Origin: Strigamia acuminata
Taxonomy: Eukaryota; Arthropoda; Chilopoda; Geophilomorpha; Linotaeniidae
Direction of reading: 5' to 3'
Length of the DNA stretch: 64,000 nt
NCBI GenBank assembly: GCA_949358305.1
Contig: OX442319.1
Location: forward strand, 10,416,001-10,480,000
Shown here: piece after piece, positions 1 through 64,000 of the stretch
How positions within the stretch are numbered: the stretch's first letter is position 1
How the letters are laid out: the number at the start of each line of letters is the position of its first letter
The notes under the pieces: model-generated
What the model saw: the letters and a program-made list of their open reading frames with translations, nothing else
Told to the model about the DNA's origin: nothing
The model's database searches: none
Program-made: the position numbers and the translations under genes

Positions 1-357
1 ACTGATTGATACGATTAGGGCGAAGAAAGCTAAGAAATTGCAATTAACAATGTCACGCGAAGAATGCCTGGAAAGAGCCATGCTTGAAAAATTGCCAAAA
101 GTGGCTGGCATTATAAAATCATATTTTAATGTGGAAAAAAAAGGTCAATGCCGCTTGAAAAAGTTATGGCTAATGTTGCACATAGTCTTGTGACAGGTTT
201 GTCTTTTGCACATATTAATGAGCACATTAAACGACTTGTGGAAGTGGTTCCCAAATGGATAAACCTTGTTGTTGACAGCAGCAAAGAAACATACATAAAC
301 ATCCATAAAGATATAAATTTTAATATTATTTTAGCTAAACTGGAGGCTAAAGTGTAA
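1..357 (+). CDS. CDT1: DNA replication licensing factor CDT1, C-terminal part (cut by window start, one frameshift)
   Basis: CDT1 loads the MCM2-7 helicase at replication origins, and its C-terminal winged-helix domain contacts MCM. Reading from base 2 gives a stretch ending in SYFNVEKK that resembles the penultimate winged-helix segment of metazoan CDT1. From base 148 another frame gives MPLEKVMANVAHSLVTG and ends EAKV plus stop at 355-357, matching the C-terminal helices of the family. The two frames meet at a run of eight A (about 134-141). One more A would make a continuous reading with the CDT1-like junction VEKKRSMPLEK. The break is therefore either a homopolymer error or a real disabling deletion. 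The 5' part lies outside the window. Identification rests on recognising conserved helices, not on a search. Confidence 0.75.
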
Positions 358-602
358 TGTACAGTGATTGTGGAACTAGATGAGACATAACTGCATAAAT
401 GAAACAGGAACTTAAAATAGAAACCAAAAGAATTAAATACCGGTACAGACAATAGTTCAACACGTTTAATTCAATTTTATTTTCTAGCAAATACTAAAAG
501 AGAATATACTAGTACCAAACAAACAATTATTGCCAAATACCAATAGAATATCGGAGCGCTAGTAGCAACAAACCCATAATCAGTAATAAAATAAGCATTT
601 CG
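298..602. repeat. Segmental duplication, copy 1 (paired with about 7321-7802)
   Basis: This segment, from the last codons of CDT1 through the tail of the DWNN ORF, recurs with small changes at about 7321-7802. Shared blocks include AACTAGATGAGACATAACTG, TTCAACACGTTTAATTCAAT and the reverse-strand coding sequence for a hydrophobic tail. Copy 2 carries about 150 extra bases after the CDT1 stop. Similarity ends at AAATAAGCATTT, exactly where the two minus-strand ORFs begin to share the residues EML. Confidence 0.85.
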
Positions 603-763
603 TTCGGGTCCGAGTAGGTGATTTGAAGGTCGAAGTTGGCGTTTGTGCAGATTTTGTTTTGTCGGATGATGGATTGTTTTAGTTCGCTGAGCGATACGTG
701 GAGGCCGGAGAAAGTGATGACTTCGTTTTGGAAGCTGTTTTTGAACTTGTAGTGGACGGACAT
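527..763 (-). CDS. Short DWNN-domain (RBBP6-like) protein with C-terminal membrane tail
   Basis: A 78-codon ORF. Residues 1-56 begin MSVHYKFKNSFQNEVITF and include GLHVSLSELKQ and FDLQIT. These are hallmarks of the ubiquitin-like DWNN domain at the start of RBBP6-type E3 ligases, which act in mRNA processing and p53/Rb control. The normal domain would continue with one more strand and a VIVRRIP-type end. Here it is cut after NEM and replaced by a hydrophobic segment (about residues 58-73, LILLLIMGLLLLAL) ending in YSIGIWQ. That tail is shared with the ORF at 7729-8115, so this looks like a chimera made by segmental duplication. RING, zinc-knuckle and SR regions of RBBP6 are absent. Whether it is expressed or folds is unknown. 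Confidence 0.6.
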   Translation of the reverse strand: MSVHYKFKNSFQNEVITFSGLHVSLSELKQSIIRQNKICTNANFDLQITYSDPNEMLILLLIMGLLLLALRYSIGIWQ

Positions 764-848
764 TGTTGGTTTTCGAGTTAAGTTTGAATAAGGAGTTTGT
801 CAACGCGTTTTGGCTGTAGGAAATGAAATGGCGGATGTGTGTGATCAA

Positions 849-1208
849 GTAAGTTTTACGTTGGCTTTATTATGGATGCGATGGCGACGTTCTACCAAAC
901 GCTAAACGTTCATTGGTTAACACCAAGTGGAAGAAAAAGACAATTTTATTTCGTTTTAATTTTTCTTTTTTCTGAAATTTTTTTTCAAAATTGTTCATAA
1001 TTTCATATGATTGACATTGCATTTATTCTGGTCTAAAATTATTGTTTTTTGTTTAAAATTGCATTTTTTGGTCTAAGTTTGCATTTTTTGTGTTTGGGAA
1101 ATGCGCTGTACAAGACACTGACCATTACAAGTTAGACAACATCAAATAAAGTATAAAAATAAAAAACTGTTCCATTTCTTGTCTATTGCGTTCCAATAAT
1201 CCTGTTTT
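849..1208. other. Intergenic, no gene seen
   Basis: AT-rich spacer between the divergent DWNN ORF and the 3' end of the NACHT gene. I see only T-rich runs and no convincing exon. Confidence 0.5.
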
Positions 1209-1242
1209 TTTTTTATTAGATTACAAGGCCAGCTTTTACTTC

Positions 1243-1248
1243 TTTATT
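1243..1248 (-). terminator. Poly(A) signal of the NACHT gene
   Basis: AATAAA on the minus strand, eight bases beyond the stop codon. A second similar hexamer lies near 1210-1216. Confidence 0.55.
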
Positions 1249-1255
1249 CGTCATC

Positions 1256-4200
1256 TCATTTTCTTACTATACATAAACAATTACGATTATGATAAGTGTT
1301 GAGATGATTGAAATGTGGATTAAGTTCAAAATATATTGATTTAGCCGGAGAAATTTTTACAAACAAATTTAAATTAGAGACGAATTGCACCAATTCATTG
1401 ACGTCTGTGCGTGTTCCTCCAATGAAATTGACAGTGTCCCAATAGGAGCTGCGGAGACCTAGGAGCAAATCGTGTGCATCTGAGTATTTATAACGGGTCC
1501 CAGCATTCTCAATTAAAGTGATTGTTTTTAATTGTGATTTCCCTTTGTTGGCCCATAAATTAGTCATGCGTCTGAATAATTTTGGCATCCCTGATGAAAT
1601 CGCATTTCTAATTATCAGATTGCTAATTGGGAGCGTTTGGATCCAATCAGCTAACTTTTCCACGTCTGTACCCTCTGAAACTATAAATCTTAATGTTTGT
1701 AGGTTAGTAAATGGATTTAGAAATACGAGATCAGGATGTGCCACATCCAACGTTTTCACAGTCTTAAACCCAGTCCATGAGGGATATTTTTGCTTCATAT
1801 TATGAATCGCAGTGAAAGAAAAACAAGTAACCAATGTAGGCTCCGTCTCAACCATTGCTCCAAGACTGGACATTCCCACGTGATAACAACAGTTACGGAG
1901 CAATAAAGGTTTCCTGCAAGTTAAAGTACTTCCACAAAGAGACAGGTATTTCTTACGCCCACCATTAGTAAGATCGTACAAATCAGTAGTACAGCCGAAC
2001 AACTGTAGGTGTTGCAAACGTTCGGATTTAGCAGCAGAGATCGAGAAGTCCGTCATATTTAATTCTTCTGGACGAATAAAGAATCGAAGAATGGAACGAA
2101 AAGTGGATCGATAAAATGATTCCATCTTTAAAAGTATTAACTCAAGGTATTCCACTTGATTATTTCGTAGGAGTTTTATAACAAGTTGTTTGTCGATTTC
2201 GGTTGATATTGTAATTGTTAATTGATGATATTTGATTTTGCTGAACAGTTCGTGCTTTCTTATTAATTGTAGAAATTCCGAACTAGCTTCGTATGTACGG
2301 AATTCCAGGTGGCACGATTCACAATTTGGTGATGCGGCAAAGCGTAAACATTCCTCCAACGGTCCTTGAAACGGAATTCGGATTGAAAACATTTCTCTAA
2401 CTTTACAGACTTTTGAGAAAACTCTGAATTTTGTATAGGGATTTAATTCGAACGTAATTAGCAGACGAGTCCTAATTTCATCCGAAAACACTTCTAATTT
2501 TGTTTCTTTGTCAACTTCAATTAATTTAATTTTCCCGCAATTAATGTCGTATTTTAACATTTCTCTGCATATCTTTTCATTTCTCGGAACGGAGGCTGAT
2601 ATAGAATTAGGAATTAAATTTTTCAGAAGTTTAGAGTTTTGAATATTGATTGGTGAGCATTCTGATAGAAGCATGACAAGCAAATTGCGATAGTAAGTGA
2701 ACCACACATTGTAAGAATCAATGACGGACAACAAGGAATCTAATTCACTCTCCATTAGACTCGCGAGCACTGGCAATATCAGTGACGTTCCACCAGTTTT
2801 CAAGAAATGGTTCATAACCAATTTCAAATTATTTTCCAACAATGCAGATTTGTTCGTATTTATTTCAATCCACAAAGCAAACGCAGCTGCGAATTCGATA
2901 ATAGATAGATGGAAAACTTCGTAATGATTTTTCCTACCATCAAACGTAATCTCTTCACGATTAGAAAGAAAGCCATATTGATAAATGGCATCTGTTAGAT
3001 CATTTCTTTCAAATTTAAAGTCGTTTTCAACTATTTTCCGCAGTGCTAAATTTCCAAACTCTATCATTTCTTTTTGAATACTGTTTAACGATGAGTCTAA
3101 TCGAAATAGGTCAAAATCATCACCCAATTTTTCTCCACGTTTGGTAAAACTTTGCTTCAAAATGAAGTTAAATATTTTTTTGAATAAATCAGTTTTAGTG
3201 GTCCCAATGTCAACGGTTTCACCTCCGCGAATTATAATTGACAGGAGCATGAGAAGTAACGGCGAATTGAATAATTCCCATTCTGACGATAAAGTTTCCA
3301 TTACGACTTCGATAGTATTTTTTGGTACAAATAATTTCTCCAAAAATTTCCTTTTCTTATCCGTGCTCGTAATGCCCATCGTGTAAATTCTCTTGTCGGA
3401 AAAGTCTTCTAGCATTTCGTGAGATCCGAACAATTCCGACCTTTCATCGCCACTCAATCTGAACAGACCCGTTCGACAGAATGCAACCACCGTCACTTCG
3501 CTGTACATTTGGCGGTATAAAATTCTCATGATTTCTCCTCGTTCTTCAGGCTTCAACTCATCTAAGCCGTCGAGTAGAAAAAGGGTTTCTCTTCTGTGGT
3601 TGTTTATAACGGACACGATGTCGTGTGAGTCGCACCATTCTCCTATTTCTTCAATCACTGCTTTGAGGCTGCGTTGTCCTAGGTCTCGTAAATGCACCAG
3701 AAAAGCAAATTTGAAGTTGATGTATTTGCCAGTCGTAGCCCAGTCGTGGGCAAGTTTGATGGCCAGCGTTGTTTTTCCAAACCCCGGCTGACCTTCAATG
3801 AGGATTCGGAGCGGTCGTTCGTCCTTCTCCCAACAGAAAACTTGTTGTATTTTGATTTCTTTCTTCGATTCATTTAGTTCCAGTTGGATGAAATGTTCGT
3901 CAATCAACAACTGTTTCCCTTCCTTTATCCAAGCAACTTTTGGTAAAGCTAATTTGCTGTGAAATGTTTTCAGATTTGTTTGAAAAACATCGCACCGTTT
4001 GTTGCCATCACCATCAGTTGTTTCGCAGCAGGATCTGACTTCATGTTTGTTAGCACCAACTGTACATACAGTAAAATATTTAATTTAGTTACATGTATTT
4101 GTTACAAATTATGTATTTTTGTTTTGAATATTCAAAATAGTAATGCTAACCTTCGGAGTCACGAGTTGGATAAATCTTTGTATTATAAATTGCTACCGGT

Positions 4201-4301
4201 GCAGTAACTTGTTTAGCTTCGATGTTTAGCGTCGCACTTCCACCGCCACCGTGCTCGTCTTGACTTCCATTTGTGATGTTAGCAGTCTGACTGGTGTCCA
4301 T
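1256..4301 (-). CDS. NACHT-domain (NLR-like) NTPase, two exons
   Basis: A STAND-class NTPase expected to act as a nucleotide-dependent cytosolic switch or sensor. Exon 1 is 4301-4151, starting MDTSQTANITNG with a Gly-rich stretch. A 91-bp intron with GT (4150-4149) and AG (4061-4060) follows, and exon 2 is 4059-1256. Frames join exactly, giving 984 residues. The NACHT domain starts near residue 140 with Walker A GQPGFGKTT, followed by a hydrophobic strand plus DGLDEL (Walker B and sensor region) and the fold's later helices. The C-terminal third has irregular leucine-rich segments (VEYLELILLKME, RLQHLQLFG) resembling a degenerate LRR, with no recognisable CARD, PYD or death domain in front. 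A poly(A) signal (AATAAA, minus strand) lies at 1243-1248. It could be an innate immune receptor as in other NLR-rich invertebrates (inference). Confidence 0.8.
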
Positions 4302-5209
4302 TGTTTACGAAATAATGTCTGTGAATGTTCAATTCATTATTATACAATATAAGTTTTTATGGATAGGTCTATATTCATTGAGTTTTAAAGAGAATTGTGG
4401 TATATTCAAACTTATTGTATCTGCTCATTTTCAGTATCCATCTCCATTTTGAATTGTAGATAAGGAATTGTGCAAGTCTTTTAAGTGAGTGCCCAGAATA
4501 AAATACAAAAATGGAATCCCACACTGCTGTACAAGTATAACATCGAGTCAATACTCTAAATTAGGGATTTTAGAATTGAGAGAAAATAAACAATTTTTTT
4601 AAATGAAAGTGAACGTTTCTATTTTCTCGTGGATTTATTTTAGTCAAAATGTGGAATGAAATGGGCAAAATTTAAGCAGAATAGTTTGCAGTTGCAAAGG
4701 ATAATTAGAATATTTTAATAATATGTTCAGAAAATTTGCTTGTGCACTAATGGAAAATGGGAGTTTTCTTGTGATAACATGTTACCACGCTCTTTGTGCT
4801 AATTTATCTTATCTAACTTTCTGTCAAGTATCAAAACAAGTTGAATGTTTGTTTTTAGAAATGCCATAAATTATTCAAATGTATATCTCTCTGCATTTTA
4901 GTTAATATTGAAGAAGTTTACAGATATATTCCCATGTAGATTGGACTTATTTCTAATGCTACTTACCTAGTTTTCGGGAGTTAGATTTTGCAGCAAAATT
5001 CAAAGGTCTGCTGACGAGAAACGAGAAATGCGAAATGGGTGTTTCCTTTCGATGGTGCAATTGTCACATGAAATGTTATCTCTACTGCGCACTTGCATTT
5101 GCACGTCGATCTTATCAATTTTCGTTGTCAAGTGGCAAAGAAGCAAAGATAGTTAACCGCGTATCTCTGTCCTGATTTTGAAAACGGCAATAAGCACGTG
5201 CTTACGATT
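4302..5209. other. Intergenic upstream of the NACHT gene
   Basis: About 0.9 kb of AT-rich sequence holding the presumed NACHT promoter. I see no coding exon, RNA gene or clear repeat. Confidence 0.5.
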
Positions 5210-5217
5210 AATCTAAT

Positions 5218-5625
5218 CAGTGGCGTAGCTAGCACGGGTGACACCCGGGGCGGATATCGGTGGTGGCACCCCCCCCCCCCCCCCCCCCCGAAAATAAAAA
5301 TTAATTTTTTTGTTTTCTCGGTCGGGTGACACCCCCCCTCCCTCGAAAATAAAAATTAATTTTTTTGTTTTTTCGGTCGGGTGACACCCCCCTAGGGGTG
5401 ACACCCGACCGGGATTGAAAAAAAAAATATCTGTTGGATGAAAAACGGCCACTTTTAGCCGTTTTTCACAGGAAAAATCGTCATTTTTAGCCGTGTTTTT
5501 GGGTAAAAATGGCCGTTTTTCATCCAAAAAGGCCTATGCGGTGTTATTCCTATACGGGTGTCACCCCTTTCCGGGTGACACCCGGGGCGGCCCGCCCCCC
5601 CCGCCACCCCCTAGCTACGCCACTG
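5218..5625. mobile_element. hAT-type MITE (408 bp) with 8-bp target duplication
   Basis: The ends are inverted repeats: CAGTGGCGTAGCTAG at 5218-5232 and its complement CTAGCTACGCCACTG at 5611-5625. The sequence AATCTAAT occurs directly before (5210-5217) and directly after (5626-5633), the 8-bp duplication expected of hAT transposition. The interior is C- and G-rich with repeated GGGTGACACC blocks, a long C run (about 5271-5289) and inverted copies of the A/T-rich core. No transposase is encoded, so it is non-autonomous. Confidence 0.92.
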
Positions 5626-5633
5626 AATCTAAT

Positions 5634-6354
5634 GTCTTAATTTATTTATTTATTTATTTATGTATTTTTTTATTTATGTATTTTTTTTTTAGAAATACAG
5701 AAAAACAGAGGTTGCATTTTGCCGCACGAGGTCACTCCCGGATGAATTTGTTGTGTATTCCACTGCAGTCATTCGAGAAAATTAACTTTGATTGCTTAGG
5801 GTAGGTTAATGCTTTTTATTTGTTCGAATTTTTATGTTTAAATGTTTAATTTTAAAATGGCTGGAAAAATCTCTTGGCCGATTTACACGCTAAATTCCGC
5901 AGTCCAATCAAATTGCGGCATTCATCGGTTATTCGATCACGTGTTTCTTCCTCTTTGTCATTTCTCATTTGGAGGTTTGGTCGCGGTCGGTTCGTCTTCG
6001 CTTTGGTACTGGTTTTCATTCGATTTTCAACTCGATTCAACATCCTAATGCATAGATTCTGAATTGTTTACTGTTCTTTGACGTTCGTTATTTAATTTTC
6101 GTGATATTTGATAGTTTGTCGTTCACTAGCGCAAGGCCCCGTCGGTCGAAAATGGCGAATTGAGACTTGTTCTCGATGATAATGGCGCCGGGAAGTACAA
6201 CGAAAATCATTCCAACTTTAGTTTATGGATAATAATAATTTGTATGTGTAAAATCCATCTCTCGCTTCATCTTTGTGGTCAAAATTTGTTAATTTATAAT
6301 TTGAGTTTGTTTTATTATTTTTTTGTTAGATTTTATATATTTATGTTAAATGTG
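5634..6354. other. Intergenic, no gene seen
   Basis: Contains a TTTA microsatellite (about 5640-5690) and otherwise unremarkable sequence. No exon supported. Confidence 0.5.
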
Positions 6355-7201
6355 TTAATGTTGGTTTTTAATTAATGCCTGGATATTTTCTGTCAATTTT
6401 GCAGTCAATTGTTTATGCTTGTTGATTCTTTTCTTGGTTTTCCAAACTGCACCTTTGAGGGGCTCCTTAGACCTAAATAAAAAAATATTACAAATATCTT
6501 TATAAATTATTTTGACAGTTTAAACGCTTAACTGTAAAGCTGTCATTAGAACTGCACTTCCAATTGGGAAATGTTGCCTGTAGGATAGAATGTCTAGCAC
6601 ACTGAACTTAAAAATGTTTTTGGTAAAAAAATATATTTACATCAAATTAGCACATCAAACAAACAAATAAATATTCTAGATCAGGAAAACTTAATGTAAT
6701 ATGTAAAAAAGATCATCTGATGTCTCTAAAACACTTCAAAGTGCAATCAACACTTTGGGACCAAAACAAGTCCTAAGACCTATCACTAATACATATGATG
6801 ACTGCGCCAGTAATCATGTGTGGTGTACTCCTGTAGGCTAATAGAAATTCTCTCACGGCATTCTTAGAATTCTTTTTACTGTTGAGACTCTGGCGGACCA
6901 AATGAGTGTTTCAAGTGCCCCTTCGACCAAATCTGTGGCCTTATGAAAATGGACCATTTCGGGAGTTGCTACATGCTAAAAAAAAAAAAAAAAAATTAAT
7001 CAAATAGAAATAAAAAAAAATGGATATTTACCGTTTGCATATGCATCTTTCCAAAAGATCTAACTTCTAAAAAAATAATAAATATTTTTAAGTGGTGACA
7101 ACAAATATATAAAAATACACTTGAGATCACAAGACGTTGAGGAACTCTAACCCGAGCCATATGAGAGGAAAGTCTGCTCCGTGATTTTGAGGTTATTCCC
7201 A
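6355..7201 (-). CDS. Unidentified gene, last four exons
   Basis: Four minus-strand exons join in one frame with GT-AG borders: 7201-7121, 7066-7032, 6975-6857 and 6472-6355, separated by introns of 54, 56 and 384 bp. The first has an acceptor (ATAG) in front, so the 5' end is missing or not recognised. The joined reading is basic: it includes SKSRSRLSSHMARVRVP, then HVATPEMVHFHKATDLVE, ETLIWSARVSTVKRIL, and WKTKKRINKHKQLT, ending KNQH plus stop at 6357-6355. I do not recognise the family. The Lys/Arg-rich C-terminus suggests a nuclear or nucleic-acid-binding protein (weak inference). Exact phase agreement across all three junctions is the main evidence that this is a real gene. The nearby duplication (7321-7802) may have displaced its 5' part. 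Confidence 0.65.
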
Positions 7202-7320
7202 CTATTCAATAAAATTCAAGTAAAAAGTAAAACTACAAAAAGCACTCAAATATATAAATAAATTTAATATTTTGTTGCTCCAACTTTGACTGCCAACACA
7301 GATTGAGTATATATGTTCAG

Positions 7321-7377
7321 ATACATAAAGATTTGAATTTTACAATCGTTCTGGATAAACTAGAAGCTAAAGTGTAA
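7321..7377 (+). pseudogene. Relic of the CDT1 C-terminus
   Basis: HKDLNFTIVLDKLEAKV plus stop (7324-7377) repeats the last codons of the CDT1 end at 304-357. It is preceded by TTCAG, which looks like a splice acceptor, but no upstream CDT1 exon is visible nearby. It is part of the segmental duplication and probably not functional. Confidence 0.75.
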
Positions 7378-7802
7378 TTTTTGCAGTTAATGTCACCACT
7401 TTACGTTCTATTCTATAAAATTTCGCGTAAATATATTGTCATTTATTAATTTCAATTTACATTAACTCATCAACAGAAACGATTTTATTTGGATTTACAG
7501 TAATTGTATAGAATTAAATCGTTACAGTGATATATCAGGACCCAAATTTCCACCTGTGTTGGCGACATTTTCAATTGTGTAACTAGATGAGACATAACTG
7601 CATAAAATGATACAAAAAATTAAAATAGAAACCAAAAGAATTAAATACAGACAATAGTTCAACACGTTTAATTCAATTTTATTTTCTAGCAAATACTAAA
7701 AGAGAATACACTAGTACCAAACAAACAATTATTGCCAACTACCAATAGAATAGCTGAGCGCTAGAAGCAACAAACCCATAATCAGAAATAAAATAAGCAT
7801 TT
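7321..7802. repeat. Segmental duplication, copy 2 (paired with about 298-602)
   Basis: Second copy of the CDT1-end plus membrane-tail segment. It has about 150 bases inserted after the CDT1 stop relative to copy 1 (about 7378-7580), then runs collinear with copy 1 to base 7802. Confidence 0.85.
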
Positions 7803-8115
7803 CCCGAAGCATAAACTTCCAAACCGTCTTACAACGTATTGGAGGCTGCGGTGCCGACGAAATGCGCCTTGATGAAGTGTGAAGTTGGCTCAAACTGCCA
7901 GAAACGTTTAGTTCGCTACGGGAACGATTATTTAAATTGGCGTATGGTGACGGGAATGAGAAGGAATTTCCCGTCGAGAGACGTTTGTTCCGATTCAAAT
8001 CAACAGCTGGACTCAATATATGAGTGTTGTGTGTGTCAAAGCGCGGTCCATTACTTTGCGCTTGTAAATTCCGCATTCCGTGGTAATTTTTGCGAATTTC
8101 CTGTCGACTGTCCAT
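7729..8115 (-). CDS. Hypothetical 128-residue protein with C-terminal membrane tail
   Basis: Starts MDSRQEIRKNYHGMRNLQ, continues with a Ser/Asn/Arg-rich, low-complexity body (residues about 20-100) and ends in REM followed by a hydrophobic helix (about residues 107-122) and YSIGSWQ. The single helix at the very C-terminus, with no signal peptide, is typical of tail-anchored proteins. The last 24 residues match the tail of the DWNN ORF at 527-763 almost exactly, although the bodies are unrelated. It sits head-to-head with H2B, with about 220 bp between the start codons, so a shared promoter is possible. The family is not recognised. Confidence 0.5.
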   Translation of the reverse strand: MDSRQEIRKNYHGMRNLQAQSNGPRFDTHNTHILSPAVDLNRNKRLSTGNSFSFPSPYANLNNRSRSELNVSGSLSQLHTSSRRISSAPQPPIRCKTVWKFMLREMLILFLIMGLLLLALSYSIGSWQ

Positions 8116-8338
8116 TGCGAAACGACTACCGTAGTTGTTAAATTAAAAGTTGAAGCTGCACACCTTATTTTTATATACATCTAAGCAATTCTAGACGTTA
8201 GTGCAACGTGTGGAGGATATTCCAGTGTTTGTGATTGGTTGGAGAAAAAACTCCTCTTCTACGTCGGTCCTGAATTCCCCATTTACCGATTTACTGCACA
8301 GTTCATTCAGTTTGTCATTTCGTCAGGTCTGGTCAGTC

Positions 8339-8722
8339 ATGGTTCTTCCACCAAAAGGTAGCGGCAAGACGTTGAAGAAAGCCGAAGCGGCGCCGAAGAT
8401 CGCCAGTCAGGTTGCGCAGAAGAAGTCGTCGAGGCGGCGAAAGAAGGAAAGTTATTCCGTCTACATCTACAGGGTGTTGAAGCAAGTCTATCCAGATATT
8501 GGGGTCTCCGCCAAGTCGATGGGAGTCTTGAATAGTTTTGTGAACGACATTTTCGAAAGGATTGCGAACGAGGCGTCGCGTTTGGCGGCGCTCAACAAGC
8601 GCTCGACCATTACTAGTCGGGAAATCCAAACCGCAGTTCGTTTGGTTCTGCCCGGCGAATTGGCGAAGCACGCGGTCAGCGAAGGAACGAAAGCGGTGTC
8701 CAAGTACACGCAACTGAAGTAA
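8339..8722 (+). CDS. H2B: Histone H2B, divergent, polyadenylated type
   Basis: A 127-residue core histone. The start chosen is the ATG at 8339 ([19 protein letters not shown]), because the in-frame sequence upstream is not histone-like. The basic tail runs to [20 protein letters not shown], then the histone fold with conserved [32 protein letters not shown] and the C-terminal helix [19 protein letters not shown]. It departs from canonical H2B at usually fixed places: [18 protein letters not shown] replaces HPDTGISSKAMSIMNSF, and [10 protein letters not shown] replaces SRLAHYNKRS. No 3' histone stem-loop is seen. Instead AATAAA occurs at 8797 and 8805, so the mRNA is probably polyadenylated, as for replication-independent or tissue-specific variants. 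A TATA-like TTTATATA lies near 8170. No other histone gene is adjacent. Confidence 0.93.
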
Positions 8723-8796
8723 AACGTTGGATTTAGGGCGAAGGAAATTTGATTTCACCGTTGGTGTTTTTTGGTTGATCGTTTCCCGGTTATTTT

Positions 8797-8810
8797 AATA
8801 AAGAAATAAA
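8797..8810 (+). terminator. Tandem poly(A) signals of H2B
   Basis: Two AATAAA hexamers (8797-8802 and 8805-8810) about 75 bases after the stop codon. Confidence 0.75.
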
Positions 8811-9127
8811 AGATTTTAGTCGTTATCGCGCTTGTTTATTATTATTCTGTCGAGATCCGTCCGTTTGTTGTCTAGAGAAAACATGATTTTGTTTAAGTGT
8901 AATTTGAAAAATTTTAAGACCGGTAATAAAGAAATCAATATTTTGGTGCCAAACTTGGAATTTATTTACGAAAAACTGCATTTTTTTATGCAAATGCAAC
9001 ACTGGACGACGTGGAAATAGGCTCGGTTTTTATTTTTTTTTGTACGAAAAGTATTAAAATAACGTAAAAATTATTTTGACTGCAAAGAATTTTTTTTGTG
9101 TGTAAAAAAATATATCTTATTTGATAT

Positions 9128-9460
9128 TTAATTATTTATGCATAAATTATTTTTTATTGAAAATCCAGCTGCGTCCTCCCGTGTTAAATTGCAACAAGTC
9201 ACGTGAACCATAGTGTAAGAAGGGATAGTGGTCTCACTCATTAGTTCCGGTATAATCAAAGCGCACACTTTTTTGCAAATTGTTTCCTCAATTTCTGTCC
9301 AAATGTCGCTTACACGGTAATGATTATCCTCACAAGAATTGTCAATTATGAGTTTTGATACATCCGATGCACTACAATTCCAGAAGTTAGTAGCAGCTTT
9401 GATCGAGGCTAAGCGTTCGAGTGTGGGGAATGGAAGCTTAAATTCATTATTACGATCCAT
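9128..9460 (-). pseudogene. Truncated copy of the local multicopy family (family A)
   Basis: Starts MDRNNEFKLPFPTLERLAS and follows the family for about 75 residues to KKVCALIIP, then leaves homology and stops at 9128. The catalogue of conserved family blocks (GKID, ESAIxYVW, DWVYV) is absent. The upstream flank (9544-9563 promoter motif and about 600 bp beyond) matches intact copies, so this is a truncated duplicate. Confidence 0.8.
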
Positions 9461-9589
9461 CGTGGTCGGTGGACATGGACACGGTGGTCTAGCAGGTTTG
9501 GACGTGTTTGGAACACGTGATTGATAGAAAGTGTTACGACAGTGGCGCCACACGTGGTTTATTCTGTTACAACGCAGCTGTGAAGCCAA

Positions 9590-10245
9590 AGGGCAGCTGA
9601 TGAAAAGTTATTTTTAATATTCATCTAAATTCCAAAATTGCTGCTTATTAGGTTTGTTGTCAGTCGCAGTGTGATATGCGAACAACAAAACATGTTTAAC
9701 TGCAATTCTAAACATGCTTTGTAGTGTTTTTATATTTTTTGCAATTTAAGCAGCCGTTAAACAACTTTTGTTGTTCAAAATGACTATCTAAAATGCCCAT
9801 GTAGTTAATTATACTTATGAAAGTTATGTGCTGATATCATTGTTATTGTGCGCGCTATATATGTTGGTATGACAACAGCTGTTCGCTTTGTATTGGAACA
9901 AAGATGGAGTAAATACTAAACTTGTTTATTCCTTAATTCTATTCTTATCTCTCTTATTCCTGATACAACAGTGCATTTAGACAAGAAGATAAACCAGATT
10001 TACCAGACAAAAAAGAGGAGCGTAAGATTTGTGCAAATGAAATGAACACTAAATGTTTTTTTAATTAATTAATTTTATTTTGTTGTTAATAATGTTTCTC
10101 TAATTTTCTAAATGTAGAATCTACGAAAAACATATATTTCTATAATTTTAAATGACTAAGATCGCCATTTGGACATTTTAGAAGGCTCAGCTAATCTCAT
10201 CTCGGATCTTTTATTTTTATTAATTTGATATAACAACTAGAACAG
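9590..10245. repeat. Duplicated 5' flank of family A genes, copy 1
   Basis: The sequence here recurs at about 11570-12200 and, more diverged, at about 22770-23290. Shared runs include GGTTTGTTGTCAGTCGCAGT and AACAACAAAACATGTTTAAC. In each case it lies upstream of a minus-strand family A copy, so gene and flank were duplicated together as DNA. Confidence 0.85.
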
Positions 10246-10275
10246 TACGTAAATATAAATTGCGTAGACGAATGT

Positions 10276-11447
10276 TTACAGTTCTTTCGGTATTTTTGAT
10301 AAAACTAAGTTTCTGTCAATCATGGGAAATTCGTTTAGAATCAACAAAGCGACGCTCCGATGTTCCTCCACTTTATACAACATCGTTGTACATCGAAAAT
10401 TATCGCGCTCGTCTGTATCTATAAAATATTGTCTCATGTCCGAAGCATTCGTCCATAAATCCGCGAAACACACTTTGTATCTCTCGTCTCGACGATTTCT
10501 CACGATTTGTTTTGCCGCCAGATTAATTAAATCTCGAAATTCGTCAAACCCTACACTTGCACGAAGACGATTAAGCGCACTTACGAACAGGTCCACGTAC
10601 ACCCAATCTTGAATGCAACTTTTTAATATAAATCCTCTTAATCGAACATTTGAAAAATAAATATTCAGTTGTTCCTCATTCAACAGCAAAAGTAATAAGC
10701 AAAAGCAGCGGTGTCTGCTGAAGATGATAATTTCTAACAAGTTTTAGTAACGAGTCGATTTCAAATATCCATTTCTGTCATCAATCGTAAATCTCGACCA
10801 CATGAACTTTACTGCGCTTTCGTTGTCACGGAGTAAGAATGTAGAAATCAAGTCGTACTTTCTGTCAGTGGTATATCGTCCGTTTTGTAGGAGATCGTCC
10901 CAAAAATTCCTTTTTTGACCGGGCACTCTGATCTCACGTAAACACTGGCGCTTGGTTCTGCAACTGCATCTTTCACGCAATAGGAGTAAGAAATCCTGCA
11001 TCTTTCATTCGGAGCGAATTTTTCACCGAGTGTAGACAGCACTCGGGCCGTTTCTGTGGAATCGATTTTCCCGCGCGATGTCCACTTCACGTATTCCATG
11101 CAGTCGACCGTTTTAAGCAAACTGAAATCGACCTCGTAATCATCGGTGAGAACACAGTGTAACATGGTCAGCCAATGAAGTATTTCCTCTCCTGTGAATT
11201 GGACAATTTCAATTAGCGGAGGCTGGAAAATTGGCGGTAAAACCAAAGCACACACTTTTTTGCAAATTGTTTCCTCAATTTTTGTCCAAATGTCTTTTAA
11301 ACGGTAAAGATTATTCCCACAAGAATTGTCAATTAAGAGTTTCGATACATCCGATGCACTACAATCCCAGAAGTTAGTAGCAGTTTTGATCGAGGCTAAG
11401 CGTTCGAGTGTGGGGAATGGAAGCTTAAATTCATTATTACGATCCAT
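10276..11447 (-). pseudogene. Family A copy with frameshift and nonsense mutation
   Basis: Nearly full-length homologue of the genes at 18447, 21410 and 25676. It begins MDRNNEFKLPFPTLERLAS at 11447, loses frame near 10985 (after CVKDAVA), resumes in another frame (CLREIRVPGQ), and meets an in-frame TAA at 10744-10746. Paralogues have CAA (Gln) there, so this is a C-to-T nonsense change. A small deletion follows where paralogues read TTELFST. The C-terminus (LSKIPKEL) is intact. Two independent lesions make a pseudogene likely. Confidence 0.85.
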
Positions 11448-11569
11448 CGTGGTCGGTGGTCTAGCAGATCTGGACGTGTCTGGAAAACGTGGTAGAAAGT
11501 GTTACGACAGTGGCGCCGCACGTGGTTCATTCCGTTACAACGCAGCTGTGAAGTCAAAGGGCAGCTGAT

Positions 11570-12200
11570 GAAAAGTTATTTTTAATATTCATCTAAATTT
11601 TAAAATTGCTGTTTATTTGGTTTGTTGTCAGTCGCAGTGTGATATGCGAACAACAAAACATGTTTAACTGCAATTCTAAACATGCTTTGTAGTGTTTTTA
11701 TATTTATTGCAATTTAAGCAGCCGTTAAACAACTTTTGTTGTTCAAAACGACTATCTATAAAATGTGCATGTTATAGTTGTAGTTAATTGTATACAGTAT
11801 ACTTATGAAAGGTTATGTGCTGATATCATTGTTATGACAACAGCTGTTCGCTTTGTATTGGAACAAAGATGGAGTAAATACTACTGTAAACTTGTTTATT
11901 CCTTAATTCTCATCTTATCTTTCTTATTCCGGAAACAACAGCGCATTTAGACAAGAAGATAAATCAGACTAAAAAGAGGAGCATAAGATTTGTTACAAAT
12001 AAAAACATGAATGTTTTTTTAATTAATTAATTTTATTTTGTTGTTAATAATGTTTCTCTAATTTTCTAAATGTAGAATCTACGAAAAACATATATTTCTA
12101 TATTTTTAAATGACTAAGATCGCCATTTTGACATTTTAGAAGGCTCATCTCATCTCATCTCGGATCTTTTATTTTTATTAATTTGATTCAACAACTAGTT
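11570..12200. repeat. Duplicated 5' flank of family A genes, copy 2
   Basis: Collinear with 9590-10245 with few differences, extending to the shared CTCATCTCGGATCTTTTATT near 12150. Confidence 0.85.
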
Positions 12201-12424
12201 AATTACTGAAAACCAAGTCTTACCGTATAATTTATTTCCAGATGGTCAATGCCGATGCAAAATTTTATACAGCATCTAAGAGTTGTGAAATGAATGAATG
12301 TTGTAAAAATCTAAGCGGGTTATTTCATCGGTAATCATTGAATGGTTACTATTACTATTTTGATTACTATATGATTAATATTTTTAACTCGAATCAATGC
12401 CTCAGTTTACACATTTTGTTTTAG

Positions 12425-12580
12425 CTGCTTGCAATGGAAAATACCTCTGCGGTTGCACTCGTGGATATTCATGTGTCAAAAAGAAGATAATAAACAAAAT
12501 TGGTGATGAGGTGTTAATTAATAATTATTTCTATTTGTCAGTAGAAAAGTATTTGGATTTGGAATGCATTTAAAATTGGA
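12425..12580 (+). other. Possible terminal exon of a short Cys-rich peptide (weak)
   Basis: After a good acceptor (TTTTGTTTTAG), one frame reads CNGKYLCGCTRGYSCVKKK, with four spaced cysteines, then runs in low-complexity residues to a stop. Another frame reads a short peptide ending in RR. A diverged copy of the downstream sequence at about 13750-14010 keeps only SCV. No upstream exon or signal peptide was found, so function and reading frame are uncertain. Confidence 0.2.
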
Positions 12581-12735
12581 ACTGGGATTTGCGTCATGGA
12601 TGTTTAAGATGTCAATTTCAGGGATAAAGCGTACACCCATCACATTGTAACCAAACTGTATTTTTAATGAATTGAATTAAAAGTCTGACAAATAGACACG
12701 CGTGTGTTGCAAATCTTGTTATTTTTTCTTCTGTA
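12480..12735. repeat. Diverged duplication (paired with about 13785-14020)
   Basis: Shared blocks include GCATGGATGTTTAAGATGTCAATTTC-like sequence (12595-12620 and 13902-13927), a GAAAAGTATTT stretch and TGTGTTGCAAATCT. The pair brackets the protein 4.1 exon. Confidence 0.65.
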
Positions 12736-13451
12736 AAGTCTCGCTCCTACTCGAGAGATGGCAGCATCTGCTCGAAACATCCCACCAACCAATCACACAC
12801 ATCCATTTCCTCAGACTCCTCACCGCACGTTTCTGGAAAGGAGATATTATTTTTGACCAGGATTTTTGACCATCAGGACCAGGACCTCCGTTCGACTGGA
12901 TTCTTTTTGATCAGGTAGCATAACTGACCTTACAAAATATATTTTTTAAAAAGTTAAAATCAAGTTTAAGTTTGTAAAAATCGCTGAGTACAAAATCGAA
13001 TGTAAAAGTGTAACAGCACCCAAGGAGCATCAATTATGAGGATATTTTTATAATAACAACAATAAAAAAAAATTTAAAAAAAAGAAAACTTTTTCGAGAG
13101 AATTCACTAGCAGCAAGTAATGATTACACGTGCAATTATTATTCATAGAATGGTTAATGTTGCAAAATAAAATATTTTAATATTTTTTTATTTAAAAAAA
13201 AAAATTTAAAAATAAAATAAAATAAGAATTTTGCAGTTTTTTCAATGCTCCTTTTTATATTTAAAAGTGCCAAAGCATTATTATAAACTTCGTATTTCAT
13301 AGTTATGCCAAAATCGTGGATTTAATGATGACTGTAGCAAAACTGTAAATAAATATACAAATAAATAAATAAATTATTAAAATTAATTCATTAATTTTTT
13401 TTTAAATTTGGGAGCCATTGTTGTTAGCATTTTATTTTAGTTTCATTTTGT

Positions 13452-13628
13452 TTATTTCGATTGTTGTTGAATTTCGATCTTTTCCACGGTCATGTCGGGA
13501 TTCGTCATAGTCGCTTCTTGAATCGCATCCACCAGTGCTTTGTCGTGATCGATCGGATCGCCATCACTTTGAATTGTAATTTTCTGCTCTACTCTCGTCT
13601 CTACTGCTCCGTCCTTCTCCGTTTTATA
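13452..13628 (-). CDS. EPB41: Protein 4.1 (band 4.1/coracle family), terminal exon only
   Basis: One minus-strand exon of 58 codons plus stop (13454-13452), preceded by a splice acceptor (TGACAG at 13634-13629). It reads GAVETRVEQKITIQSDGDP, then IDHDKALVDAIQEA and NPDMTVEKIEI. This is the C-terminal domain of protein 4.1 proteins, which links membrane proteins to the spectrin-actin skeleton and to septate or other junctions. FERM and spectrin-actin-binding exons are not seen anywhere upstream in the window. It is therefore either the last exon of a gene with a very long intron, or an orphaned duplicate. Low divergence in the core motif favours selection having acted recently. Confidence 0.75.
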   Translation of the reverse strand, partial: YKTEKDGAVETRVEQKITIQSDGDPIDHDKALVDAIQEATMTNPDMTVEKIEIQQQSK

Positions 13629-14163
13629 CTGTCAAAAATATTAAACACAATCAATCATCGCTTTATTGCCAGTTTTAAGTCTCAAAGTTAAAAAAAAAAA
13701 ACATATTGCAACCCATACGAATTAGAATTTAATAGTCAGTAATAGTAGATCTTGGAATTTCATGTGTCCTAAGAAAGGTAGAAAATAAAATTGTAAACGT
13801 GTTGGTACTCTACAATAAATGGTGTGATGTTTAATTAATGAGTATTCCTATTTCTCTATAGAAAAGTATTTAGAACACTTTTAAACTTGGAACTGGAATT
13901 TGCATGGATGTTTAAGATGTCAATTTCTGGCATTAAGCATAACCATGACATTGAAAGAATTTTATTAAAAACCTTATAAATAAAAACTTTGTGTTGCAAA
14001 TCTGCAATTTTCTTGTCTCTTGTGTTAGAAGTGAAGATTTAAAAGGCACAGGAGAAAAATCATTCAATTGCCATTTGTGTGCTTATTCTCGCAATCTTTG
14101 CTTATTTAATAATTTTTGTTAAATATGTTTTAAAAGCAATAGGTGGTTAGAAATGAATACCGA

Positions 14164-15880
14164 CTACCGGTGGCCGTGTGGTCATGGTGTCCGATTTCTG
14201 AGCTGAGTGAATGGGTTCGAATCCGCGACTTTGTCTTTATCTTTTATTATTAATTTTTCAGTCCAAAAGAGGATAATCAAAGTTTATAAGAGCTTTAACC
14301 TTACTGAGTCATTGTTATTCTATGTAGCCGTGTGGTTAGAGTGCATAGGTAGAGTGATTTGGGAACGGGTTCAAATCCGTCACTAGTTTTGCTTAGAGAA
14401 ATTTATTTTTTCAGGCTTAAAAATGCAAATTTCAAGTTTATAAGGCTCAAACTAACCGCCTCTGCTAAAAAGCACCGGTGGGAGCCGGTGGGAGGATACC
14501 CATTGCGCCGGCATTGCCGGGCGCGTCGCGGGTTCGCCTCCCCGAGTCGCTCTCCACGTTGGTCAACTTTTTTTCAGTGTTTTTTTTTAATTTTGCGAAA
14601 GTCAGGTGCGGTGGGATACATGGGCTTTTCTCGAATACAACGTCGAGATACAACGTCACTTCGAATACAACGTCACTTCGAATACAACGTGAAGCGTTGC
14701 AGAATGCGCTTTTTACAGGCGCAATGCCGGAAAATAAAAATAAAATTTATTTTGCCAAATTACATGCTATTTTTTGATTTTTCAGAAGTTGCTTGCAAAA
14801 GTACGAATATAACGAATATAACGAATATAACGAATATAACGAATATAACGTAGTGTTCGAATAAAACGTCAGGTGTCGTTGTATTCGAACACAACGTGAT
14901 GACGTTATATTCGAGGGAAAACGGTAGTTTTCTTTCCTGTATGTAGTCTTTTAGTTTTTCTAGTTTAATAGTCTTTTTTTTGAGGATTTTCTAGTTTTAG
15001 TCTTTTTTTGAGGATTTTCTAGTTTTAGTCTTCTTTTGAAGATTTTCTAGTTTAGTCTTTTAGATTTCTTTTACATGTTTATTCGCATTTAATCTATAAG
15101 TATAAGTTTTAAGAAAGATATTGCATAGCAGTTATTGTAGCTGTGTGGTATCTTCTTCATGTGTTATGGCGGTGGACTTTGGGCTAAGCGTGTTCGAATC
15201 TGTAATGTAATTTATTTTTAATTTTTTTTTAAATTTTATTTTTTAAATTTTTTTTTTTAATCTCTGGATTGGTCCGGATTCGAACCCGAACACATGTCCG
15301 TCGTTAAGTTTCAAAATACTAGACATCTAACCTCGAAGCTACTGCTTCTTGTTGCTACCCATATGTCAAATAGCCTTCTTATAGAGTTAAGAGAGAAAAT
15401 TAGTAGAAAATAATAATACAAATTAAAACTGGATAAAACCAGCGGAATTATTTTTACTTAAATTCATCCTTTCCTGGATTTGAACACAGACACTTGTTCT
15501 TTATTGATTTATTTATTTTTCACGTCTCCAATACCAGCCATCATACCTCGGAGCCACCACTCCTTCTTATCCATCTACTGCTTAATTCTCTTACTTACAG
15601 ATTGCATACTGACGTAATTGATTGAAAATTAAGAGATAAAAAATGTTTAAAAACAATTTTCTTCGTCTGGATTCTTGCTCTGGATTCGAACTTTGAATGC
15701 ACGTGTCCACTCAAGATAATACTGGAAACGCATCGCAAGAGCCACCGCTCCTCACTCTAACTCATTCCTTAACTCCTGTACTTAAGCGAGGAAAGAAAAC
15801 TAAAAAAGAAAAGAAAAATTCTAAACATCAACTCAGGATTCGAACACGCTACATCTAACTCTGAAAGCCAAAGCTAAACC
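14164..15880. repeat. Cluster of tRNA-like (pol III A/B-box) modules, SINE-like
   Basis: At least seven short modules pair an A-box-like and a B-box-like sequence. Plus strand: 14171/14213 (TGGCCGTGTGG and GGTTCGAATCC), 14325/14368 (TAGCCGTGTGG and GGTTCAAATCC), 15138/15190, and a weaker one near 14485/14531. Minus strand: B at 15275-15286 with A at 15329-15341, B at 15475-15487 with A at 15545-15557, B at 15681-15692 with A at 15730-15745, and a decayed one at 15837-15870. Spacing between modules is about 150-210 bp. The bases flanking each module do not form a 7-bp acceptor stem, so these are tRNA-derived SINE heads or relics rather than functional tRNA genes. The first set points right and the last set points left. 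Confidence 0.6.
14630..14932. repeat. CGAATACAACG / CGAATATAA short repeats in both orientations
   Basis: Contains direct copies of CGAATACAACGTCACTT (14632-14690), five 9-bp units CGAATATAA (about 14804-14850), and inverted copies (GTTGTATTCG, GTTATATTCG; 14876-14915). The inverted copies could pair with the first set into an imperfect hairpin of about 300 bp. No protein is indicated. Confidence 0.6.
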
Positions 15881-15906
15881 CAATGAAATTAATAAAAATT
15901 AAAATA

Positions 15907-16440
15907 CTATTCGTTAATAATGTCTAACCAATCGAAATCGTAATCGTAATCGTAATCGTTCTCAAATTGCTGGGTCTGTTCTGCTGGACCAGCGATTTCT
16001 TGGCGACATTTGGAATCAAAATCCAAAATCCACGCTTTAACATAAATTATCAAATCATTAAGAGCAAAAGATTTTCTAATAAAAAAAATATTATTTTCCA
16101 AACCTGAAGGTATATTTTAGGAGCTGCAGGTGCGTTAAATAACTGAATCGTGTTATAAAATTCTGATGAATTAAGCTGATCAAACGTTTGTGCGTTGTGA
16201 TCGCGGCATTTCTTGTTGAGGATGCGGTGGCACACAAAGTAGTTTACTGCCTCTGCAACTGAGGTGGATACCATATCTTTTAAGTGAAGCTGTTTGAATG
16301 TAGAGTTGCTGACTGTCCCAGCGATTGTCCGGTGACATTTGGGACGACTGGCTTTGATTCAATGACCTCCGCATCTGGTTAAGCACGGTGGAAACCTCGA
16401 TGAAGACTGAGATAAAAATACAAATGGCCCGTGTTTTCAT
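15907..16440 (-). CDS. Possible small secreted protein (structure uncertain)
   Basis: A minus-strand ATG at 16440 opens MKTRAICIFISVFIEVS, a plausible signal peptide, followed by a Ser/Gln-rich stretch. The frame then runs to a stop at 16180. Dropping one A from AAAA near 16282 would lead into another open frame (EAVNYFVCHRILNKKC) to a possible donor at 16103. An acidic ending (YDYDYDFDWLDIINE, stop 15907) lies beyond a possible acceptor at 16036, but its phase does not join cleanly. I do not recognise it and the model is speculative. Confidence 0.25.
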
Positions 16441-16511
16441 TTGAATATCCAATCAAAAATCCCAGAAATATTTTGTAAAAATGTCAACTTCTTGCGAGCT
16501 GTCACCTGGTG

Positions 16512-16748
16512 CTAAATTGCAACAAAAGCCGCAATATAAAAATATAACGATGCTCCAAGTAGAGTGGTTGCTAAGCAACACACTGCTGTTATTAACAATC
16601 TCAATTTAATCCCATTTCTCGTCTCGGCCTTTACAATTACTTCAATTTCTTCCAGCTTAATTCCGACATTCCGGCTTAATTCATCCAAGTTGTGAAAGCT
16701 GAAAGGTTCTTTTACCTTTTTCCAGTTTCTAATCATAAAAATCACCAT
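16512..16748 (-). CDS. Hypothetical 78-residue single-pass membrane protein
   Basis: ORF with a basic N-terminal half (IRNWKKVKEPFSFHNLDEL) and one strong C-terminal hydrophobic helix (about residues 51-76, LLITAVCCLATTLLGASLYF). No homologue is recognised. It is short, so it could be chance. Confidence 0.3.
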   Translation of the reverse strand: MVIFMIRNWKKVKEPFSFHNLDELSRNVGIKLEEIEVIVKAETRNGIKLRLLITAVCCLATTLLGASLYFYIAAFVAI

Positions 16749-16979
16749 ATAACTGCATTAGGTTTGTCAGCAACTGCAATAAGAATTGGGAATGAAAATG
16801 AAATGATGAGTTGTCGTTTTATAATTGCTAACTATTGATTAAATATTTATTTATTTACTTTATTGTATTTTTGACGAAAAAGATAACTTTTGAACTCTTG
16901 AGTGTTAACAGTACTCTTTTTAGAGTAAGGTCCTGGTAACTTGTTTTAGTACATAAATAAAAATTGTGTAGACGAATGT

Positions 16980-17906
16980 TTACAGTTCTTTCGGTATTTT
17001 TGATAAAACTAAGTTTCTATCACTCACTGGCAATTCGTTTAGTATCAACAAAGCGACACTCCGATGTTCTTGCACTGCATACAACATCGTGGTATATTGA
17101 AATTTTTTGCGCTCATCCAAATTTATAAAATGTTTTCTCAACTTGTACGAAGCATTAGTCCATAGTAAAAGTAATAAACACAAGCACCGACGTGTGCTAA
17201 AGAACGCAGTGCTGAAAACATCTAACGTGTTTCGGTAACTAATCGATGTCAAATATCCATTTCTTTCGTCGTTTGTAAATCTCGACCACATGTACTTTAC
17301 AGCGCTTTCGTTGTCGCGAAGAAAGAATGCAGAAATCAAGTCGTACTTCATGTCAGCGTTGCTCCAAAAGAGTGTGGTTTGTCCATTGTTCTCACCTGAA
17401 AACTGCTTCCAGGTTACTGAAACTGCATCTTCCACACAATAAGTGTGCGAAATGTTGTTTCTTTCATTCGGGGTGAATTTTCCATCAAGTGTTGACAACA
17501 CTTTTGCCGTTTTTGTGTAATCGATTTTTCCGCGCGGTGTCCACTCCACGTATTTCAAGCAGTCTATCGTTTCGAGCAATCCGAAATCGACCTCGGACGC
17601 CTTAGTAAGAATGCAGCATAACAGGGACAGCCAGTCGAGTAATTCCTCCCCTGCGAACTGGACAATTGCAAGTAGCGATGGTTGCAAAATTGGCGGTAAA
17701 TTGAGACTGAACACTTTTTTGGAAATTATTTTCTCAATTTTCGGCCAACTGGCGTGTAGACGGTGAAAACTGTTCCGACCACAATTTTTCAAGATTATGG
17801 GGGATATATCCGGTACACTACATTTCCATAAGTTAGTACCAGTTTTGATCAAGGCTATGTGTTGGAGTGCTGGGAATGGAAGCCTAAATTCATTATTGCG
17901 ATCCAT
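16980..17906 (-). CDS. Family A protein with internal deletion
   Basis: Start at 17906 (MDRNNEFRLPFPALQHIAL), matching the common family start; a longer in-frame extension upstream is not conserved. It is about 308 residues instead of about 400. After LLLLL it jumps directly to WTNASYKLRKHF, removing roughly 80 residues that in paralogues carry the DWVYVDLFV helix pair. The frame is otherwise open to IPKEL. It lacks the GFWDDxLQ segment. It is the most diverged family A copy. The deletion takes out a conserved core, so the product may be non-functional even though the frame is kept. Function of the family is unknown. Confidence 0.6.
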   Translation of the reverse strand: MDRNNEFRLPFPALQHIALIKTGTNLWKCSVPDISPIILKNCGRNSFHRLHASWPKIEKIISKKVFSLNLPPILQPSLLAIVQFAGEELLDWLSLLCCILTKASEVDFGLLETIDCLKYVEWTPRGKIDYTKTAKVLSTLDGKFTPNERNNISHTYCVEDAVSVTWKQFSGENNGQTTLFWSNADMKYDLISAFFLRDNESAVKYMWSRFTNDERNGYLTSISYRNTLDVFSTAFFSTRRCLCLLLLLWTNASYKLRKHFINLDERKKFQYTTMLYAVQEHRSVALLILNELPVSDRNLVLSKIPKEL

Positions 17907-18059
17907 CTTAGTCGGTGGTCTTGAACACACGCGGACGTAAGCTTTACGACAGTAGCCGGATAATAATTTGCGATAGTAGCGCCACATTAAGAGAAATTGA
18001 ATTATTTCTTTAAAGCCAAGGGGCAGTGGATAAAAATTTATTTTTAATATTCATTCTTA

Positions 18060-18255
18060 TTCAGAGGAACAATTTATGGGTTTTCTTCCAATTCATGCAT
18101 CAAATGGAAATATTATCCGTTCCATAAGGATTTTAAATACGAAAGACGCATATAATGCACTACATTGCCATAAATTAGCAGCAGTTTTGATCAAGGCTGA
18201 GCGTTGAATGAAGTGTGGGGACTGGAAGCGTTAATTCCTCTTTGCGATCCATTCA
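18060..18255 (-). pseudogene. N-terminal relic of a family A gene (1 of 3)
   Basis: The minus strand from about 18252 reads MDRKEELTLPVPTLHSTL, then needs a frameshift to continue as IKTAANLWQCSALY. It sits just downstream of the copy at 16980 and upstream in coordinates of the intact gene at 18447. The same relic recurs at about 20865-21055 and 24825-25310 in the same position relative to the next intact gene, so relic and gene were duplicated as one unit. Confidence 0.75.
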
Positions 18256-18446
18256 TAACACAGATATTTCCAGAGAAATTTTGTGGGAATAACCACGTGT
18301 TATTTCAAAAAAAATTCTAAAGGAAATGATTATCAATTTCTTAATCTACAACAGGCTTCATTTTATGAATAATTTTATTTTTATTAATTTGATCCAACTA
18401 ATAGTTAACTCGTACATAAATAAAAAGTCAAAATAAAAAATCGGAA

Positions 18447-19802
18447 TTAGGAGACGAATGTTAACGGTTTCTTTGGTACCGGTATATACGATAAAATCAA
18501 GTTTTTGATACTCAGAGGCATTTCTTTTAGTGTCAACAAAGCGACACACCGATGTTCGTGCACTGCGTACGACATCGTGGTATAGTCAAATTTATTGCGC
18601 ATATCCGAATTCATAAAATATTGTCTCACCTTGTACGAAGCATTAGTCCATATATCAACCAAACACACTTTGTATCTCTCGTCTTGACGATTTCTCAAGA
18701 TTTGTTTCGCCGTCAGAAACATTAAATCTCGGTATTCGTCAAAACCTAGACTTGCACGAAGACGATTAAACGCACTTACGAACAGGTCCACGTACACCCA
18801 ATCTTGAATGCAACTTTTTAATATAAATCCTCTTAATCGAATATCTGACAAATAAATATTAAGCTGTTCCTCATTCAACAGCAAAAGTAATAAGCAAAAG
18901 CAGCGACGACGTGTGCTGAATAACTCAGTTGTGATAATTTGTAACAAGCTTTGGTAACGAGCCGATGTCAAATATCCATTTCGTTCATGGTTTGTAAATG
19001 TCGACCACATACACTTTACTGCGCTTTCGTTGTCACGAAGTAAGAATGTAGAAATCAAGTCGTACTTTCTGTAAGTGGTATATCGTTCGTCTTGGACATC
19101 GTCCCAAAATCCTTCGTATTGTAGGTCATCGTCCCAAAATCCTTTGTATTGTAGGTCATCGTCCCAAAATCCTTTGTATTGTAGGTCATCGTCCCAAAAT
19201 CCTTTGTATTGTAGGTCATCGTCCCAAAATCCTCCGTATTGTAGGACATCGTCCCAAAAATTCATTTTTTGACCGGGCACTTTGGTCTCACGTAAACACT
19301 TGAGCTGGGTTACTGCAACTGCATCTTTCACATAATAGCAATACAAAATCTTGCATCTTTCATCCCAAGCGAAATTTTCACCAAGTGTAGACAAAACTCG
19401 AGCCGTTTCTGTGGAATCGATTTTCCCGCGCGATGTCCACTTCACGTATTTCATGCAGTCGACCGTTTTAAGCAAACTGAAATCGATCTCGTAATCATCG
19501 GTGAAAACGCAGTGTAACATGGTCAGCCAATGAAGTATTTCCTCTCCTGTGAATCGGACAATTTCAAGTAGCGGAGGCTGGAAAATTGGCGGTAAAACCA
19601 AAGCGCACACTTTTTTGCAAATTGTTTCCTCAATTTTTGTCAAAATGTCGTTTAAACGGTAAAGATTATTTCCACAAGAATTGTCAATTAAGAGTTTCGA
19701 TACATCCGATGCACTACGATTCCAGAAGTTAGTTGCAGTTTTGATCGAGGCTAAGCGTTCGAGTGTGGGGAATGGAAGCTTAAATTCATCATTACGATCC
19801 AT
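18447..19802 (-). CDS. Family A protein with expanded 10-residue repeat
   Basis: Intact 451-residue single-exon ORF starting MDRNDEFKLPFPTLERLAS. Conserved blocks in order: KICKKVCALVLPP-type helix, CMKYVKWTSRGKID, a Cys/Tyr-rich turn, the WDDDLQYKGF repeats (residues about 185-235), RKYDLISTFLLRDNESAVK, CFCLLLLLLNEEQLNIY, DWVYVDLFVSAFNRL, ERYKVCLVDIWTNASYK, and a C-terminus rich in Leu. No signal peptide or membrane helix stands out apart from the short LLLLLL run. Predicted character is mostly alpha-helical, possibly an alpha-solenoid (inference). The 10-residue unit is present once or twice in paralogues but about five times here. Family not recognised. Confidence 0.8.
   Translation of the reverse strand: MDRNDEFKLPFPTLERLASIKTATNFWNRSASDVSKLLIDNSCGNNLYRLNDILTKIEETICKKVCALVLPPIFQPPLLEIVRFTGEEILHWLTMLHCVFTDDYEIDFSLLKTVDCMKYVKWTSRGKIDSTETARVLSTLGENFAWDERCKILYCYYVKDAVAVTQLKCLRETKVPGQKMNFWDDVLQYGGFWDDDLQYKGFWDDDLQYKGFWDDDLQYKGFWDDDLQYEGFWDDVQDERYTTYRKYDLISTFLLRDNESAVKCMWSTFTNHERNGYLTSARYQSLLQIITTELFSTRRRCFCLLLLLLNEEQLNIYLSDIRLRGFILKSCIQDWVYVDLFVSAFNRLRASLGFDEYRDLMFLTAKQILRNRQDERYKVCLVDIWTNASYKVRQYFMNSDMRNKFDYTTMSYAVHEHRCVALLTLKEMPLSIKNLILSYIPVPKKPLTFVS
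19098..19260. repeat. In-frame 30-bp coding tandem repeat, about five units
   Basis: Unit on the plus strand is ATCGTCCCAAAATCCTTTGT followed by ATTGTAGGTC. It encodes FWDDDLQYKG on the minus strand. Inner units are nearly identical and outer units have a few changes (CTTCGT, CTCCGT), which fits recent slippage or unequal exchange within the gene at 18447-19802. Confidence 0.93.
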
Positions 19803-20399
19803 CGTGGTCGGTGGTCTAGCAGATCTGGACGTGCCTGGAACACGTGGTAGAAATAGAAAGTGTTACGAATTTGGCGCCACACGTGGTTTATGTTGGAAAT
19901 AAATTTGGCCACATACATGATTGGATCCCTCGATCCCACGTGATCGAAACGTGGTCGCGCGCTCTGCACGTTCATTTAAGAGCTACGAAAATTTATTATT
20001 AGTTCTTTTGAACCTGTACACATGCACCAAATAGCAAATTGGAATATTTACTGAATATTAAAATCCCAATAACCAAACAGTATTGTCAAATTTGGAAAAA
20101 AAATTTCGTCGCTTTTAAATGAAGCCAAGCCCATGCTAAAAAGCTGCTTGTTTGTCGTCGATGACGTCATAAAAAGCGCCACCAACGGCAACTTTTGGAA
20201 ACTTTCGAAAGCTAAAAATGGAGGACATTTGAGAATTTTCCAACGTTTAAACGAACGATATAACAATCTCGAAACAATTGAACACGTTTCAACAATGGAT
20301 TTGGGCTAATAATGACACAAATAATCTTCTCCTCAATTTTTATTTTTCTCTTCCCATGACCTTTAAAGAAAAACATCTTTAGCCTTAATTTCTGGAAAG

Positions 20400-20534
20400 A
20401 TGTATGCAAATGCATATCAGGACATGCTAAAGAAACATTTACGTCCCTACAAAACTAGACTTGAAGGCAGAAAAATCACCTTTCAGCAAGACAATGCCCC
20501 AGTCCACAAAGCTGCCGCTACTTTTCCACATTAA
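20400..20534 (+). pseudogene. Tc1-like transposase fragment
   Basis: An open 44-codon stretch reads MYANAYQDMLKKHLRPY, then ITFQQDNAPVHKAA, ending in a stop. The QQDNAPxH motif holds the second catalytic Asp of Tc1/mariner DDE transposases. The N-terminal DNA-binding part and the third catalytic residue are missing. Surrounding sequence (about 20000-20860) is non-coding and probably the rest of the decayed element. The motif TTCATAATTTTTTG occurs twice within it (about 20660 and 20832). Confidence 0.8.
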
Positions 20535-20864
20535 AATCACTAATTAATAACATTTCAGACAGGGTGTAAATAGTTATCCTAAAGCAGAGTAACTTTATTG
20601 GTTGTTAAATGATACTAAATCATTCCCTACATTGTAATAAATCATTGTTAACCTACTGTTCATAATTTTTTGAACCTAGGTATTTTTTCATTTTAGTTGA
20701 TTACGAGAGAAAATTAAAAGTTTCCATTTTCAAAAGCACGGTTTCCTGGTTATTTTGATGTAAAAAAACGATTGGAATAGGTTAGAAAACCATAAAATGA
20801 CAGATCATTTCAAAACGTACAAATCCCATTTGTTCATAATTTTTTGTGCCGCACCTTATTCATA

Positions 20865-21055
20865 TTCAGAGGAACAATTTATGGGTTTCCTTCCAATTCA
20901 CGCGTCAAATGGAAATATTATCCGTTCCATAAGATTTTAAATACGAAAGACACATCTAATGCACTACATTGCCATAAATAAGGCTGAGCGTTGAATGAAG
21001 TGTGGGGACTGGAAGCGTTAATTACTTAATTCCTCTTTGCGATCCATTCTGGTCG
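20865..21055 (-). pseudogene. N-terminal relic of a family A gene (2 of 3)
   Basis: Same relic as at 18060-18255, with an additional deletion removing the IKTAAN-coding part (CATAAATAAGGCTGAGCG) and a small insertion near the start codon. Confidence 0.75.
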
Positions 21056-21409
21056 GTGGTTCAGCAGATTTGTAAATAAAATATTGAAATAAAGAAAAAT
21101 TATTTGAGAAAGTAATAAATTTTTCATTCTCAAATAATAAAGCGCCCCTACAGGATCTGTTATTCATGTTTCGACAGAATTCTCCACGTAATCTCTACAG
21201 AAATTCTGTGGAAATAACACAGATATTTCCACAGAAATTTTGTGGGAATAACCATTACGTGTTATTTCAAAAGAAATTCGGAAGGAAATGATTATCAATT
21301 TCGTAATCTACAACAAGTTACATTTTATGAATGATTTTATTTTTATTAATTTGATTCAACAAATAGTTAATTCGTACATAAATAAAAAGTCAAAATAAAA
21401 AAATTGAAA

Positions 21410-22651
21410 TTAGAAGACGAATGTTAACGGTTTCTTTGGTATTGGTATATACGATAAAATCAAGTTTTTGACACTCAGAGGCAATTCTTTTAGTGTCAAC
21501 AAAGCGACACACCGATGTTCGTGCATTGCGTACGACATCGTGGTATAATCAAATTTATTGCGCATATCCGAATTCATAAAATATTGTCTCACCTTGTACG
21601 AAGCATTAGTCCATATATCAACCAAACACACTTTGTATCTCTCGTCTTGACGATTTCTCAAGATTTGTTTCGCCGTCAGTAACATTAAATGTCGATATTC
21701 GTCAAAACGTAGACTTACACGTAGAAGACGATTGAGCACACTTACGAACAGATCCACGTACACCAAATCTTGAATGCAACTTTTTAATATAAATCCTCTT
21801 AATCGAAAATTTGAAAAATAAATATTCAGTTGTTCCTCATTCAACAGCAAAAGTAATAAGCAAAAGCAGCGACGACGTCTGCTGAATAACTCAGTTGTGA
21901 TAATTTCTAACAAGTTTTGGTAACGATTCGATTTAAAATATTCATTTCTCTCATGGTTTGTAAATCTCGACCACATGCACTTTACCGCGCTTTCGTTGTC
22001 ACGAATTAAGAATGTAGAAATCAAGTCGTACTTTCTGTCAGTGGTATTTCGTTCGTTTTGTAGGAAATCGACCCAAAATGCTCCGTGTCGTAGGACATCG
22101 TCCCAAAAATACATTTTTGGACCGGGCACTCTGATCTCACGTAAACACTTCTGCCGGGTCACTGCAACTGCATCTTTCACACAATAGGAGTAAGAAATTT
22201 TGCATCTTTCATTCGGAGCGAATTTTTCACCGAGTGTAGACAAAACTCGAGCCGTTTCTGTCCAATCGATTTTCCCGCGCGATGTCCACTTCACGTATTT
22301 CATGCAGTCGACCGTTTTAAGCAAACTGAAATCGACCTCGTAATCATCGGTGAAAACGCAGTGTAACATGGTCAGCCAATGAAGTATTTCCTCTCCTGTG
22401 AATCGGACAATTTCAAGTAGCGGAGGCTGGAAAATTGGCGGTATAATCAAAGCGCACACTTTTTTGCAAATTGTATCCTCAATTTTTGCCAAAATGTCGT
22501 TTAAACGGTAAAGATTATTCCCACAAGAATTGTCAATTAACAGTTTCGATACATCCGACACACTACAATCCCAGAAGTTAGTAGCAGTTTTGATCAAGGC
22601 TAAGCGTTCGAGTGTGGGGAATGAAAGCTTAAATTCGTTATTACGATCCAT
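21410..22651 (-). CDS. Family A protein, intact copy
   Basis: 413 residues, single exon, start MDRNNEFKLSFPTLERLAL. All family blocks are present: CKKVCALIIPPIFQPPLLEI, CMKYVKWTSRGKID, one WDDVLRHGAFW unit, YDLISTFLIRDNESAVKCMW, CFCLLLLLLNEEQLNIYF, YVDLFVSVLNRLLRV, YKVCLVDIWTNASYKVRQYF, and the ending PKKPLTFVF. It is very close to the gene at 18447 apart from the repeat number. A conserved upstream motif lies at 22716-22735, and flanking DNA at about 22770-23290 is shared with other copies. Function unknown; no enzyme motif recognised. Confidence 0.82.
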   Translation of the reverse strand: MDRNNEFKLSFPTLERLALIKTATNFWDCSVSDVSKLLIDNSCGNNLYRLNDILAKIEDTICKKVCALIIPPIFQPPLLEIVRFTGEEILHWLTMLHCVFTDDYEVDFSLLKTVDCMKYVKWTSRGKIDWTETARVLSTLGEKFAPNERCKISYSYCVKDAVAVTRQKCLREIRVPGPKMYFWDDVLRHGAFWVDFLQNERNTTDRKYDLISTFLIRDNESAVKCMWSRFTNHERNEYFKSNRYQNLLEIITTELFSRRRRCFCLLLLLLNEEQLNIYFSNFRLRGFILKSCIQDLVYVDLFVSVLNRLLRVSLRFDEYRHLMLLTAKQILRNRQDERYKVCLVDIWTNASYKVRQYFMNSDMRNKFDYTTMSYAMHEHRCVALLTLKELPLSVKNLILSYIPIPKKPLTFVF

Positions 22652-22769
22652 CGTGGTCGGTGGTCTAGCAGATCTGGACGTGTCTGGAACACGTGATAGA
22701 AAGTGTTACGACAGTGGCGCCACACGTGGTTTATTCCGTTACAACGCTACTGCGAAGCCAAGTGGCAGC

Positions 22770-23290
22770 AGATGAAAAGTTATTTTTAATATTCGTCTAA
22801 ATTCCAAAATTGGTGCTTATTTGGTTTGTTGTCAGTCGCAGTGTGATAAGGGAACAACAAAACATGTTTAACTGCTATTCCAAACAAGCTTTGTAGTGTT
22901 TCTATGTTTATTGCAATTTAAGCAGCCGTTAAACAACTTTTGTTGTTCAAAATGACTATCTAAAATGCCCATGTAGTTAATTATACTTATGAAAGTTATG
23001 TGCTGATATCATTGTTATAGTGCGCGCTACTGTATATACTGTTGGTATGACAACAGCTGTTCGCTTTCTATTGTGCCAAAGATGGAGTAATACTAAACTT
23101 ATTTATTCATATATCTTATTTCTGATAAAACTGCGCATTTAGACAAGAAGATAAACCAGACTAAAAAGAGGTGAATAAGATTTGTTTTAAATGAAAACAT
23201 GAATGTTTTTTTTTAGTTAATTAATTCTATTTTGTTGTTATTAATGTTTCTCTAATTTTCTAAATGTAGAATGAACGAAAAACAAGAAAT
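22770..23290. repeat. Duplicated 5' flank of family A genes, copy 3
   Basis: Follows 9590-10245 and 11570-12200 with more substitutions, ending near CTAAATGTAGAATGAACGAA. The rest of the gap to 23925 shows no gene. Confidence 0.8.
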
Positions 23291-23929
23291 ACAAAACATT
23301 TGCCAAGTTTTGCCGATTTATTTTATGTGTTGCAAGTCCACTTGTTATTTTATTCGTTCATTTTGATTGAATTAAACGAATTTAATGTGATTGTTTTTGT
23401 TTAGAATAAATTCAAATAAAATTACCAATTCAGTTCTTGAACGGTAATTTGAATGAGGCGTCGATTCTCTCTGTCATTTGTAATTTTACAGTGAGTTTTC
23501 AGTCATGAAGGAAAAAATATCTTTGCGTTGCCGGAACGAAGGGCAATTTGCACCCAGAAATCATCGGCGGGCATGAAAACTTGTGGCAATTAGATAAGCT
23601 AATTTGAATTTGTCTGCAAATCTCATAATCCAGTTATTAATTTACGATACATATGGCTGCAAAATGCTGATCCCACGACACAGCCGAACGAAAAAAAAGG
23701 AAAATTTGTTTTGCCTTTCCATTTTCTAATTAAATAAAAAAAATTGACACTTAAAAATATATTTCTGTTCATTTTTTAGATCTCAAAAGCTGTGCATCAC
23801 CTTTTATGATGCAGAGTGACTTGGTTGAGTTATAATAATAAAACCAAAAAGAACAAGCAGTATATGGGGAGCATTCGGGGTCCTTCTGGGAGCATTCGGA
23901 AAGCCTTCTGGGAACCCTAAAAGAAATCC

Positions 23930-24128
23930 CCAAAAGTCCCCCAAGGAAAATTACCAAGGATCCCCCAAGGGAAATTACCAAGGATCCCCCAAGGGAAATT
24001 ACCAAGGATCCCCCAAGGGAAATTACCAAGGATCCCCCAAGGGAAATTATCAAGGGTCCCCCAAGGAAAATTACCAAGAGTCACCCAAGGAAAATTATCA
24101 AGGGTCCCCCAAGGAAAATTATCAAGGG
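23930..24128. repeat. 24-bp minisatellite, about eight units
   Basis: Unit on the plus strand: AAATTACCAAGGATCCCCCA followed by AGGG. Each unit keeps the reading frame open (SLGGSLVI on the minus strand). It abuts the 11-bp array. Confidence 0.93.
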
Positions 24129-24133
24129 AGAAA

Positions 24134-24522
24134 TTTGGGAGAAATTTGGGAGAAATCCGGGAGAAATCCGAGAGAAATCCGGGAGAAATCCGGGAGAAAT
24201 CCGGGAGAAATCCGGGAGAAATCCGGGAGAAATCCGGGAGAAATCCGGGAGAAATCCGGGAGAAATCCGGGAGAAATCCGGGAGAAATCCGGGAGAAATC
24301 CGGGAGAAATCCGGGAGAAATCCGGGAGAAATCCGGGAGAAATCCGGGAGAAATCCGGGAGAAATCCGGGAGAAATCCGGGAGAAATCCGGGAGAAATCC
24401 GGGAGAAATCCGGGAGAAATCCGGGAGAAATCCGGGAGAAATCCGGGAGAAATCCGGGAGAAATCCGGGAGAAATCCGGGAAAAATCCGGGAAAAATCCG
24501 GGAAAAATCCGGGAGAAATCCG
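24134..24522. repeat. 11-bp minisatellite, about 35 units
   Basis: Unit GAGAAATCCGG repeated almost perfectly, with TTTGG variants at the left edge and AAAAATCCGG variants at the right. Because 11 is not a multiple of three and the unit has no stop in any frame, both strands stay open over the array. This creates long spurious ORFs (PGFLPDFSRIS on minus, GEIREKSGRNP on plus). Confidence 0.95.
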
Positions 24523-24524
24523 TA

Positions 24525-24762
24525 CTTCAAACCGAGGTTGGCCGAGTACTTCAAGTATCGCAATACTCTCTTCGCTGCAGTCCAGTGTGTTGCGGTAAAG
24601 CAGGTATTGTACTGACGCGTTTACGGTGTATGCAATGTCGGGTCGAGTGCAGACGGGGAGGTACATTAATGATCCGATCAAGTTTTGGTAAGGATATTCA
24701 TTCGGGTCCAATTTCTTTTCATCTGTTCCGTCCTCGTTTTTCTTGTTCTTTTGTAGCGCCAC
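24525..24762 (-). pseudogene. Ty1/copia pol fragment (end of RT to RNase H)
   Basis: Minus-strand reading contains YPYQNLIGSLMYLPVCTRPD followed by IAYTVNASVQYLLY. This is the conserved copia segment between reverse transcriptase and RNase H. It ends abruptly in the 11-bp minisatellite on one side and in family flank DNA on the other. It is a fragment with no LTR nearby. Confidence 0.85.
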
Positions 24763-24920
24763 ATGTGTGAAATTGAATTATTCCTTTAAAGCCAAGGAGC
24801 TGCTGATGAGAATTTATTTGTAATATTTATTCATATTCAGAGGAAAAATTTATGGGTTTCCTTCCAATTCACGCATCAAATGGAAATATTATATACTAAA
24901 GACACATCTAATGCACTAGA

Positions 24921-25212
24921 GTACAGCTCCTTTTCATAAGTTTAGAAACTAATTTAAAAATAGCTAACATCCAACTTTAGAGCTGCAAAACCAAGAATTG
25001 AAAGCAGTTATCAACCCGATTTTTCTACAGTGTTGTAAAATGGTTCAAAATGAAGTAATTAAGCTAAAAAGTATTCTGTGAGAAGCTTTATTTTTTTTTT
25101 CGCGACTAGGTTTAAAATTAACACTCGTTTCATAAGTTTAGAAAATGGTCAAAACCGTTTCATAAGTTTAGAAAATTTGTTCTGAAAACGTTAAATTCGT
25201 GCAAATTACGTA
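24921..25212. mobile_element. Likely TA-flanked insertion in a family relic
   Basis: Compared with the equivalent relic at about 18165, about 290 extra bases lie between GCACTA and CATTGCC. TA is found at both borders, as expected of Tc1/mariner insertion. The motif TTTCATAAGTTTAGAAA occurs near the left end and twice near the right end (about 25127 and 25160) as direct copies. Clear terminal inverted repeats were not found, so the class is tentative. Confidence 0.5.
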
Positions 25213-25310
25213 CATTGCCATAAATTAGCAGCAGTTTTGATCAAGGTGAGCGTTGAATGAAGTGTGGATGTGGGACTGAAAGCGTTAATTCGTCTTTGCG
25301 ATCCATTCTG
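25213..25310 (-). pseudogene. N-terminal relic of a family A gene (3 of 3)
   Basis: Reads MDRKDELTLSVPHPHFIQ on the minus strand from about 25303. Homology to the relics at 18060 and 20865 extends left to about 24825, with the TA-flanked insertion interrupting it. Confidence 0.7.
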
Positions 25311-25675
25311 GTCGGTGGTTCAGCAGATTTGTAAATAAAATATTGAACTAAAGAAAATTTATTTGAGAAATTAATAAATTTTTCATTATTATCAAATAAT
25401 AAATCGCCTTTACACAGATGTTTCGACAGAAATCTCCACGTAATCTCTACAGAAATTCTGTGGAATTCCCACAGAAATTTTATGAGAATAACCACGTGTT
25501 AATTCAAAAGAAATACTGAAGGAAATGATTATTAATTTCGTAATCTACAACAGAATGCTTCACAACATGTAACATTTTATAAATGACTTTATTTTTATTA
25601 ATTTGATTCAACAAATAGTTAATTCGTGCATAAATAAAAAGTCAAAATAAAAAATCGAAATAAGGAGACGAATGT

Positions 25676-26890
25676 TTACAGTTTCTTTGGTATATACGAT
25701 AAAATCAAGTTTCTAACATTCATAGGCAATTCGTTTAGTATCAACAAAGATACACACAGATGTTTTTGCACTGTGTACGGCATCGTGGTATATTCAAATG
25801 TATATATATCCGAATTTATAAAATATTGTCTCACCTTGTACGAAGCATTAGTCCATATATCTACCAAACACACTTTGTATCTCTCGTCTTGACGATTTCT
25901 CAAGATTTGTTTCGCCGTCAGAAACATTAAATCTCGGTATTCGACAAAGCCTAGACTTACATGAAGACGATTAAACACACTTACGAACAGGTCCACGTAC
26001 ACCCAATCTTGAATGCAACTTTTTAATATAAATCCTCTTAATCGAACATTTGAAAAATAAATATTCAGTTGTTCCTCATTCAACAGCAAAAGTAATAAGC
26101 AAAAGCAGCGACGACGTGTGCTGAATAACTCAGATGTGATAATTTCTAACAAGCTTTGGTAACGAGTCGATGTCAAATATCCATTTCTCTCATGGTTTGT
26201 AAATCTCGACCACATGCACTTTACTGCGCTTTCGTCGTAACGAAGTAAGAATGTAGAAATCAAGTCGTACTTTCTGGAAGTGGTATTTCGTTTGTTTTGT
26301 AGGACATCGACCCAAAATGCTCCGTACCGTTCGACATCGTCCCTAGAATTCCTGTTTTGACCGGGCACTCTGATCTCACGTAAACACTTGTGCCGGGTCA
26401 CTGCAACTGCATCTTTCACACAATAGGAGTAAGAAATCTTGCATCTTTCATTCGGAGCGAATTTTTCACCGAGTGTAGACAAAACTCGAGCCGTTACTGT
26501 CCAATCGATTTTTCCGCGCGATGTCCACTTCACGTATTTCATGCAGTCGACCGTTTTAAGCAAATTGAAATCGACCTCGTAATCATCGGTGAAAACACAG
26601 TGTAACATGGTCAGCCAATGAAGTATTTCCTCTCCTGTAAATCGGACAATTTCAAGTAGCGGAGGCTGGAAAATTGGCGGTAAAACCAAAGCACACACTT
26701 TTTTGCAAATTGTTTCCTCAATTTTTGTCCAAATGTCGTTTAAACGGAAAAGATTATTCCCACATGAATTGTCAATTAAGAGTTTCGATACATCCGATAC
26801 ACTACAATCCCAGAAGTTAGTAGCAGTTTTGATCAAGGCTAAGCGTTTGAGTGTGAGCAATGGAAGCTTAAATTCATTATTACGATCCAT
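25676..26890 (-). CDS. Family A protein, intact copy, divergent from a family B gene
   Basis: 404 residues, single exon, start MDRNNEFKLPLLTLKRLAL. Same block order as the copies at 18447 and 21410: CMKYVKWTSRGKID, RDDVERYGAFWVDVL, YDLISTFLLRYDESAVKCMW, DWVYVDLFVSVFNRLHV and YKVCLVDIWTNASYKVRQYF, ending LSYIPKKL. It is transcribed away from the plus-strand gene starting at 27166. The 275-bp gap between them contains motifs found upstream of other copies. No known domain is recognised. Confidence 0.82.
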   Translation of the reverse strand: MDRNNEFKLPLLTLKRLALIKTATNFWDCSVSDVSKLLIDNSCGNNLFRLNDIWTKIEETICKKVCALVLPPIFQPPLLEIVRFTGEEILHWLTMLHCVFTDDYEVDFNLLKTVDCMKYVKWTSRGKIDWTVTARVLSTLGEKFAPNERCKISYSYCVKDAVAVTRHKCLREIRVPGQNRNSRDDVERYGAFWVDVLQNKRNTTSRKYDLISTFLLRYDESAVKCMWSRFTNHERNGYLTSTRYQSLLEIITSELFSTRRRCFCLLLLLLNEEQLNIYFSNVRLRGFILKSCIQDWVYVDLFVSVFNRLHVSLGFVEYRDLMFLTAKQILRNRQDERYKVCLVDIWTNASYKVRQYFINSDIYTFEYTTMPYTVQKHLCVSLLILNELPMNVRNLILSYIPKKL

Positions 26891-27165
26891 CGTGGTCGGT
26901 ATGATCTAGCAGATCTGGACGTGGTAGAAAGTGTTACGACAGTGGCGCCACACGTGGTTTATGTTGGAAATAAATTTGGCCACGACACGAATGGTTGTAT
27001 TGAAATGTAACAAGTGATTTTATTCAGATTAAACAATATAATACTGATCGCTGATTGGATCCCTCCATCCCGCGCGCTCTGCACGTTCATTTAAGCAGCG
27101 TGAAGTAAAGATTAATCAAATTAATTGTTTGAATCCACGCTTCTACAAGTACAGTGGATCGGAAC
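26891..27165. promoter_or_regulatory. Probable bidirectional promoter between family A and family B genes
   Basis: Contains the family A motif GGCGCCACACGTGGTTTAT (26944-26962) and a CCAAT-type block GATTGGATCCCTC followed by GCGCGCTCTGCACGTTCATT (27052-27096). The second block also occurs upstream of the family A gene at 18447 (19918-19980), where no family B partner remains. Confidence 0.5.
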
Positions 27166-28299
27166 ATGCAAATTACACTTTCAGCCCCACTGCTCGAACG
27201 TGCAGCATTAGTCAAAACTGCCACAACTTTATGGAAAAGTCACAATTTGTATTCCATATTGGACAAGTTTTATATCTTTGATGTGAACGTTCTCATCGTC
27301 AAGTGGGTCGCCGTTGCGGACGACATTTGTAAAAACGTGGACAACAAATTTACTTTGCCACTAACTTTAAAAGATTCGTTGATTAAAATTGTCAAATCGA
27401 CTGGGAACGAACTACGCCAATGGCTAATGACGTACAGTGATTTCGATGTCATTAACACGACGGACTGCTTAAAATACGTCGAGTGGACGGCGCACGGCAA
27501 AATCGATTGTGCCAAAACAGTTCGAGCGCTGTTGACAATCGATGGTAAATTCAGTTTAAACGAGAGATACGAAATTGCCACCGCGTTTTGTCTCCAAGAC
27601 CAAATCGAAATTTTGTGGCAACAGTTTCCCGAGCAAATTGGCTTCGGTGAATTAAAAACATTTTGGACCGCTGTCGTCAAGCACGAAGCAATTCACACAG
27701 ACACCAAGTTCGTGTTGTTAGAGTTGTTTATGATTCGCAACAACGAAAGTGCAATAACATACGCGTGGTCGTCACTATTTACGAACGAAGAAAGAAACGA
27801 ATTTCTGAATTCGCACGAATTCTCAAAATTGGTTTTATTTCCCTCGCGCAAACCATTCTCCCAATGCTTTTTCTTCTTACGAATGAACGAAGAGCAACAG
27901 GATGTTTATTTGTCTAAATTCGGATTAGAAGCGATATTAGAAGAATCTGTGCGGGATTGGGTCTACCTGGAGTTGTTCGTGAAAATAGTTAATCGTGTTC
28001 GTGAACAGCTAGATTTTAACGAATTTCGAGATGTAATTCTTCAAACGGCGTTACTAATTTTTAGAAATCGCCAAGATCTCGCATACAAAGCGTGTTTCTC
28101 AGACTTATGGACGAATGCTTCGTCCGAATTCAGGCTAAATTTTTTAGATTTCGAAATTGATAATCGTTTCCAGTGCACTATAATGCTACATATGGCTCGA
28201 GATCATTTGAATACTGCTTTAATGCTCAAGGATTTGTCCGTAGAGGTTAAAAACAAATTTTTACTTGCTAAGTCTAACCCTGTAAAATATTTTTGTTAA
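27166..28299 (+). CDS. Family B protein, intact copy
   Basis: 377 residues from the ATG at 27166 (MQITLSAPLLERAALVKTAT), the start shared with the copies at 42703, 51089 and 53003. The four codons before it read VDRN, apparently a remnant of the MDRN start of family A with ATG changed to GTG. Blocks: LKYVEWTAHGKIDCAKTVR, LNERYEIATAFCLQDQIEI, a YAWSSLFTNEERNEFLNS segment, WVYLELFVKIVNRVREQLDF, YKACFSDLWTNASSEFR, and LSVEVKNKF near the end. An AATAAA lies at about 28315. Family B is homologous to family A along its length. Function unknown. Confidence 0.82.
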   Translation: MQITLSAPLLERAALVKTATTLWKSHNLYSILDKFYIFDVNVLIVKWVAVADDICKNVDNKFTLPLTLKDSLIKIVKSTGNELRQWLMTYSDFDVINTTDCLKYVEWTAHGKIDCAKTVRALLTIDGKFSLNERYEIATAFCLQDQIEILWQQFPEQIGFGELKTFWTAVVKHEAIHTDTKFVLLELFMIRNNESAITYAWSSLFTNEERNEFLNSHEFSKLVLFPSRKPFSQCFFFLRMNEEQQDVYLSKFGLEAILEESVRDWVYLELFVKIVNRVREQLDFNEFRDVILQTALLIFRNRQDLAYKACFSDLWTNASSEFRLNFLDFEIDNRFQCTIMLHMARDHLNTALMLKDLSVEVKNKFLLAKSNPVKYFC

Positions 28300-28351
28300 A
28301 AGATGTAATTACAAAATAAATAAATAATATTATTTTACAAAGAAAAAACCT

Positions 28352-28357
28352 TTTATT
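28352..28357 (-). terminator. Poly(A) signal of TAF1
   Basis: AATAAA on the minus strand, 57 bases after the TAF1 stop codon. The convergent family B gene ends only about 115 bases away. Confidence 0.6.
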
Positions 28358-28413
28358 TCAAAAATATATTCGTAAATTTATGTACAAAAAAGTGAGACAG
28401 ACATTAATTAAAA

Positions 28414-31400
28414 TTACAATTCATCGTCTTCCGATTCCGACATTAACAGATCGTCGACGATGTTGCCGACGCTCGCATCGGCCACCTCCGTTGCCCGCTG
28501 CTGCAAACCTGTGCCGCCATCACCAAATAAAAACGCGGACGGTTCATAATTTTCATCCACGTCAATATTGCTGCCGTCATCCGATGCGGAGCTATTATCC
28601 GGAGTGATCTGCAGATCTGCAACATCGACGTAAACGTTAAAATAAAATCAACACAAAAATTCTAATCCGACTCTTACCTTCGATGAGAACGTTGATCTCG
28701 TCGTCGTGTGACGGGAAGTGCACTTCTGAATTCTCCTCACCTCCGACGTCGATGAAAGCATCGTCGACAACTCCGACGTCGATAAAAGCACCGATGTCGA
28801 TGGAAGAAGCTACGTCGTCGCAAACGATGTCGACGGAAGCTTCGTCGTCACCAACGACGTCGATGGAAGATTCGTCGTCGGTCTCTTGACGCTTGAAAAA
28901 AAAAATCAATAAAAATCAACTTTATGTCATTTTAGATAAAAAATAAATTTTTAAGCACAAAAACAATCGTTTTTAAGCCTAAAAACGGCTCAAAATGCAG
29001 TTTTTAAGCCTAAAAACGGCTCAAAGTGCAGTTTTTAAGCCTAAAAACGGCTCAAAATGCAGTTTTTAAGCCTAAAAACGGCTCAAAATGCAGTTTTTAA
29101 GCTTAAAAACGGCTCAAAATGCAGTTTTTAAGCCTAAAAACGGCTCAAAATGCAGTTTTTAAGCCTAAAAACGGCTCAAAATAAAATTTCCAACACAAAA
29201 CGCGACCTTTACAGTCGCAAAAATACAATTTTCATGCAGAATCTTTCAGTTACCGATTGGCTTTCATCGTCGTTCGTTCCCGTCACGATCGATTCGTTTT
29301 CACCGTCATCGAGAGTCCTTCGGATGCCTCCTTCAAACGCCCGCAATTGTTCGTCAAATTGCACATAAACGGCCGTTTTCGCCACGTCGTATATCTCCTT
29401 CGCCTTGATCGTGATCGCGTGGCCCTTTCCGTTGTACTCGACGCTGCACCGGTGCATCAGGTCAACGTCGTTCAAAAACTCGACTCGGTTGCGATATTTG
29501 TGCGCCTTGATGTTTCTCGTGATCGTTTCGAGGTCCATGGGATGTCGGACGATGTCGTAGTAGTCCTTGACGCGCTTCTTCTCGACGGGGTGGTGGAATG
29601 GACGCGAGTCGGCCACCATTTTGAGCGTCTCGCGCACCAATCGCTCGAGAATGAACGACAGACCCACCTGGTCGTCGTCGTCTAACAGCGGGTTGATGGT
29701 TTTTTCGATGCGCATGAGGTTCGCCTCGTGGTCGGCGAAGCGACGCAAGCAAAGGTCGAGCATCGAGCGCGCGATGACAGTGAGGGGGCTCAGGGCGCCG
29801 TTGTATAAAGTGCTGTTCTCGACCATTTGGTTCACGTCGAACAGGAATTCCTCCCGCGATCGGTAGGTTGTGCGTCTCAAATTGTCGCGCATCGTCTGCA
29901 GGTCCATCGGCCGCGAAACGATGTTATAGTAGTCGGTGACCATTCTGGCGCTGACGGGCGCTAAGAATGGCTGCGTCTGCAAGAAAAATAAAAGCAAAAT
30001 TGTAAGTTTTAGATGAAAAATAGTTGAAAATAGTCATTTTTAGACGTAAAAAGCCTAAAAATGACCATTTTTAGATGAAAAAAAGCCCAAAAATGGTCAT
30101 TTTTAGATGAAAAAAGCCTAAAAATGGTCATTTTTAGATGAAAAAAGCCTAAAAATGGTCATTTTTAGATGAAAAAAGCCTAAAAATGGTCATTTTTAGA
30201 TGAAAAAAGCCTAAAAATGGTCATTTTTAGATGAAAAAAGCCTAAAAATTATCATTTTCCAATGAAAAAGCCTAAAAATGGTCATTTTTAGTTGAAAAAA
30301 GCCTAAAAATGATCATTTTCCAATGATAAAGCCTAAAAATGATCATTTTTAGATGAAAAAAAGCCTAAAAATGGTCATTATTCAATGCGAGGTCGGTTTC
30401 AATGACTTACATTCGGCAGATCCCTCATCTCGTTGAGAATTCCGACGAAAATGGTGGAAAGGTCGTTGACCGGGTCCGTTCTCCTGCGGTTGGCCGATTT
30501 GCGCGGCCGTTTGAGATAATCGCAATCGACCGGCGCCGCTTGCCGCCTCGCCTTCACGACGGGCCGCTTGGGGAACTTGAGCACGAGCGACTTGCGCCTC
30601 AACTCGTCCGCGCGCATCACCAGCTGCTTGGAGACGACCAACTTGGTCCCCTCCACCTTCACCAGATCCCCCGCTTCCTCCTCCACCTCCTCCGTCACGG
30701 CCACCGACGCGGGCGGAATCAGCGACTGACTGCTCCCGTCGTACGCCGGACAGCTCCTATTCGTGCGCATGTGTCCCACTCCCCCGCACGCGCCGCACCG
30801 AAGCTTCAGCTCGGGTTTCTCCTTGCGCGTCCGCTTGGTGGACGGCGGTGCCGGGCAGAGACGATCGCGCGCCTCGTTCCTGCGCAGACGTCGCAGTTGT
30901 TCCTGAATCCGCCGGATCTCCTTGCGCATTTCCTCCTTCTGCTGCTCGTTCGGCGCCAAAAAGTGTTGCCTGAAACGCGAAAAATCGATTAATTCGTGGA
31001 TTAAATGTGAAGAAATATTTTTTTTTTACAAGACGGCGGGGTCCGTGGCGGTCTTGACGCGCAGGTAGGTGTCGATGACGGAGGGTGTGCGAATCGTTTC
31101 GTTTCGGACGTATTCTTGGCCGTCCGGGCTGCGAAACGTGCGGTAGATTTTGAGGGTGCGGTTGCTTTGGGGGACGGCAGCAGCGGATTTGTTGGTTTTT
31201 TTTGGGAGGGGTTTTGATGTGGGATCTTTGGGGTCCTCCATCAACATCTTGTGGAGTTCGAGACGTTCGATTTCTTCGAGTTCGTACGATAATTGGGCAG
31301 TGGTTGTTCGCTCGGCTATTAGGTCGTCGATGTTTTTGGCCATGGCTTCCACCTCCATGTCGTCGTCGGAGCTGCAGCTGATTTCGGAGGGAAGTGTTTC

Positions 31401-34400
31401 GTTGGAACCCAAAATTCTAATAAAAATACAAATTTTAAAGGTTTTAATGTCATTTTCAAATCGAAATATTCAGTTTTACATGCATAATTGCAGTTTTTCG
31501 TGCCATTGATGCATTTTTTACAAGAATTAATGCATATTTTAGATAAAAAATAAACTAAAGCACTTTTTCGACCTAAAAAAGCACTTTTTTTGACCTAAAA
31601 AAGCACTTTTTCGACCAAAAAACACATTTTTCGACCTGAAAAAGCACTTTTTCGACCAAAAAACACATTTTTCGACCTAAAAAAGCACTTTTTCGACCTA
31701 AAAACGCATTTTTCGACCAAAAAAAGCACTTTTTCGACCTAAAAACGCATTTTTCGACCTAAAAAAGTACTTTTTCGACCTAAAAACGCACATTTTCGAC
31801 CTAAAAATATTCTCTTATACCTGTTCTGTAAATCGAATAATCGTTGACATTCCTCTTTGTATTTTTCTTGCTGTTCCACAAAGCTGGATCGATTTTTGCG
31901 CACGAATTTACTCAGGGCGACTCCTCCGTCCTTTGCCTGCTGTATCGACAGTGTCCGTACCGCATCGATTATCTCCCACCGAGACAATGTCCTGATCTGA
32001 GAATTAAAATTTATTTAAATCCCAATACACAAAAAAGCAAACGAAAATGAATTTCTACTTGTTCGTCCCCGATCCCGTATTTCTTGAGTAAACATTTGGC
32101 GTTGTTCAACGACAGCTTCCGTAGATCCGCGTCCGTGCCGGTCACTATCTTCTTGGCCGCCCGTTTGGCATCGACTTCCTCCTGAGAAAAGTATTTATTT
32201 AGTTGTTTTATTATTATTAGGTTTGATTAATTTTTACTTTGGTCGGTTTGTGGGCTACGCGGACGTAGGCAAATCCCTCGCCGCATCCGGTGGGGTCGCA
32301 AACACCCGTCAGCTGCATTGTGCATTTGTTGTTCATCGCGTCTATGAAGGCTCGCGTTGTGTTCCAGGGAGCGGCGTTCACTTCGTCGTCCATTTTCACT
32401 TGCAGCTCTACTTCGTCGTCGTCGTTGTTGTCGAGCGAAAACAACGTTTTTGCTCCGTATCCGGCATCCTAAATTAATTATTAATTAATTATTTTAATAT
32501 TTTATACAAAATTGTTCATGCTTTCATCAAATTATGCAATTTTGATCAAATTATGCAATTTTTTATCAAATTATGCAATTTTTTATCAAATTATGCAATT
32601 TTTTTATCAAATTATGCAATTTTGTAAACAAATTGTGCAATTTTTTGACCAAATTATGCAAGTTTCAACCAAATTATTCAATTTTTTAACAAAATTATGC
32701 AATTTTTTGACCAAATTATGCAAGTTTCAAACAAATTATGCAATTTTTTAACGAAATTATGCAATTTTTGACCAAATTATGCAAGTTTCAACCAAATTAT
32801 GCAATTTTTTAACGAAATTATACGATTTTTCATCTCAAAATTCATTTTTTAAAATCAAATTATGGAATATTTTGACCAAACTATTCATTTCGTGGTCAAA
32901 CAACATTAAATTTTGTTCGTACCTTTAATCTCTGCTGTGCAGCCACCATGCTGTAGTAACCGCAACACTGCTCCGGGCTGACCATCTCTCGAATCTCATC
33001 TTCCGTCGGTAGACGAAAGTTCGGTCTAAGCACCCACCAATTCGAGTCCATTCCCGTACGTTTAAATTCCGCGCACGCTTTCAACCGCTTCCGAATCGAA
33101 CTCTCCGAATGCGCCGGAAATGCCTTTCGAATGTCCTCCATCTTGATCCGCCGAGGAACGTCCTCGCTTTTCCAAAACAACCGATAGATATAAACCTACC
33201 AAAAAAAAACAAAAATAAAACAAAAAAACAAAACAAACAAAATCAAATCAATCACTCACTTGAAGAAAATTCCGAACAAACTCGACGGCCCTCTTCGAAT
33301 TGGGGCCCGGAACTTCGTGCAACGGACACAACTGACCCACCGTAAAACTGCTATCGACCGTTCGGATGAAATAACTGTAAAATAAAAACAAAAACATAAA
33401 TTAAACAACGTTCTAACGTTGCTAATGGACGAGTCGTGTACCGTTGGCGCGTTCTCACAATCAAAAAGTCGAAATCCGACATCGGCTGCTCGTAAATCGG
33501 CGACCGGAACAAATTATTCTCGAAAGCCTGCAACGATTGACCGGGCGCGAGCGATCCCAGAAACGGGGCAGTGTGAGCAAAGGCCGTCTCGCCGTAGCGG
33601 TATTCCGGGACGGATTGTTCTTTTCCCGGTTTCTAGAATAAGTCGAATTAAATTAGATGAATTGATTGATTAAATAGGAGAAGGAAGGGTTTTTTTATTA
33701 CTCTTTTGTAGTAGTTCTTGATTTTGGTTGCCATTCCGACTTGCATGACCAAAGGCGGGTGCTGCTCGCAATATTCGGCCAGGATAAGTTCGCCGTCGCA
33801 GCCGGTTAGGTCCTCGGTGGTGCGCATGAAAAACATTTCTCCACCACCACAAGCTTGTCTTTCCTGCTCTCGCGCCTGAAAAAAAATATAATTTTTTTAA
33901 ATAATAGGCCTAATATATTTCAAATAATTTAAACAAAAGTACTGTTAAAAATACCGTATTTCATATAGTTTACATGAAATTACTGTTAAAAATACTGTAT
34001 TTCACATAATTTTCACGAAAATACTGTTGAAAATACCGTATTTCGCATAATTTAAATGAAAATACTGTTAAAAATACCGTATTTCGCATAATTTAAATGA
34101 AAATACTGTTGAAAATACTGTATTTCACATAATTTTCACGAAAATACTGTTAAAAATACCGTATTTCACATAATTTAAATGAAAATACTGTTGAAAATAC
34201 CGTATTTCACATAATTTTAACGAAAATACTGTTAAAAATACCGTATTTCACATAGTTTACATGAAATTACTGTTAAAAATACTGTATTTTACATAATTTT
34301 CACGAAAATACTGTTGAAAATACCGTATTTCGCATAATTTTCACGAAAATACTGTTGAAAATACCGTATTTCACATAACTTAAATGAAAATACTGTTGAA

Positions 34401-37400
34401 AATACCGTATTTCACATAATTTTAACGAAAATACTGTTAAAAATACCGTATTTCACATAGTTTACATGAAATTACTGTTAAAAATACTGTATTTCACATA
34501 ATTTTCACGAAAATACTGTTGAAAATACCGTATTTCACATAATTTTAACGTAAACTGTATACAAAATACCGTATTTCACATAATTTTAACGTAAACTGTA
34601 TACAAAATACCGTATATCACATAATTTTAACGCAAATTATATTTAAAATACCGTATTTCCCACAATTTCAACAAAAGTTTACATAATATACAATATTTCA
34701 CAATGTTAACTATAATACTATTAAAAATACCGTATTCCACACAACTTTAACGATAAATTCCGTATTTCACATAATTAATAATTAAACCGAAATTTAATTT
34801 TTCCAAACTCTGCCCTACCTTTGCTTTTTTCCTGATCATCTTCCTGAGCGGATACACCTTGTGAAACACCGGCAGCGTCACGTCTCCGTGCGAATACTTC
34901 TTGACCGGCTGGCGGTGGAAACTTCTCAACTTGGCCATCCCCAAGTGAGTAGGAAAGAAGGGAGCGCGCAACTCGATCGCGGGTGTCGAATGCTGGATGC
35001 CCTTCATCCCCATCATGTGCAACGCATCAACGTTCGTCATTTTCGAATTGTAATCTTCGTCGTTCGAGATATTATAAATACTCTTCGCAACCGTCGGTTC
35101 CGGGTCGGATTCCGGCTCTTCTGTCGCTGTCTCGGGGAAGATTTTCGACTTTCGGGCCGCGTTTTTCTTCTCCTTGCTCGGCCGTTCTGGCGAAATCGGC
35201 CGGGCGTTGGGGTCGGTGTCGTTCAGGGGCCCGAGAACGACGTTCTCGTCGTTCGGATCCAAAGTGAAGTCTTTCGGCGTGGGAATTCGATCCATGGACT
35301 TGAAAAAAATGAATTAAAATTAGAAAAATGTAATTTAATTTAATGTTTTTTTTTTTTTTTTTACTTCGGCGTCCCAGATTACGTCGTTTTCCCAATTGCC
35401 GTACACTAAATCTTCGTTTTCTACCGGAAATATCGAATACCACGTGTCGTTTGGGGGTTTGGTGGTGGAATTTGTTGGTGTTTGGGTCGTTTTAGCTGTG
35501 GGAAAGAGTTTTTATTAATACGATGAGTGTTTGGTTGTTGGATTTGGTTTATTACCGTGTAGACTGAATCCGAGGAGTGTTCTGTTTGAGTTGTTCGGTT
35601 TGAGGGGCCATCCTGTGTTGTTGTCTTTGCTGTTTAATTTCGCCATGACCTTTGGATAAAATTTGATTGGATTAATTTCTATCGATTTTGATGAATTTCA
35701 GTGAAAAAATTGGAGTTTTCCTCAATAATTGGCATTTTTTTTCGCTTAAAAGTGTGATTTTTAGACGGATAAGTGAATTTCTGCATATAAAAACGTCAAT
35801 TTTGCATATTTTAACATGAAAAATGCATAATTTAACATAAAAAATGGATAAATTAACAAAAAATGCATAAATTAACAAAAAATGCAAAAATTGACATAAA
35901 AACTGCAAAAATTGACACAAGAAATGCAAAATTTGACACAGAAAATGCAAAATTTGACACAAAAAATGCAAAATTTGACACAAAAAATGCAAAATTTGAC
36001 ACAAAAAATGCAAAATTTGACACAAAAAATGCAAAATTTGACACAAAAAATGCAAAATTTGACATAAAAAATGCAAAAATTGACACGAAAAATGTATAAT
36101 TTCACATTAAAAATGCATTTTCGACTCGCAAAATGCAGTTTTTACACGCAAAATGCCTTTGTGACACGAAACTACATTTTTTGACAAAGAAAAAATCACA
36201 TTTTCGTCGTTGATAAATCACTTTTAAGTGTATAATTGTAGAACTTTATACTTTTTCCTTGATATCTGCGGCTTCCCAAACGACGTCATCCTCCCACGAC
36301 AACTGATTCACCATTTGATAACAATCTTCGGGAATTTCATCGACGTATTCGTCATTTTCTTCGTCTTCAACCTGAAAAAAAAATATCAATAAAAATTGTA
36401 ATTTTTCTCTCCGTTTTTGATCAATTTCACATACATCTTTCAATTTGAAACCGTAATCGAACCCGTCTCCAGAGTCCGGTACGTCCAGCATGTCGTACCA
36501 AAACTTTGCCGGACCGTGCCGCCATCCGTTAACTTTTACCGCATCGTCGACAGAAATTTCCAACCTTTCAGCTATTTTAGTCTTTCTGTCTTCATCCAAC
36601 ATTTCCACGAATTTATCCTAAAAGAAAACAAAAACAAATTTTAGTTTGGATTTTTAAAATGGCGTTAAAATGCAAACAAACCATTTCATCCGGTTGACAC
36701 TCATCTGGTGTTGGGTCAGGTTGGAGTGTTAAATCTAAACCAGTTCTTGATTTCCGTTCGGGAATTGCGGGTAGTGTGCTCCGCTTTCTTTTCTTGACTC
36801 CCCGCCAAAAGTTGGAGCAATTCACTCGTGTATTTTGGAACAAACGATTACATCGAAGCGGCTAAATCACAAAATAAAAAAGTTAATTATCTAGTGGTAG
36901 TCACGAATAAATGCATTTTGCACATACAAATGCAATTTGTGAACCTAAAAATGCATTTTTGCAGGTTAGATATCCAATTGTGCATGTAAAAATGCATTTT
37001 TGGTGTTAATATAAGCATTTTTTTTAAAGTAATGCAATTTTGCAGCTTAAAAATGTGTTTTTGCAGCTTAAAAATGTGTTTTTGCAGCTTAAAAATGTGT
37101 TTTTGCAGCTTAAAAATGTGTTTTTGCAGCTTAAAAATGTGTTTTTGCAGCTTAAAAATGTGTTTTTGCAGCTTAAAAATGTGTCTTTGCAGCTTAAAAA
37201 TGTGTTTTTGCAGCTTAAAAATGTGTTTTTGCAGCTTAAAAATTGTTTTTGAAATTAAAAATGTGTTTTTGCAGCTTAAAAATTGTTTTTGAAATTAAAA
37301 ACGCATTTCTGCACCAAAAAATAAATTTTTTTCAATAAAATCAATGTTTTTTTGCACAATAAATTCGGTTTTCAACATAAAACTTCATATTTGTTCATAA

Positions 37401-38195
37401 AAAAAGCATTTATGCACACTAAAACGCATTTTTCGATTTAGTAATGCATTTTATTCGGCGTAAATTATTTTTTTTACATATAAAAACCATTTTTTTCACC
37501 TACACAAACACATTTTTAATATTTTCCAATAACATTCAATCGGAAAACCCATTCAATATTCACCTGGTTGTGTAAAAACCCCGGAAATAACTTCTCGAGG
37601 TCCGCATTATCGTATTTACTAGACACGCACATCGCACCTGCTAAAGGTCTTTTCACGACACTATCCAACTTAACCGCCAAATTCAAAGCATTTAGCGGCA
37701 ATCCTTCAACGCTCTCGACCTCATTCTCTTCGTCATCGCCGTCGTAATCCTCCGAATCATCTTAAAAATTTAAATAACAAAATTTAACGTAACATTTTAA
37801 ATATTTTTATAGTAATTCGATTAATACCCGACGTTAGTGGAGCCAGTTTCGACAGCATTTCTGCAATTTCATCGCCCGCTATCTGCTGAATTTCGGGAAT
37901 TTCGGAATTTTCTTCTTCGGTTATTTGGCTTAAATCGGAGCCGAGATTTGTGACTTTGCTCAATTCGCCCAAATGCATTTTTGTTTCCTAAGGAAGAGAT
38001 AAATTAATTTTTTATATATTTATTAATAATTCGTTTAGTGGAATTTACTTCGTCGAATAAATCGTCCTCAAGTTGGCCCGATCGATCGATGTTTCCAAAT
38101 AGAAAGGAAGACAAGAACGAAGCTTGTTGGTGTTGATCGGTTCCTTCGTTGTCGCTGTCCATATTTTGATCGCTTCTTTCGTTGTCGCTGTCCAT
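28414..38195 (-). CDS. TAF1: TAF1, largest subunit of TFIID (21 exons, complete)
   Basis: TAF1 scaffolds TFIID, binds promoter DNA with TAF7 and reads acetylated histones. Exons (minus): 38195-38049, 37987-37828, 37760-37564, 36861-36682, 36617-36435, 36371-36252, 35649-35556, 35495-35365, 35298-34819, 33875-33702, 33632-33442, 33374-33260, 33195-32923, 32468-32238, 32181-32059, 31996-31821, 31416-31030, 30969-30411, 29976-29254, 28891-28678, 28616-28414. All junctions are GT-AG and in phase, giving 1,686 residues, slightly shorter than vertebrate TAF1. Landmarks: N-terminal [25 protein letters not shown] and [28 protein letters not shown], the winged-helix [20 protein letters not shown], zinc knuckle [17 protein letters not shown], tandem bromodomains in exons 18-19 ([32 protein letters not shown]), and an acidic tail. 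The first 22 residues are a duplicated 11-residue unit. Confidence 0.97.
28936..29185. repeat. TAF1 intron array, 31-bp unit, about seven copies
   Basis: Unit AAGCCTAAAAACGGCTCAAA then ATGCAGTTTTT. It fills the intron between exons 19 and 20. Confidence 0.92.
30015..30390. repeat. TAF1 intron array, 31-bp unit, about eleven copies
   Basis: Unit GATGAAAAAAGCCTAAAAAT then GGTCATTTTTA, with small length changes (GAAAA to GAAAAAA). It fills the intron between exons 18 and 19. Confidence 0.92.
31545..31808. repeat. TAF1 intron array, 21-bp unit, about twelve copies
   Basis: Unit CCTAAAAAAGCACTTTTTCG then A, with CCAAAAAACACATTTTTCGA variants. It occupies the intron between exons 16 and 17. Confidence 0.92.
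32512..32900. repeat. TAF1 intron array, about 21-bp unit, about fifteen copies
   Basis: Unit ATCAAATTATGCAATTTTTT and variants with GACC or AACC spacers and AAGTTT. It occupies the intron between exons 13 and 14. Confidence 0.9.
33925..34765. repeat. TAF1 intron array, 41-bp unit, about seventeen copies
   Basis: Unit GAAAATACTGTTGAAAATAC then CGTATTTCACATAATTTTAAC. Variants alternate CACGAAA, AACGAAA and AAATGAAA joints, suggesting higher-order units. It fills the longest intron, between exons 9 and 10. Confidence 0.92.
35800..36190. repeat. TAF1 intron array, 21-bp unit, about thirteen copies
   Basis: Core unit AAAAAATGCAAAATTTGACA then C (about 35870-36080), with diverged copies on both sides. 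It occupies the intron between exons 6 and 7. Being a multiple of three, it opens long spurious frames on both strands. Confidence 0.92.
36895..37500. repeat. TAF1 intron array, 21-bp unit, about eleven clean copies
   Basis: Core unit TTAAAAATGTGTTTTTGCAG then C (about 37040-37280), with decayed related units out to 37500. It occupies the intron between exons 3 and 4. Confidence 0.92.
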
Positions 38196-38675
38196 GTTTT
38201 GATACTTTTGATTTGAACCGCTTTGAACCCGTCAAGTCGGCCATTACAGTATTTTTATTTCGTTCGCTATTGGTTGGTTAGAATTGGCGGCGGTGGCGCC
38301 CGCAGTGGCAAATCAACGCAAACTGGTGCGTTGCTTCGACGATCGATTTCTTTTCAAATTTACATCTTTTTAAATATCGATTTGGATTTTAGATGGAAAA
38401 AGAAAAACACAATTAGTTCTCTTTTTGTCACGAGGACAGTTTTTGTATACTTTGCAAAGCCGCCGTTAGAACGAGCTGCTCTCACCGATCTCTTCGCGAA
38501 TATCCAATCAGAAAGCACAGTCTTTTGAGCGGGATTTTCAAATAAATGCTTTTCAAAGTGTGGACCAAAAATAGCCGTTATAAAAATATTCTCTACATCT
38601 AAATTCACCGTTTCGTGCATTGAAATGTGTCTTTTCATGTGAAATAAATTTGTCCGCTCTTAATTCATAACTACA
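38196..38675. promoter_or_regulatory. TAF1 upstream region
   Basis: 480 bp between the ELL stop codon and the TAF1 start. It must contain the TAF1 promoter and the ELL 3' end. No canonical TATA box stands out, and a minus-strand open frame here (92 codons) resembles nothing known. Confidence 0.4.
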
Positions 38676-39521
38676 TCACTTGCCACATCGCACCCGCTTA
38701 TTTGGAGCGGAAATATGATCACTCATGGGCCTCTTTATCCCCGTATTGACAGAATCCGGTCTGCGGCATTCCACCAACTGTTTCTCATCTCCACGATAAA
38801 ACGGCCAATCCACACGCACTTCCTTCCACACGTGCCTCCGCAAATCCAACTTGTCATTCTCCAAAACTGCCACGCCATTCAAAATAGCCATCAACAACTT
38901 GTCAAACTCGAGTCCCCGATTACCAACGCCATCCACCATTAACTTGACAATTAAATCAGACTTTCTGCACGGTTGAATTGCTATCAAATGGACGACTCTC
39001 TCCCGCAGAGATCTTTGTAATATGGGCTTGACATTCACGCCTTTCGTGGCCGTAATTTTACGCGTAATTGGAATCGGTTTGGCCCGAGCTTCGCTCTCCT
39101 TGACCACTCCCGGCAAGTACTTTTTCTTCGCTTCTCTATCTGCCATTGCGCCTTTGGAATGGATCGCTTTGAAGATATTTTCGTCATTGTCAGAACGAAT
39201 TTGAGTTTTGTATCGCGCGTGGCCGAACGACTCTAGAGTCGTCGGGCCGGTTTTTCGGAGACATTCGACCAACCCGACCTCTTTGGTCACTACAAAGTCG
39301 AAGGAAGGTCCGGAGTTGGTGGTTGACGATGGGAATTTGATTGATCCTTGGGTATTTTTGAATTGGATCGTTGGTTTGGAGTTTTGTTTCGTTTTACGGC
39401 AGTGGGCTTCGATGAGACTCATGGCCGATTCGGTGAATTTGACGTAAATTATTGTCTTGGTGTCGGTGTCGAGTTCGTGCATAGATAAGTCGTAGGTTTG
39501 TTTATCTGTCGAGACCGCCAT
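38676..39521 (-). CDS. ELL: RNA polymerase II elongation factor ELL-like, intronless and short
   Basis: ELL raises Pol II elongation rate and works in super and little elongation complexes. This single-exon ORF has 281 residues. Residues 1-110 follow the ELL N-terminus (SMHELDTDTKTIIYVKFTES, TIQFKNTQGSIKFP). Residues about 170-260 match the ELL winged-helix region (SLRERVVHLIAIQPCRKSDL, then WKEVRVDWPFYRGDEKQLVE). The C-terminal occludin-type coiled coil that recruits ELL partners is absent, as are introns. It ends with a basic KRVRCGK tail. It is therefore a truncated ELL, a lineage variant, or a retrocopy kept open. It lies 480 bp upstream of TAF1 on the same strand. Confidence 0.85.
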   Translation of the reverse strand: MAVSTDKQTYDLSMHELDTDTKTIIYVKFTESAMSLIEAHCRKTKQNSKPTIQFKNTQGSIKFPSSTTNSGPSFDFVVTKEVGLVECLRKTGPTTLESFGHARYKTQIRSDNDENIFKAIHSKGAMADREAKKKYLPGVVKESEARAKPIPITRKITATKGVNVKPILQRSLRERVVHLIAIQPCRKSDLIVKLMVDGVGNRGLEFDKLLMAILNGVAVLENDKLDLRRHVWKEVRVDWPFYRGDEKQLVECRRPDSVNTGIKRPMSDHISAPNKRVRCGK

Positions 39522-39729
39522 TTCGTTTTAAGGGAAATTGGTGACGTTTTAGAACGGTTATCGAGTAGATTTCTGTTGTTTGTATTTTTATTTGTAAACT
39601 ATATATATACAAGTAGTTTCAAGAGTGGACAGTGGTTAATGATTCCTCATGAACGTTTCCTGTACGTTTCTGTTTGCATGCGACGGTGAAATCTGTTGTT
39701 CACCACACCAGAGTAGTTTCACAAAAAGA

Positions 39730-39765
39730 GCGCACCAAGCGGACGAGTTGCAAAACATAGGAACT
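39730..39765 (+). promoter_or_regulatory. Conserved upstream element of family B genes (1 of 3)
   Basis: Contains AAGCGGACGAGTTGCAAAAC and ATAG. Close matches occur at 44097-44128 and 52352-52385, each within about 65-170 bp upstream of a family B start while surrounding DNA differs. Here it precedes the plus-strand gene at 39827. Confidence 0.55.
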
Positions 39766-39826
39766 GTTTTGTTGATCATCTCCTCGATAATCTTCCATCC
39801 TCCATCGCCATCAATTCAAGACCAAG

Positions 39827-40943
39827 ATGGAACAACGTGCTCTCACACTCACTTTTCCCACGCTAGAAAGCTTAGCACTGACAAAAACTGCAACTAACCT
39901 CTGGAAATGCAGTATTTTGCAAACGATTAGGAAAACTTTTGACGAGGCTTGGCGAAATCGTTCGAGGAAAAATAGAAAATTTGGGTTGGCCGTCCGGTTT
40001 GAAACGTTCATTACTTCAAATTACCACATTTATCGGCAGTGAATTACTATACTGGGCAATCAATTTGAGGTATCATGTCCGCAACAGCGGTATAGAGATC
40101 GATTCGATCGGACAGATGGACTGCTTGAAGTGCGTCGAGTGGAAACAGAACGGGAAAATCGACTGCAGAGAAACCGCGCGAGCGCTTACAAAACTCGACG
40201 GGAAATTGAAATTCACGCTGAACGATAAATGCAAAATCGCTTGTAGGTATTTTCTCAAAGACGAAATCGAAACGATGTGGCAGAGAAATGAAATCACCGT
40301 TACTACGTCGTTTTGGGCCGATGTCATGAACAACGAACCAATAAGCGTCGAGAGAAAGTATAAGTTGCTTTGTGTGCTCTTTCTCGGCAAGAACGAAAGC
40401 GGAATTGAGTACGTGTGGTCGACACTCGCACACGAGGAAAAAATGGGATTTTTGCAGACGAATTTGTGCAGTATGTTGATACTTTATGTCAGGCAGTTCC
40501 TGATGCAACAACATACCGCTAGGTGCTTTTGCTCTTTCATTTTATTATTAAATGAGCAGCAAGTGGGCGCTTTGTTTGCGAATTTGGATGCGGAGTTAGT
40601 CATATTAATGGCGTGCATCGAGGATTGGGTGTACGTCGATTTATTTTTAAAAGTGGCCGAGCGTGTTCGTGAGAAGCTGTGTCAAGTGAAATTCCCACTC
40701 TTACTTATTCTGTTGGTAAGGAAAATTGGAAAAAATAATTGGGATAGCAGATTGAAAGCGTGTTTCGAGGATTTGTGGACGAAAGCGTCGCCGATGTTGA
40801 AACAAAGTTTTATTGATTCGGAAATTAGGAATTTTTTATGTACTAGGATGTTGAAAAAATCGAATAATAATCGCATTCTGGGATTGGTGTTGGAGGATAT
40901 GTCTGTAGATGTTCGAAACAAGTTTTTATCACTTACTGCATAA
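39827..40943 (+). pseudogene. Family A/B-related copy with one frameshift
   Basis: Starts MEQRALTLTFPTLESLAL, continues to IRKTFDEA, and then loses frame near 39925-39940 in an A4/T4 stretch. The rest is open to 40943 in the next frame: LLQITTFIGSELLYWAI, LKCVEWKQNGKIDCRETARA, ESGIEYVWSTLAHEEKMGF, DWVYVDLFLKVAERVREKL and LKACFEDLWTKASP, ending FLSLTA. Apart from that single indel it is a full-length family member, the most diverged in the set and intermediate between A and B. The lesion could be an assembly error in a homopolymer. Otherwise it is a recent pseudogene. Confidence 0.75.
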
Positions 40944-41251
40944 GTATTTTGTGTGTGTCAATCTGTCAAAAAACTAAAATTGTTTTATTCAATTCAAATG
41001 TTTTGTTTTTGTTTGTGGATAAATTCTATTTGATTATTATTTTTCTTTCCAGTTATTGCATTGGAAAAAATTATAAAAAGTTTGGGAAATTTCGAACATG
41101 ATGAAAATAAAACATTTGTTGTTAAATTTATGAGAAATTCGTTTCTTATGTATGAGATTTGATGACGCGCGTACACGAGTCCGGTTTTGTCTTACGTTTT
41201 CTCGTTTTTGACCTTTGTTCCTGATTTTACGTATGTAAATTCCAAAAAATG

Positions 41252-41519
41252 TTATAATAAACTCGTTTTGACCATCAAAGCATGTTTTATTTTCGTGAGA
41301 CCAGTAAATCAGTAAAATACTAATTATAAAGTTTTTCCTTTCAAAAGGTCACTTTTTAATAATTGCGAGATTTCAAATCATCAGTATTTTTCGTTAAAAC
41401 AAAATATAACTGAGCTTTTCTCTTTCTTTTACAGATACAAATAAACGGATAAACGCATACATTGATTGACAAAAATTTTCTTTTAACCTCTTCGGACAAA
41501 TCGTTTAGCATCAAATGTT
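41252..41519 (-). pseudogene. 3' end relic of a family B gene with its flank
   Basis: About 265 bp match 50868-51133, the 3' flank and last codons of the gene at 51089. The coding remnant (41462-41519, minus) reads LMLNDLSEEVKRKFL. The rest of the gene is missing. Confidence 0.8.
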
Positions 41520-41624
41520 TTTATTTTTTTTGGATGATACAGATAGAAAGAAATGAATTTGCAGTCGAAAATGACATAGCAATTGTGTGGTACAGTATCA
41601 TGTTATTGAAATTGATAATAAATA

Positions 41625-42406
41625 CTCCCTCTGTCCCAAATTATGGTATACATTTCTCTAAAAAATTCCCGATTATTGTTGGTTTTGTATATTTCTAAGA
41701 TATTTTAACTGAATATCCTTCAAAATTAAGTGTGTTTGCTAACCAATGGATTGCATTATGGGTAATTAGTTTTATCATTCCGTTATTCTTGAGTTGCATC
41801 TTCTCAAAATGCACTCAAAATTAAGTGACACCTGTTGTGCTTAAAGTAAAGTGAAAATGAATTTGAAAAATGGCTGTTTCCAAAGAAAAATGACAAAATA
41901 GAAGAAATTAACTGATAATCGGCAAAATTTTATACAACAGCTCTTGCTGAAACAAAGCATTGTTGGGAATAAAGCATCATTAATGAAATTTGCAGGCAAA
42001 TTGAAATTACTCGACTAACTATTTGGCAGAAGTTAAAAACAATACAATAAAGGACATATTCCTGCCAAATGATAAACATAACAATGTATTTTTGACATTG
42101 CAATGTTGTATGGAGTCAGGGATGATAGCAAAGAGTAGCAACAATTACAAAATTCACAAATTCAGAGCAATCATTACAAGTTATTGTTATGGAGCATTAT
42201 TTATTGTTATTGTTTACTCTTTATTTTTTATTGTTATTATTTACTTCATATTATTTATTGTTTACTTAATTTATTTATAATTTAACTTAATTATATTAAT
42301 TTTGCATTTTTATAATGATAAAAATCAAATAAAACTTCAAATGTATACCATAATTTGGGACAAAAATAAGAGTAGAAATGTATACCATAATTTGGGACAG
42401 AGGGAG
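41625..42406. mobile_element. Tc1/mariner-superfamily element with perfect 33-bp Stowaway-like inverted repeats
   Basis: The left end begins CTCCCTCTGTCCCAAATTAT (41625) and the right end is its exact reverse complement over 33 bp (to 42406). TA flanks both ends (41623-41624, 42407-42408). A third copy of the inner terminal sequence lies at about 42339-42356. The 782-bp interior has a decayed reading with NEICRQIEITRLTIWQKL, resembling a transposase helix-turn-helix, broken by stops. It is non-autonomous, but perfect inverted repeats suggest recent movement. Confidence 0.88.
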
Positions 42407-42702
42407 TAATAAATAAATATAATAACAGAAAAGACCAGATGTTTTCTTGGCCCAGAAAGACCAAAAGTTCAACTGATGCACCTAAAAACTGAAATCTACT
42501 CACACAAAAACACACAAATTCGACTGTGTAAACCAATTTTTTTTTATTTTACACGTAGAAAAATACAGTTATATTAAAAACCAAAATGATTACAGAAATG
42601 CGTCTGCGTGGGCTATTTCTACCGACTTTATTTTTTTTAATGATTTTATGATTTTTCTGGTTTTTTATTATGATTTAGATACAAGTAAATGGATAAATTG
42701 AT

Positions 42703-43932
42703 CTAAATTAAACCCATTGCTAATTGATAACTATACTCTGCCTCAAATGACATAGCATACAAAAACTTGTTTTTAACCTTTTCCGACAAATCCTTTAGCA
42801 TCAAATCGACATTCATCTGATCGTACGCATAATTCAACATCCTAGCGCACTCGAAACGATTATTAATTTCGAAATCAACAAATAATTGCCTGAACTCGGA
42901 CGAACCATTCGTCCATAAATTTGAAAAACACGCTTTGTATATGTCATCGTGAGGATTTTCGTAAATTTGTGTCGCCGTCTGAAGAATCACATCTCGAAAT
43001 CCGTCAAAATCGAGCCGTGCACGAACGCGATTAGCAACTTCCACGAACAACTCCACGTAGACCCAATCCTGCACACACTCGTCCAATATCGACGCTGCAA
43101 CTCCATCTTGTGACAAATAAACATCCTGTTCCTGCTCATTCATTTGCAAGAGCAAAAAACAGAAGGAGAATGGTTCGTTGAAGCCAGTGTGAAGGCTGCG
43201 GCGCTCCAACGTGTCTGAGAAAACATCCGAAATAAGAAATCCGTTTCTTTCTTCATTCGTAAGCACAGACGACCACACGTATGCGATAGAACTTTCGATG
43301 TTACGAATCAATATGTACCGTAACAACAGAAACTTGCTGTCTAGGTTTAATTCTTCGCGGTTAACTACAGCGGCCCAGAAAGTTTTTATTTCTTGGGGGA
43401 GTCTTCTTTCGACATCTTCGATTTCCTCTGGAAAATATTGCCACGCGCGTTCAATTAGATCTTTTTGTATGCAAAACATGGCAGCAATTTCGTATCCGTC
43501 GTTTAAATCGAATTCTACTTCACTGAATTTTAAAAGCGCGAAAAGCGCACGTGCCGTTTTGGCACAATCAACTTTGCCGTGCGCCGTCCACTCGACACAT
43601 TTCACGCAGTCCTTGATGGTAGCCACATTTTCGACACATAAGGTGTTATTAGCCGTCATTAGCCATCGGTGGAGTTCCGTCCCTATTGATTGGACAATTT
43701 TAGCCAACGAATGTTTTAAAGATGGTGGCAAAAGAATGTCATCCTCGTTTGCGTTTTCACACACGTATTTCTCAAGAACTTTCCACCTCGTGGTGGTGAT
43801 GGTGGGCGCATCGATGAGAAAAACGCAAACACGCTTCAATATGTCAGAAATATCAGCATTTTGCCATAACATTGTAGCGGTTTTGATGAATGCTGCACGT
43901 TCGAGCGGTGGTGCGGAAAGTGTAATTTGCAT
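42703..43932 (-). CDS. Family B protein, intact copy
   Basis: 409 residues from the ATG at 43932 (MQITLSAPPLERAAFIKTAT). A further 26 codons are open upstream but not conserved in the other copies. Blocks: LPPSLKHSLAKIVQSIGTEL, CVKCVEWTAHGKVDCAKTAR, FCIQKDLIERAWQYFPEEIE, ESSIAYVWSSVLTNEERNGF, CFLLLQMNEQEQDVYLSQDG, CVQDWVYVELFVEVANRVRA and YKACFSNLWTNGSSEFRQLF, with a C-terminus longer than its relatives. No signal peptide or enzyme motif. An upstream conserved element lies at 44097-44128. Function unknown. Confidence 0.82.
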   Translation of the reverse strand: MQITLSAPPLERAAFIKTATMLWQNADISDILKRVCVFLIDAPTITTTRWKVLEKYVCENANEDDILLPPSLKHSLAKIVQSIGTELHRWLMTANNTLCVENVATIKDCVKCVEWTAHGKVDCAKTARALFALLKFSEVEFDLNDGYEIAAMFCIQKDLIERAWQYFPEEIEDVERRLPQEIKTFWAAVVNREELNLDSKFLLLRYILIRNIESSIAYVWSSVLTNEERNGFLISDVFSDTLERRSLHTGFNEPFSFCFLLLQMNEQEQDVYLSQDGVAASILDECVQDWVYVELFVEVANRVRARLDFDGFRDVILQTATQIYENPHDDIYKACFSNLWTNGSSEFRQLFVDFEINNRFECARMLNYAYDQMNVDLMLKDLSEKVKNKFLYAMSFEAEYSYQLAMGLI

Positions 43933-44096
43933 GTTGCAGTTTACTGAAGTTGTGGAAACAGCGAACCTGCGATTCCGTAGTCCTATATCACAACAGCTGT
44001 TTTGAGGCACTAAATGGTATATGCGCCGTCATTGGTTGGTATGTGTGGAGAGGTGCGATTGGATGTGCCAATTTTCCATCGTGATTGGAGAAAAGC

Positions 44097-44128
44097 AGTG
44101 CACCAAGCGGGCGAGTTGCAAATCATAG
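44097..44128 (+). promoter_or_regulatory. Conserved upstream element of family B genes (2 of 3)
   Basis: AAGCGGGCGAGTTGCAAATC then ATAG, followed by a CG-rich stretch. It lies about 165 bp upstream of the minus-strand gene starting at 43932, in the opposite orientation relative to the gene from the case at 39730. A partial copy (GGGCGAGTTGTAAAAC) is at about 44188. Confidence 0.55.
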
Positions 44129-44343
44129 CAACGCGCGCAGGAGGAATTTTTATTCAAGGTCGAACGAGAATGCAGTTTCGTCTCTAGTGGGCGAGTTGTA
44201 AAACAAGTTGTATAATTTATTTCAACTAAATCTGGATCACAGATGCACAGAAATTGCAATTTTTCCTTCGAAAAGTTATTAGAATTTCACTTTTTACAGG
44301 ATTCGTTAGATTTTGGAGATTCGGGAAGATTTGGAAGGGATTA

Positions 44344-44582
44344 TGTTGTCATTAAAGATCCACGCACTGGAAACCCAGGAAACAAGCAGGGAAGACTTGA
44401 AGGAAACATTTAACAGACAGCATTTATTCTACCTCACACGTAGTCGCCATCTTTAACATGAATGACGTCATAAATAAAAGAAAACATAAAGGACGCCAGA
44501 TGGCTCCACATACATAGACAACATAATGTAAATAACAAAAATACCATGGTGCTATATTATATAATATGGCAAATACTCAACA
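44344..44582 (-). repeat. Copia element, 3' LTR
   Basis: 239 bp. In element orientation it begins TGTTGAGTATTTGCC and ends GACAACA. Just before it (44589-44594) is the short purine run AGGGGG, a plausible polypurine tract. Confidence 0.95.
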
Positions 44583-44632
44583 ATGCGGCCCCCTATAGCA
44601 CCATAATTCGCCGCTACATATATACATAAAAT

Positions 44633-47600
44633 TCATCCAAAGAGGCGTCGACAAAAGTGGGACATTTTAACTCGATCGTAAGCCTTTGTAAACCCATCGG
44701 CAAAATTAAGCTTTGTACCGACGTGGGCAAGTATTACTTCCCCACCCCTAACCAGATTGCGGATCCAATGGAACCGTACGTCTATGTGTTTGGTTCTTCT
44801 CTTTTCGACTGCATTTCGAGAGAAGTCGACTGCCGATTGATTATCGCAATAGACGACGAACGAGAAATCAAACGCAATAAATTGGCATAGCTCAAACATT
44901 ATGCGCTTAATGAATAGGAAGTCCTTAATTGACTCTGTTAATGCCACATATTCGGACTCCATTGAAGAGAGTGTCACACATTTCTGCTTAAAGGTCCTCC
45001 AAAATATTGGAACGGATGATAACACTAAAATCGTTCCCCCAATCGAGGTTCTATCGTCGCGATTGTTCGCATAATCAGAATCCGTAAAGACCTCCAAAAA
45101 CAAGTCAGCGCCCCGTGAGAGCTTCATACAGTAATCACGAGTGAGGAATAGGTATCCAAGCATCCTCACGAGTCCATTCCAATGCACAATACCAGGATCC
45201 GACTGGAATTGACTAAAGATGTTAGTTGCGTATGACAAGTCAGGGCGAGTTCTCGTGGACAAGAAAGAGAAGCAACCCAAGAGACTCCGATACGGGTATT
45301 TCAGCATATCAGTGCGTTCACCTTCAGTCTTGGGAGAGTCAGCTCGCGACATCAACGTCCCCACAGCAATCGGCAATCCAGCCTTGCTAGGCAGAAACAT
45401 CTTGAATTTCTCCAGAATAGCCCCAATATAACCCCTCTGGTGCATCACAAAACCACAGTCTGTTTGTTCAAACTCAATTCCAAGCATCTTCCTTACAGGT
45501 CCCAAATTCACCAGGTCAAACTTTTCGGCAATGATTGAAGATGCCAAACTAATGTCCCTATTCGTAATGCCAAAAATAATAATGTCATCCACATACACGA
45601 TTAAGATGGTACGACATTTCAGTCGATAGACACAATTGCACCATAATAAGGGCTCAAAACCTCTGGACTTCAGGTAAGCGTCAAACTCATCATTCCAAGC
45701 CCTTCCAGACTGATGAAGCCCGTACAGGGCACGTTTCAAGAGGCAAACGAGGTGTTCTTTCCCCTTGGTGACAAATCCCTTAGGTTGACGGATGTAGACC
45801 GTCTCCTTAAGCTTGGCATACAAGTAGGCACTTTTAACATCAAATTGGCAATGTACCCAACTTAAAGTACAAACCAACAGGACAAACAGCAAGCGAATCA
45901 CACTAAAGTCAACGACGGGCGAGAAAACATCATCGTAGGTATCTCCATAAATCTGATTGAAACCTTGGGCAACAAATCTGGCCTTGAAGCGGGCGATCTT
46001 CCCATCAACGTCACGCTTCAACGCATACACCCAGCGAGAGCCCAGAACCTTCACTCCTGGCGGTAATTCCGTGAGGTCCCAGACATCACGGGCCCTCAAA
46101 ATCGAAATCTCGTCACTCATCGCTCCCCTCCAGTCCTCAGAATTCTCCGAATTCACGGCAGATTCATAAGATCCAGGGACCCCAGCCTCCATGGTGAATA
46201 ATTCCTCGCCACCCCAAGCCAAATCATCCCAAGAGTCGGAGCGGGTCAATTCCACGGTTTCCACGCATTCACCGGGCACTGAGTTCAGCCAGCCCGTAAA
46301 CGGGTTGAGTGTCGAGTATACAAATAAAGATGCATCGTACATAAGGCCGGAATCCCGGCAGAAAGCAATCACATCATTCTCCGATTTACACTGTCTAGAA
46401 TTCTGGGAGAGTCCAAAATAGATATTATATCCCCTCAAATCCTTTCTCGGGACGGCCGTTCTAAACCACTCTACATCACGGCACGATCTCATCTTGCTAG
46501 CGTTACTTCTTGTTTCTCTAACTGAAGTCATCTTCGAGGATCCAGAGACCACCGGTGATCTCACGGCCCCAATTAATGGGAGATCCTCCACTTCACGTCC
46601 TCCACTGCTCACCACGGGCGTCAGAGGGTGGACCAAAACCCTCAAGGGTCTAAGTGGCGATTCAATCCCCGGGATTTCCTGAGTTTCAACCTTGTCCATT
46701 AATCTTTCCTCATGTTCATCCAGTTTCGGAGCTTTGACCTCATCCTCATGTTTGTCCAATTCTCCATCCGGTCCATTCAAGCCCAAAATCGGGTCCTCGT
46801 CATAATAATCGTCCTCTGGTTCCTCAACAAAATCAACAGTCTTCGGGGTCAGAGTAATCTCCGGGTCCAGCACGCAAACACTGCCGATCTTCTGTTCGTC
46901 GAACACCACATTGGATGTGTCCCAAATAACTCTTTCCCCCGGTATGAAAACACGATATCCAATCGTTTTTGACGAGTAGCCAACCATAATTCCAGCTTTA
47001 GCTCGGTTGTCCAATTTGGACGTCTTTGCTGCAATCTTCGCATAAACTAAGCACCCAAAAGTTCTAAGATGTTTCACATTAGGCTTTGTACCATAAATTA
47101 ATTCATACGGGGTCTTATCACTGTCTCTTCGAGATATTCTATTTATGGTATAGCACACAGTGTGGGCTGCCTCTTCCCAGAAATCATTCTCCAAGCCAGC
47201 ATAGTCCAAACAACATCGAATTCCATTCATCAGGGTAAGATTAAATCTCTCAGCCACCCCATTCATTTGAGGCGTATAAATGTTAGTCCTCTCGTGTCGA
47301 ATACCCTGGGATTCGCAAATCGCAGAAAACTTCCGGTTACAGTATTCGAGGCCATTGTCACTCCTCACAGCCATAATTTTATATCCAGTTTGACGTTCCA
47401 TCCTTGCCTGATAAACCTTAAAATGATCAACTACCTCGCTCTTACTCTTCATTCCTATCACCGTCCGGTAACGCGAAAAATCATCCGTAAAAGTCACGAA
47501 ATAGATAAATCCAGTTCTTGATGGTATACTCAAGGGTCCACATACATCCGTGTGTACAAGCTGAAGTGGCTTACTCGATCTCGGTCCCGGTATGGATTTA

Positions 47601-49462
47601 TATGATCTCGACCTCGCTTTCGCCAAGGAACAGGCATCACAGCGATCCGGCTTGCCGGCCAACAATGGCATCCCAATGACACAATCAATCTTTGATGTCC
47701 TTTTAACGTCGTCCTGATTATAATGACAGTATCGAAGGTGCCACAGCAAAACCTGATCCGGGTCATCCTTAATATGACGGGTAGGAACCTCCACATGATC
47801 AATCTTCAAGTCCATCAACCGATCACTTTCCAATTTATCCTCACTCGTAACCAAAGCATAATTGCGTATTCTCTCATTTAGATCCGGAATCTGAGTGTCA
47901 TTCAATCCCGGGTCTTCTCGAACGTTCGGAACAATATGGTACAATCCACCAATTTGGTCCTTAACTCCAACCATAATGACTCTAGACCAATCCGGGGTAA
48001 AAATATAAACCTTGCCACCAGTCCCCACGAAATGGCAACCCAAGTCATCCAAACGCGGGCCAGATACAAGGTTTCTTCGGATTCCAGGTGCATAGATAAC
48101 CCGATTAAAAGTGACCCGATTCAGTCGGCCACCAGAAGAACGGTCCAAAAACGCAGTCGAACCCATCCCCATTATGGGCGTCTCCTGTTGACTCCCTGCA
48201 GATTTAATACTGTCCCCCTTTGTCTCAATAAACTTAGTAAACAAATTCCGATTCCGACAAATATGACTCGTAGCTCCAGTATCGAAAACCCAATCGTCAG
48301 ATCTAGTCTCAAACCCCCCGCTAAGGGCTTCAGTCAAAAGTCCATATTCAGCACAACCAGGATCCTCAGCGAGGGACAACATGGGAGTCGTCTTCTTCTC
48401 CTCCAGGATTTCAACGGCTGTAGATGGAACCACCTCATCCTCATACACATAAACCACCTCCGTACAATCCCTTGCCATATGGCCCGGCTTCTGGCATCGA
48501 TAACACGGCCCCCCAAATGTAGGTCGCCCATCGACTGTCCCCCGGCCGCCAAATGAAGATCCAACCATTCCCGGTCTTCTTCGGTAAATTGTCCGAGGTA
48601 ATCGCTGTACACCGCGTTGATTCGATGTAATAACCGTCCCTCCTCGAGCTACATTCCTATAGAAACGTCCACCTCCCATGGCTACTTGTCCCTGACCAAA
48701 AAGACTTTCATCGTTCCTCACCACATCTCCCGGTCGCTGTGACTGTAGCACAGGCATCTGTGAGTAATCGGGAACCGCAACGTAGTCATACCCAAACTCG
48801 TCCTGAAGATACACATTTCTATCCTCACTAGCGGCAAACACTCCAGCAGAATTAAACGACCCATTGTCGGATTGAAGCTGCTTTAATCTGCCCTCTTCCG
48901 AAATGAGCTCCTTTTCAGCCTCATTCAGGGTAAACTTATCTTTCGGCCCCCTATGGATGGACAATACAACAGGCTGAAACTCTGCCGGTAAGTTTCGAAT
49001 CAACTGGTAACAAATAAAAATCTCTGAGATCACTTCACCCAGCTCTGTCAACTTCTTCTGCACCACACGGATCCGTTGCGCGAAAAGACGTATTGTTTCG
49101 CCCGGCTTAATCCTCAAGGCTGCCAATTCATCATATAGAGCACATATTCGTGAATGTGACACCGGCTCAAAATGCGCCAAAAGGGCATCCCAAGCCACCT
49201 TGCCATCTCTGGTATGTGAAATATGCGGTCTTAACTCTGCTCCTATTGACTTGTAAATAGTGGAGTAGGCCTGAGCTTTGCGCTGTTGATAACGCTCAGT
49301 GGCACGCAAATCAGTAACTGGAGGCACTCCAGGTGGGGTTTCAGTCAAAAAGCTCCAACAATTCCTGTCCATTAATGAAACCTCAATTTCCTCCTTCCAT
49401 TGAGCAAAATTGTCCCATGACAATATGACCGTTCCAGTCCGATTATTCCCCTCCTCGGTCAT
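44633..49462 (-). CDS. Copia gag-pol polyprotein, intact
   Basis: A 1,609-residue polyprotein carrying out the full copia cycle. Order: Gag (residues 1-310, UBN2-like, WDALLAHFEP), zinc knuckle CYRCQKPGHMARDC (320-333), aspartic protease DTGA (394-397), integrase zinc region LWHLRYCHYNQ to CDACSLAK (about 573-615), integrase core with Asp 639 (HTDV), Asp 702 (RSDNGLEY) and Glu 738 (GVAERFN), reverse transcriptase (about 1130-1370) with YVDD, and RNase H with DSDYANNRDD, SSMESEYVAL and CDNQSAVDF. Every catalytic residue I can identify is present and there is no stop or frameshift. The start at 49462 precedes the first Gag helix. The leader between 5' LTR and ATG is about 900 bases. Confidence 0.96.
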   Translation of the reverse strand: MTEEGNNRTGTVILSWDNFAQWKEEIEVSLMDRNCWSFLTETPPGVPPVTDLRATERYQQRKAQAYSTIYKSIGAELRPHISHTRDGKVAWDALLAHFEPVSHSRICALYDELAALRIKPGETIRLFAQRIRVVQKKLTELGEVISEIFICYQLIRNLPAEFQPVVLSIHRGPKDKFTLNEAEKELISEEGRLKQLQSDNGSFNSAGVFAASEDRNVYLQDEFGYDYVAVPDYSQMPVLQSQRPGDVVRNDESLFGQGQVAMGGGRFYRNVARGGTVITSNQRGVQRLPRTIYRRRPGMVGSSFGGRGTVDGRPTFGGPCYRCQKPGHMARDCTEVVYVYEDEVVPSTAVEILEEKKTTPMLSLAEDPGCAEYGLLTEALSGGFETRSDDWVFDTGATSHICRNRNLFTKFIETKGDSIKSAGSQQETPIMGMGSTAFLDRSSGGRLNRVTFNRVIYAPGIRRNLVSGPRLDDLGCHFVGTGGKVYIFTPDWSRVIMVGVKDQIGGLYHIVPNVREDPGLNDTQIPDLNERIRNYALVTSEDKLESDRLMDLKIDHVEVPTRHIKDDPDQVLLWHLRYCHYNQDDVKRTSKIDCVIGMPLLAGKPDRCDACSLAKARSRSYKSIPGPRSSKPLQLVHTDVCGPLSIPSRTGFIYFVTFTDDFSRYRTVIGMKSKSEVVDHFKVYQARMERQTGYKIMAVRSDNGLEYCNRKFSAICESQGIRHERTNIYTPQMNGVAERFNLTLMNGIRCCLDYAGLENDFWEEAAHTVCYTINRISRRDSDKTPYELIYGTKPNVKHLRTFGCLVYAKIAAKTSKLDNRAKAGIMVGYSSKTIGYRVFIPGERVIWDTSNVVFDEQKIGSVCVLDPEITLTPKTVDFVEEPEDDYYDEDPILGLNGPDGELDKHEDEVKAPKLDEHEERLMDKVETQEIPGIESPLRPLRVLVHPLTPVVSSGGREVEDLPLIGAVRSPVVSGSSKMTSVRETRSNASKMRSCRDVEWFRTAVPRKDLRGYNIYFGLSQNSRQCKSENDVIAFCRDSGLMYDASLFVYSTLNPFTGWLNSVPGECVETVELTRSDSWDDLAWGGEELFTMEAGVPGSYESAVNSENSEDWRGAMSDEISILRARDVWDLTELPPGVKVLGSRWVYALKRDVDGKIARFKARFVAQGFNQIYGDTYDDVFSPVVDFSVIRLLFVLLVCTLSWVHCQFDVKSAYLYAKLKETVYIRQPKGFVTKGKEHLVCLLKRALYGLHQSGRAWNDEFDAYLKSRGFEPLLWCNCVYRLKCRTILIVYVDDIIIFGITNRDISLASSIIAEKFDLVNLGPVRKMLGIEFEQTDCGFVMHQRGYIGAILEKFKMFLPSKAGLPIAVGTLMSRADSPKTEGERTDMLKYPYRSLLGCFSFLSTRTRPDLSYATNIFSQFQSDPGIVHWNGLVRMLGYLFLTRDYCMKLSRGADLFLEVFTDSDYANNRDDRTSIGGTILVLSSVPIFWRTFKQKCVTLSSMESEYVALTESIKDFLFIKRIMFELCQFIAFDFSFVVYCDNQSAVDFSRNAVEKRRTKHIDVRFHWIRNLVRGGEVILAHVGTKLNFADGFTKAYDRVKMSHFCRRLFG

Positions 49463-50199
49463 GTTTGATATCGTTTCACCAAATCAAAATCGCACACACT
49501 CCAAGGGATAATCGCACACTGATAATCTTGCCAGTAAAAACTGAACAAGAGCACGTACACCCACACCAAGTGCAATGTGTAGGGGTTAGTAACGCTTTGA
49601 TAAATGGTCAGTATCACTTTTGACAAAATAAAAAAAATTCAAAAATTCAAGCAAATAAATAAGCAAAAATGTTGATGTTGCGTCCGTGGACGTTGATGCA
49701 TTCACAGGATGGCTTCTAGGAAATGTCCAAATTCCAGGCGAATCATTGTCCACAACACAGTTCAGGTCCAAAATTCCAAAACACAAAGTCCTCAGAATGT
49801 CAGGAAAAACAGCCACACAATCCACTCTAAACCTACTAAATCATACAAAGAAAATAAACAAATAAATTCTCAAATTGTCAAATTCCACAAACAAATTCTC
49901 AAATTTTCAAAATAAATAAATTCCCAAAAAAAACAATAAATTTCTCCACAAAAAAAACTTTTAAACCACACAATCCAATCAAAGTCCACCACGATGTATT
50001 CTCTCGTTCTCAAGTTCTCCACTATCAAATCCCAGATGTACCGCAAGCAGGGAGCGCCATTTTCGAAATACAGTTGTCACAAAACGAGTATCGGTTGGCA
50101 TAACATCGCTGGCTCGCAATAACACGTCGAAAATAGAAATTCTTCACCTCTCGTCGCACAAAAACACCATTAAACATTTACTCACAGTTTTAGTTACTC

Positions 50200-50305
50200 A
50201 AAAACCTCTCGTCACTCGCGAGATTCTCCTCACTCGCGAAATTCTCCTCACTCGCGAAATTTTCCTCACCCGCGAAATTGTCCTCACTCGCGAAATTGTT
50301 CTCTT
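50200..50305. repeat. 18-bp repeat in the copia leader, about five units
   Basis: Unit CACTCGCGAAATTCTCCT with variants, in the untranslated leader between 5' LTR and gag. Possibly a promoter or packaging feature. Confidence 0.8.
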
Positions 50306-50357
50306 TGATATCGCATACCAAAACTCCTCGTCTTCCCGTATTATTTCCAGCTGAACA

Positions 50358-50368
50358 GGCCCATAACC
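50358..50368 (-). other. Copia primer-binding site (initiator tRNA-Met internal type)
   Basis: In element orientation GGTTATGGGCC follows the 5' LTR by two bases. It is complementary to the anticodon loop region of initiator tRNA-Met, the half-tRNA primer known for Drosophila copia. The second copia element has the same 11 bases (59880-59890). Confidence 0.85.
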
Positions 50369-50370
50369 AT

Positions 50371-50609
50371 TGTTGTCATTAAAGATCCACGCACTGGAAA
50401 CCCAGGAAACAAGCAGGGAAGACTTGAAGGAAACATTTAACAGACAGCATTTATTCTACCTCACACGTAGTCGCCATCTTTAACATGAATGACGTCATAA
50501 ATAAAAGAAAACATAAAGGACGCCAGATGGCTCCACATACATAGACAACATAATGTAAATAACAAAAATACCATGGTGCTATATTATATAATATGGCAAA
50601 TACTCAACA
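50371..50609 (-). repeat. Copia element, 5' LTR
   Basis: 239 bp, no difference seen from the 3' LTR. It holds the element promoter. AGAATAAATGC within it is the likely poly(A) signal. Confidence 0.95.
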
Positions 50610-50614
50610 GATTA

Positions 50615-51088
50615 ATTAATAAATAAAATAAAATAAAATAACCTAAAAAGTTGCTTTTTATCTTTTTATCTTTTTATCTTTCCATCTGTCTCGTGTCCTA
50701 TTTCCAACATGTGGTGACGCTCCCCTGTTTGCGTCACAAATAACCCCAATGAAATCTTTGTCTTAATCCCCCAACTCTCCACTCGAGCCTAGTGCACCGT
50801 TATTTTTTGACTCTACAAAACGCAACTTTGTTATAATACAACAGAAAGTAAACCCAAAAAAAAATGTTAGAATAAACTTTTTCTTGACCATCAAAGCATG
50901 TTTTATTTTCGTGAGACCAGTGAATCAGTAAAATAGTAATTATAAAGTTCTTCATTTCAAATGTCACTTTTTAATAATTGCGAGATTTCAAATATTCAGT
51001 TAAAAAATATTCGTTAAAAAAAAAATATAACTTAGCTTTTTTTCTTTCTTTTACAAATACAAATAAACGGATAAACGCATACATTGAT
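50615..51088. other. Non-coding flank of the family B gene at 51089
   Basis: Begins with a (AAAAT)n-like run and a CTTTTTAT run, then (from 50868) the segment duplicated at 41252. No gene seen. Confidence 0.6.
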
Positions 51089-52198
51089 CTAAAAAAATTT
51101 GATTTTAACTTCTTCGGACAAATCCTCTAGCATCAAATCGATACTTTGATCATCTTGAGCAATACGCAACTTCTTATAGCACGGGAAATGATCCTCAATT
51201 TCGGAATCAACAAATAATCGCCTGAACTCGGACGAACAATTCGTCCACAAATCTGCGAAACACGCTTTGAATACGTCATTTTGACGATTTTCGCAAATTT
51301 GTATCGCCGTCTGAAGAATTACATCTCGAAAACCGTTAAAATCAAGTCGTGCACGAACACGATCCGCGATTTGCACGAACAACTCCACGTAGACCCAATC
51401 CTGCAAACACTCTTTCAATATCGCTGCTGCCACTCCAATTTTCAACAAAAAAACATTCTGTTCCTGCTCATTAATTTGTAAGAGCAAAAAACACAAGGAG
51501 AATGGTGTGCTCGTGACATCGCTGCGGAGCTGCATCGCGATTGAGAAACCACCCGAATTGAGAAATCCGTTTCTTTCTTCATTTGTAAATATGGATGCCC
51601 ACACGTACGCGATCCCGCTTTCGATGTTATTAATCAATAATAACGTTAACATATGAAACTTCCTGTCTAGGTTATATTCTTTGGGGTTGACGACTCTGGC
51701 CCAGAAAGTTTTTGCGTTGGAGGAAAATTCGGCGATTTGCTGAGGACACAGTTGCAACGCAATTTCAATTTGATCTTTGACGAAAAACATGGCAGCAATT
51801 TCGTATCGGTCGTGTAGATTTAATTCCCCACAGTGTGTTAAGAGCGCACATACCGTTTTGGCACAATCGATTTTTCCGTGCGCCGTCCACTCGACATATT
51901 TGAAGCAGTCGGAGATGCGAACCTTGTTTAAGTCATTTGAGCGTGTCGTTATTAGCCATTGGCTGAATTCCGTCCATGTAAATTTTAAAATTTTAAGCAA
52001 CGAACGTTTTAAAGTTGTTGGCAAAATCAGTTCATTCACTTTTTCACACAATGTCTTCTCAATAACTTGCCACTTCGTGTTGACGGGCGCATTTAAGGAA
52101 TTAATATCCTCACTTTGCAATAACATTGTGGCAGTTTTTATTAATGCTGCACGTTTGAGTGTTGGCGCGGAAAGTGTAATTTGCATGTTGAAATTCAT
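51089..52198 (-). CDS. Family B protein, intact copy
   Basis: 369 residues, beginning MNFNMQITLSAPTLKRAAL; the second Met (52186) is the start used by other family B members. Blocks: LPTTLKRSLLKILKFTWTEF, CFKYVEWTAHGKIDCAKTVC, LHDRYEIAAMFFVKDQIEIA, ESGIAYVWASIFTNEERNGF, CFLLLQINEQEQNVFLLKIG, LQDWVYVELFVQIADRVRAR and FKACFADLWTNCSSEFRRLF. It ends soon after LSEEVKIKF. The conserved upstream element is at 52352-52385. It is closest to the copy at 53003. Confidence 0.82.
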   Translation of the reverse strand: MNFNMQITLSAPTLKRAALIKTATMLLQSEDINSLNAPVNTKWQVIEKTLCEKVNELILPTTLKRSLLKILKFTWTEFSQWLITTRSNDLNKVRISDCFKYVEWTAHGKIDCAKTVCALLTHCGELNLHDRYEIAAMFFVKDQIEIALQLCPQQIAEFSSNAKTFWARVVNPKEYNLDRKFHMLTLLLINNIESGIAYVWASIFTNEERNGFLNSGGFSIAMQLRSDVTSTPFSLCFLLLQINEQEQNVFLLKIGVAAAILKECLQDWVYVELFVQIADRVRARLDFNGFRDVILQTAIQICENRQNDVFKACFADLWTNCSSEFRRLFVDSEIEDHFPCYKKLRIAQDDQSIDLMLEDLSEEVKIKFF

Positions 52199-52351
52199 TG
52201 TGATTGTAGAAACAGCCAGCTATAGTCAATGCCACAGTATAAGTTGGAAATTACCGGATCGAAACAAAACACAACACAAGTTCCGTCAAGTACTGCACTA
52301 AAAACGCAACTAAAAACGTTCAATGGACGTCCAAGCGCCGCGTGGACGAAA

Positions 52352-52385
52352 ACAGCGCACGAAGCGGGCGAGTTGTAAATCATAG
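52352..52385 (+). promoter_or_regulatory. Conserved upstream element of family B genes (3 of 3)
   Basis: CGAAGCGGGCGAGTTGTAAA then TCATAG and an ATGCGCGCTC stretch, about 155-190 bp upstream of the gene at 51089-52198. Confidence 0.55.
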
Positions 52386-52577
52386 GAATGCGCGCTCTAC
52401 GAATTTTTATTGGCCGACGGTGGTTGGTTTGTCGCGCCCAACAGATGTAAATTCTGTCGAAGTGATGTGCACTTAAAAGACTAATTTATCTCAGGTATTT
52501 TTGGGATTCAAAAGATTCACAAGATTTATTTGGCAGCGTCATTCCTTTTTGGCGGATTTTTTGAAAATTTAAACAGA

Positions 52578-52696
52578 ATGTCAACATCTAGAAGTGAAAA
52601 ATTGGATAAAATCATATGTTCCGCATTCGATTGCAGCAATTCACGTGGGAAAAATCGAAATTTATTAATTTTCACCTTCCCTACAGACAGAGACAG
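52578..52696 (+). CDS. THAP-domain zinc finger, first exon only
   Basis: From the ATG at 52578 it reads STSRSEKLDKIICSAFDCSN, SRGKNRNLLIFTFPTDRD, then a donor GTAAAT at 52697. This is the start of a THAP domain (Cys-x4-Cys, then FxFPxD), a DNA-binding zinc finger often derived from P-element transposases. The second half of the finger (Cys, His) and any further exon are not found in the 300 bases that follow. It is an orphan exon, a relic, or the start of a gene with distant exons. No continuation is visible before the next gene at 53003. Confidence 0.6.
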
Positions 52697-53002
52697 GTAA
52701 ATAAAACTTATAAAATATTTCTTTTTTTTACAAAATTTATTTTCTGATTTCATATCCCCAAAAAACTGAATTCTGTATTTTTAAAATTTTATTTGCTATT
52801 TTTTTTTCTAGATAATTTATTGAATATATTAAAAACCAATCACACCCGTATGTTAGTAATTTTGAATTTTTCGCTTGTTTTTGGAGGAATTTAGTTTTTA
52901 TAAAAAAACAAATATATGGTACGGTCAAGGTACTGTGTGTGTATTTCAAAAAAAGAATAATTGCATCATTTTGTATATTTTATTACGATATAAATTTACA
53001 AT

Positions 53003-54136
53003 CTAAACGGATATGGCGTTTAAAAACTTGCTTTTAACCTCGACGGACAAATCCTTCAACATCAAACCGATACTCACACGATCTTGCGCACGATGCAACA
53101 ACCTAGTGCACTCGAATTGATTATCAATTTCGAAATCTAACAATTTTTCCCTGAATTCGGACGAAGCATTTGTCCATAAATCTGCAAAACACGCTTTGTA
53201 AATGTTTTCTTGCCGATTTTCGACAATCTGTTTCACCGTCGCAAGCATCACGTCTCTAAACTCGTTGAACTCGAGCCGTGCACGAACGAGATCCGCGATT
53301 TGCACGAACAACTCCACGTAGACCCAATCCTGCACACACTCTTTCAATATCGATGCTGCAACTCCAACTTTCGACAAATAAACATCCTGTTCCTGCTCAT
53401 TCATTTGTAAGAGCAAAAAACAGAAGGAGAAAGGTCCGTTATTGCCAACGTGAGGGCTGCGGCGCTCCAACGTGTCTGAGAAAACATCCGAATTGAGAAA
53501 TTCGTATCTTTCTTCATTCGTAAGCACGGACGACCACACGTACGCGATCGCACTTTCGATGTTACGAATCAATAATAACCGTAACGAGCGAAACTTGCGT
53601 TCTTGGTCCAATTCTTCGTGGTTGATGACAGCGGTCCAGAAAGTTTCCATTTCACGAAAGAATAATTCGAAAGAGGCGATTTCCTCGGGAAACTGTTGCC
53701 ACGCAATTCCAACTTGTTCGTGGACACAAAACGTGGCAGCAATGTCGTATCTGTCGTGCAGACTGACTTTCCCACAGTGTGTTAACAGCACACGTATCGT
53801 TTTGGCGCAATCGATTTTGCCGTGCGTCGTCCATTCGACATGTTTGAAGCAGTCTGAGATTCTAACCGTATTTAACGGATGTAAGCCGTTCCGTATCGTC
53901 ATTAGCCATCGACGGAGTTCCGTCCCTGTTAATTTGACTATTTTAACCAACGAATGTTTCAAAGTGTGTGGTAAAATCAATTCATCCATGTGTTTACACA
54001 TTGTCGTCTCAAGAACTTGCCACCTATTGTTGCTGATGGGCGCAGTTAAAAGAATGTCTTCAGTTTGCCATAACATTGCGGCGGTTTTGATTAGTGTTGC
54101 ACGTTCGAGCGGTGGTGCGGAAAGTGTAATTTGCAT
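53003..54136 (-). CDS. Family B protein, intact copy
   Basis: 377 residues, start MQITLSAPPLERATLIKTAA. Blocks: LPHTLKHSLVKIVKLTGTEL, CFKHVEWTTHGKIDCAKTIR, LHDRYDIAATFCVHEQVGIA, ESAIAYVWSSVLTNEERYEF, CFLLLQMNEQEQDVYLSKVG, CVQDWVYVELFVQIADLVRA and YKACFADLWTNASSEFREKL, ending LSVEVKSKFLNAISV. A minus-strand AATAAA lies near 52980. Its 5' flank matches the copy at 51089 for about 40 bp (CAGCCAGCTA) and then switches to the LTR-like sequence at 54183, so its original upstream region was displaced. Confidence 0.82.
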   Translation of the reverse strand: MQITLSAPPLERATLIKTAAMLWQTEDILLTAPISNNRWQVLETTMCKHMDELILPHTLKHSLVKIVKLTGTELRRWLMTIRNGLHPLNTVRISDCFKHVEWTTHGKIDCAKTIRVLLTHCGKVSLHDRYDIAATFCVHEQVGIAWQQFPEEIASFELFFREMETFWTAVINHEELDQERKFRSLRLLLIRNIESAIAYVWSSVLTNEERYEFLNSDVFSDTLERRSPHVGNNGPFSFCFLLLQMNEQEQDVYLSKVGVAASILKECVQDWVYVELFVQIADLVRARLEFNEFRDVMLATVKQIVENRQENIYKACFADLWTNASSEFREKLLDFEIDNQFECTRLLHRAQDRVSIGLMLKDLSVEVKSKFLNAISV

Positions 54137-54182
54137 GTTGTAATTTAGTTGTGGTTGTAGAAACAGCCAGCTAGGACACAGA

Positions 54183-55245
54183 TGCGACAGTTGTCGCGCT
54201 CAACTCTAACCGTCGCTAACTCGTGGGTTGATTACTTAATTCGACTAACTCACTACCGCTTTGTCTCAAGCGGTTTACCCAAAGAAATGATTACACAGAT
54301 ATAAAAGGTAAAATATAATATAGATTTATTCTGCGGGGCAATGTACAGATATATCTTATATATATATATAAAAGGTAAGGAAAAGGTAAATCGGAATGGG
54401 TGATGGGGAATGGAAAGGTAAAGGTAAGATGAAAGCTGGCTGGAATCGGCGAGGTCGTCCTTTGTTTCGTTCGCGTCCAAGATGGCGTCCTCGTTGTGGC
54501 AACGTGGTGTCGTCTTGGGCCGGCGTCCTCGTTGTGGCAACGTGGTGTCGTCTTGGGCCGGCGTGGCAATATGGCGTCCTCGGCTCGTCTCTGGCTGGTC
54601 CTTCGGGCTCACGCTGGTCGGGCGCGAGTGAATGCTTAGTTAAAAGGCTTACTTCGGTCTGTTGTCTAGGTTTTTGTGTGGTGTCCGGCGATCACACAGC
54701 GGCGGACTCTTCTGGCTCCCGGCGGTCACACAGCGGCGGGAACGCTCGTCGTGGTTTTACTGCAGTTTAGGCTTGTGCGACCGTTTGTCTGCACAACTCG
54801 CTAAACTGGAGTGGTTTTTACTATTTCTAGCTGATGTGCTAAAATAGTGTGGTAATCTTATCTCGCAGGTTACTCTGCGGAGTTTGACACTGACCAAACG
54901 TACTCACGGTAAATTGTCCTTTGTCCTTGGTCAATCCCAGTATATTTACTTGGGCCTGATCTTGTAGGACGACGGGTTTACGTGTGTTTCTCGTTTGATG
55001 GTTGTGTTGGTTCTGCCCGCTCAGTGCAAGGCACATTCCTTTGCACAAAGCGGGGTTGACAGGTGACCGGAATCACCCAATGGTGGGGTGGACGAGCCAT
55101 CCCCACTCCCTCAGGGCAGACGCCTGTCCATTGACTAGATGTCAATGCACTGAGGGAAGGGAGACGCGCTTGCGGCTCCCCTTACACCCGAAACGAGGTC
55201 ACGAGAGAAACTCTTCGTTGACCCCGGTCCAGTCGGGTCACAACA
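54183..55245 (-). repeat. LTR-like segment downstream of the gag-like gene
   Basis: In the gene's orientation, a purine tract (CGGAGGGGGAAG, 55257-55246) lies 25 bases after the stop and is followed directly by TGTTGTGACCCGAC (from 55245), as at a retrotransposon 3' LTR. The other end (54183) gives a terminal CA, next to the point where family flank homology is lost. Length would be 1,063 bp. A matching copy upstream of the gene was not found, so this is inferred from the purine tract and TG...CA ends. AATAAA-like sequence is near 54325. Confidence 0.5.
54485..54560. repeat. Perfect 38-bp tandem duplication
   Basis: Two exact units beginning GCGTCCTCGTTGTGGCAACG, with a partial third. A second small repeat (TCACACAGCGGCGG) lies at about 54693 and 54726. 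Both are inside the LTR-like segment. Confidence 0.93.
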
Positions 55246-55281
55246 CTTCCCCCTCCGAGCTCAGACCGTGGGGCTGAGCGA

Positions 55282-58200
55282 TCACTTCTTTCCTGGGGGA
55301 CCCGACACTGAGTCCGTCACCTGGGCGTAACTCACTCCAGGGACAGGCGGTTGAGTGCCGGGTGGCGCGGGTAGATCGCCTACTAACGCCGAGGACCGAT
55401 CTCGGGGGTCCTCATGCTCCGTAATGAAGCATAATGCATGGCCGTCAACTGGCTCATGCGGGGCACGCGTCCTCTCGTGTAACCAAACGCTCGGGATGTA
55501 GGCGGAGAAGCCGGTGTTCGTATGCCGGATGGCATTGGCTTCCGCTGGCGTCACTGGCACACGGTGGGCTCTCAGCAACCTCTGGTGGAAGATGAGGTCT
55601 CTAGTCTTCCGGATCTGGTTGTGAAGCCAGATGAAGACTGATTTGCCTTTATCCCGTTGTGCGAGGATAAACCTCCTGGTCGCCGTTGTCATCGAAAGAT
55701 GGGGAAACTCTTCGATGATTCGCCCGTAATAGTCTGGTGGAGGCGGTGCCGGCTTCGGCTTCTGGGTGGCCGCGGGAATCACGGCTTGCGTCGTTGTCGC
55801 CGCTCGGGCCGGTGGGGTCCCAGGCGGTGTCGGCTTCGTTTGCTCGACGGACCTGACGGGTGGCGTTCGGCACAGTAAGCGCTTTGGCTTACCCGCCACT
55901 TCGAACAGGGCGGGTCCTTGCGGGGATATCTCCGCAGGCATCGGTGGCGGAATCGGAACTCCGCTCGTCGGCGAGATCACCATTTCTACATCCTCTGCCG
56001 ATTCTTCCGTCTGGATGGTCAAGGCGCGCAGTTGTTGGGTAGGCGCCGCTGTCCAGGTGGCGGAGGTATAGCGAAACGCCGTGCTTCGCAACTTGTACCC
56101 CTCAAATTCGGGGTTTACCACATCCCTGGTTAGCTCGTACCGAGTCAACACAGGGTCGGGCAGAATGGAGCTCCACTCTGCGAGGAGTGCACGGGGAACC
56201 TGTACACCCTCTCTGTCCACGACAGACCATGCGGCCATCGCCTGACGCCCTTCTCCGAAGAGTGCTGGGGTTAGCAGCTGCATCATGACCTTGGTCAATG
56301 ATAGCTGTAGGCTGCGACGATTCACTGGATTCGATCGCTCCGAATCCGCAGTGAAGGCACACGAGAGCTTACTCATCATCGCCGTTGCCCATTCGATGAA
56401 ATATCGCTGGGCCTGATCCACACCTCGCAAGGCGGGCGCGGAGACTCTTGGGTCTTCCATCACGAAGCGGAACGCTGAGAGCTCGGAGATAGTCGGGTTG
56501 GCGGCTTCTCTCGCGAGTCGCGCTTCTTCGTCTCGCCTCTCGAAAAACAGGGCCGAGGAACCGGGTCGGGGTTGGCTCGGCCTGTAAATGCCGGTCAAAT
56601 TGGCTCGACATTCCTGCGCAATGCTCTGTCCAACGGGGAGAGGGACTGAGCGGTCGGTGTGCAAATCCGGCGGATCGCTCGAATTTAACAACGACGGCGG
56701 CGGCAGGTTCGGAGGCGGCTGCGTCTTGGTCGGCAGCGTTGGCGTCGGCAGCGGTGGTGTTGGCTGCGTCGGCGGTGGTGGCGTCTCCGTCGTCTGCACC
56801 CCAGTCATTGCGACTTGGGGCGCCGGGAGATGTTGTCCGGAGCCCGAAGGCTGCACGATGGCGGTTGGCATGCCATCGGGTCGTGGTCGCGAATTTATGT
56901 AGTCTGCGAGCCACCTTGCCACCTCGTGTGGGGTCACCTTCCCGTCGGTGACAACACCCATCTTCCTGGCGTGTTTCATCGCGGGATCGAAACGTGTCAG
57001 TTTCGTCCGCTTCATCTGAGTCAGAATCTCGCGAAGGTCCCGCGTATCTGCCGCTGGGACGCTTCGCTCACCTGACTGGCTACCACTTCGTCGACCCGCT
57101 CTCTTGGAGACGTAGGCGGGTTCGGGGATGGGACGGCCCCGAGCTTCGCACCTCGCGAAGTATCGCTCTTTGCGATCTTTTTTCCGCTGCTCGCGATGAG
57201 TCAGCGGACGTCTAGAAGTGCTGGGACGAGAGACTCGCTCTTCGTCACCAGACATCCAAACCTCCTTGTACTCCTTACCGTCTTTAATCTGACGGTTTAC
57301 GAAAATTCGCGGTCGGGAATACTGCGAAGGGTCACGCACCGTACTAGTGGATGGCCCAGCTTCGTTGCCTTCAGTCGTGTTTTGAGCGACACGCTGCTTC
57401 TTGGTTGTCGCTGGGGAACGCGACTGGCTGTCCCCGGCGCCTTTGGAGCGCTTGCGCTTCCGCGGGTAGCTGCTCTTGGGCCCCAAAATCCCCAGGTAGT
57501 GGAGCTGCCACATCTCGGCTTGGGATGTTAAAATTCCCATCCGAGGTCTCCACTGGGGCGTACTCTCTCCCAATCGCAGCCTCTCAAACCACAGATGAAT
57601 ATCATCCGCGGTCATCCCCTCGTTTTGGAGGATGCGCTCGGCCACTGCCGTAGCGGTATCCACCAGCTGTTGTCTATAATGCTGATAGATGGCCTCACGG
57701 GCCTCTTCTGTCTCGGCTGCTCGCCACGCATGCAGCACGTGTTCCTCCGCCGGGTTGCCAGTGTACTGACTTGACAATCCGGGGTGGAAAATCGGCGATT
57801 TCGGGTCATCGTCACGAGCTAACTCTGTGGCGATGCCTTCGCGCATTCCCTCCGGGAACGTATCCAGGAGCGTGCAGTCTCGTACCCAACGTCGGGCGAT
57901 GCATCGGGAATGTAGTATTCGCAGGCGCCAAGGGTCGGCGTCTTCGCCGAAACATCGTCGGTAAAAATCGGGCAGCGCGCCTCGAAATATCCCGCCACGA
58001 GTGATGCAAGCGGGGTCTAATGGTCCCCATGTTTTACGTAATGCCATCTGGAAGGGTGGAGAAATAAACGATTAATAAAAAGTTAATATTAAATACGTAG
58101 ATAAATGGTTGGTTTCGAGGGACGTTGCCGATACGTGCAGCCGTCCGTCGAGACCGATTCCTGTCTATCGGTGCAAACGTAGGACGAATTGTCCCTCGTC

Positions 58201-58981
58201 GGATAGAAAAAGAGAAGTCATCACGTAAAAATCTGTCTCATGTCCAAAACGCACAGCGAGACGGAATCGAGCCTTTAATCTGGATTCTTATCATCAGATT
58301 TTACTTCAAATTAATTCTAACATTAATTAGGACATTACTAATAATTAAATTAATAATTATCAGTCATTCGTAAAAAGAATTCGTCGGGTGTAAATTATTA
58401 CTAAAATTGCACAATAAATGTGCTTGTCGAAATTTTATTAAATAAATAAACCTAATAAAGAATTATTCCGAAGTCGGACTTTGTCTAATTTTTTTAAAAA
58501 AGTTAAAGTCAAATTAAATTCATCCAACACACCGAAAAATTCATCGTACGAATGTTAAGTTGCATCAATTTGATGCGTCAAATTACTTGTGGAGAAAAAT
58601 ATTCTTTTACAGAATATTCTCCCCTTGTCATAAAATTATTTATGGCTCGAGCCCATTGTCTCGCTCGTGACTCAAGTCATGAGGAATTTTCGAGACGCGA
58701 GGCGACGTGAAGTCTGCGCTCGCACCCCGAAAACAAATTAACAAGGAAAAAATACGATCGTGTGAGCGATCGCGGTTAATAATTAATTATACGCTATTTC
58801 GAGTGCAAAGCACTCATGTCAGGTATTAGTCAACAAAATTTCTCTTTCAGCAGCACGGAAATAATTCTCATGTGCCGATGCCGACTTCTACCTGATCGGG
58901 TTGGACTTGGTTTACATCGCGGTCCCAGTTTTCCTCGTCATCGTGCTCGATGGCAAGCACGTCGTTCTCTTCCTCGTCCAT
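55282..58981 (-). CDS. Gag-like protein of an LTR element without pol, two exons
   Basis: Exon 1 (58981-58892) starts in a strong context (GCCATGG) and encodes 30 acidic residues (MDEEENDVLAIEHDDEE...). Donor CAG/GTAGAA, an 844-bp intron, acceptor CCACCCTTCCAG, then exon 2 (58047-55282), in phase, for 951 residues. Features: a basic Arg/Ser-rich region (about 225-370), a Pro-rich linker (about 460-520), a helical segment (YFIEWATAMMSKLSCAFT, about 615) that may be capsid-like, and a Pro-rich C-terminus. There is no CCHC knuckle, protease, integrase or reverse transcriptase. The stop is followed at once by a polypurine tract and LTR-like sequence. The gene is markedly GC-rich against AT-rich neighbours. 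I do not recognise the protein; a gag of a non-autonomous LTR element or a domesticated gag is the best inference. Confidence 0.55.
58048..58891 (-). other. Intron of the gag-like gene
   Basis: GT at 58891-58890 and AG at 58049-58048 on the minus strand. It contains an inverted repeat (CGAGGGAC near 58116 and GTCCCTCG near 58187) and otherwise AT-rich sequence. Confidence 0.5.
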
Positions 58982-59189
58982 GGCGAGGAGCGCGCACAAA
59001 AAGCTCAATCACGATTGAAAAAAGGATGATAAAACTATCTCAAAAAAACTCGGTAAAACGTTAAAAACGAGGATCACGCACGAATGCAGCGATCAGCTGT
59101 GAAAAGCGGAAGTCCGTGTGAACACGAGGTAATCGCGATGGATTCTGGGTAATATACTCCAGAACCCGGGTGTTTGAGACTAGTGCGCA

Positions 59190-59312
59190 CCTACCCGTGC
59201 GCATGTTACGCTACGGGTCTCCTTTGTTCTCACTCCCGTGCGCGATTGCTGCTACGGGGTCTTTTGCACGCGGTATCCGACCCGTGCCGATAATTTTGCT
59301 ACGGGTCCCGCG
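59190..59312. repeat. Three similar short hairpins upstream of the gag-like gene
   Basis: ACCCGTGCGC...GCTACGGGT (about 59191-59216), CCCGTGCGCG...GCTACGGG (about 59237-59260) and GACCCGTGCC...GCTACGGGTC (about 59279-59308) share sequence and each can fold into a 6-8 bp stem. They lie 200-330 bp before exon 1 of the gag-like gene. Confidence 0.6.
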
Positions 59313-59579
59313 TTTCCACGCCATCTCGTGACGCGAATTCGACCGATATCCGCTTTGTTGGACTTAGCGAAATTTTCTGCGACGTGATGGCTTGCACTAT
59401 CGGTCGATTACATTTATTTTTAGTGCTGCCATCGACTCGTAATTTATTTTACTTTTTTCCTACGACCTTTCCGCCTTTTATAAACGGATTATCTCTTTTT
59501 GGTCGCAGGTTACGGATCGAGGCAGGTACGATATTTTTTGTTGTTTTTTGTGTCTGTACTGTTAAGATATAATGTATAT

Positions 59580-59878
59580 TGTTAGGCAATCACTTTTTAC
59601 AACATGTGTATATATATATCTTTGCGTATTATCATGTAGCTAAGTGTTAGTGTATGTGTTTGGCCAACGCGAGTGATCGCAATGTTTGTTTACATACAGT
59701 GTCTGTATGCTGCCTACAGGTGGCGCTGATTGCATTGAGGTCATGTGACCAATCAATAAAGATCACTTGATGTTTTGGTTCTCACCTGTTAACATGATGT
59801 CTCTTTCTTTCACCTGATGTGTTTTTCCAATCCACTACATTTGTCACTATTTGCAGAAGTTTGCAACACTATTCAACA
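59580..59878 (+). repeat. Copia element 2, putative 5' LTR
   Basis: The right end, TTCAACA at 59872-59878, is fixed by the primer site that follows. The left end is taken as TGTTAGGC at 59580, giving 299 bp. AATAAA at about 59755 fits an LTR poly(A) signal. The left boundary cannot be confirmed without the 3' LTR, which lies outside the window. Confidence 0.6.
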
Positions 59879-59879
59879 A

Positions 59880-59890
59880 GGTTATGGGCC
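59880..59890 (+). other. Copia element 2, primer-binding site
   Basis: GGTTATGGGCC, identical to the site of the first copia element and starting two bases after the LTR. Confidence 0.8.
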
Positions 59891-60659
59891 ACAAACAACG
59901 TGGGAAAAACAGCTAGAGTGTTTGAAAACATTTCAAAGCAACCACAGGTGAAAAAGTGGGCGTTTTCCTCAAAATCCAACATGGCGGCGCCCATGGTGAG
60001 AGTTGACAACTTGTGTTTGGACCAAGGATCCACGATTTTCGGGGTTATTCTGCATCACCAAGCGACGCAGGAACACTAAACGGGTTCGAACATTATAGAA
60101 CATTTATTTAATACGTTTATTTTGGCCATTTTCGGACGATTTCTCCGAATATCGCGAGGCGCGATACGTAACGTCGACGTGGCGTTAATTTTCGCCGAGA
60201 AAACAACTCGACGACGAATACGCGAGGACGACGACGCTCGACAACCACACGGGAAGTGTGAACGAGCAGGGAATTGCCAAGAACGAGAAGATTCTCGAAG
60301 AAACTGAATTTTTCGAGACGAGAGACGGAAAAACGAGGAAAAATCAACAATACGACGATTTTTCTCAACCACACGTGAAGTGTGATTTAAAGCTGTCAGT
60401 ACGAAACAAGTGGATAGTCTGCAGCAGGAAGCCAACATATATGAACTCTTTATTTCGTTTATTTCGTTTTATTTTCGAATATATTGTTGAATACCATTAT
60501 TAGCTTAGTGTTGTTACTAGGATACACTAACATAGTATTAAGAGCGAACTAACATCGCAACACTGCACCCAGTTGCGATTACCAGTATTTCAAAGTGTTT
60601 TTGAGCAATCTTGTGTGTGTTTTTGCTGTGTTTCTGGTGCGTTGGACACTAAATTCACA

Positions 60660-63600
60660 ATGGACACGGAAAAACTCGACCGGAAGATTACACTTTTGAA
60701 TAGGACGAACTACGACACGTGGAAGCAGCAAATCAAAGTGCTGTTGATGCACCACGGATGTTGGGCCTTCACCGATGGAACACAAGAAGCCCTGGCACCG
60801 GGAGCGTCTTGGCGAGATCGCTCGGACTTTCAACTGCGAAAGGGGCGAGCTTTCAGCCTAATTTACTACGCCATCGAGGAGCAATACCACGAATTGCTCA
60901 GCGGGACCGAGGACGCGAAAACAGCGTGGGATACGCTGAAAACTAACTTCGAACCGGTCTCGAGGGCGAGAATTATACGTCTGTTGGACGAATTCTTCAA
61001 TTTAAAATACGATCCAGCGACGGAGACGATCGGGGTATTCGCGGCGAAGATACGCAATGCAGCAAAGCGATTAGCCGACGTCAAACACGACTTGGACAAT
61101 TTGTATCAGGCATTCCAACTCATCCGATACCTGCCACAAGAATACCAGTCAATTGTGCAGAGTATTTATCGATGGGACGATAAGGATTTCACACTGGAAA
61201 AGGTTGAAGCGGAATTGGTCGCCGAGGAGGGCAGACTCGCGCAACAACGCAGAGATTCGGGCCAAGCGCCAATTACGGACGCTTTCAACATGGGAACAAG
61301 CACAAAGAGCAATGATAATTCGTCTAAATCCCAACAACAGCAAGGGAATAGCAGCCAAAACAACCGAGGCGGACAAAGGGGCGGCAAATCGAATTATCGA
61401 GGCGGCAAAAATTCGCGGAATTTCCGAGGAAATGCGACCGGATCATCACCACGGGGGCCGTGTTTCCGGTGCAATCAACCAGGGCACTGGGCAAGGGATT
61501 GCACAGCACAATTACCGTCGAATAACAGCCAGAACACAAATACAGCGGAAGAATTGGACACAAACATGTTCGATGTCGGTTTTCTCACCGAGTTGAGCGA
61601 GGAAGAGATGTTACAGTGCAGCGCAGCCAACAACTGTTGGATCTACGACACTGGGGCCACTGGACATTTTTGTAAAGATAGGAACCAGTTCTTCAACTTC
61701 AAGGAAACCACAGGGACAATAAGTCAAGCGGATAAGAAGACTTTAATTCAGATTCAAGGCGTCGGGGACGTTTGCGTGATGTGTTTGGTTGGAAGTGAGA
61801 CAATTCCAATCACATTGAAGAAGGTTTATTATGCGCCGGACATGCGACGAAATTTGTTGTCGGGACCGTGCATCGACGAAGCACGATGCAAAGTCGCCGT
61901 TGGCTCGGGCTTGGTGAAGATATACGATCCTCAGTGGAAGAGACAGCTGATGGAAGGCGTGAAGAAGGATCGTTTGTACTACATCAAGCTAAGCGACCAG
62001 AAGCCGGACTTTGAGAAATTACGACAAAAAGCGAATAGCAAAGCGAACGTTGGCGAACAGAAGAAACAAGAGCCAACTATTTCAACACAAAGTACAACGA
62101 AGAGTGCATCTAATCCTGAGGAAGCAAGACTTTGGCATGAGCGGCTCGGCCATATCTATTTTCCAAGCGTCCAAGCAATGAGCAAAGGAGGTGCAGTAAT
62201 TGGGTTGCCAGTTCTGGACGTGCCAATTACACAATGCGACGTTTGCACATTAGCCAAGAAGAAGGCGATTCCTCATAAGTCGTTGCCAGGGATTAGATCG
62301 ACAGAGCCACTCCAATTGCTACACATGGATGTATGTGGAGCATTTAGTACACCAACACTCTCGGGAAACATATACTTCTTAACTATCACGGATGACTTCT
62401 CTCGTTATTCGACAGTGTACTTAATGAAGAAGAAGGACGAAGTATTTGACATTTTCCAAAAACACGTGAAACGAATAGAACGATTGCTTGGGAAATCGGT
62501 TCTCGCAATTCGTACGGATAACGGTATGGAGTTCTGCTCAAACAAGTTTGGAGAGTACCTCCAAGGACTAGGAATCGCTCACGAGAGGACTAACGCGTAC
62601 ACTCCAGTCCAAAATGGCGTTTCCGAGAGACTTAACCAGACATTAGCAAATGGAATGCGAGCGCTTGTGTACGATGCCGGCTTGGAACATCGATTCTGGG
62701 GAGAGGCCATCCTGACTTTCAACTATCTCAGGAACAGGATCGCAAAGCTGAATTCGGACAAGACGCCGATGGAATTGTATTACGGACGGAAACCATCACT
62801 TAGACATTTGAGAAAATTCGGGAGTTTATGCTTTGTGCAGAAAAGAATTCGAGATGGCAAAATCGACAACAAGAGTCTGCATGGCATTATGCTCGGGTAT
62901 TCAAGAATCACGAAAGGATATAGAGTATGGCTGCCGGAGTTTTCCAAAGTAATTGAAACCAGCGACGTGAAGTTCGTGGAGAGCAGGCGCGGTGTTGAAG
63001 GCGTGCTGGGCCTACCAGAAAAGTACACGACCTACATCGATAATTTGGACGATAATATGGACAATGACAGTGATCGCCAATATTATTCGGATGAAGATGT
63101 CAGGCCGCCGCTACCCCCGCCAGTTCCAGTTAAGAAGAAGGAAGATCCACAACTGGAATTGCCTCCAGTTAAATTGAAATTTAGACTGCCAGATGACAAG
63201 TTGCATCATAATTTGCCAGAAGTGAAGTTGCTGGGCACTTCGCCACAACCCGGACAAGGACTTTTGAATCCAGTTCCAACCATTCCAGCATTAGTTTGGA
63301 AGAAAACAGAGAAAGTCAGACCAACTGGACAGAGAGATATCGAGTACACGATCGAGGGCTACGACAAGCCCAAGTTACGCTCGATACCCGACGTGAAGCG
63401 TTACTGTACTGATCACAATCTTCGCGTACCAGAGCATCTGTTTGAGGACAAAAGAAAGAAAAAGCCCTCAGAATCAAACACGACGACAGATAGTCTTGAC
63501 GTGGACTTTGACGATATCAATATCAACTTCGAAGCCAATCATCTAGAGGTCCACGTACCCGTACGTTATGAGGAAATTGCGACTTTACCCGAAAAGGATG

Positions 63601-64000
63601 AATGGCGCCAAGCGATGAACGATGAAATTGACACCATGCATGAGCGCGAGGTTTGGGAACTTGTTCCACCGCCGCCCAACACTAAGATAGTGGGTTGCAG
63701 ATGGATATATACGACCAAACAGAACGAAGAGGGAGAAATTGCACGTTATAAGGCGAGACTTGTCGCGCAAGGGTTTTCCCAAGTCTACGGCGAATCCTAT
63801 GAGGAGACATTCTCACCCGTGGTAGACTTTTCAATCGTGCGCTTTATGTTCACGCTACTCGTCTGTATGCTCAAATGGTCATACATTCAGGCAGACGTCA
63901 AGTGTGCATACCTTTATGCAAAATTGCATAAAACAGTCTACATGCGCCAGCCAAAAGGCTTCATCATTGAAGGCAAGGAGAACTATGTCTGCAGGCTCCT
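60660..64000 (+). CDS. Copia element 2 gag-pol, open to the window end
   Basis: Starts MDTEKLDRKITLLNRTNY at 60660 and stays open for 1,113 codons to base 64000. Order: Gag (UBN2-like, AWDTLKTNFEPVSRARI), zinc knuckle CFRCNQPGHWARDC (residues about 268-281), protease DTGATGH (about 329), integrase zinc region LWHERLGHI to CDVCTLAKKK, core with HMDVCG, RTDNGMEF and GVSERLN, then the start of reverse transcriptase (WIYTTKQNEEG, KARLVAQGFSQVYGES) where the window ends. No stop or frameshift was seen. It is clearly related to the first copia element but far diverged, and is therefore a separate lineage. A Pro-rich linker follows the integrase. The remaining RT, RNase H and 3' LTR are not in view. 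Confidence 0.93.
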   Translation, partial: MDTEKLDRKITLLNRTNYDTWKQQIKVLLMHHGCWAFTDGTQEALAPGASWRDRSDFQLRKGRAFSLIYYAIEEQYHELLSGTEDAKTAWDTLKTNFEPVSRARIIRLLDEFFNLKYDPATETIGVFAAKIRNAAKRLADVKHDLDNLYQAFQLIRYLPQEYQSIVQSIYRWDDKDFTLEKVEAELVAEEGRLAQQRRDSGQAPITDAFNMGTSTKSNDNSSKSQQQQGNSSQNNRGGQRGGKSNYRGGKNSRNFRGNATGSSPRGPCFRCNQPGHWARDCTAQLPSNNSQNTNTAEELDTNMFDVGFLTELSEEEMLQCSAANNCWIYDTGATGHFCKDRNQFFNFKETTGTISQADKKTLIQIQGVGDVCVMCLVGSETIPITLKKVYYAPDMRRNLLSGPCIDEARCKVAVGSGLVKIYDPQWKRQLMEGVKKDRLYYIKLSDQKPDFEKLRQKANSKANVGEQKKQEPTISTQSTTKSASNPEEARLWHERLGHIYFPSVQAMSKGGAVIGLPVLDVPITQCDVCTLAKKKAIPHKSLPGIRSTEPLQLLHMDVCGAFSTPTLSGNIYFLTITDDFSRYSTVYLMKKKDEVFDIFQKHVKRIERLLGKSVLAIRTDNGMEFCSNKFGEYLQGLGIAHERTNAYTPVQNGVSERLNQTLANGMRALVYDAGLEHRFWGEAILTFNYLRNRIAKLNSDKTPMELYYGRKPSLRHLRKFGSLCFVQKRIRDGKIDNKSLHGIMLGYSRITKGYRVWLPEFSKVIETSDVKFVESRRGVEGVLGLPEKYTTYIDNLDDNMDNDSDRQYYSDEDVRPPLPPPVPVKKKEDPQLELPPVKLKFRLPDDKLHHNLPEVKLLGTSPQPGQGLLNPVPTIPALVWKKTEKVRPTGQRDIEYTIEGYDKPKLRSIPDVKRYCTDHNLRVPEHLFEDKRKKKPSESNTTTDSLDVDFDDININFEANHLEVHVPVRYEEIATLPEKDEWRQAMNDEIDTMHEREVWELVPPPPNTKIVGCRWIYTTKQNEEGEIARYKARLVAQGFSQVYGESYEETFSPVVDFSIVRFMFTLLVCMLKWSYIQADVKCAYLYAKLHKTVYMRQPKGFIIEGKENYVCRL

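Follow-up and report, generated by a model that had tools for sequence, protein, structure and literature searches.

Helix-phased A and T tracts in the tandem arrays of the long TAF1 introns of the centipede Strigamia acuminata

The TAF1 gene of the centipede Strigamia acuminata has introns of two sizes, and the long ones carry tandem repeats. An earlier note on the window (the whole stretch of DNA that was analysed, 64,000 nucleotides) had claimed that every long intron is filled by a private array with a unit of 10n+1 bp, and had suggested that the A-tracts follow the turns of the DNA helix. What, then, sets the length of these repeat units, and might the arrays be kept for it?

The TAF1 gene and its intronic arrays

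All 20 introns of the gene, as drawn by a splice-aware gene model, are GT-AG introns, and Pfam recognised the TAF1 domain DUF3591, a zinc knuckle (zf-CCHC_6) and bromodomains in the protein. Thirteen introns (1, 2, 4, 5, 7, 8, 10, 11, 12, 14, 15, 17 and 20) measure 56-69 bp each and the remaining seven are long (Table 1), in agreement with the earlier count of 13 introns of 56-69 bp and seven of 362-943 bp. These limits are those of the predicted gene model. In alignments with seven homologues the covered junctions of the long introns showed net gaps of at most 3 residues; the junction of intron 19, covered in only two of the seven, makes it the least supported of the long introns.

Table 1. 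The TAF1 gene, its long introns with their arrays, and one of its short introns (positions in the window)
Feature	Positions	Strand	Length	Array share of intron (%)	Description
TAF1 gene	28414..38195	(-)			21 exons, 20 introns, 1686 aa; splice-aware gene model, Pfam, TAF1 homologues
Intron 1	37988..38048	(-)	61 bp		example of the 13 short introns; gene model
Intron 3	36862..37563	(-)	702 bp	36	21-bp array 37038-37291, 12.2 copies; phased flank 37292-37563
Intron 6	35650..36251	(-)	602 bp	60	21-bp array 35819-36117, 14.4 copies; plus 20-bp array 36110-36180
Intron 9	33876..34818	(-)	943 bp	89	41-bp array 33916-34758, 20.6 copies, four tracts per unit
Intron 13	32469..32922	(-)	454 bp	79	20/21-bp array 32528-32884, 17.4 copies
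Intron 16	31417..31820	(-)	404 bp	62	21-bp (41-bp dimer) array 31557-31807
Intron 18	29977..30410	(-)	434 bp	88	31-bp array 29996-30379, 12.4 copies, three tracts per unit
Intron 19	28892..29253	(-)	362 bp	59	31-bp array 28969-29182, 6.9 copies, three tracts per unit

Tandem Repeats Finder placed an array in each of the seven long introns and, by ascending coordinate (introns 19, 18, 16, 13, 9, 6 and 3), returned units of 31, 31, 21 (or 41), 21, 41, 21 and 21 bp, the same series that had been noted from the letters. Since the arrays cover between 36 and 89% of their introns, they do not fill them all as had been claimed. The copies lie head to tail, 6-21 of them per array with units longer than 10 bp, as in minisatellite arrays. 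The units are less uniform than the series implies, as steps of 20 and 21 bp are mixed in introns 13 and 16 (41-bp dimers) and the unit of intron 18 fluctuates between 30, 31 and 32 bp. Units of 21, 31 and 41 bp hold two, three and four tracts, with the exception of intron 6, in which there are three runs, two of them adjoining. Core memory was found in all seven arrays (z 11-29), and 10-bp sub-repeats were not found within the TAF1 units, the identity between cores at lags of 10 and 11 being equal or close to background.

Phasing, curvature and substitution of the tracts

The helical phasing that the earlier note had offered as an inference was recovered directly from tracts of at least 4 A or T, whose best period was 10.3 bp in six of the long introns and 10.5 bp in the seventh; pooling gave a z of 42.7. 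Within single introns the phasing z ranged from 7.2 to 23.2, and in each of them the observed value was matched by none of 1000 run-shuffles. The base pattern of the long TAF1 introns is thus one A- or T-tract per helical turn, and the repeat units are whole numbers of helix turns, most likely because phased tracts have been multiplied into tandem repeats. The flank of the array in intron 3 is phased as well (z 10.4), yet tandem core memory is absent from it (z 0.6). Under laxer repeat masking, which left only 488 bp of TAF1 intron outside arrays, phasing fell to z 5.3 and was reached by 1 of 500 shuffles, so that the case for phasing of a clearly non-tandem kind in the flanks is weakened. Around the arrays of nine other loci the remaining sequence was unphased for tracts of at least 4 (z 1.8, shuffle mean 1.7). 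The genome background is weakly phased, with a best period of 10.4 bp (z 10.4) over 200 kb and of 10.5 bp (z 6.6) once arrays are masked.

It could be proposed that the arrays serve splicing, either by lengthening the introns or by offering repeated binding sites for splicing factors. All seven arrays are intronic, no short intron reaches the size of an array, and the seven unit sequences share words at P <0.05 in 7 of 42 comparisons, where about 2 are expected (21 pairs in both orientations, 200 run-shuffles each, the null being drawn from the forward orientation only). The comparisons bear on a possible common ancestry of the seven unit sequences, and the strongest likeness was between the units of introns 6 and 13 in reverse complement (0/200 run-shuffles). 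Nonetheless, what the arrays chiefly share is a helical period of DNA, carried by A runs as well as T runs and in either strand. RNA-binding factors would hardly be expected to recognise such a feature, and we regard a splicing role as very improbable.

The DNA curvature that had been thought possible is predicted for the arrays, at 28-49 degrees per 21 bp against 21-24 in run-shuffled versions, as calculated with wedge parameters. In intron 3 the flank, for all its strong phasing, has no predicted curvature; the flank in intron 6 is slightly above its shuffles (z 2.3). Substitution types per site, when pooled, were fewer in tracts (95/339) than in cores (93/215), and 17 of 28 array rows had fewer substitutions in tracts, with 10 the opposite and one tied. 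The test is mixed overall, and in four of the seven TAF1 arrays it runs the opposite way. Dispersed copies of TAF1 sequence gave 22 differences, of which 3 fell within TAF1 tracts against about 6 expected; these are too few to decide. Two of the copies, L048 and L049, do not differ from each other within that block, so that the comparison holds only two independent copies. The earlier suggestion of selection for nucleosome or splicing reasons was not upheld by the substitution test or by the predicted curvature of the intron 3 flank.

Unit lengths, other phased loci and dispersed relatives

As a check of unit lengths, which the earlier note had proposed, 31 AT-rich arrays were collected outside TAF1 at loci not chosen for arrays. 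Their units do cluster, 23 of the 31 differing by no more than 1 bp from a multiple of 10, and the comb at 10.3 bp (z 4.35) was reached by 0 of 2000 jittered sets. A strict 10n+1 rule acting on each intron separately would agree with all seven TAF1 units of 21, 31 or 41 bp, and was rejected on this wider sample, in which 10n+1 units (10/31) are about equally common as 10n units (9/31), arrays of 20 and 30 bp being among them. Introns 13 and 16, with their mixed steps, and a 20-bp array in an Argonaute intron also stand against such a rule, which we consider highly unlikely. Since 10n units are equally common elsewhere, the rule is better put as n x ~10.2-10.3 bp.

Another reading is that these are ordinary minisatellites and that the common lengths in TAF1 are a coincidence noticed afterwards. 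Seven arrays are a small number, and a survey (PMC3152781) gives Drosophila repeat-length maxima at 11, 5, 12, 21-24, 30-36, 39, 43, 45 and 46 bp and a dense 31-bp class in introns, so such unit lengths are not unique; the local maxima given there are 10, 12, 17 and 24 bp for Daphnia and 10, 12, 26 and 36 bp for Apis. Against coincidence, the period of 10.3 bp derived from TAF1 predicts the unit lengths of the random sample (z 3.56, n=21, 0/2000 jittered sets), and the comb was absent from 19 chance arrays in shuffled DNA (five shuffles). Taken by themselves, the gene-family loci give a weaker signal (n=10, P 0.004 at 10.3; 0.08 on a scan of every period from 7 to 15). Ten AT-poorer arrays of the random sample did not cluster (z -1.2), which speaks for an explanation based on A- and T-tracts. 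Taken together, we find coincidence hard to credit.

Phased arrays also lie in or beside exons of genes for a SID-1 channel and an importin/exportin-type protein, and of a Vps8-type RING and a spectrin-type gene, the last two assigned below the Pfam cut-off. In the Argonaute gene the phased array lies between two exons of the Piwi domain and has 20-bp units with two A-tracts each; the other three of the four Piwi-family loci examined had no phased segment. Further phased arrays are located in modelled introns or adjoin exons. Two introns of 324 and 385 bp that adjoin phased ones (L006 and L009) are unphased. In the random sample none of 25 model introns of at least 150 bp reached z 5 (best 4.3); its gene models are a poor guide to introns because they are crude and many resemble transposon genes. 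The locus names dynactin-like, nesprin-like, exportin-6-like, liprin-like and muscle or non-muscle myosin are tentative, some of them read from fragments, and the two dynactin-like pieces had no Pfam match. As an anecdote, one myosin-tail gene has no phased segments and another has several arrays.

A more serious rival is that of neutral minisatellite families, in which AT-rich arrays of helical period came into being on a few occasions and were spread by transposable elements and duplications, the period being no more than an inherited memory. No selection is needed for this, since slippage in tract register suffices. Relatives were found elsewhere in the genome for six of the seven TAF1 arrays, so that the privacy claimed for them had to be given up for those six. 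First-look candidates numbered 194-345 for each of introns 3, 6, 13, 16 and 18 and 9 for intron 19, at most 40 being scored in each search. On one contig (C1) matches recur at a regular spacing of about 5.08 kb (13 places) and, mostly, of 13.15 kb (7 places). The loci L009 and L010 are 93% identical across 321 bp, including a 30-bp array and its flanks, and this common segment looks like a mobile element. A TAF1 fragment has itself been dispersed together with its arrays, and the weak phase outside arrays at other loci points the same way. On the other hand, the array of intron 9 matched only itself in the genome search, one period is kept by arrays whose cores differ, and the phasing of the intron 3 flank comes with no core memory. 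We hold neutral families to be distinctly possible, and only a little less likely than the explanation preferred below.

Three dispersed copies of the region of introns 6 and 3, 93-94% identical to it outside the arrays, give a view of how the arrays change. The array of intron 6 spans 276 bp in TAF1 and 86, 68 and 69 bp in the copies, and that of intron 3 spans 258 bp and 30, 28 and 29 bp. Relative to the first copy (L047) TAF1 is longer by 190 bp, or about 9 units, in intron 6 and by 228 bp, or about 11 units, in intron 3. L047 is longer than L048 by 18 bp, which falls a little short of one unit. As in minisatellites, copy number thus changes by close to whole units between TAF1 and its copies. 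Either growth in TAF1 or shrinkage in the copies would account for the difference.

Proposed origin of the arrays and known systems

The overall best explanation, which we hold tentatively as somewhat less than probable, is that helix-phased A/T-tract DNA has been multiplied in register and kept, perhaps, for chromatin. The framework of the long introns is A- and T-tracts set once per helix turn (~10.3 bp). Slippage or unequal exchange would succeed in duplicating or deleting DNA when in tract register, giving units of 2, 3 or 4 turns, and the sequence between the tracts would drift. With less certainty, the tracts may be kept for shaping the chromatin, through curvature or nucleosome behaviour, of genes that have to stay active, the germ line included. 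Such a role would work as do the Periodic An/Tn Clusters (PATCs) of Caenorhabditis introns, and for the TAF1 tracts it is plausible. A bolder version, which we think unlikely, is a centipede intron code that is PATC-like and independent of Caenorhabditis, in which tracts would mark genes as self, keep them active in the germ line and be renewed by in-register tandem duplication as the sequence turns over.

Should the phase persist through the turnover of sequence and copy number, the target of selection would be a physical property of the DNA instead of its letters, and the helix could be read from the length of a repeat unit. A PATC-like intron structure in a second lineage, unrelated to the first, would also offer a comparison from which to learn what such DNA does. 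If the arrays are neutral, they suggest that helix-phased tracts confine slippage to fixed steps, and certain unit sizes of minisatellites would be explained in this way.

PATCs are the closest known kind, having in common with the TAF1 arrays A/T runs at about one per helical turn in intronic, non-coding DNA, and being likewise a property of some genes and not of others. In Caenorhabditis they are enriched in germline-expressed genes. PATCs are for the most part not known as tandem arrays, and their signature is not known to depend on tandem duplication. In Strigamia, by comparison, the tracts form tandem arrays, the host is an arthropod, and a link to the germ line is putative. Clustered A/T runs with a period of about 10 bp were identified here by a tract-period scan, and all seven TAF1 arrays were intronic. 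About 1% of the random sample was phased at z 6, against a PATC share of 6-10% in C. elegans obtained with a different algorithm, as stated in the excerpts of PMC7725773, where PATCs are also described as protecting transgenes against germline silencing. Outside Caenorhabditis the signature is apparently largely absent from eukaryotes, according to the relevant passage of a review (PMC6468775).

Like the intronic minisatellites of arthropods, the Strigamia arrays are tandem, AT-rich and variable in copy number, with size changes of about whole units; they differ in that their unit lengths cluster at whole helical turns. With curved or nucleosome-positioning A-tract DNA, as portrayed in part of PMC3372288, they have in common A-tracts every ~10-10.5 bp and predicted curvature. 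Compared with ordinary A-tract phasing, the signal in the TAF1 introns is much stronger, local, and amplified in tandem.

Tract phasing in the long introns of TAF1

The TAF1 gene was modelled with a splice-aware dynamic programme as a single predicted open reading frame of 1686 aa with 20 putative GT-AG introns, thirteen of them short (56-69 bp each in the model) and seven long. Pieces of the predicted protein matched the Pfam entries for DUF3591 (TAF1 core domain), zinc knuckle and bromodomains, and the best homologues bearing a name were TAF1 proteins, both from arthropods and from other animals. In an alignment with seven homologues the long-intron junctions showed, where covered, net gaps no larger than 3 residues; the junctions of introns 18 and 19 were covered in four and two of the seven, respectively. 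The predicted intron limits come from the gene model and this alignment.

From the sequence alone it had been claimed that each long intron is filled by its own tandem array, with units of 31, 31, 21, 21, 41, 21 and 21 bp. Tandem Repeats Finder (TRF) returned the same units by rising window coordinate (introns 19 to 3) and an array in each of the seven introns, but the arrays cover 36-89% of the intron rather than the whole. The spacing of repeated 7-mers alternates between 20 and 21 bp in introns 13 and 16, with 41 bp as the dimer, and varies among 30, 31 and 32 bp in intron 18. Units of 21, 31 and 41 bp hold two, three and four A- or T-tracts, so that unit length equals tract number times the helical spacing; the unit of intron 6 has three runs, two of which adjoin.

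Helical phasing, which the earlier note had only inferred, was borne out by measuring how far apart the centres of A or T runs (four or more bases) lie. Six of the long introns have a best period of 10.3 bp and intron 6 one of 10.5 bp, and the seven introns pooled gave a z of 42.7 at 10.3. Since z treats pairs as independent, the comparison was made with shuffles leaving each run intact, and in each of the seven introns none of 1000 such shuffles matched the observed phasing. Curvature predicted with wedge parameters exceeded that of run-shuffled DNA in all seven arrays; in the flanks it was slightly above for intron 6 (z 2.3) and not above for intron 3.

Phase was also found in the TAF1 flanks beyond the default TRF arrays (1153 bp; z 13.9, where 300 dinucleotide shuffles gave 4.0 at most). 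Memory of the tandem repeat in the cores, the bases between tracts, had a z of 11-29 in the arrays and 2.8 in the intron 16 flank, and was absent from the large flanks of intron 3 (z 0.6) and intron 6 (z 1.2). This is weakened by laxer TRF settings, which took up most of these flanks and left 488 bp with a z of 5.3, a value that 1 of 500 shuffles reached. The remainder near arrays at nine other loci showed no phasing at runs of at least four, with a z of 1.8 compared to a shuffle mean of 1.7 and maximum of 3.9, and runs of three gave modest phasing, with a z of 3.75 that carries no shuffle control; a like pattern was seen in the remainder of eight other introns, modelled or inspected, with best values of 2.2 at runs of four and 4.5 at runs of three. 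Thus, one TAF1 flank gives good support for phase without a tandem repeat, and the case for it elsewhere is weak.

Features of the window and of related loci (plain positions are those of the window)
Feature	Location	Strand	Description
TAF1	38195 to 28414	minus	predicted open reading frame
Long TAF1 introns 3, 6, 9, 13, 16, 18, 19		minus	702, 602, 943, 454, 404, 434, 362 bp respectively (gene model)
NACHT frame	1256-4084	minus	long open reading frame with NACHT domain
Single-exon frames	9128-54199	both	several similar proteins of ~350-470 aa, an expanded family by eye; no Pfam match in two members tested
24-bp array	23937-24127		eight copies, adjoins the 11-bp array
11-bp array	24126-24522		36 copies, 98% match, several frames open
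Copia-type frame	44633-49483	minus	1616 aa, resembles a Copia-type polyprotein by eye
Fourth side-by-side copy	C12:592634-592985		genome search; in addition to L047, L048 and L049
Intron 3 part only	C12:8850985-8851122		genome search
Intron 18 array matches	C1:50656287-50717447		13 places ~5.08 kb apart, among the matches listed; tandem block, each unit with a related array
Intron 3 array matches	C1:53619788-53724396		7 places mostly 13.15 kb apart, among the matches listed; second tandem block, each unit with a related array
COX1 fragment	L012, ~1501-1683		flanked by 31-bp arrays, adjoins protein kinase gene; probably a nuclear mitochondrial insert
Myosin-tail gene	C11:4.14-4.16 Mb		arrays with units of 30, 31, 30, 41, also 11, 23, 80, 113; one phased segment
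Myosin-tail gene	C11:9.69-9.70 Mb		no phased segment

Unit lengths in a genome sample

Unit lengths were collected from a random sample of 20 stretches, each 10 kb long, placed at fixed points of contigs C1, C4 and C5 (200 kb in all). Arrays were pooled if their AT content was 0.65 or more, their length 50 bp or more, their unit between 15 and 65 bp and their copy number 2.5 or more, identical units being counted once. Sixteen of the 21 units differed from a multiple of 10 by no more than 1 bp (z 3.56 at 10.3; P 0.002 with periods 7-15 scanned), as did 7 of 10 from gene-family loci (P 0.004 at 10.3, 0.08 scanned), a set that includes four Piwi loci picked to span inter-exon gaps. Both sets together gave 23 of 31, with 9 units at 10n and 10 at 10n+1, and a z of 4.35 at 10.3 that none of 2000 jittered sets equalled. 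Dropping the copy-number filter enlarged the random set to 30 arrays, with a z of 3.2. AT-poorer arrays of the random sample (n=10) showed no clustering of unit length (z -1.2), and TRF on five shuffles of the 200 kb returned 19 arrays by chance, whose units (17-29 bp) formed no comb. The earlier note had proposed a 10n+1 rule, against which a distribution lacking peaks at those lengths would speak; as the lengths cluster, no such distribution was seen in the sample, but the comb falls at whole helical turns, 10n as well as 10n+1.

Phased DNA at a z of at least 8 amounted to 1425 bp per 200 kb vs. none in run-shuffled DNA, the corresponding figures being 2425 and 825 bp at z 6, and 3950 and 3200 bp at z 5. 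The random sample yielded 25 model introns of 150 bp or more; the highest phasing z among them was 4.3 (locus L013), none coming up to z 5, and many gene models in this sample are probably transposons.

Relatives of the arrays and copies of a TAF1 fragment

Searches with the arrays covered the assembly (237,517,015 bases, 157 contigs), up to 40 candidates per search being scored; the published S. acuminata genome report gives 237.5 Mb in 158 scaffolds, the longest 67.0 Mb, and a mitochondrial genome of 15.07 kb (PMC10556566). The window occupies 10416001-10480000 of contig C8. COX1 on the mitochondrial contig (15,068 bases) has its best match, with 85% identity, in the geophilomorph centipede Mecistocephalus marmoratus. 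First-look candidates numbered 345 for intron 3, 284 for intron 13, 267 for intron 18, 258 for intron 6, 194 for intron 16 and 9 for intron 19, and the intron 9 array matched only its own place. The arrays had been described as private, which does not hold for the other six, whose relatives elsewhere are, among the matches listed, about 65-91% identical.

Nine relatives of the intron 18 array (L002-L010) include some in or beside genes, with a SID-1 channel gene (L005) and an importin/exportin-type gene (L008) above the Pfam cut-off, and a Vps8-type RING (L006) and a spectrin-type repeat (L003) below it. Modelled introns of L002, L003, L006 and L009 had phasing z values of 8.9-20.4, and a 324-bp intron of L006 and a 385-bp intron of L009 were not phased. 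Other relatives look mobile, L009 and L010 being 93% identical over 321 bp spanning a 30-bp array and its flanks. Between two Piwi-domain exons of an Argonaute gene lies an array whose 20-bp units have two A-tracts each; none of three other Piwi-family loci had a phased segment. The contrast in phasing between the two myosin-tail genes is an anecdote.

Four loci among the matches listed carry the intron 6 end and the intron 3 start side by side. In L047, 15 bp of exon 6 are followed by a jump to intron 3 that leaves out exons 4 and 5 as well as the remainder of exon 6; L048 and L049 have the same junction, and the dispersed copies have the internal deletion and right boundary in common. As the copies share this junction, it seems that a fragment of TAF1 was captured, lost its middle and then spread, and that a repeat family captured this part of the gene. 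Outside the arrays L047-L049 share 93-94% identity with TAF1, and L048 and L049 do not differ there. Taking fixed anchor words as end points, the array of intron 6 measures 276 bp in TAF1, compared to 86, 68 and 69 bp in L047, L048 and L049, and that of intron 3 measures 258 bp, compared to 30, 28 and 29 bp in the copies; TAF1 and L047 differ by ~9 units (intron 6) and ~11 units (intron 3), and L047 and L048 by 18 bp, a bit under one unit. Array size thus shifts fast and in steps near whole units. Because the TAF1 units are near-identical, we infer that the TAF1 arrays grew rather than that the captured copy shrank.

Tests for selection on tracts, and likeness to known systems

Tracts and cores were compared in 28 array rows of at least 6 copies each, one array being counted twice (L037, L042). 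Variant types per A/T site were lower in tracts (95/339) than in cores (93/215); by row, tracts were lower in 17, higher in 10 and tied in 1, and in the TAF1 arrays alone lower in three and higher in four. Changes between TAF1 and the captured copies are too few for a contrast of tracts with cores. The TAF1 intron arrays are a real and unusual structure, two points of the earlier note being corrected, and the structural account, with tracts set on the helix, units of whole turns and size change near whole units, is fairly well supported. A chromatin role of the phased arrays is put forward as a proposal.

No paper on helix-phased repeat arrays in centipede introns was found among the titles and abstract openings listed by searches of mostly open literature, which is weak evidence of absence; the S. 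maritima genome paper places its repeat analysis in supplementary text. In a survey covering 12 genomes, the tandem repeats of Drosophila have density peaks including 21-24 and 30-36 bp, and its introns a dense 31-bp class (PMC3152781), cautioning against regarding the centipede unit lengths as unique. The pattern resembles Periodic An/Tn Clusters (PATCs), which are described as accounting for 6-10% of the C. elegans genome and, placed in introns, as shielding germline transgenes from silencing (PMC7725773, PMC9071541); a review describes them as correlated with germline expression and seemingly largely absent in eukaryotes beyond Caenorhabditis (PMC6468775). The centipede arrays have the structure and intronic location of PATCs, and a germline link and PATC-like function are putative; the arrays are therefore not classed as PATC, and look like PATC DNA in tandem form.
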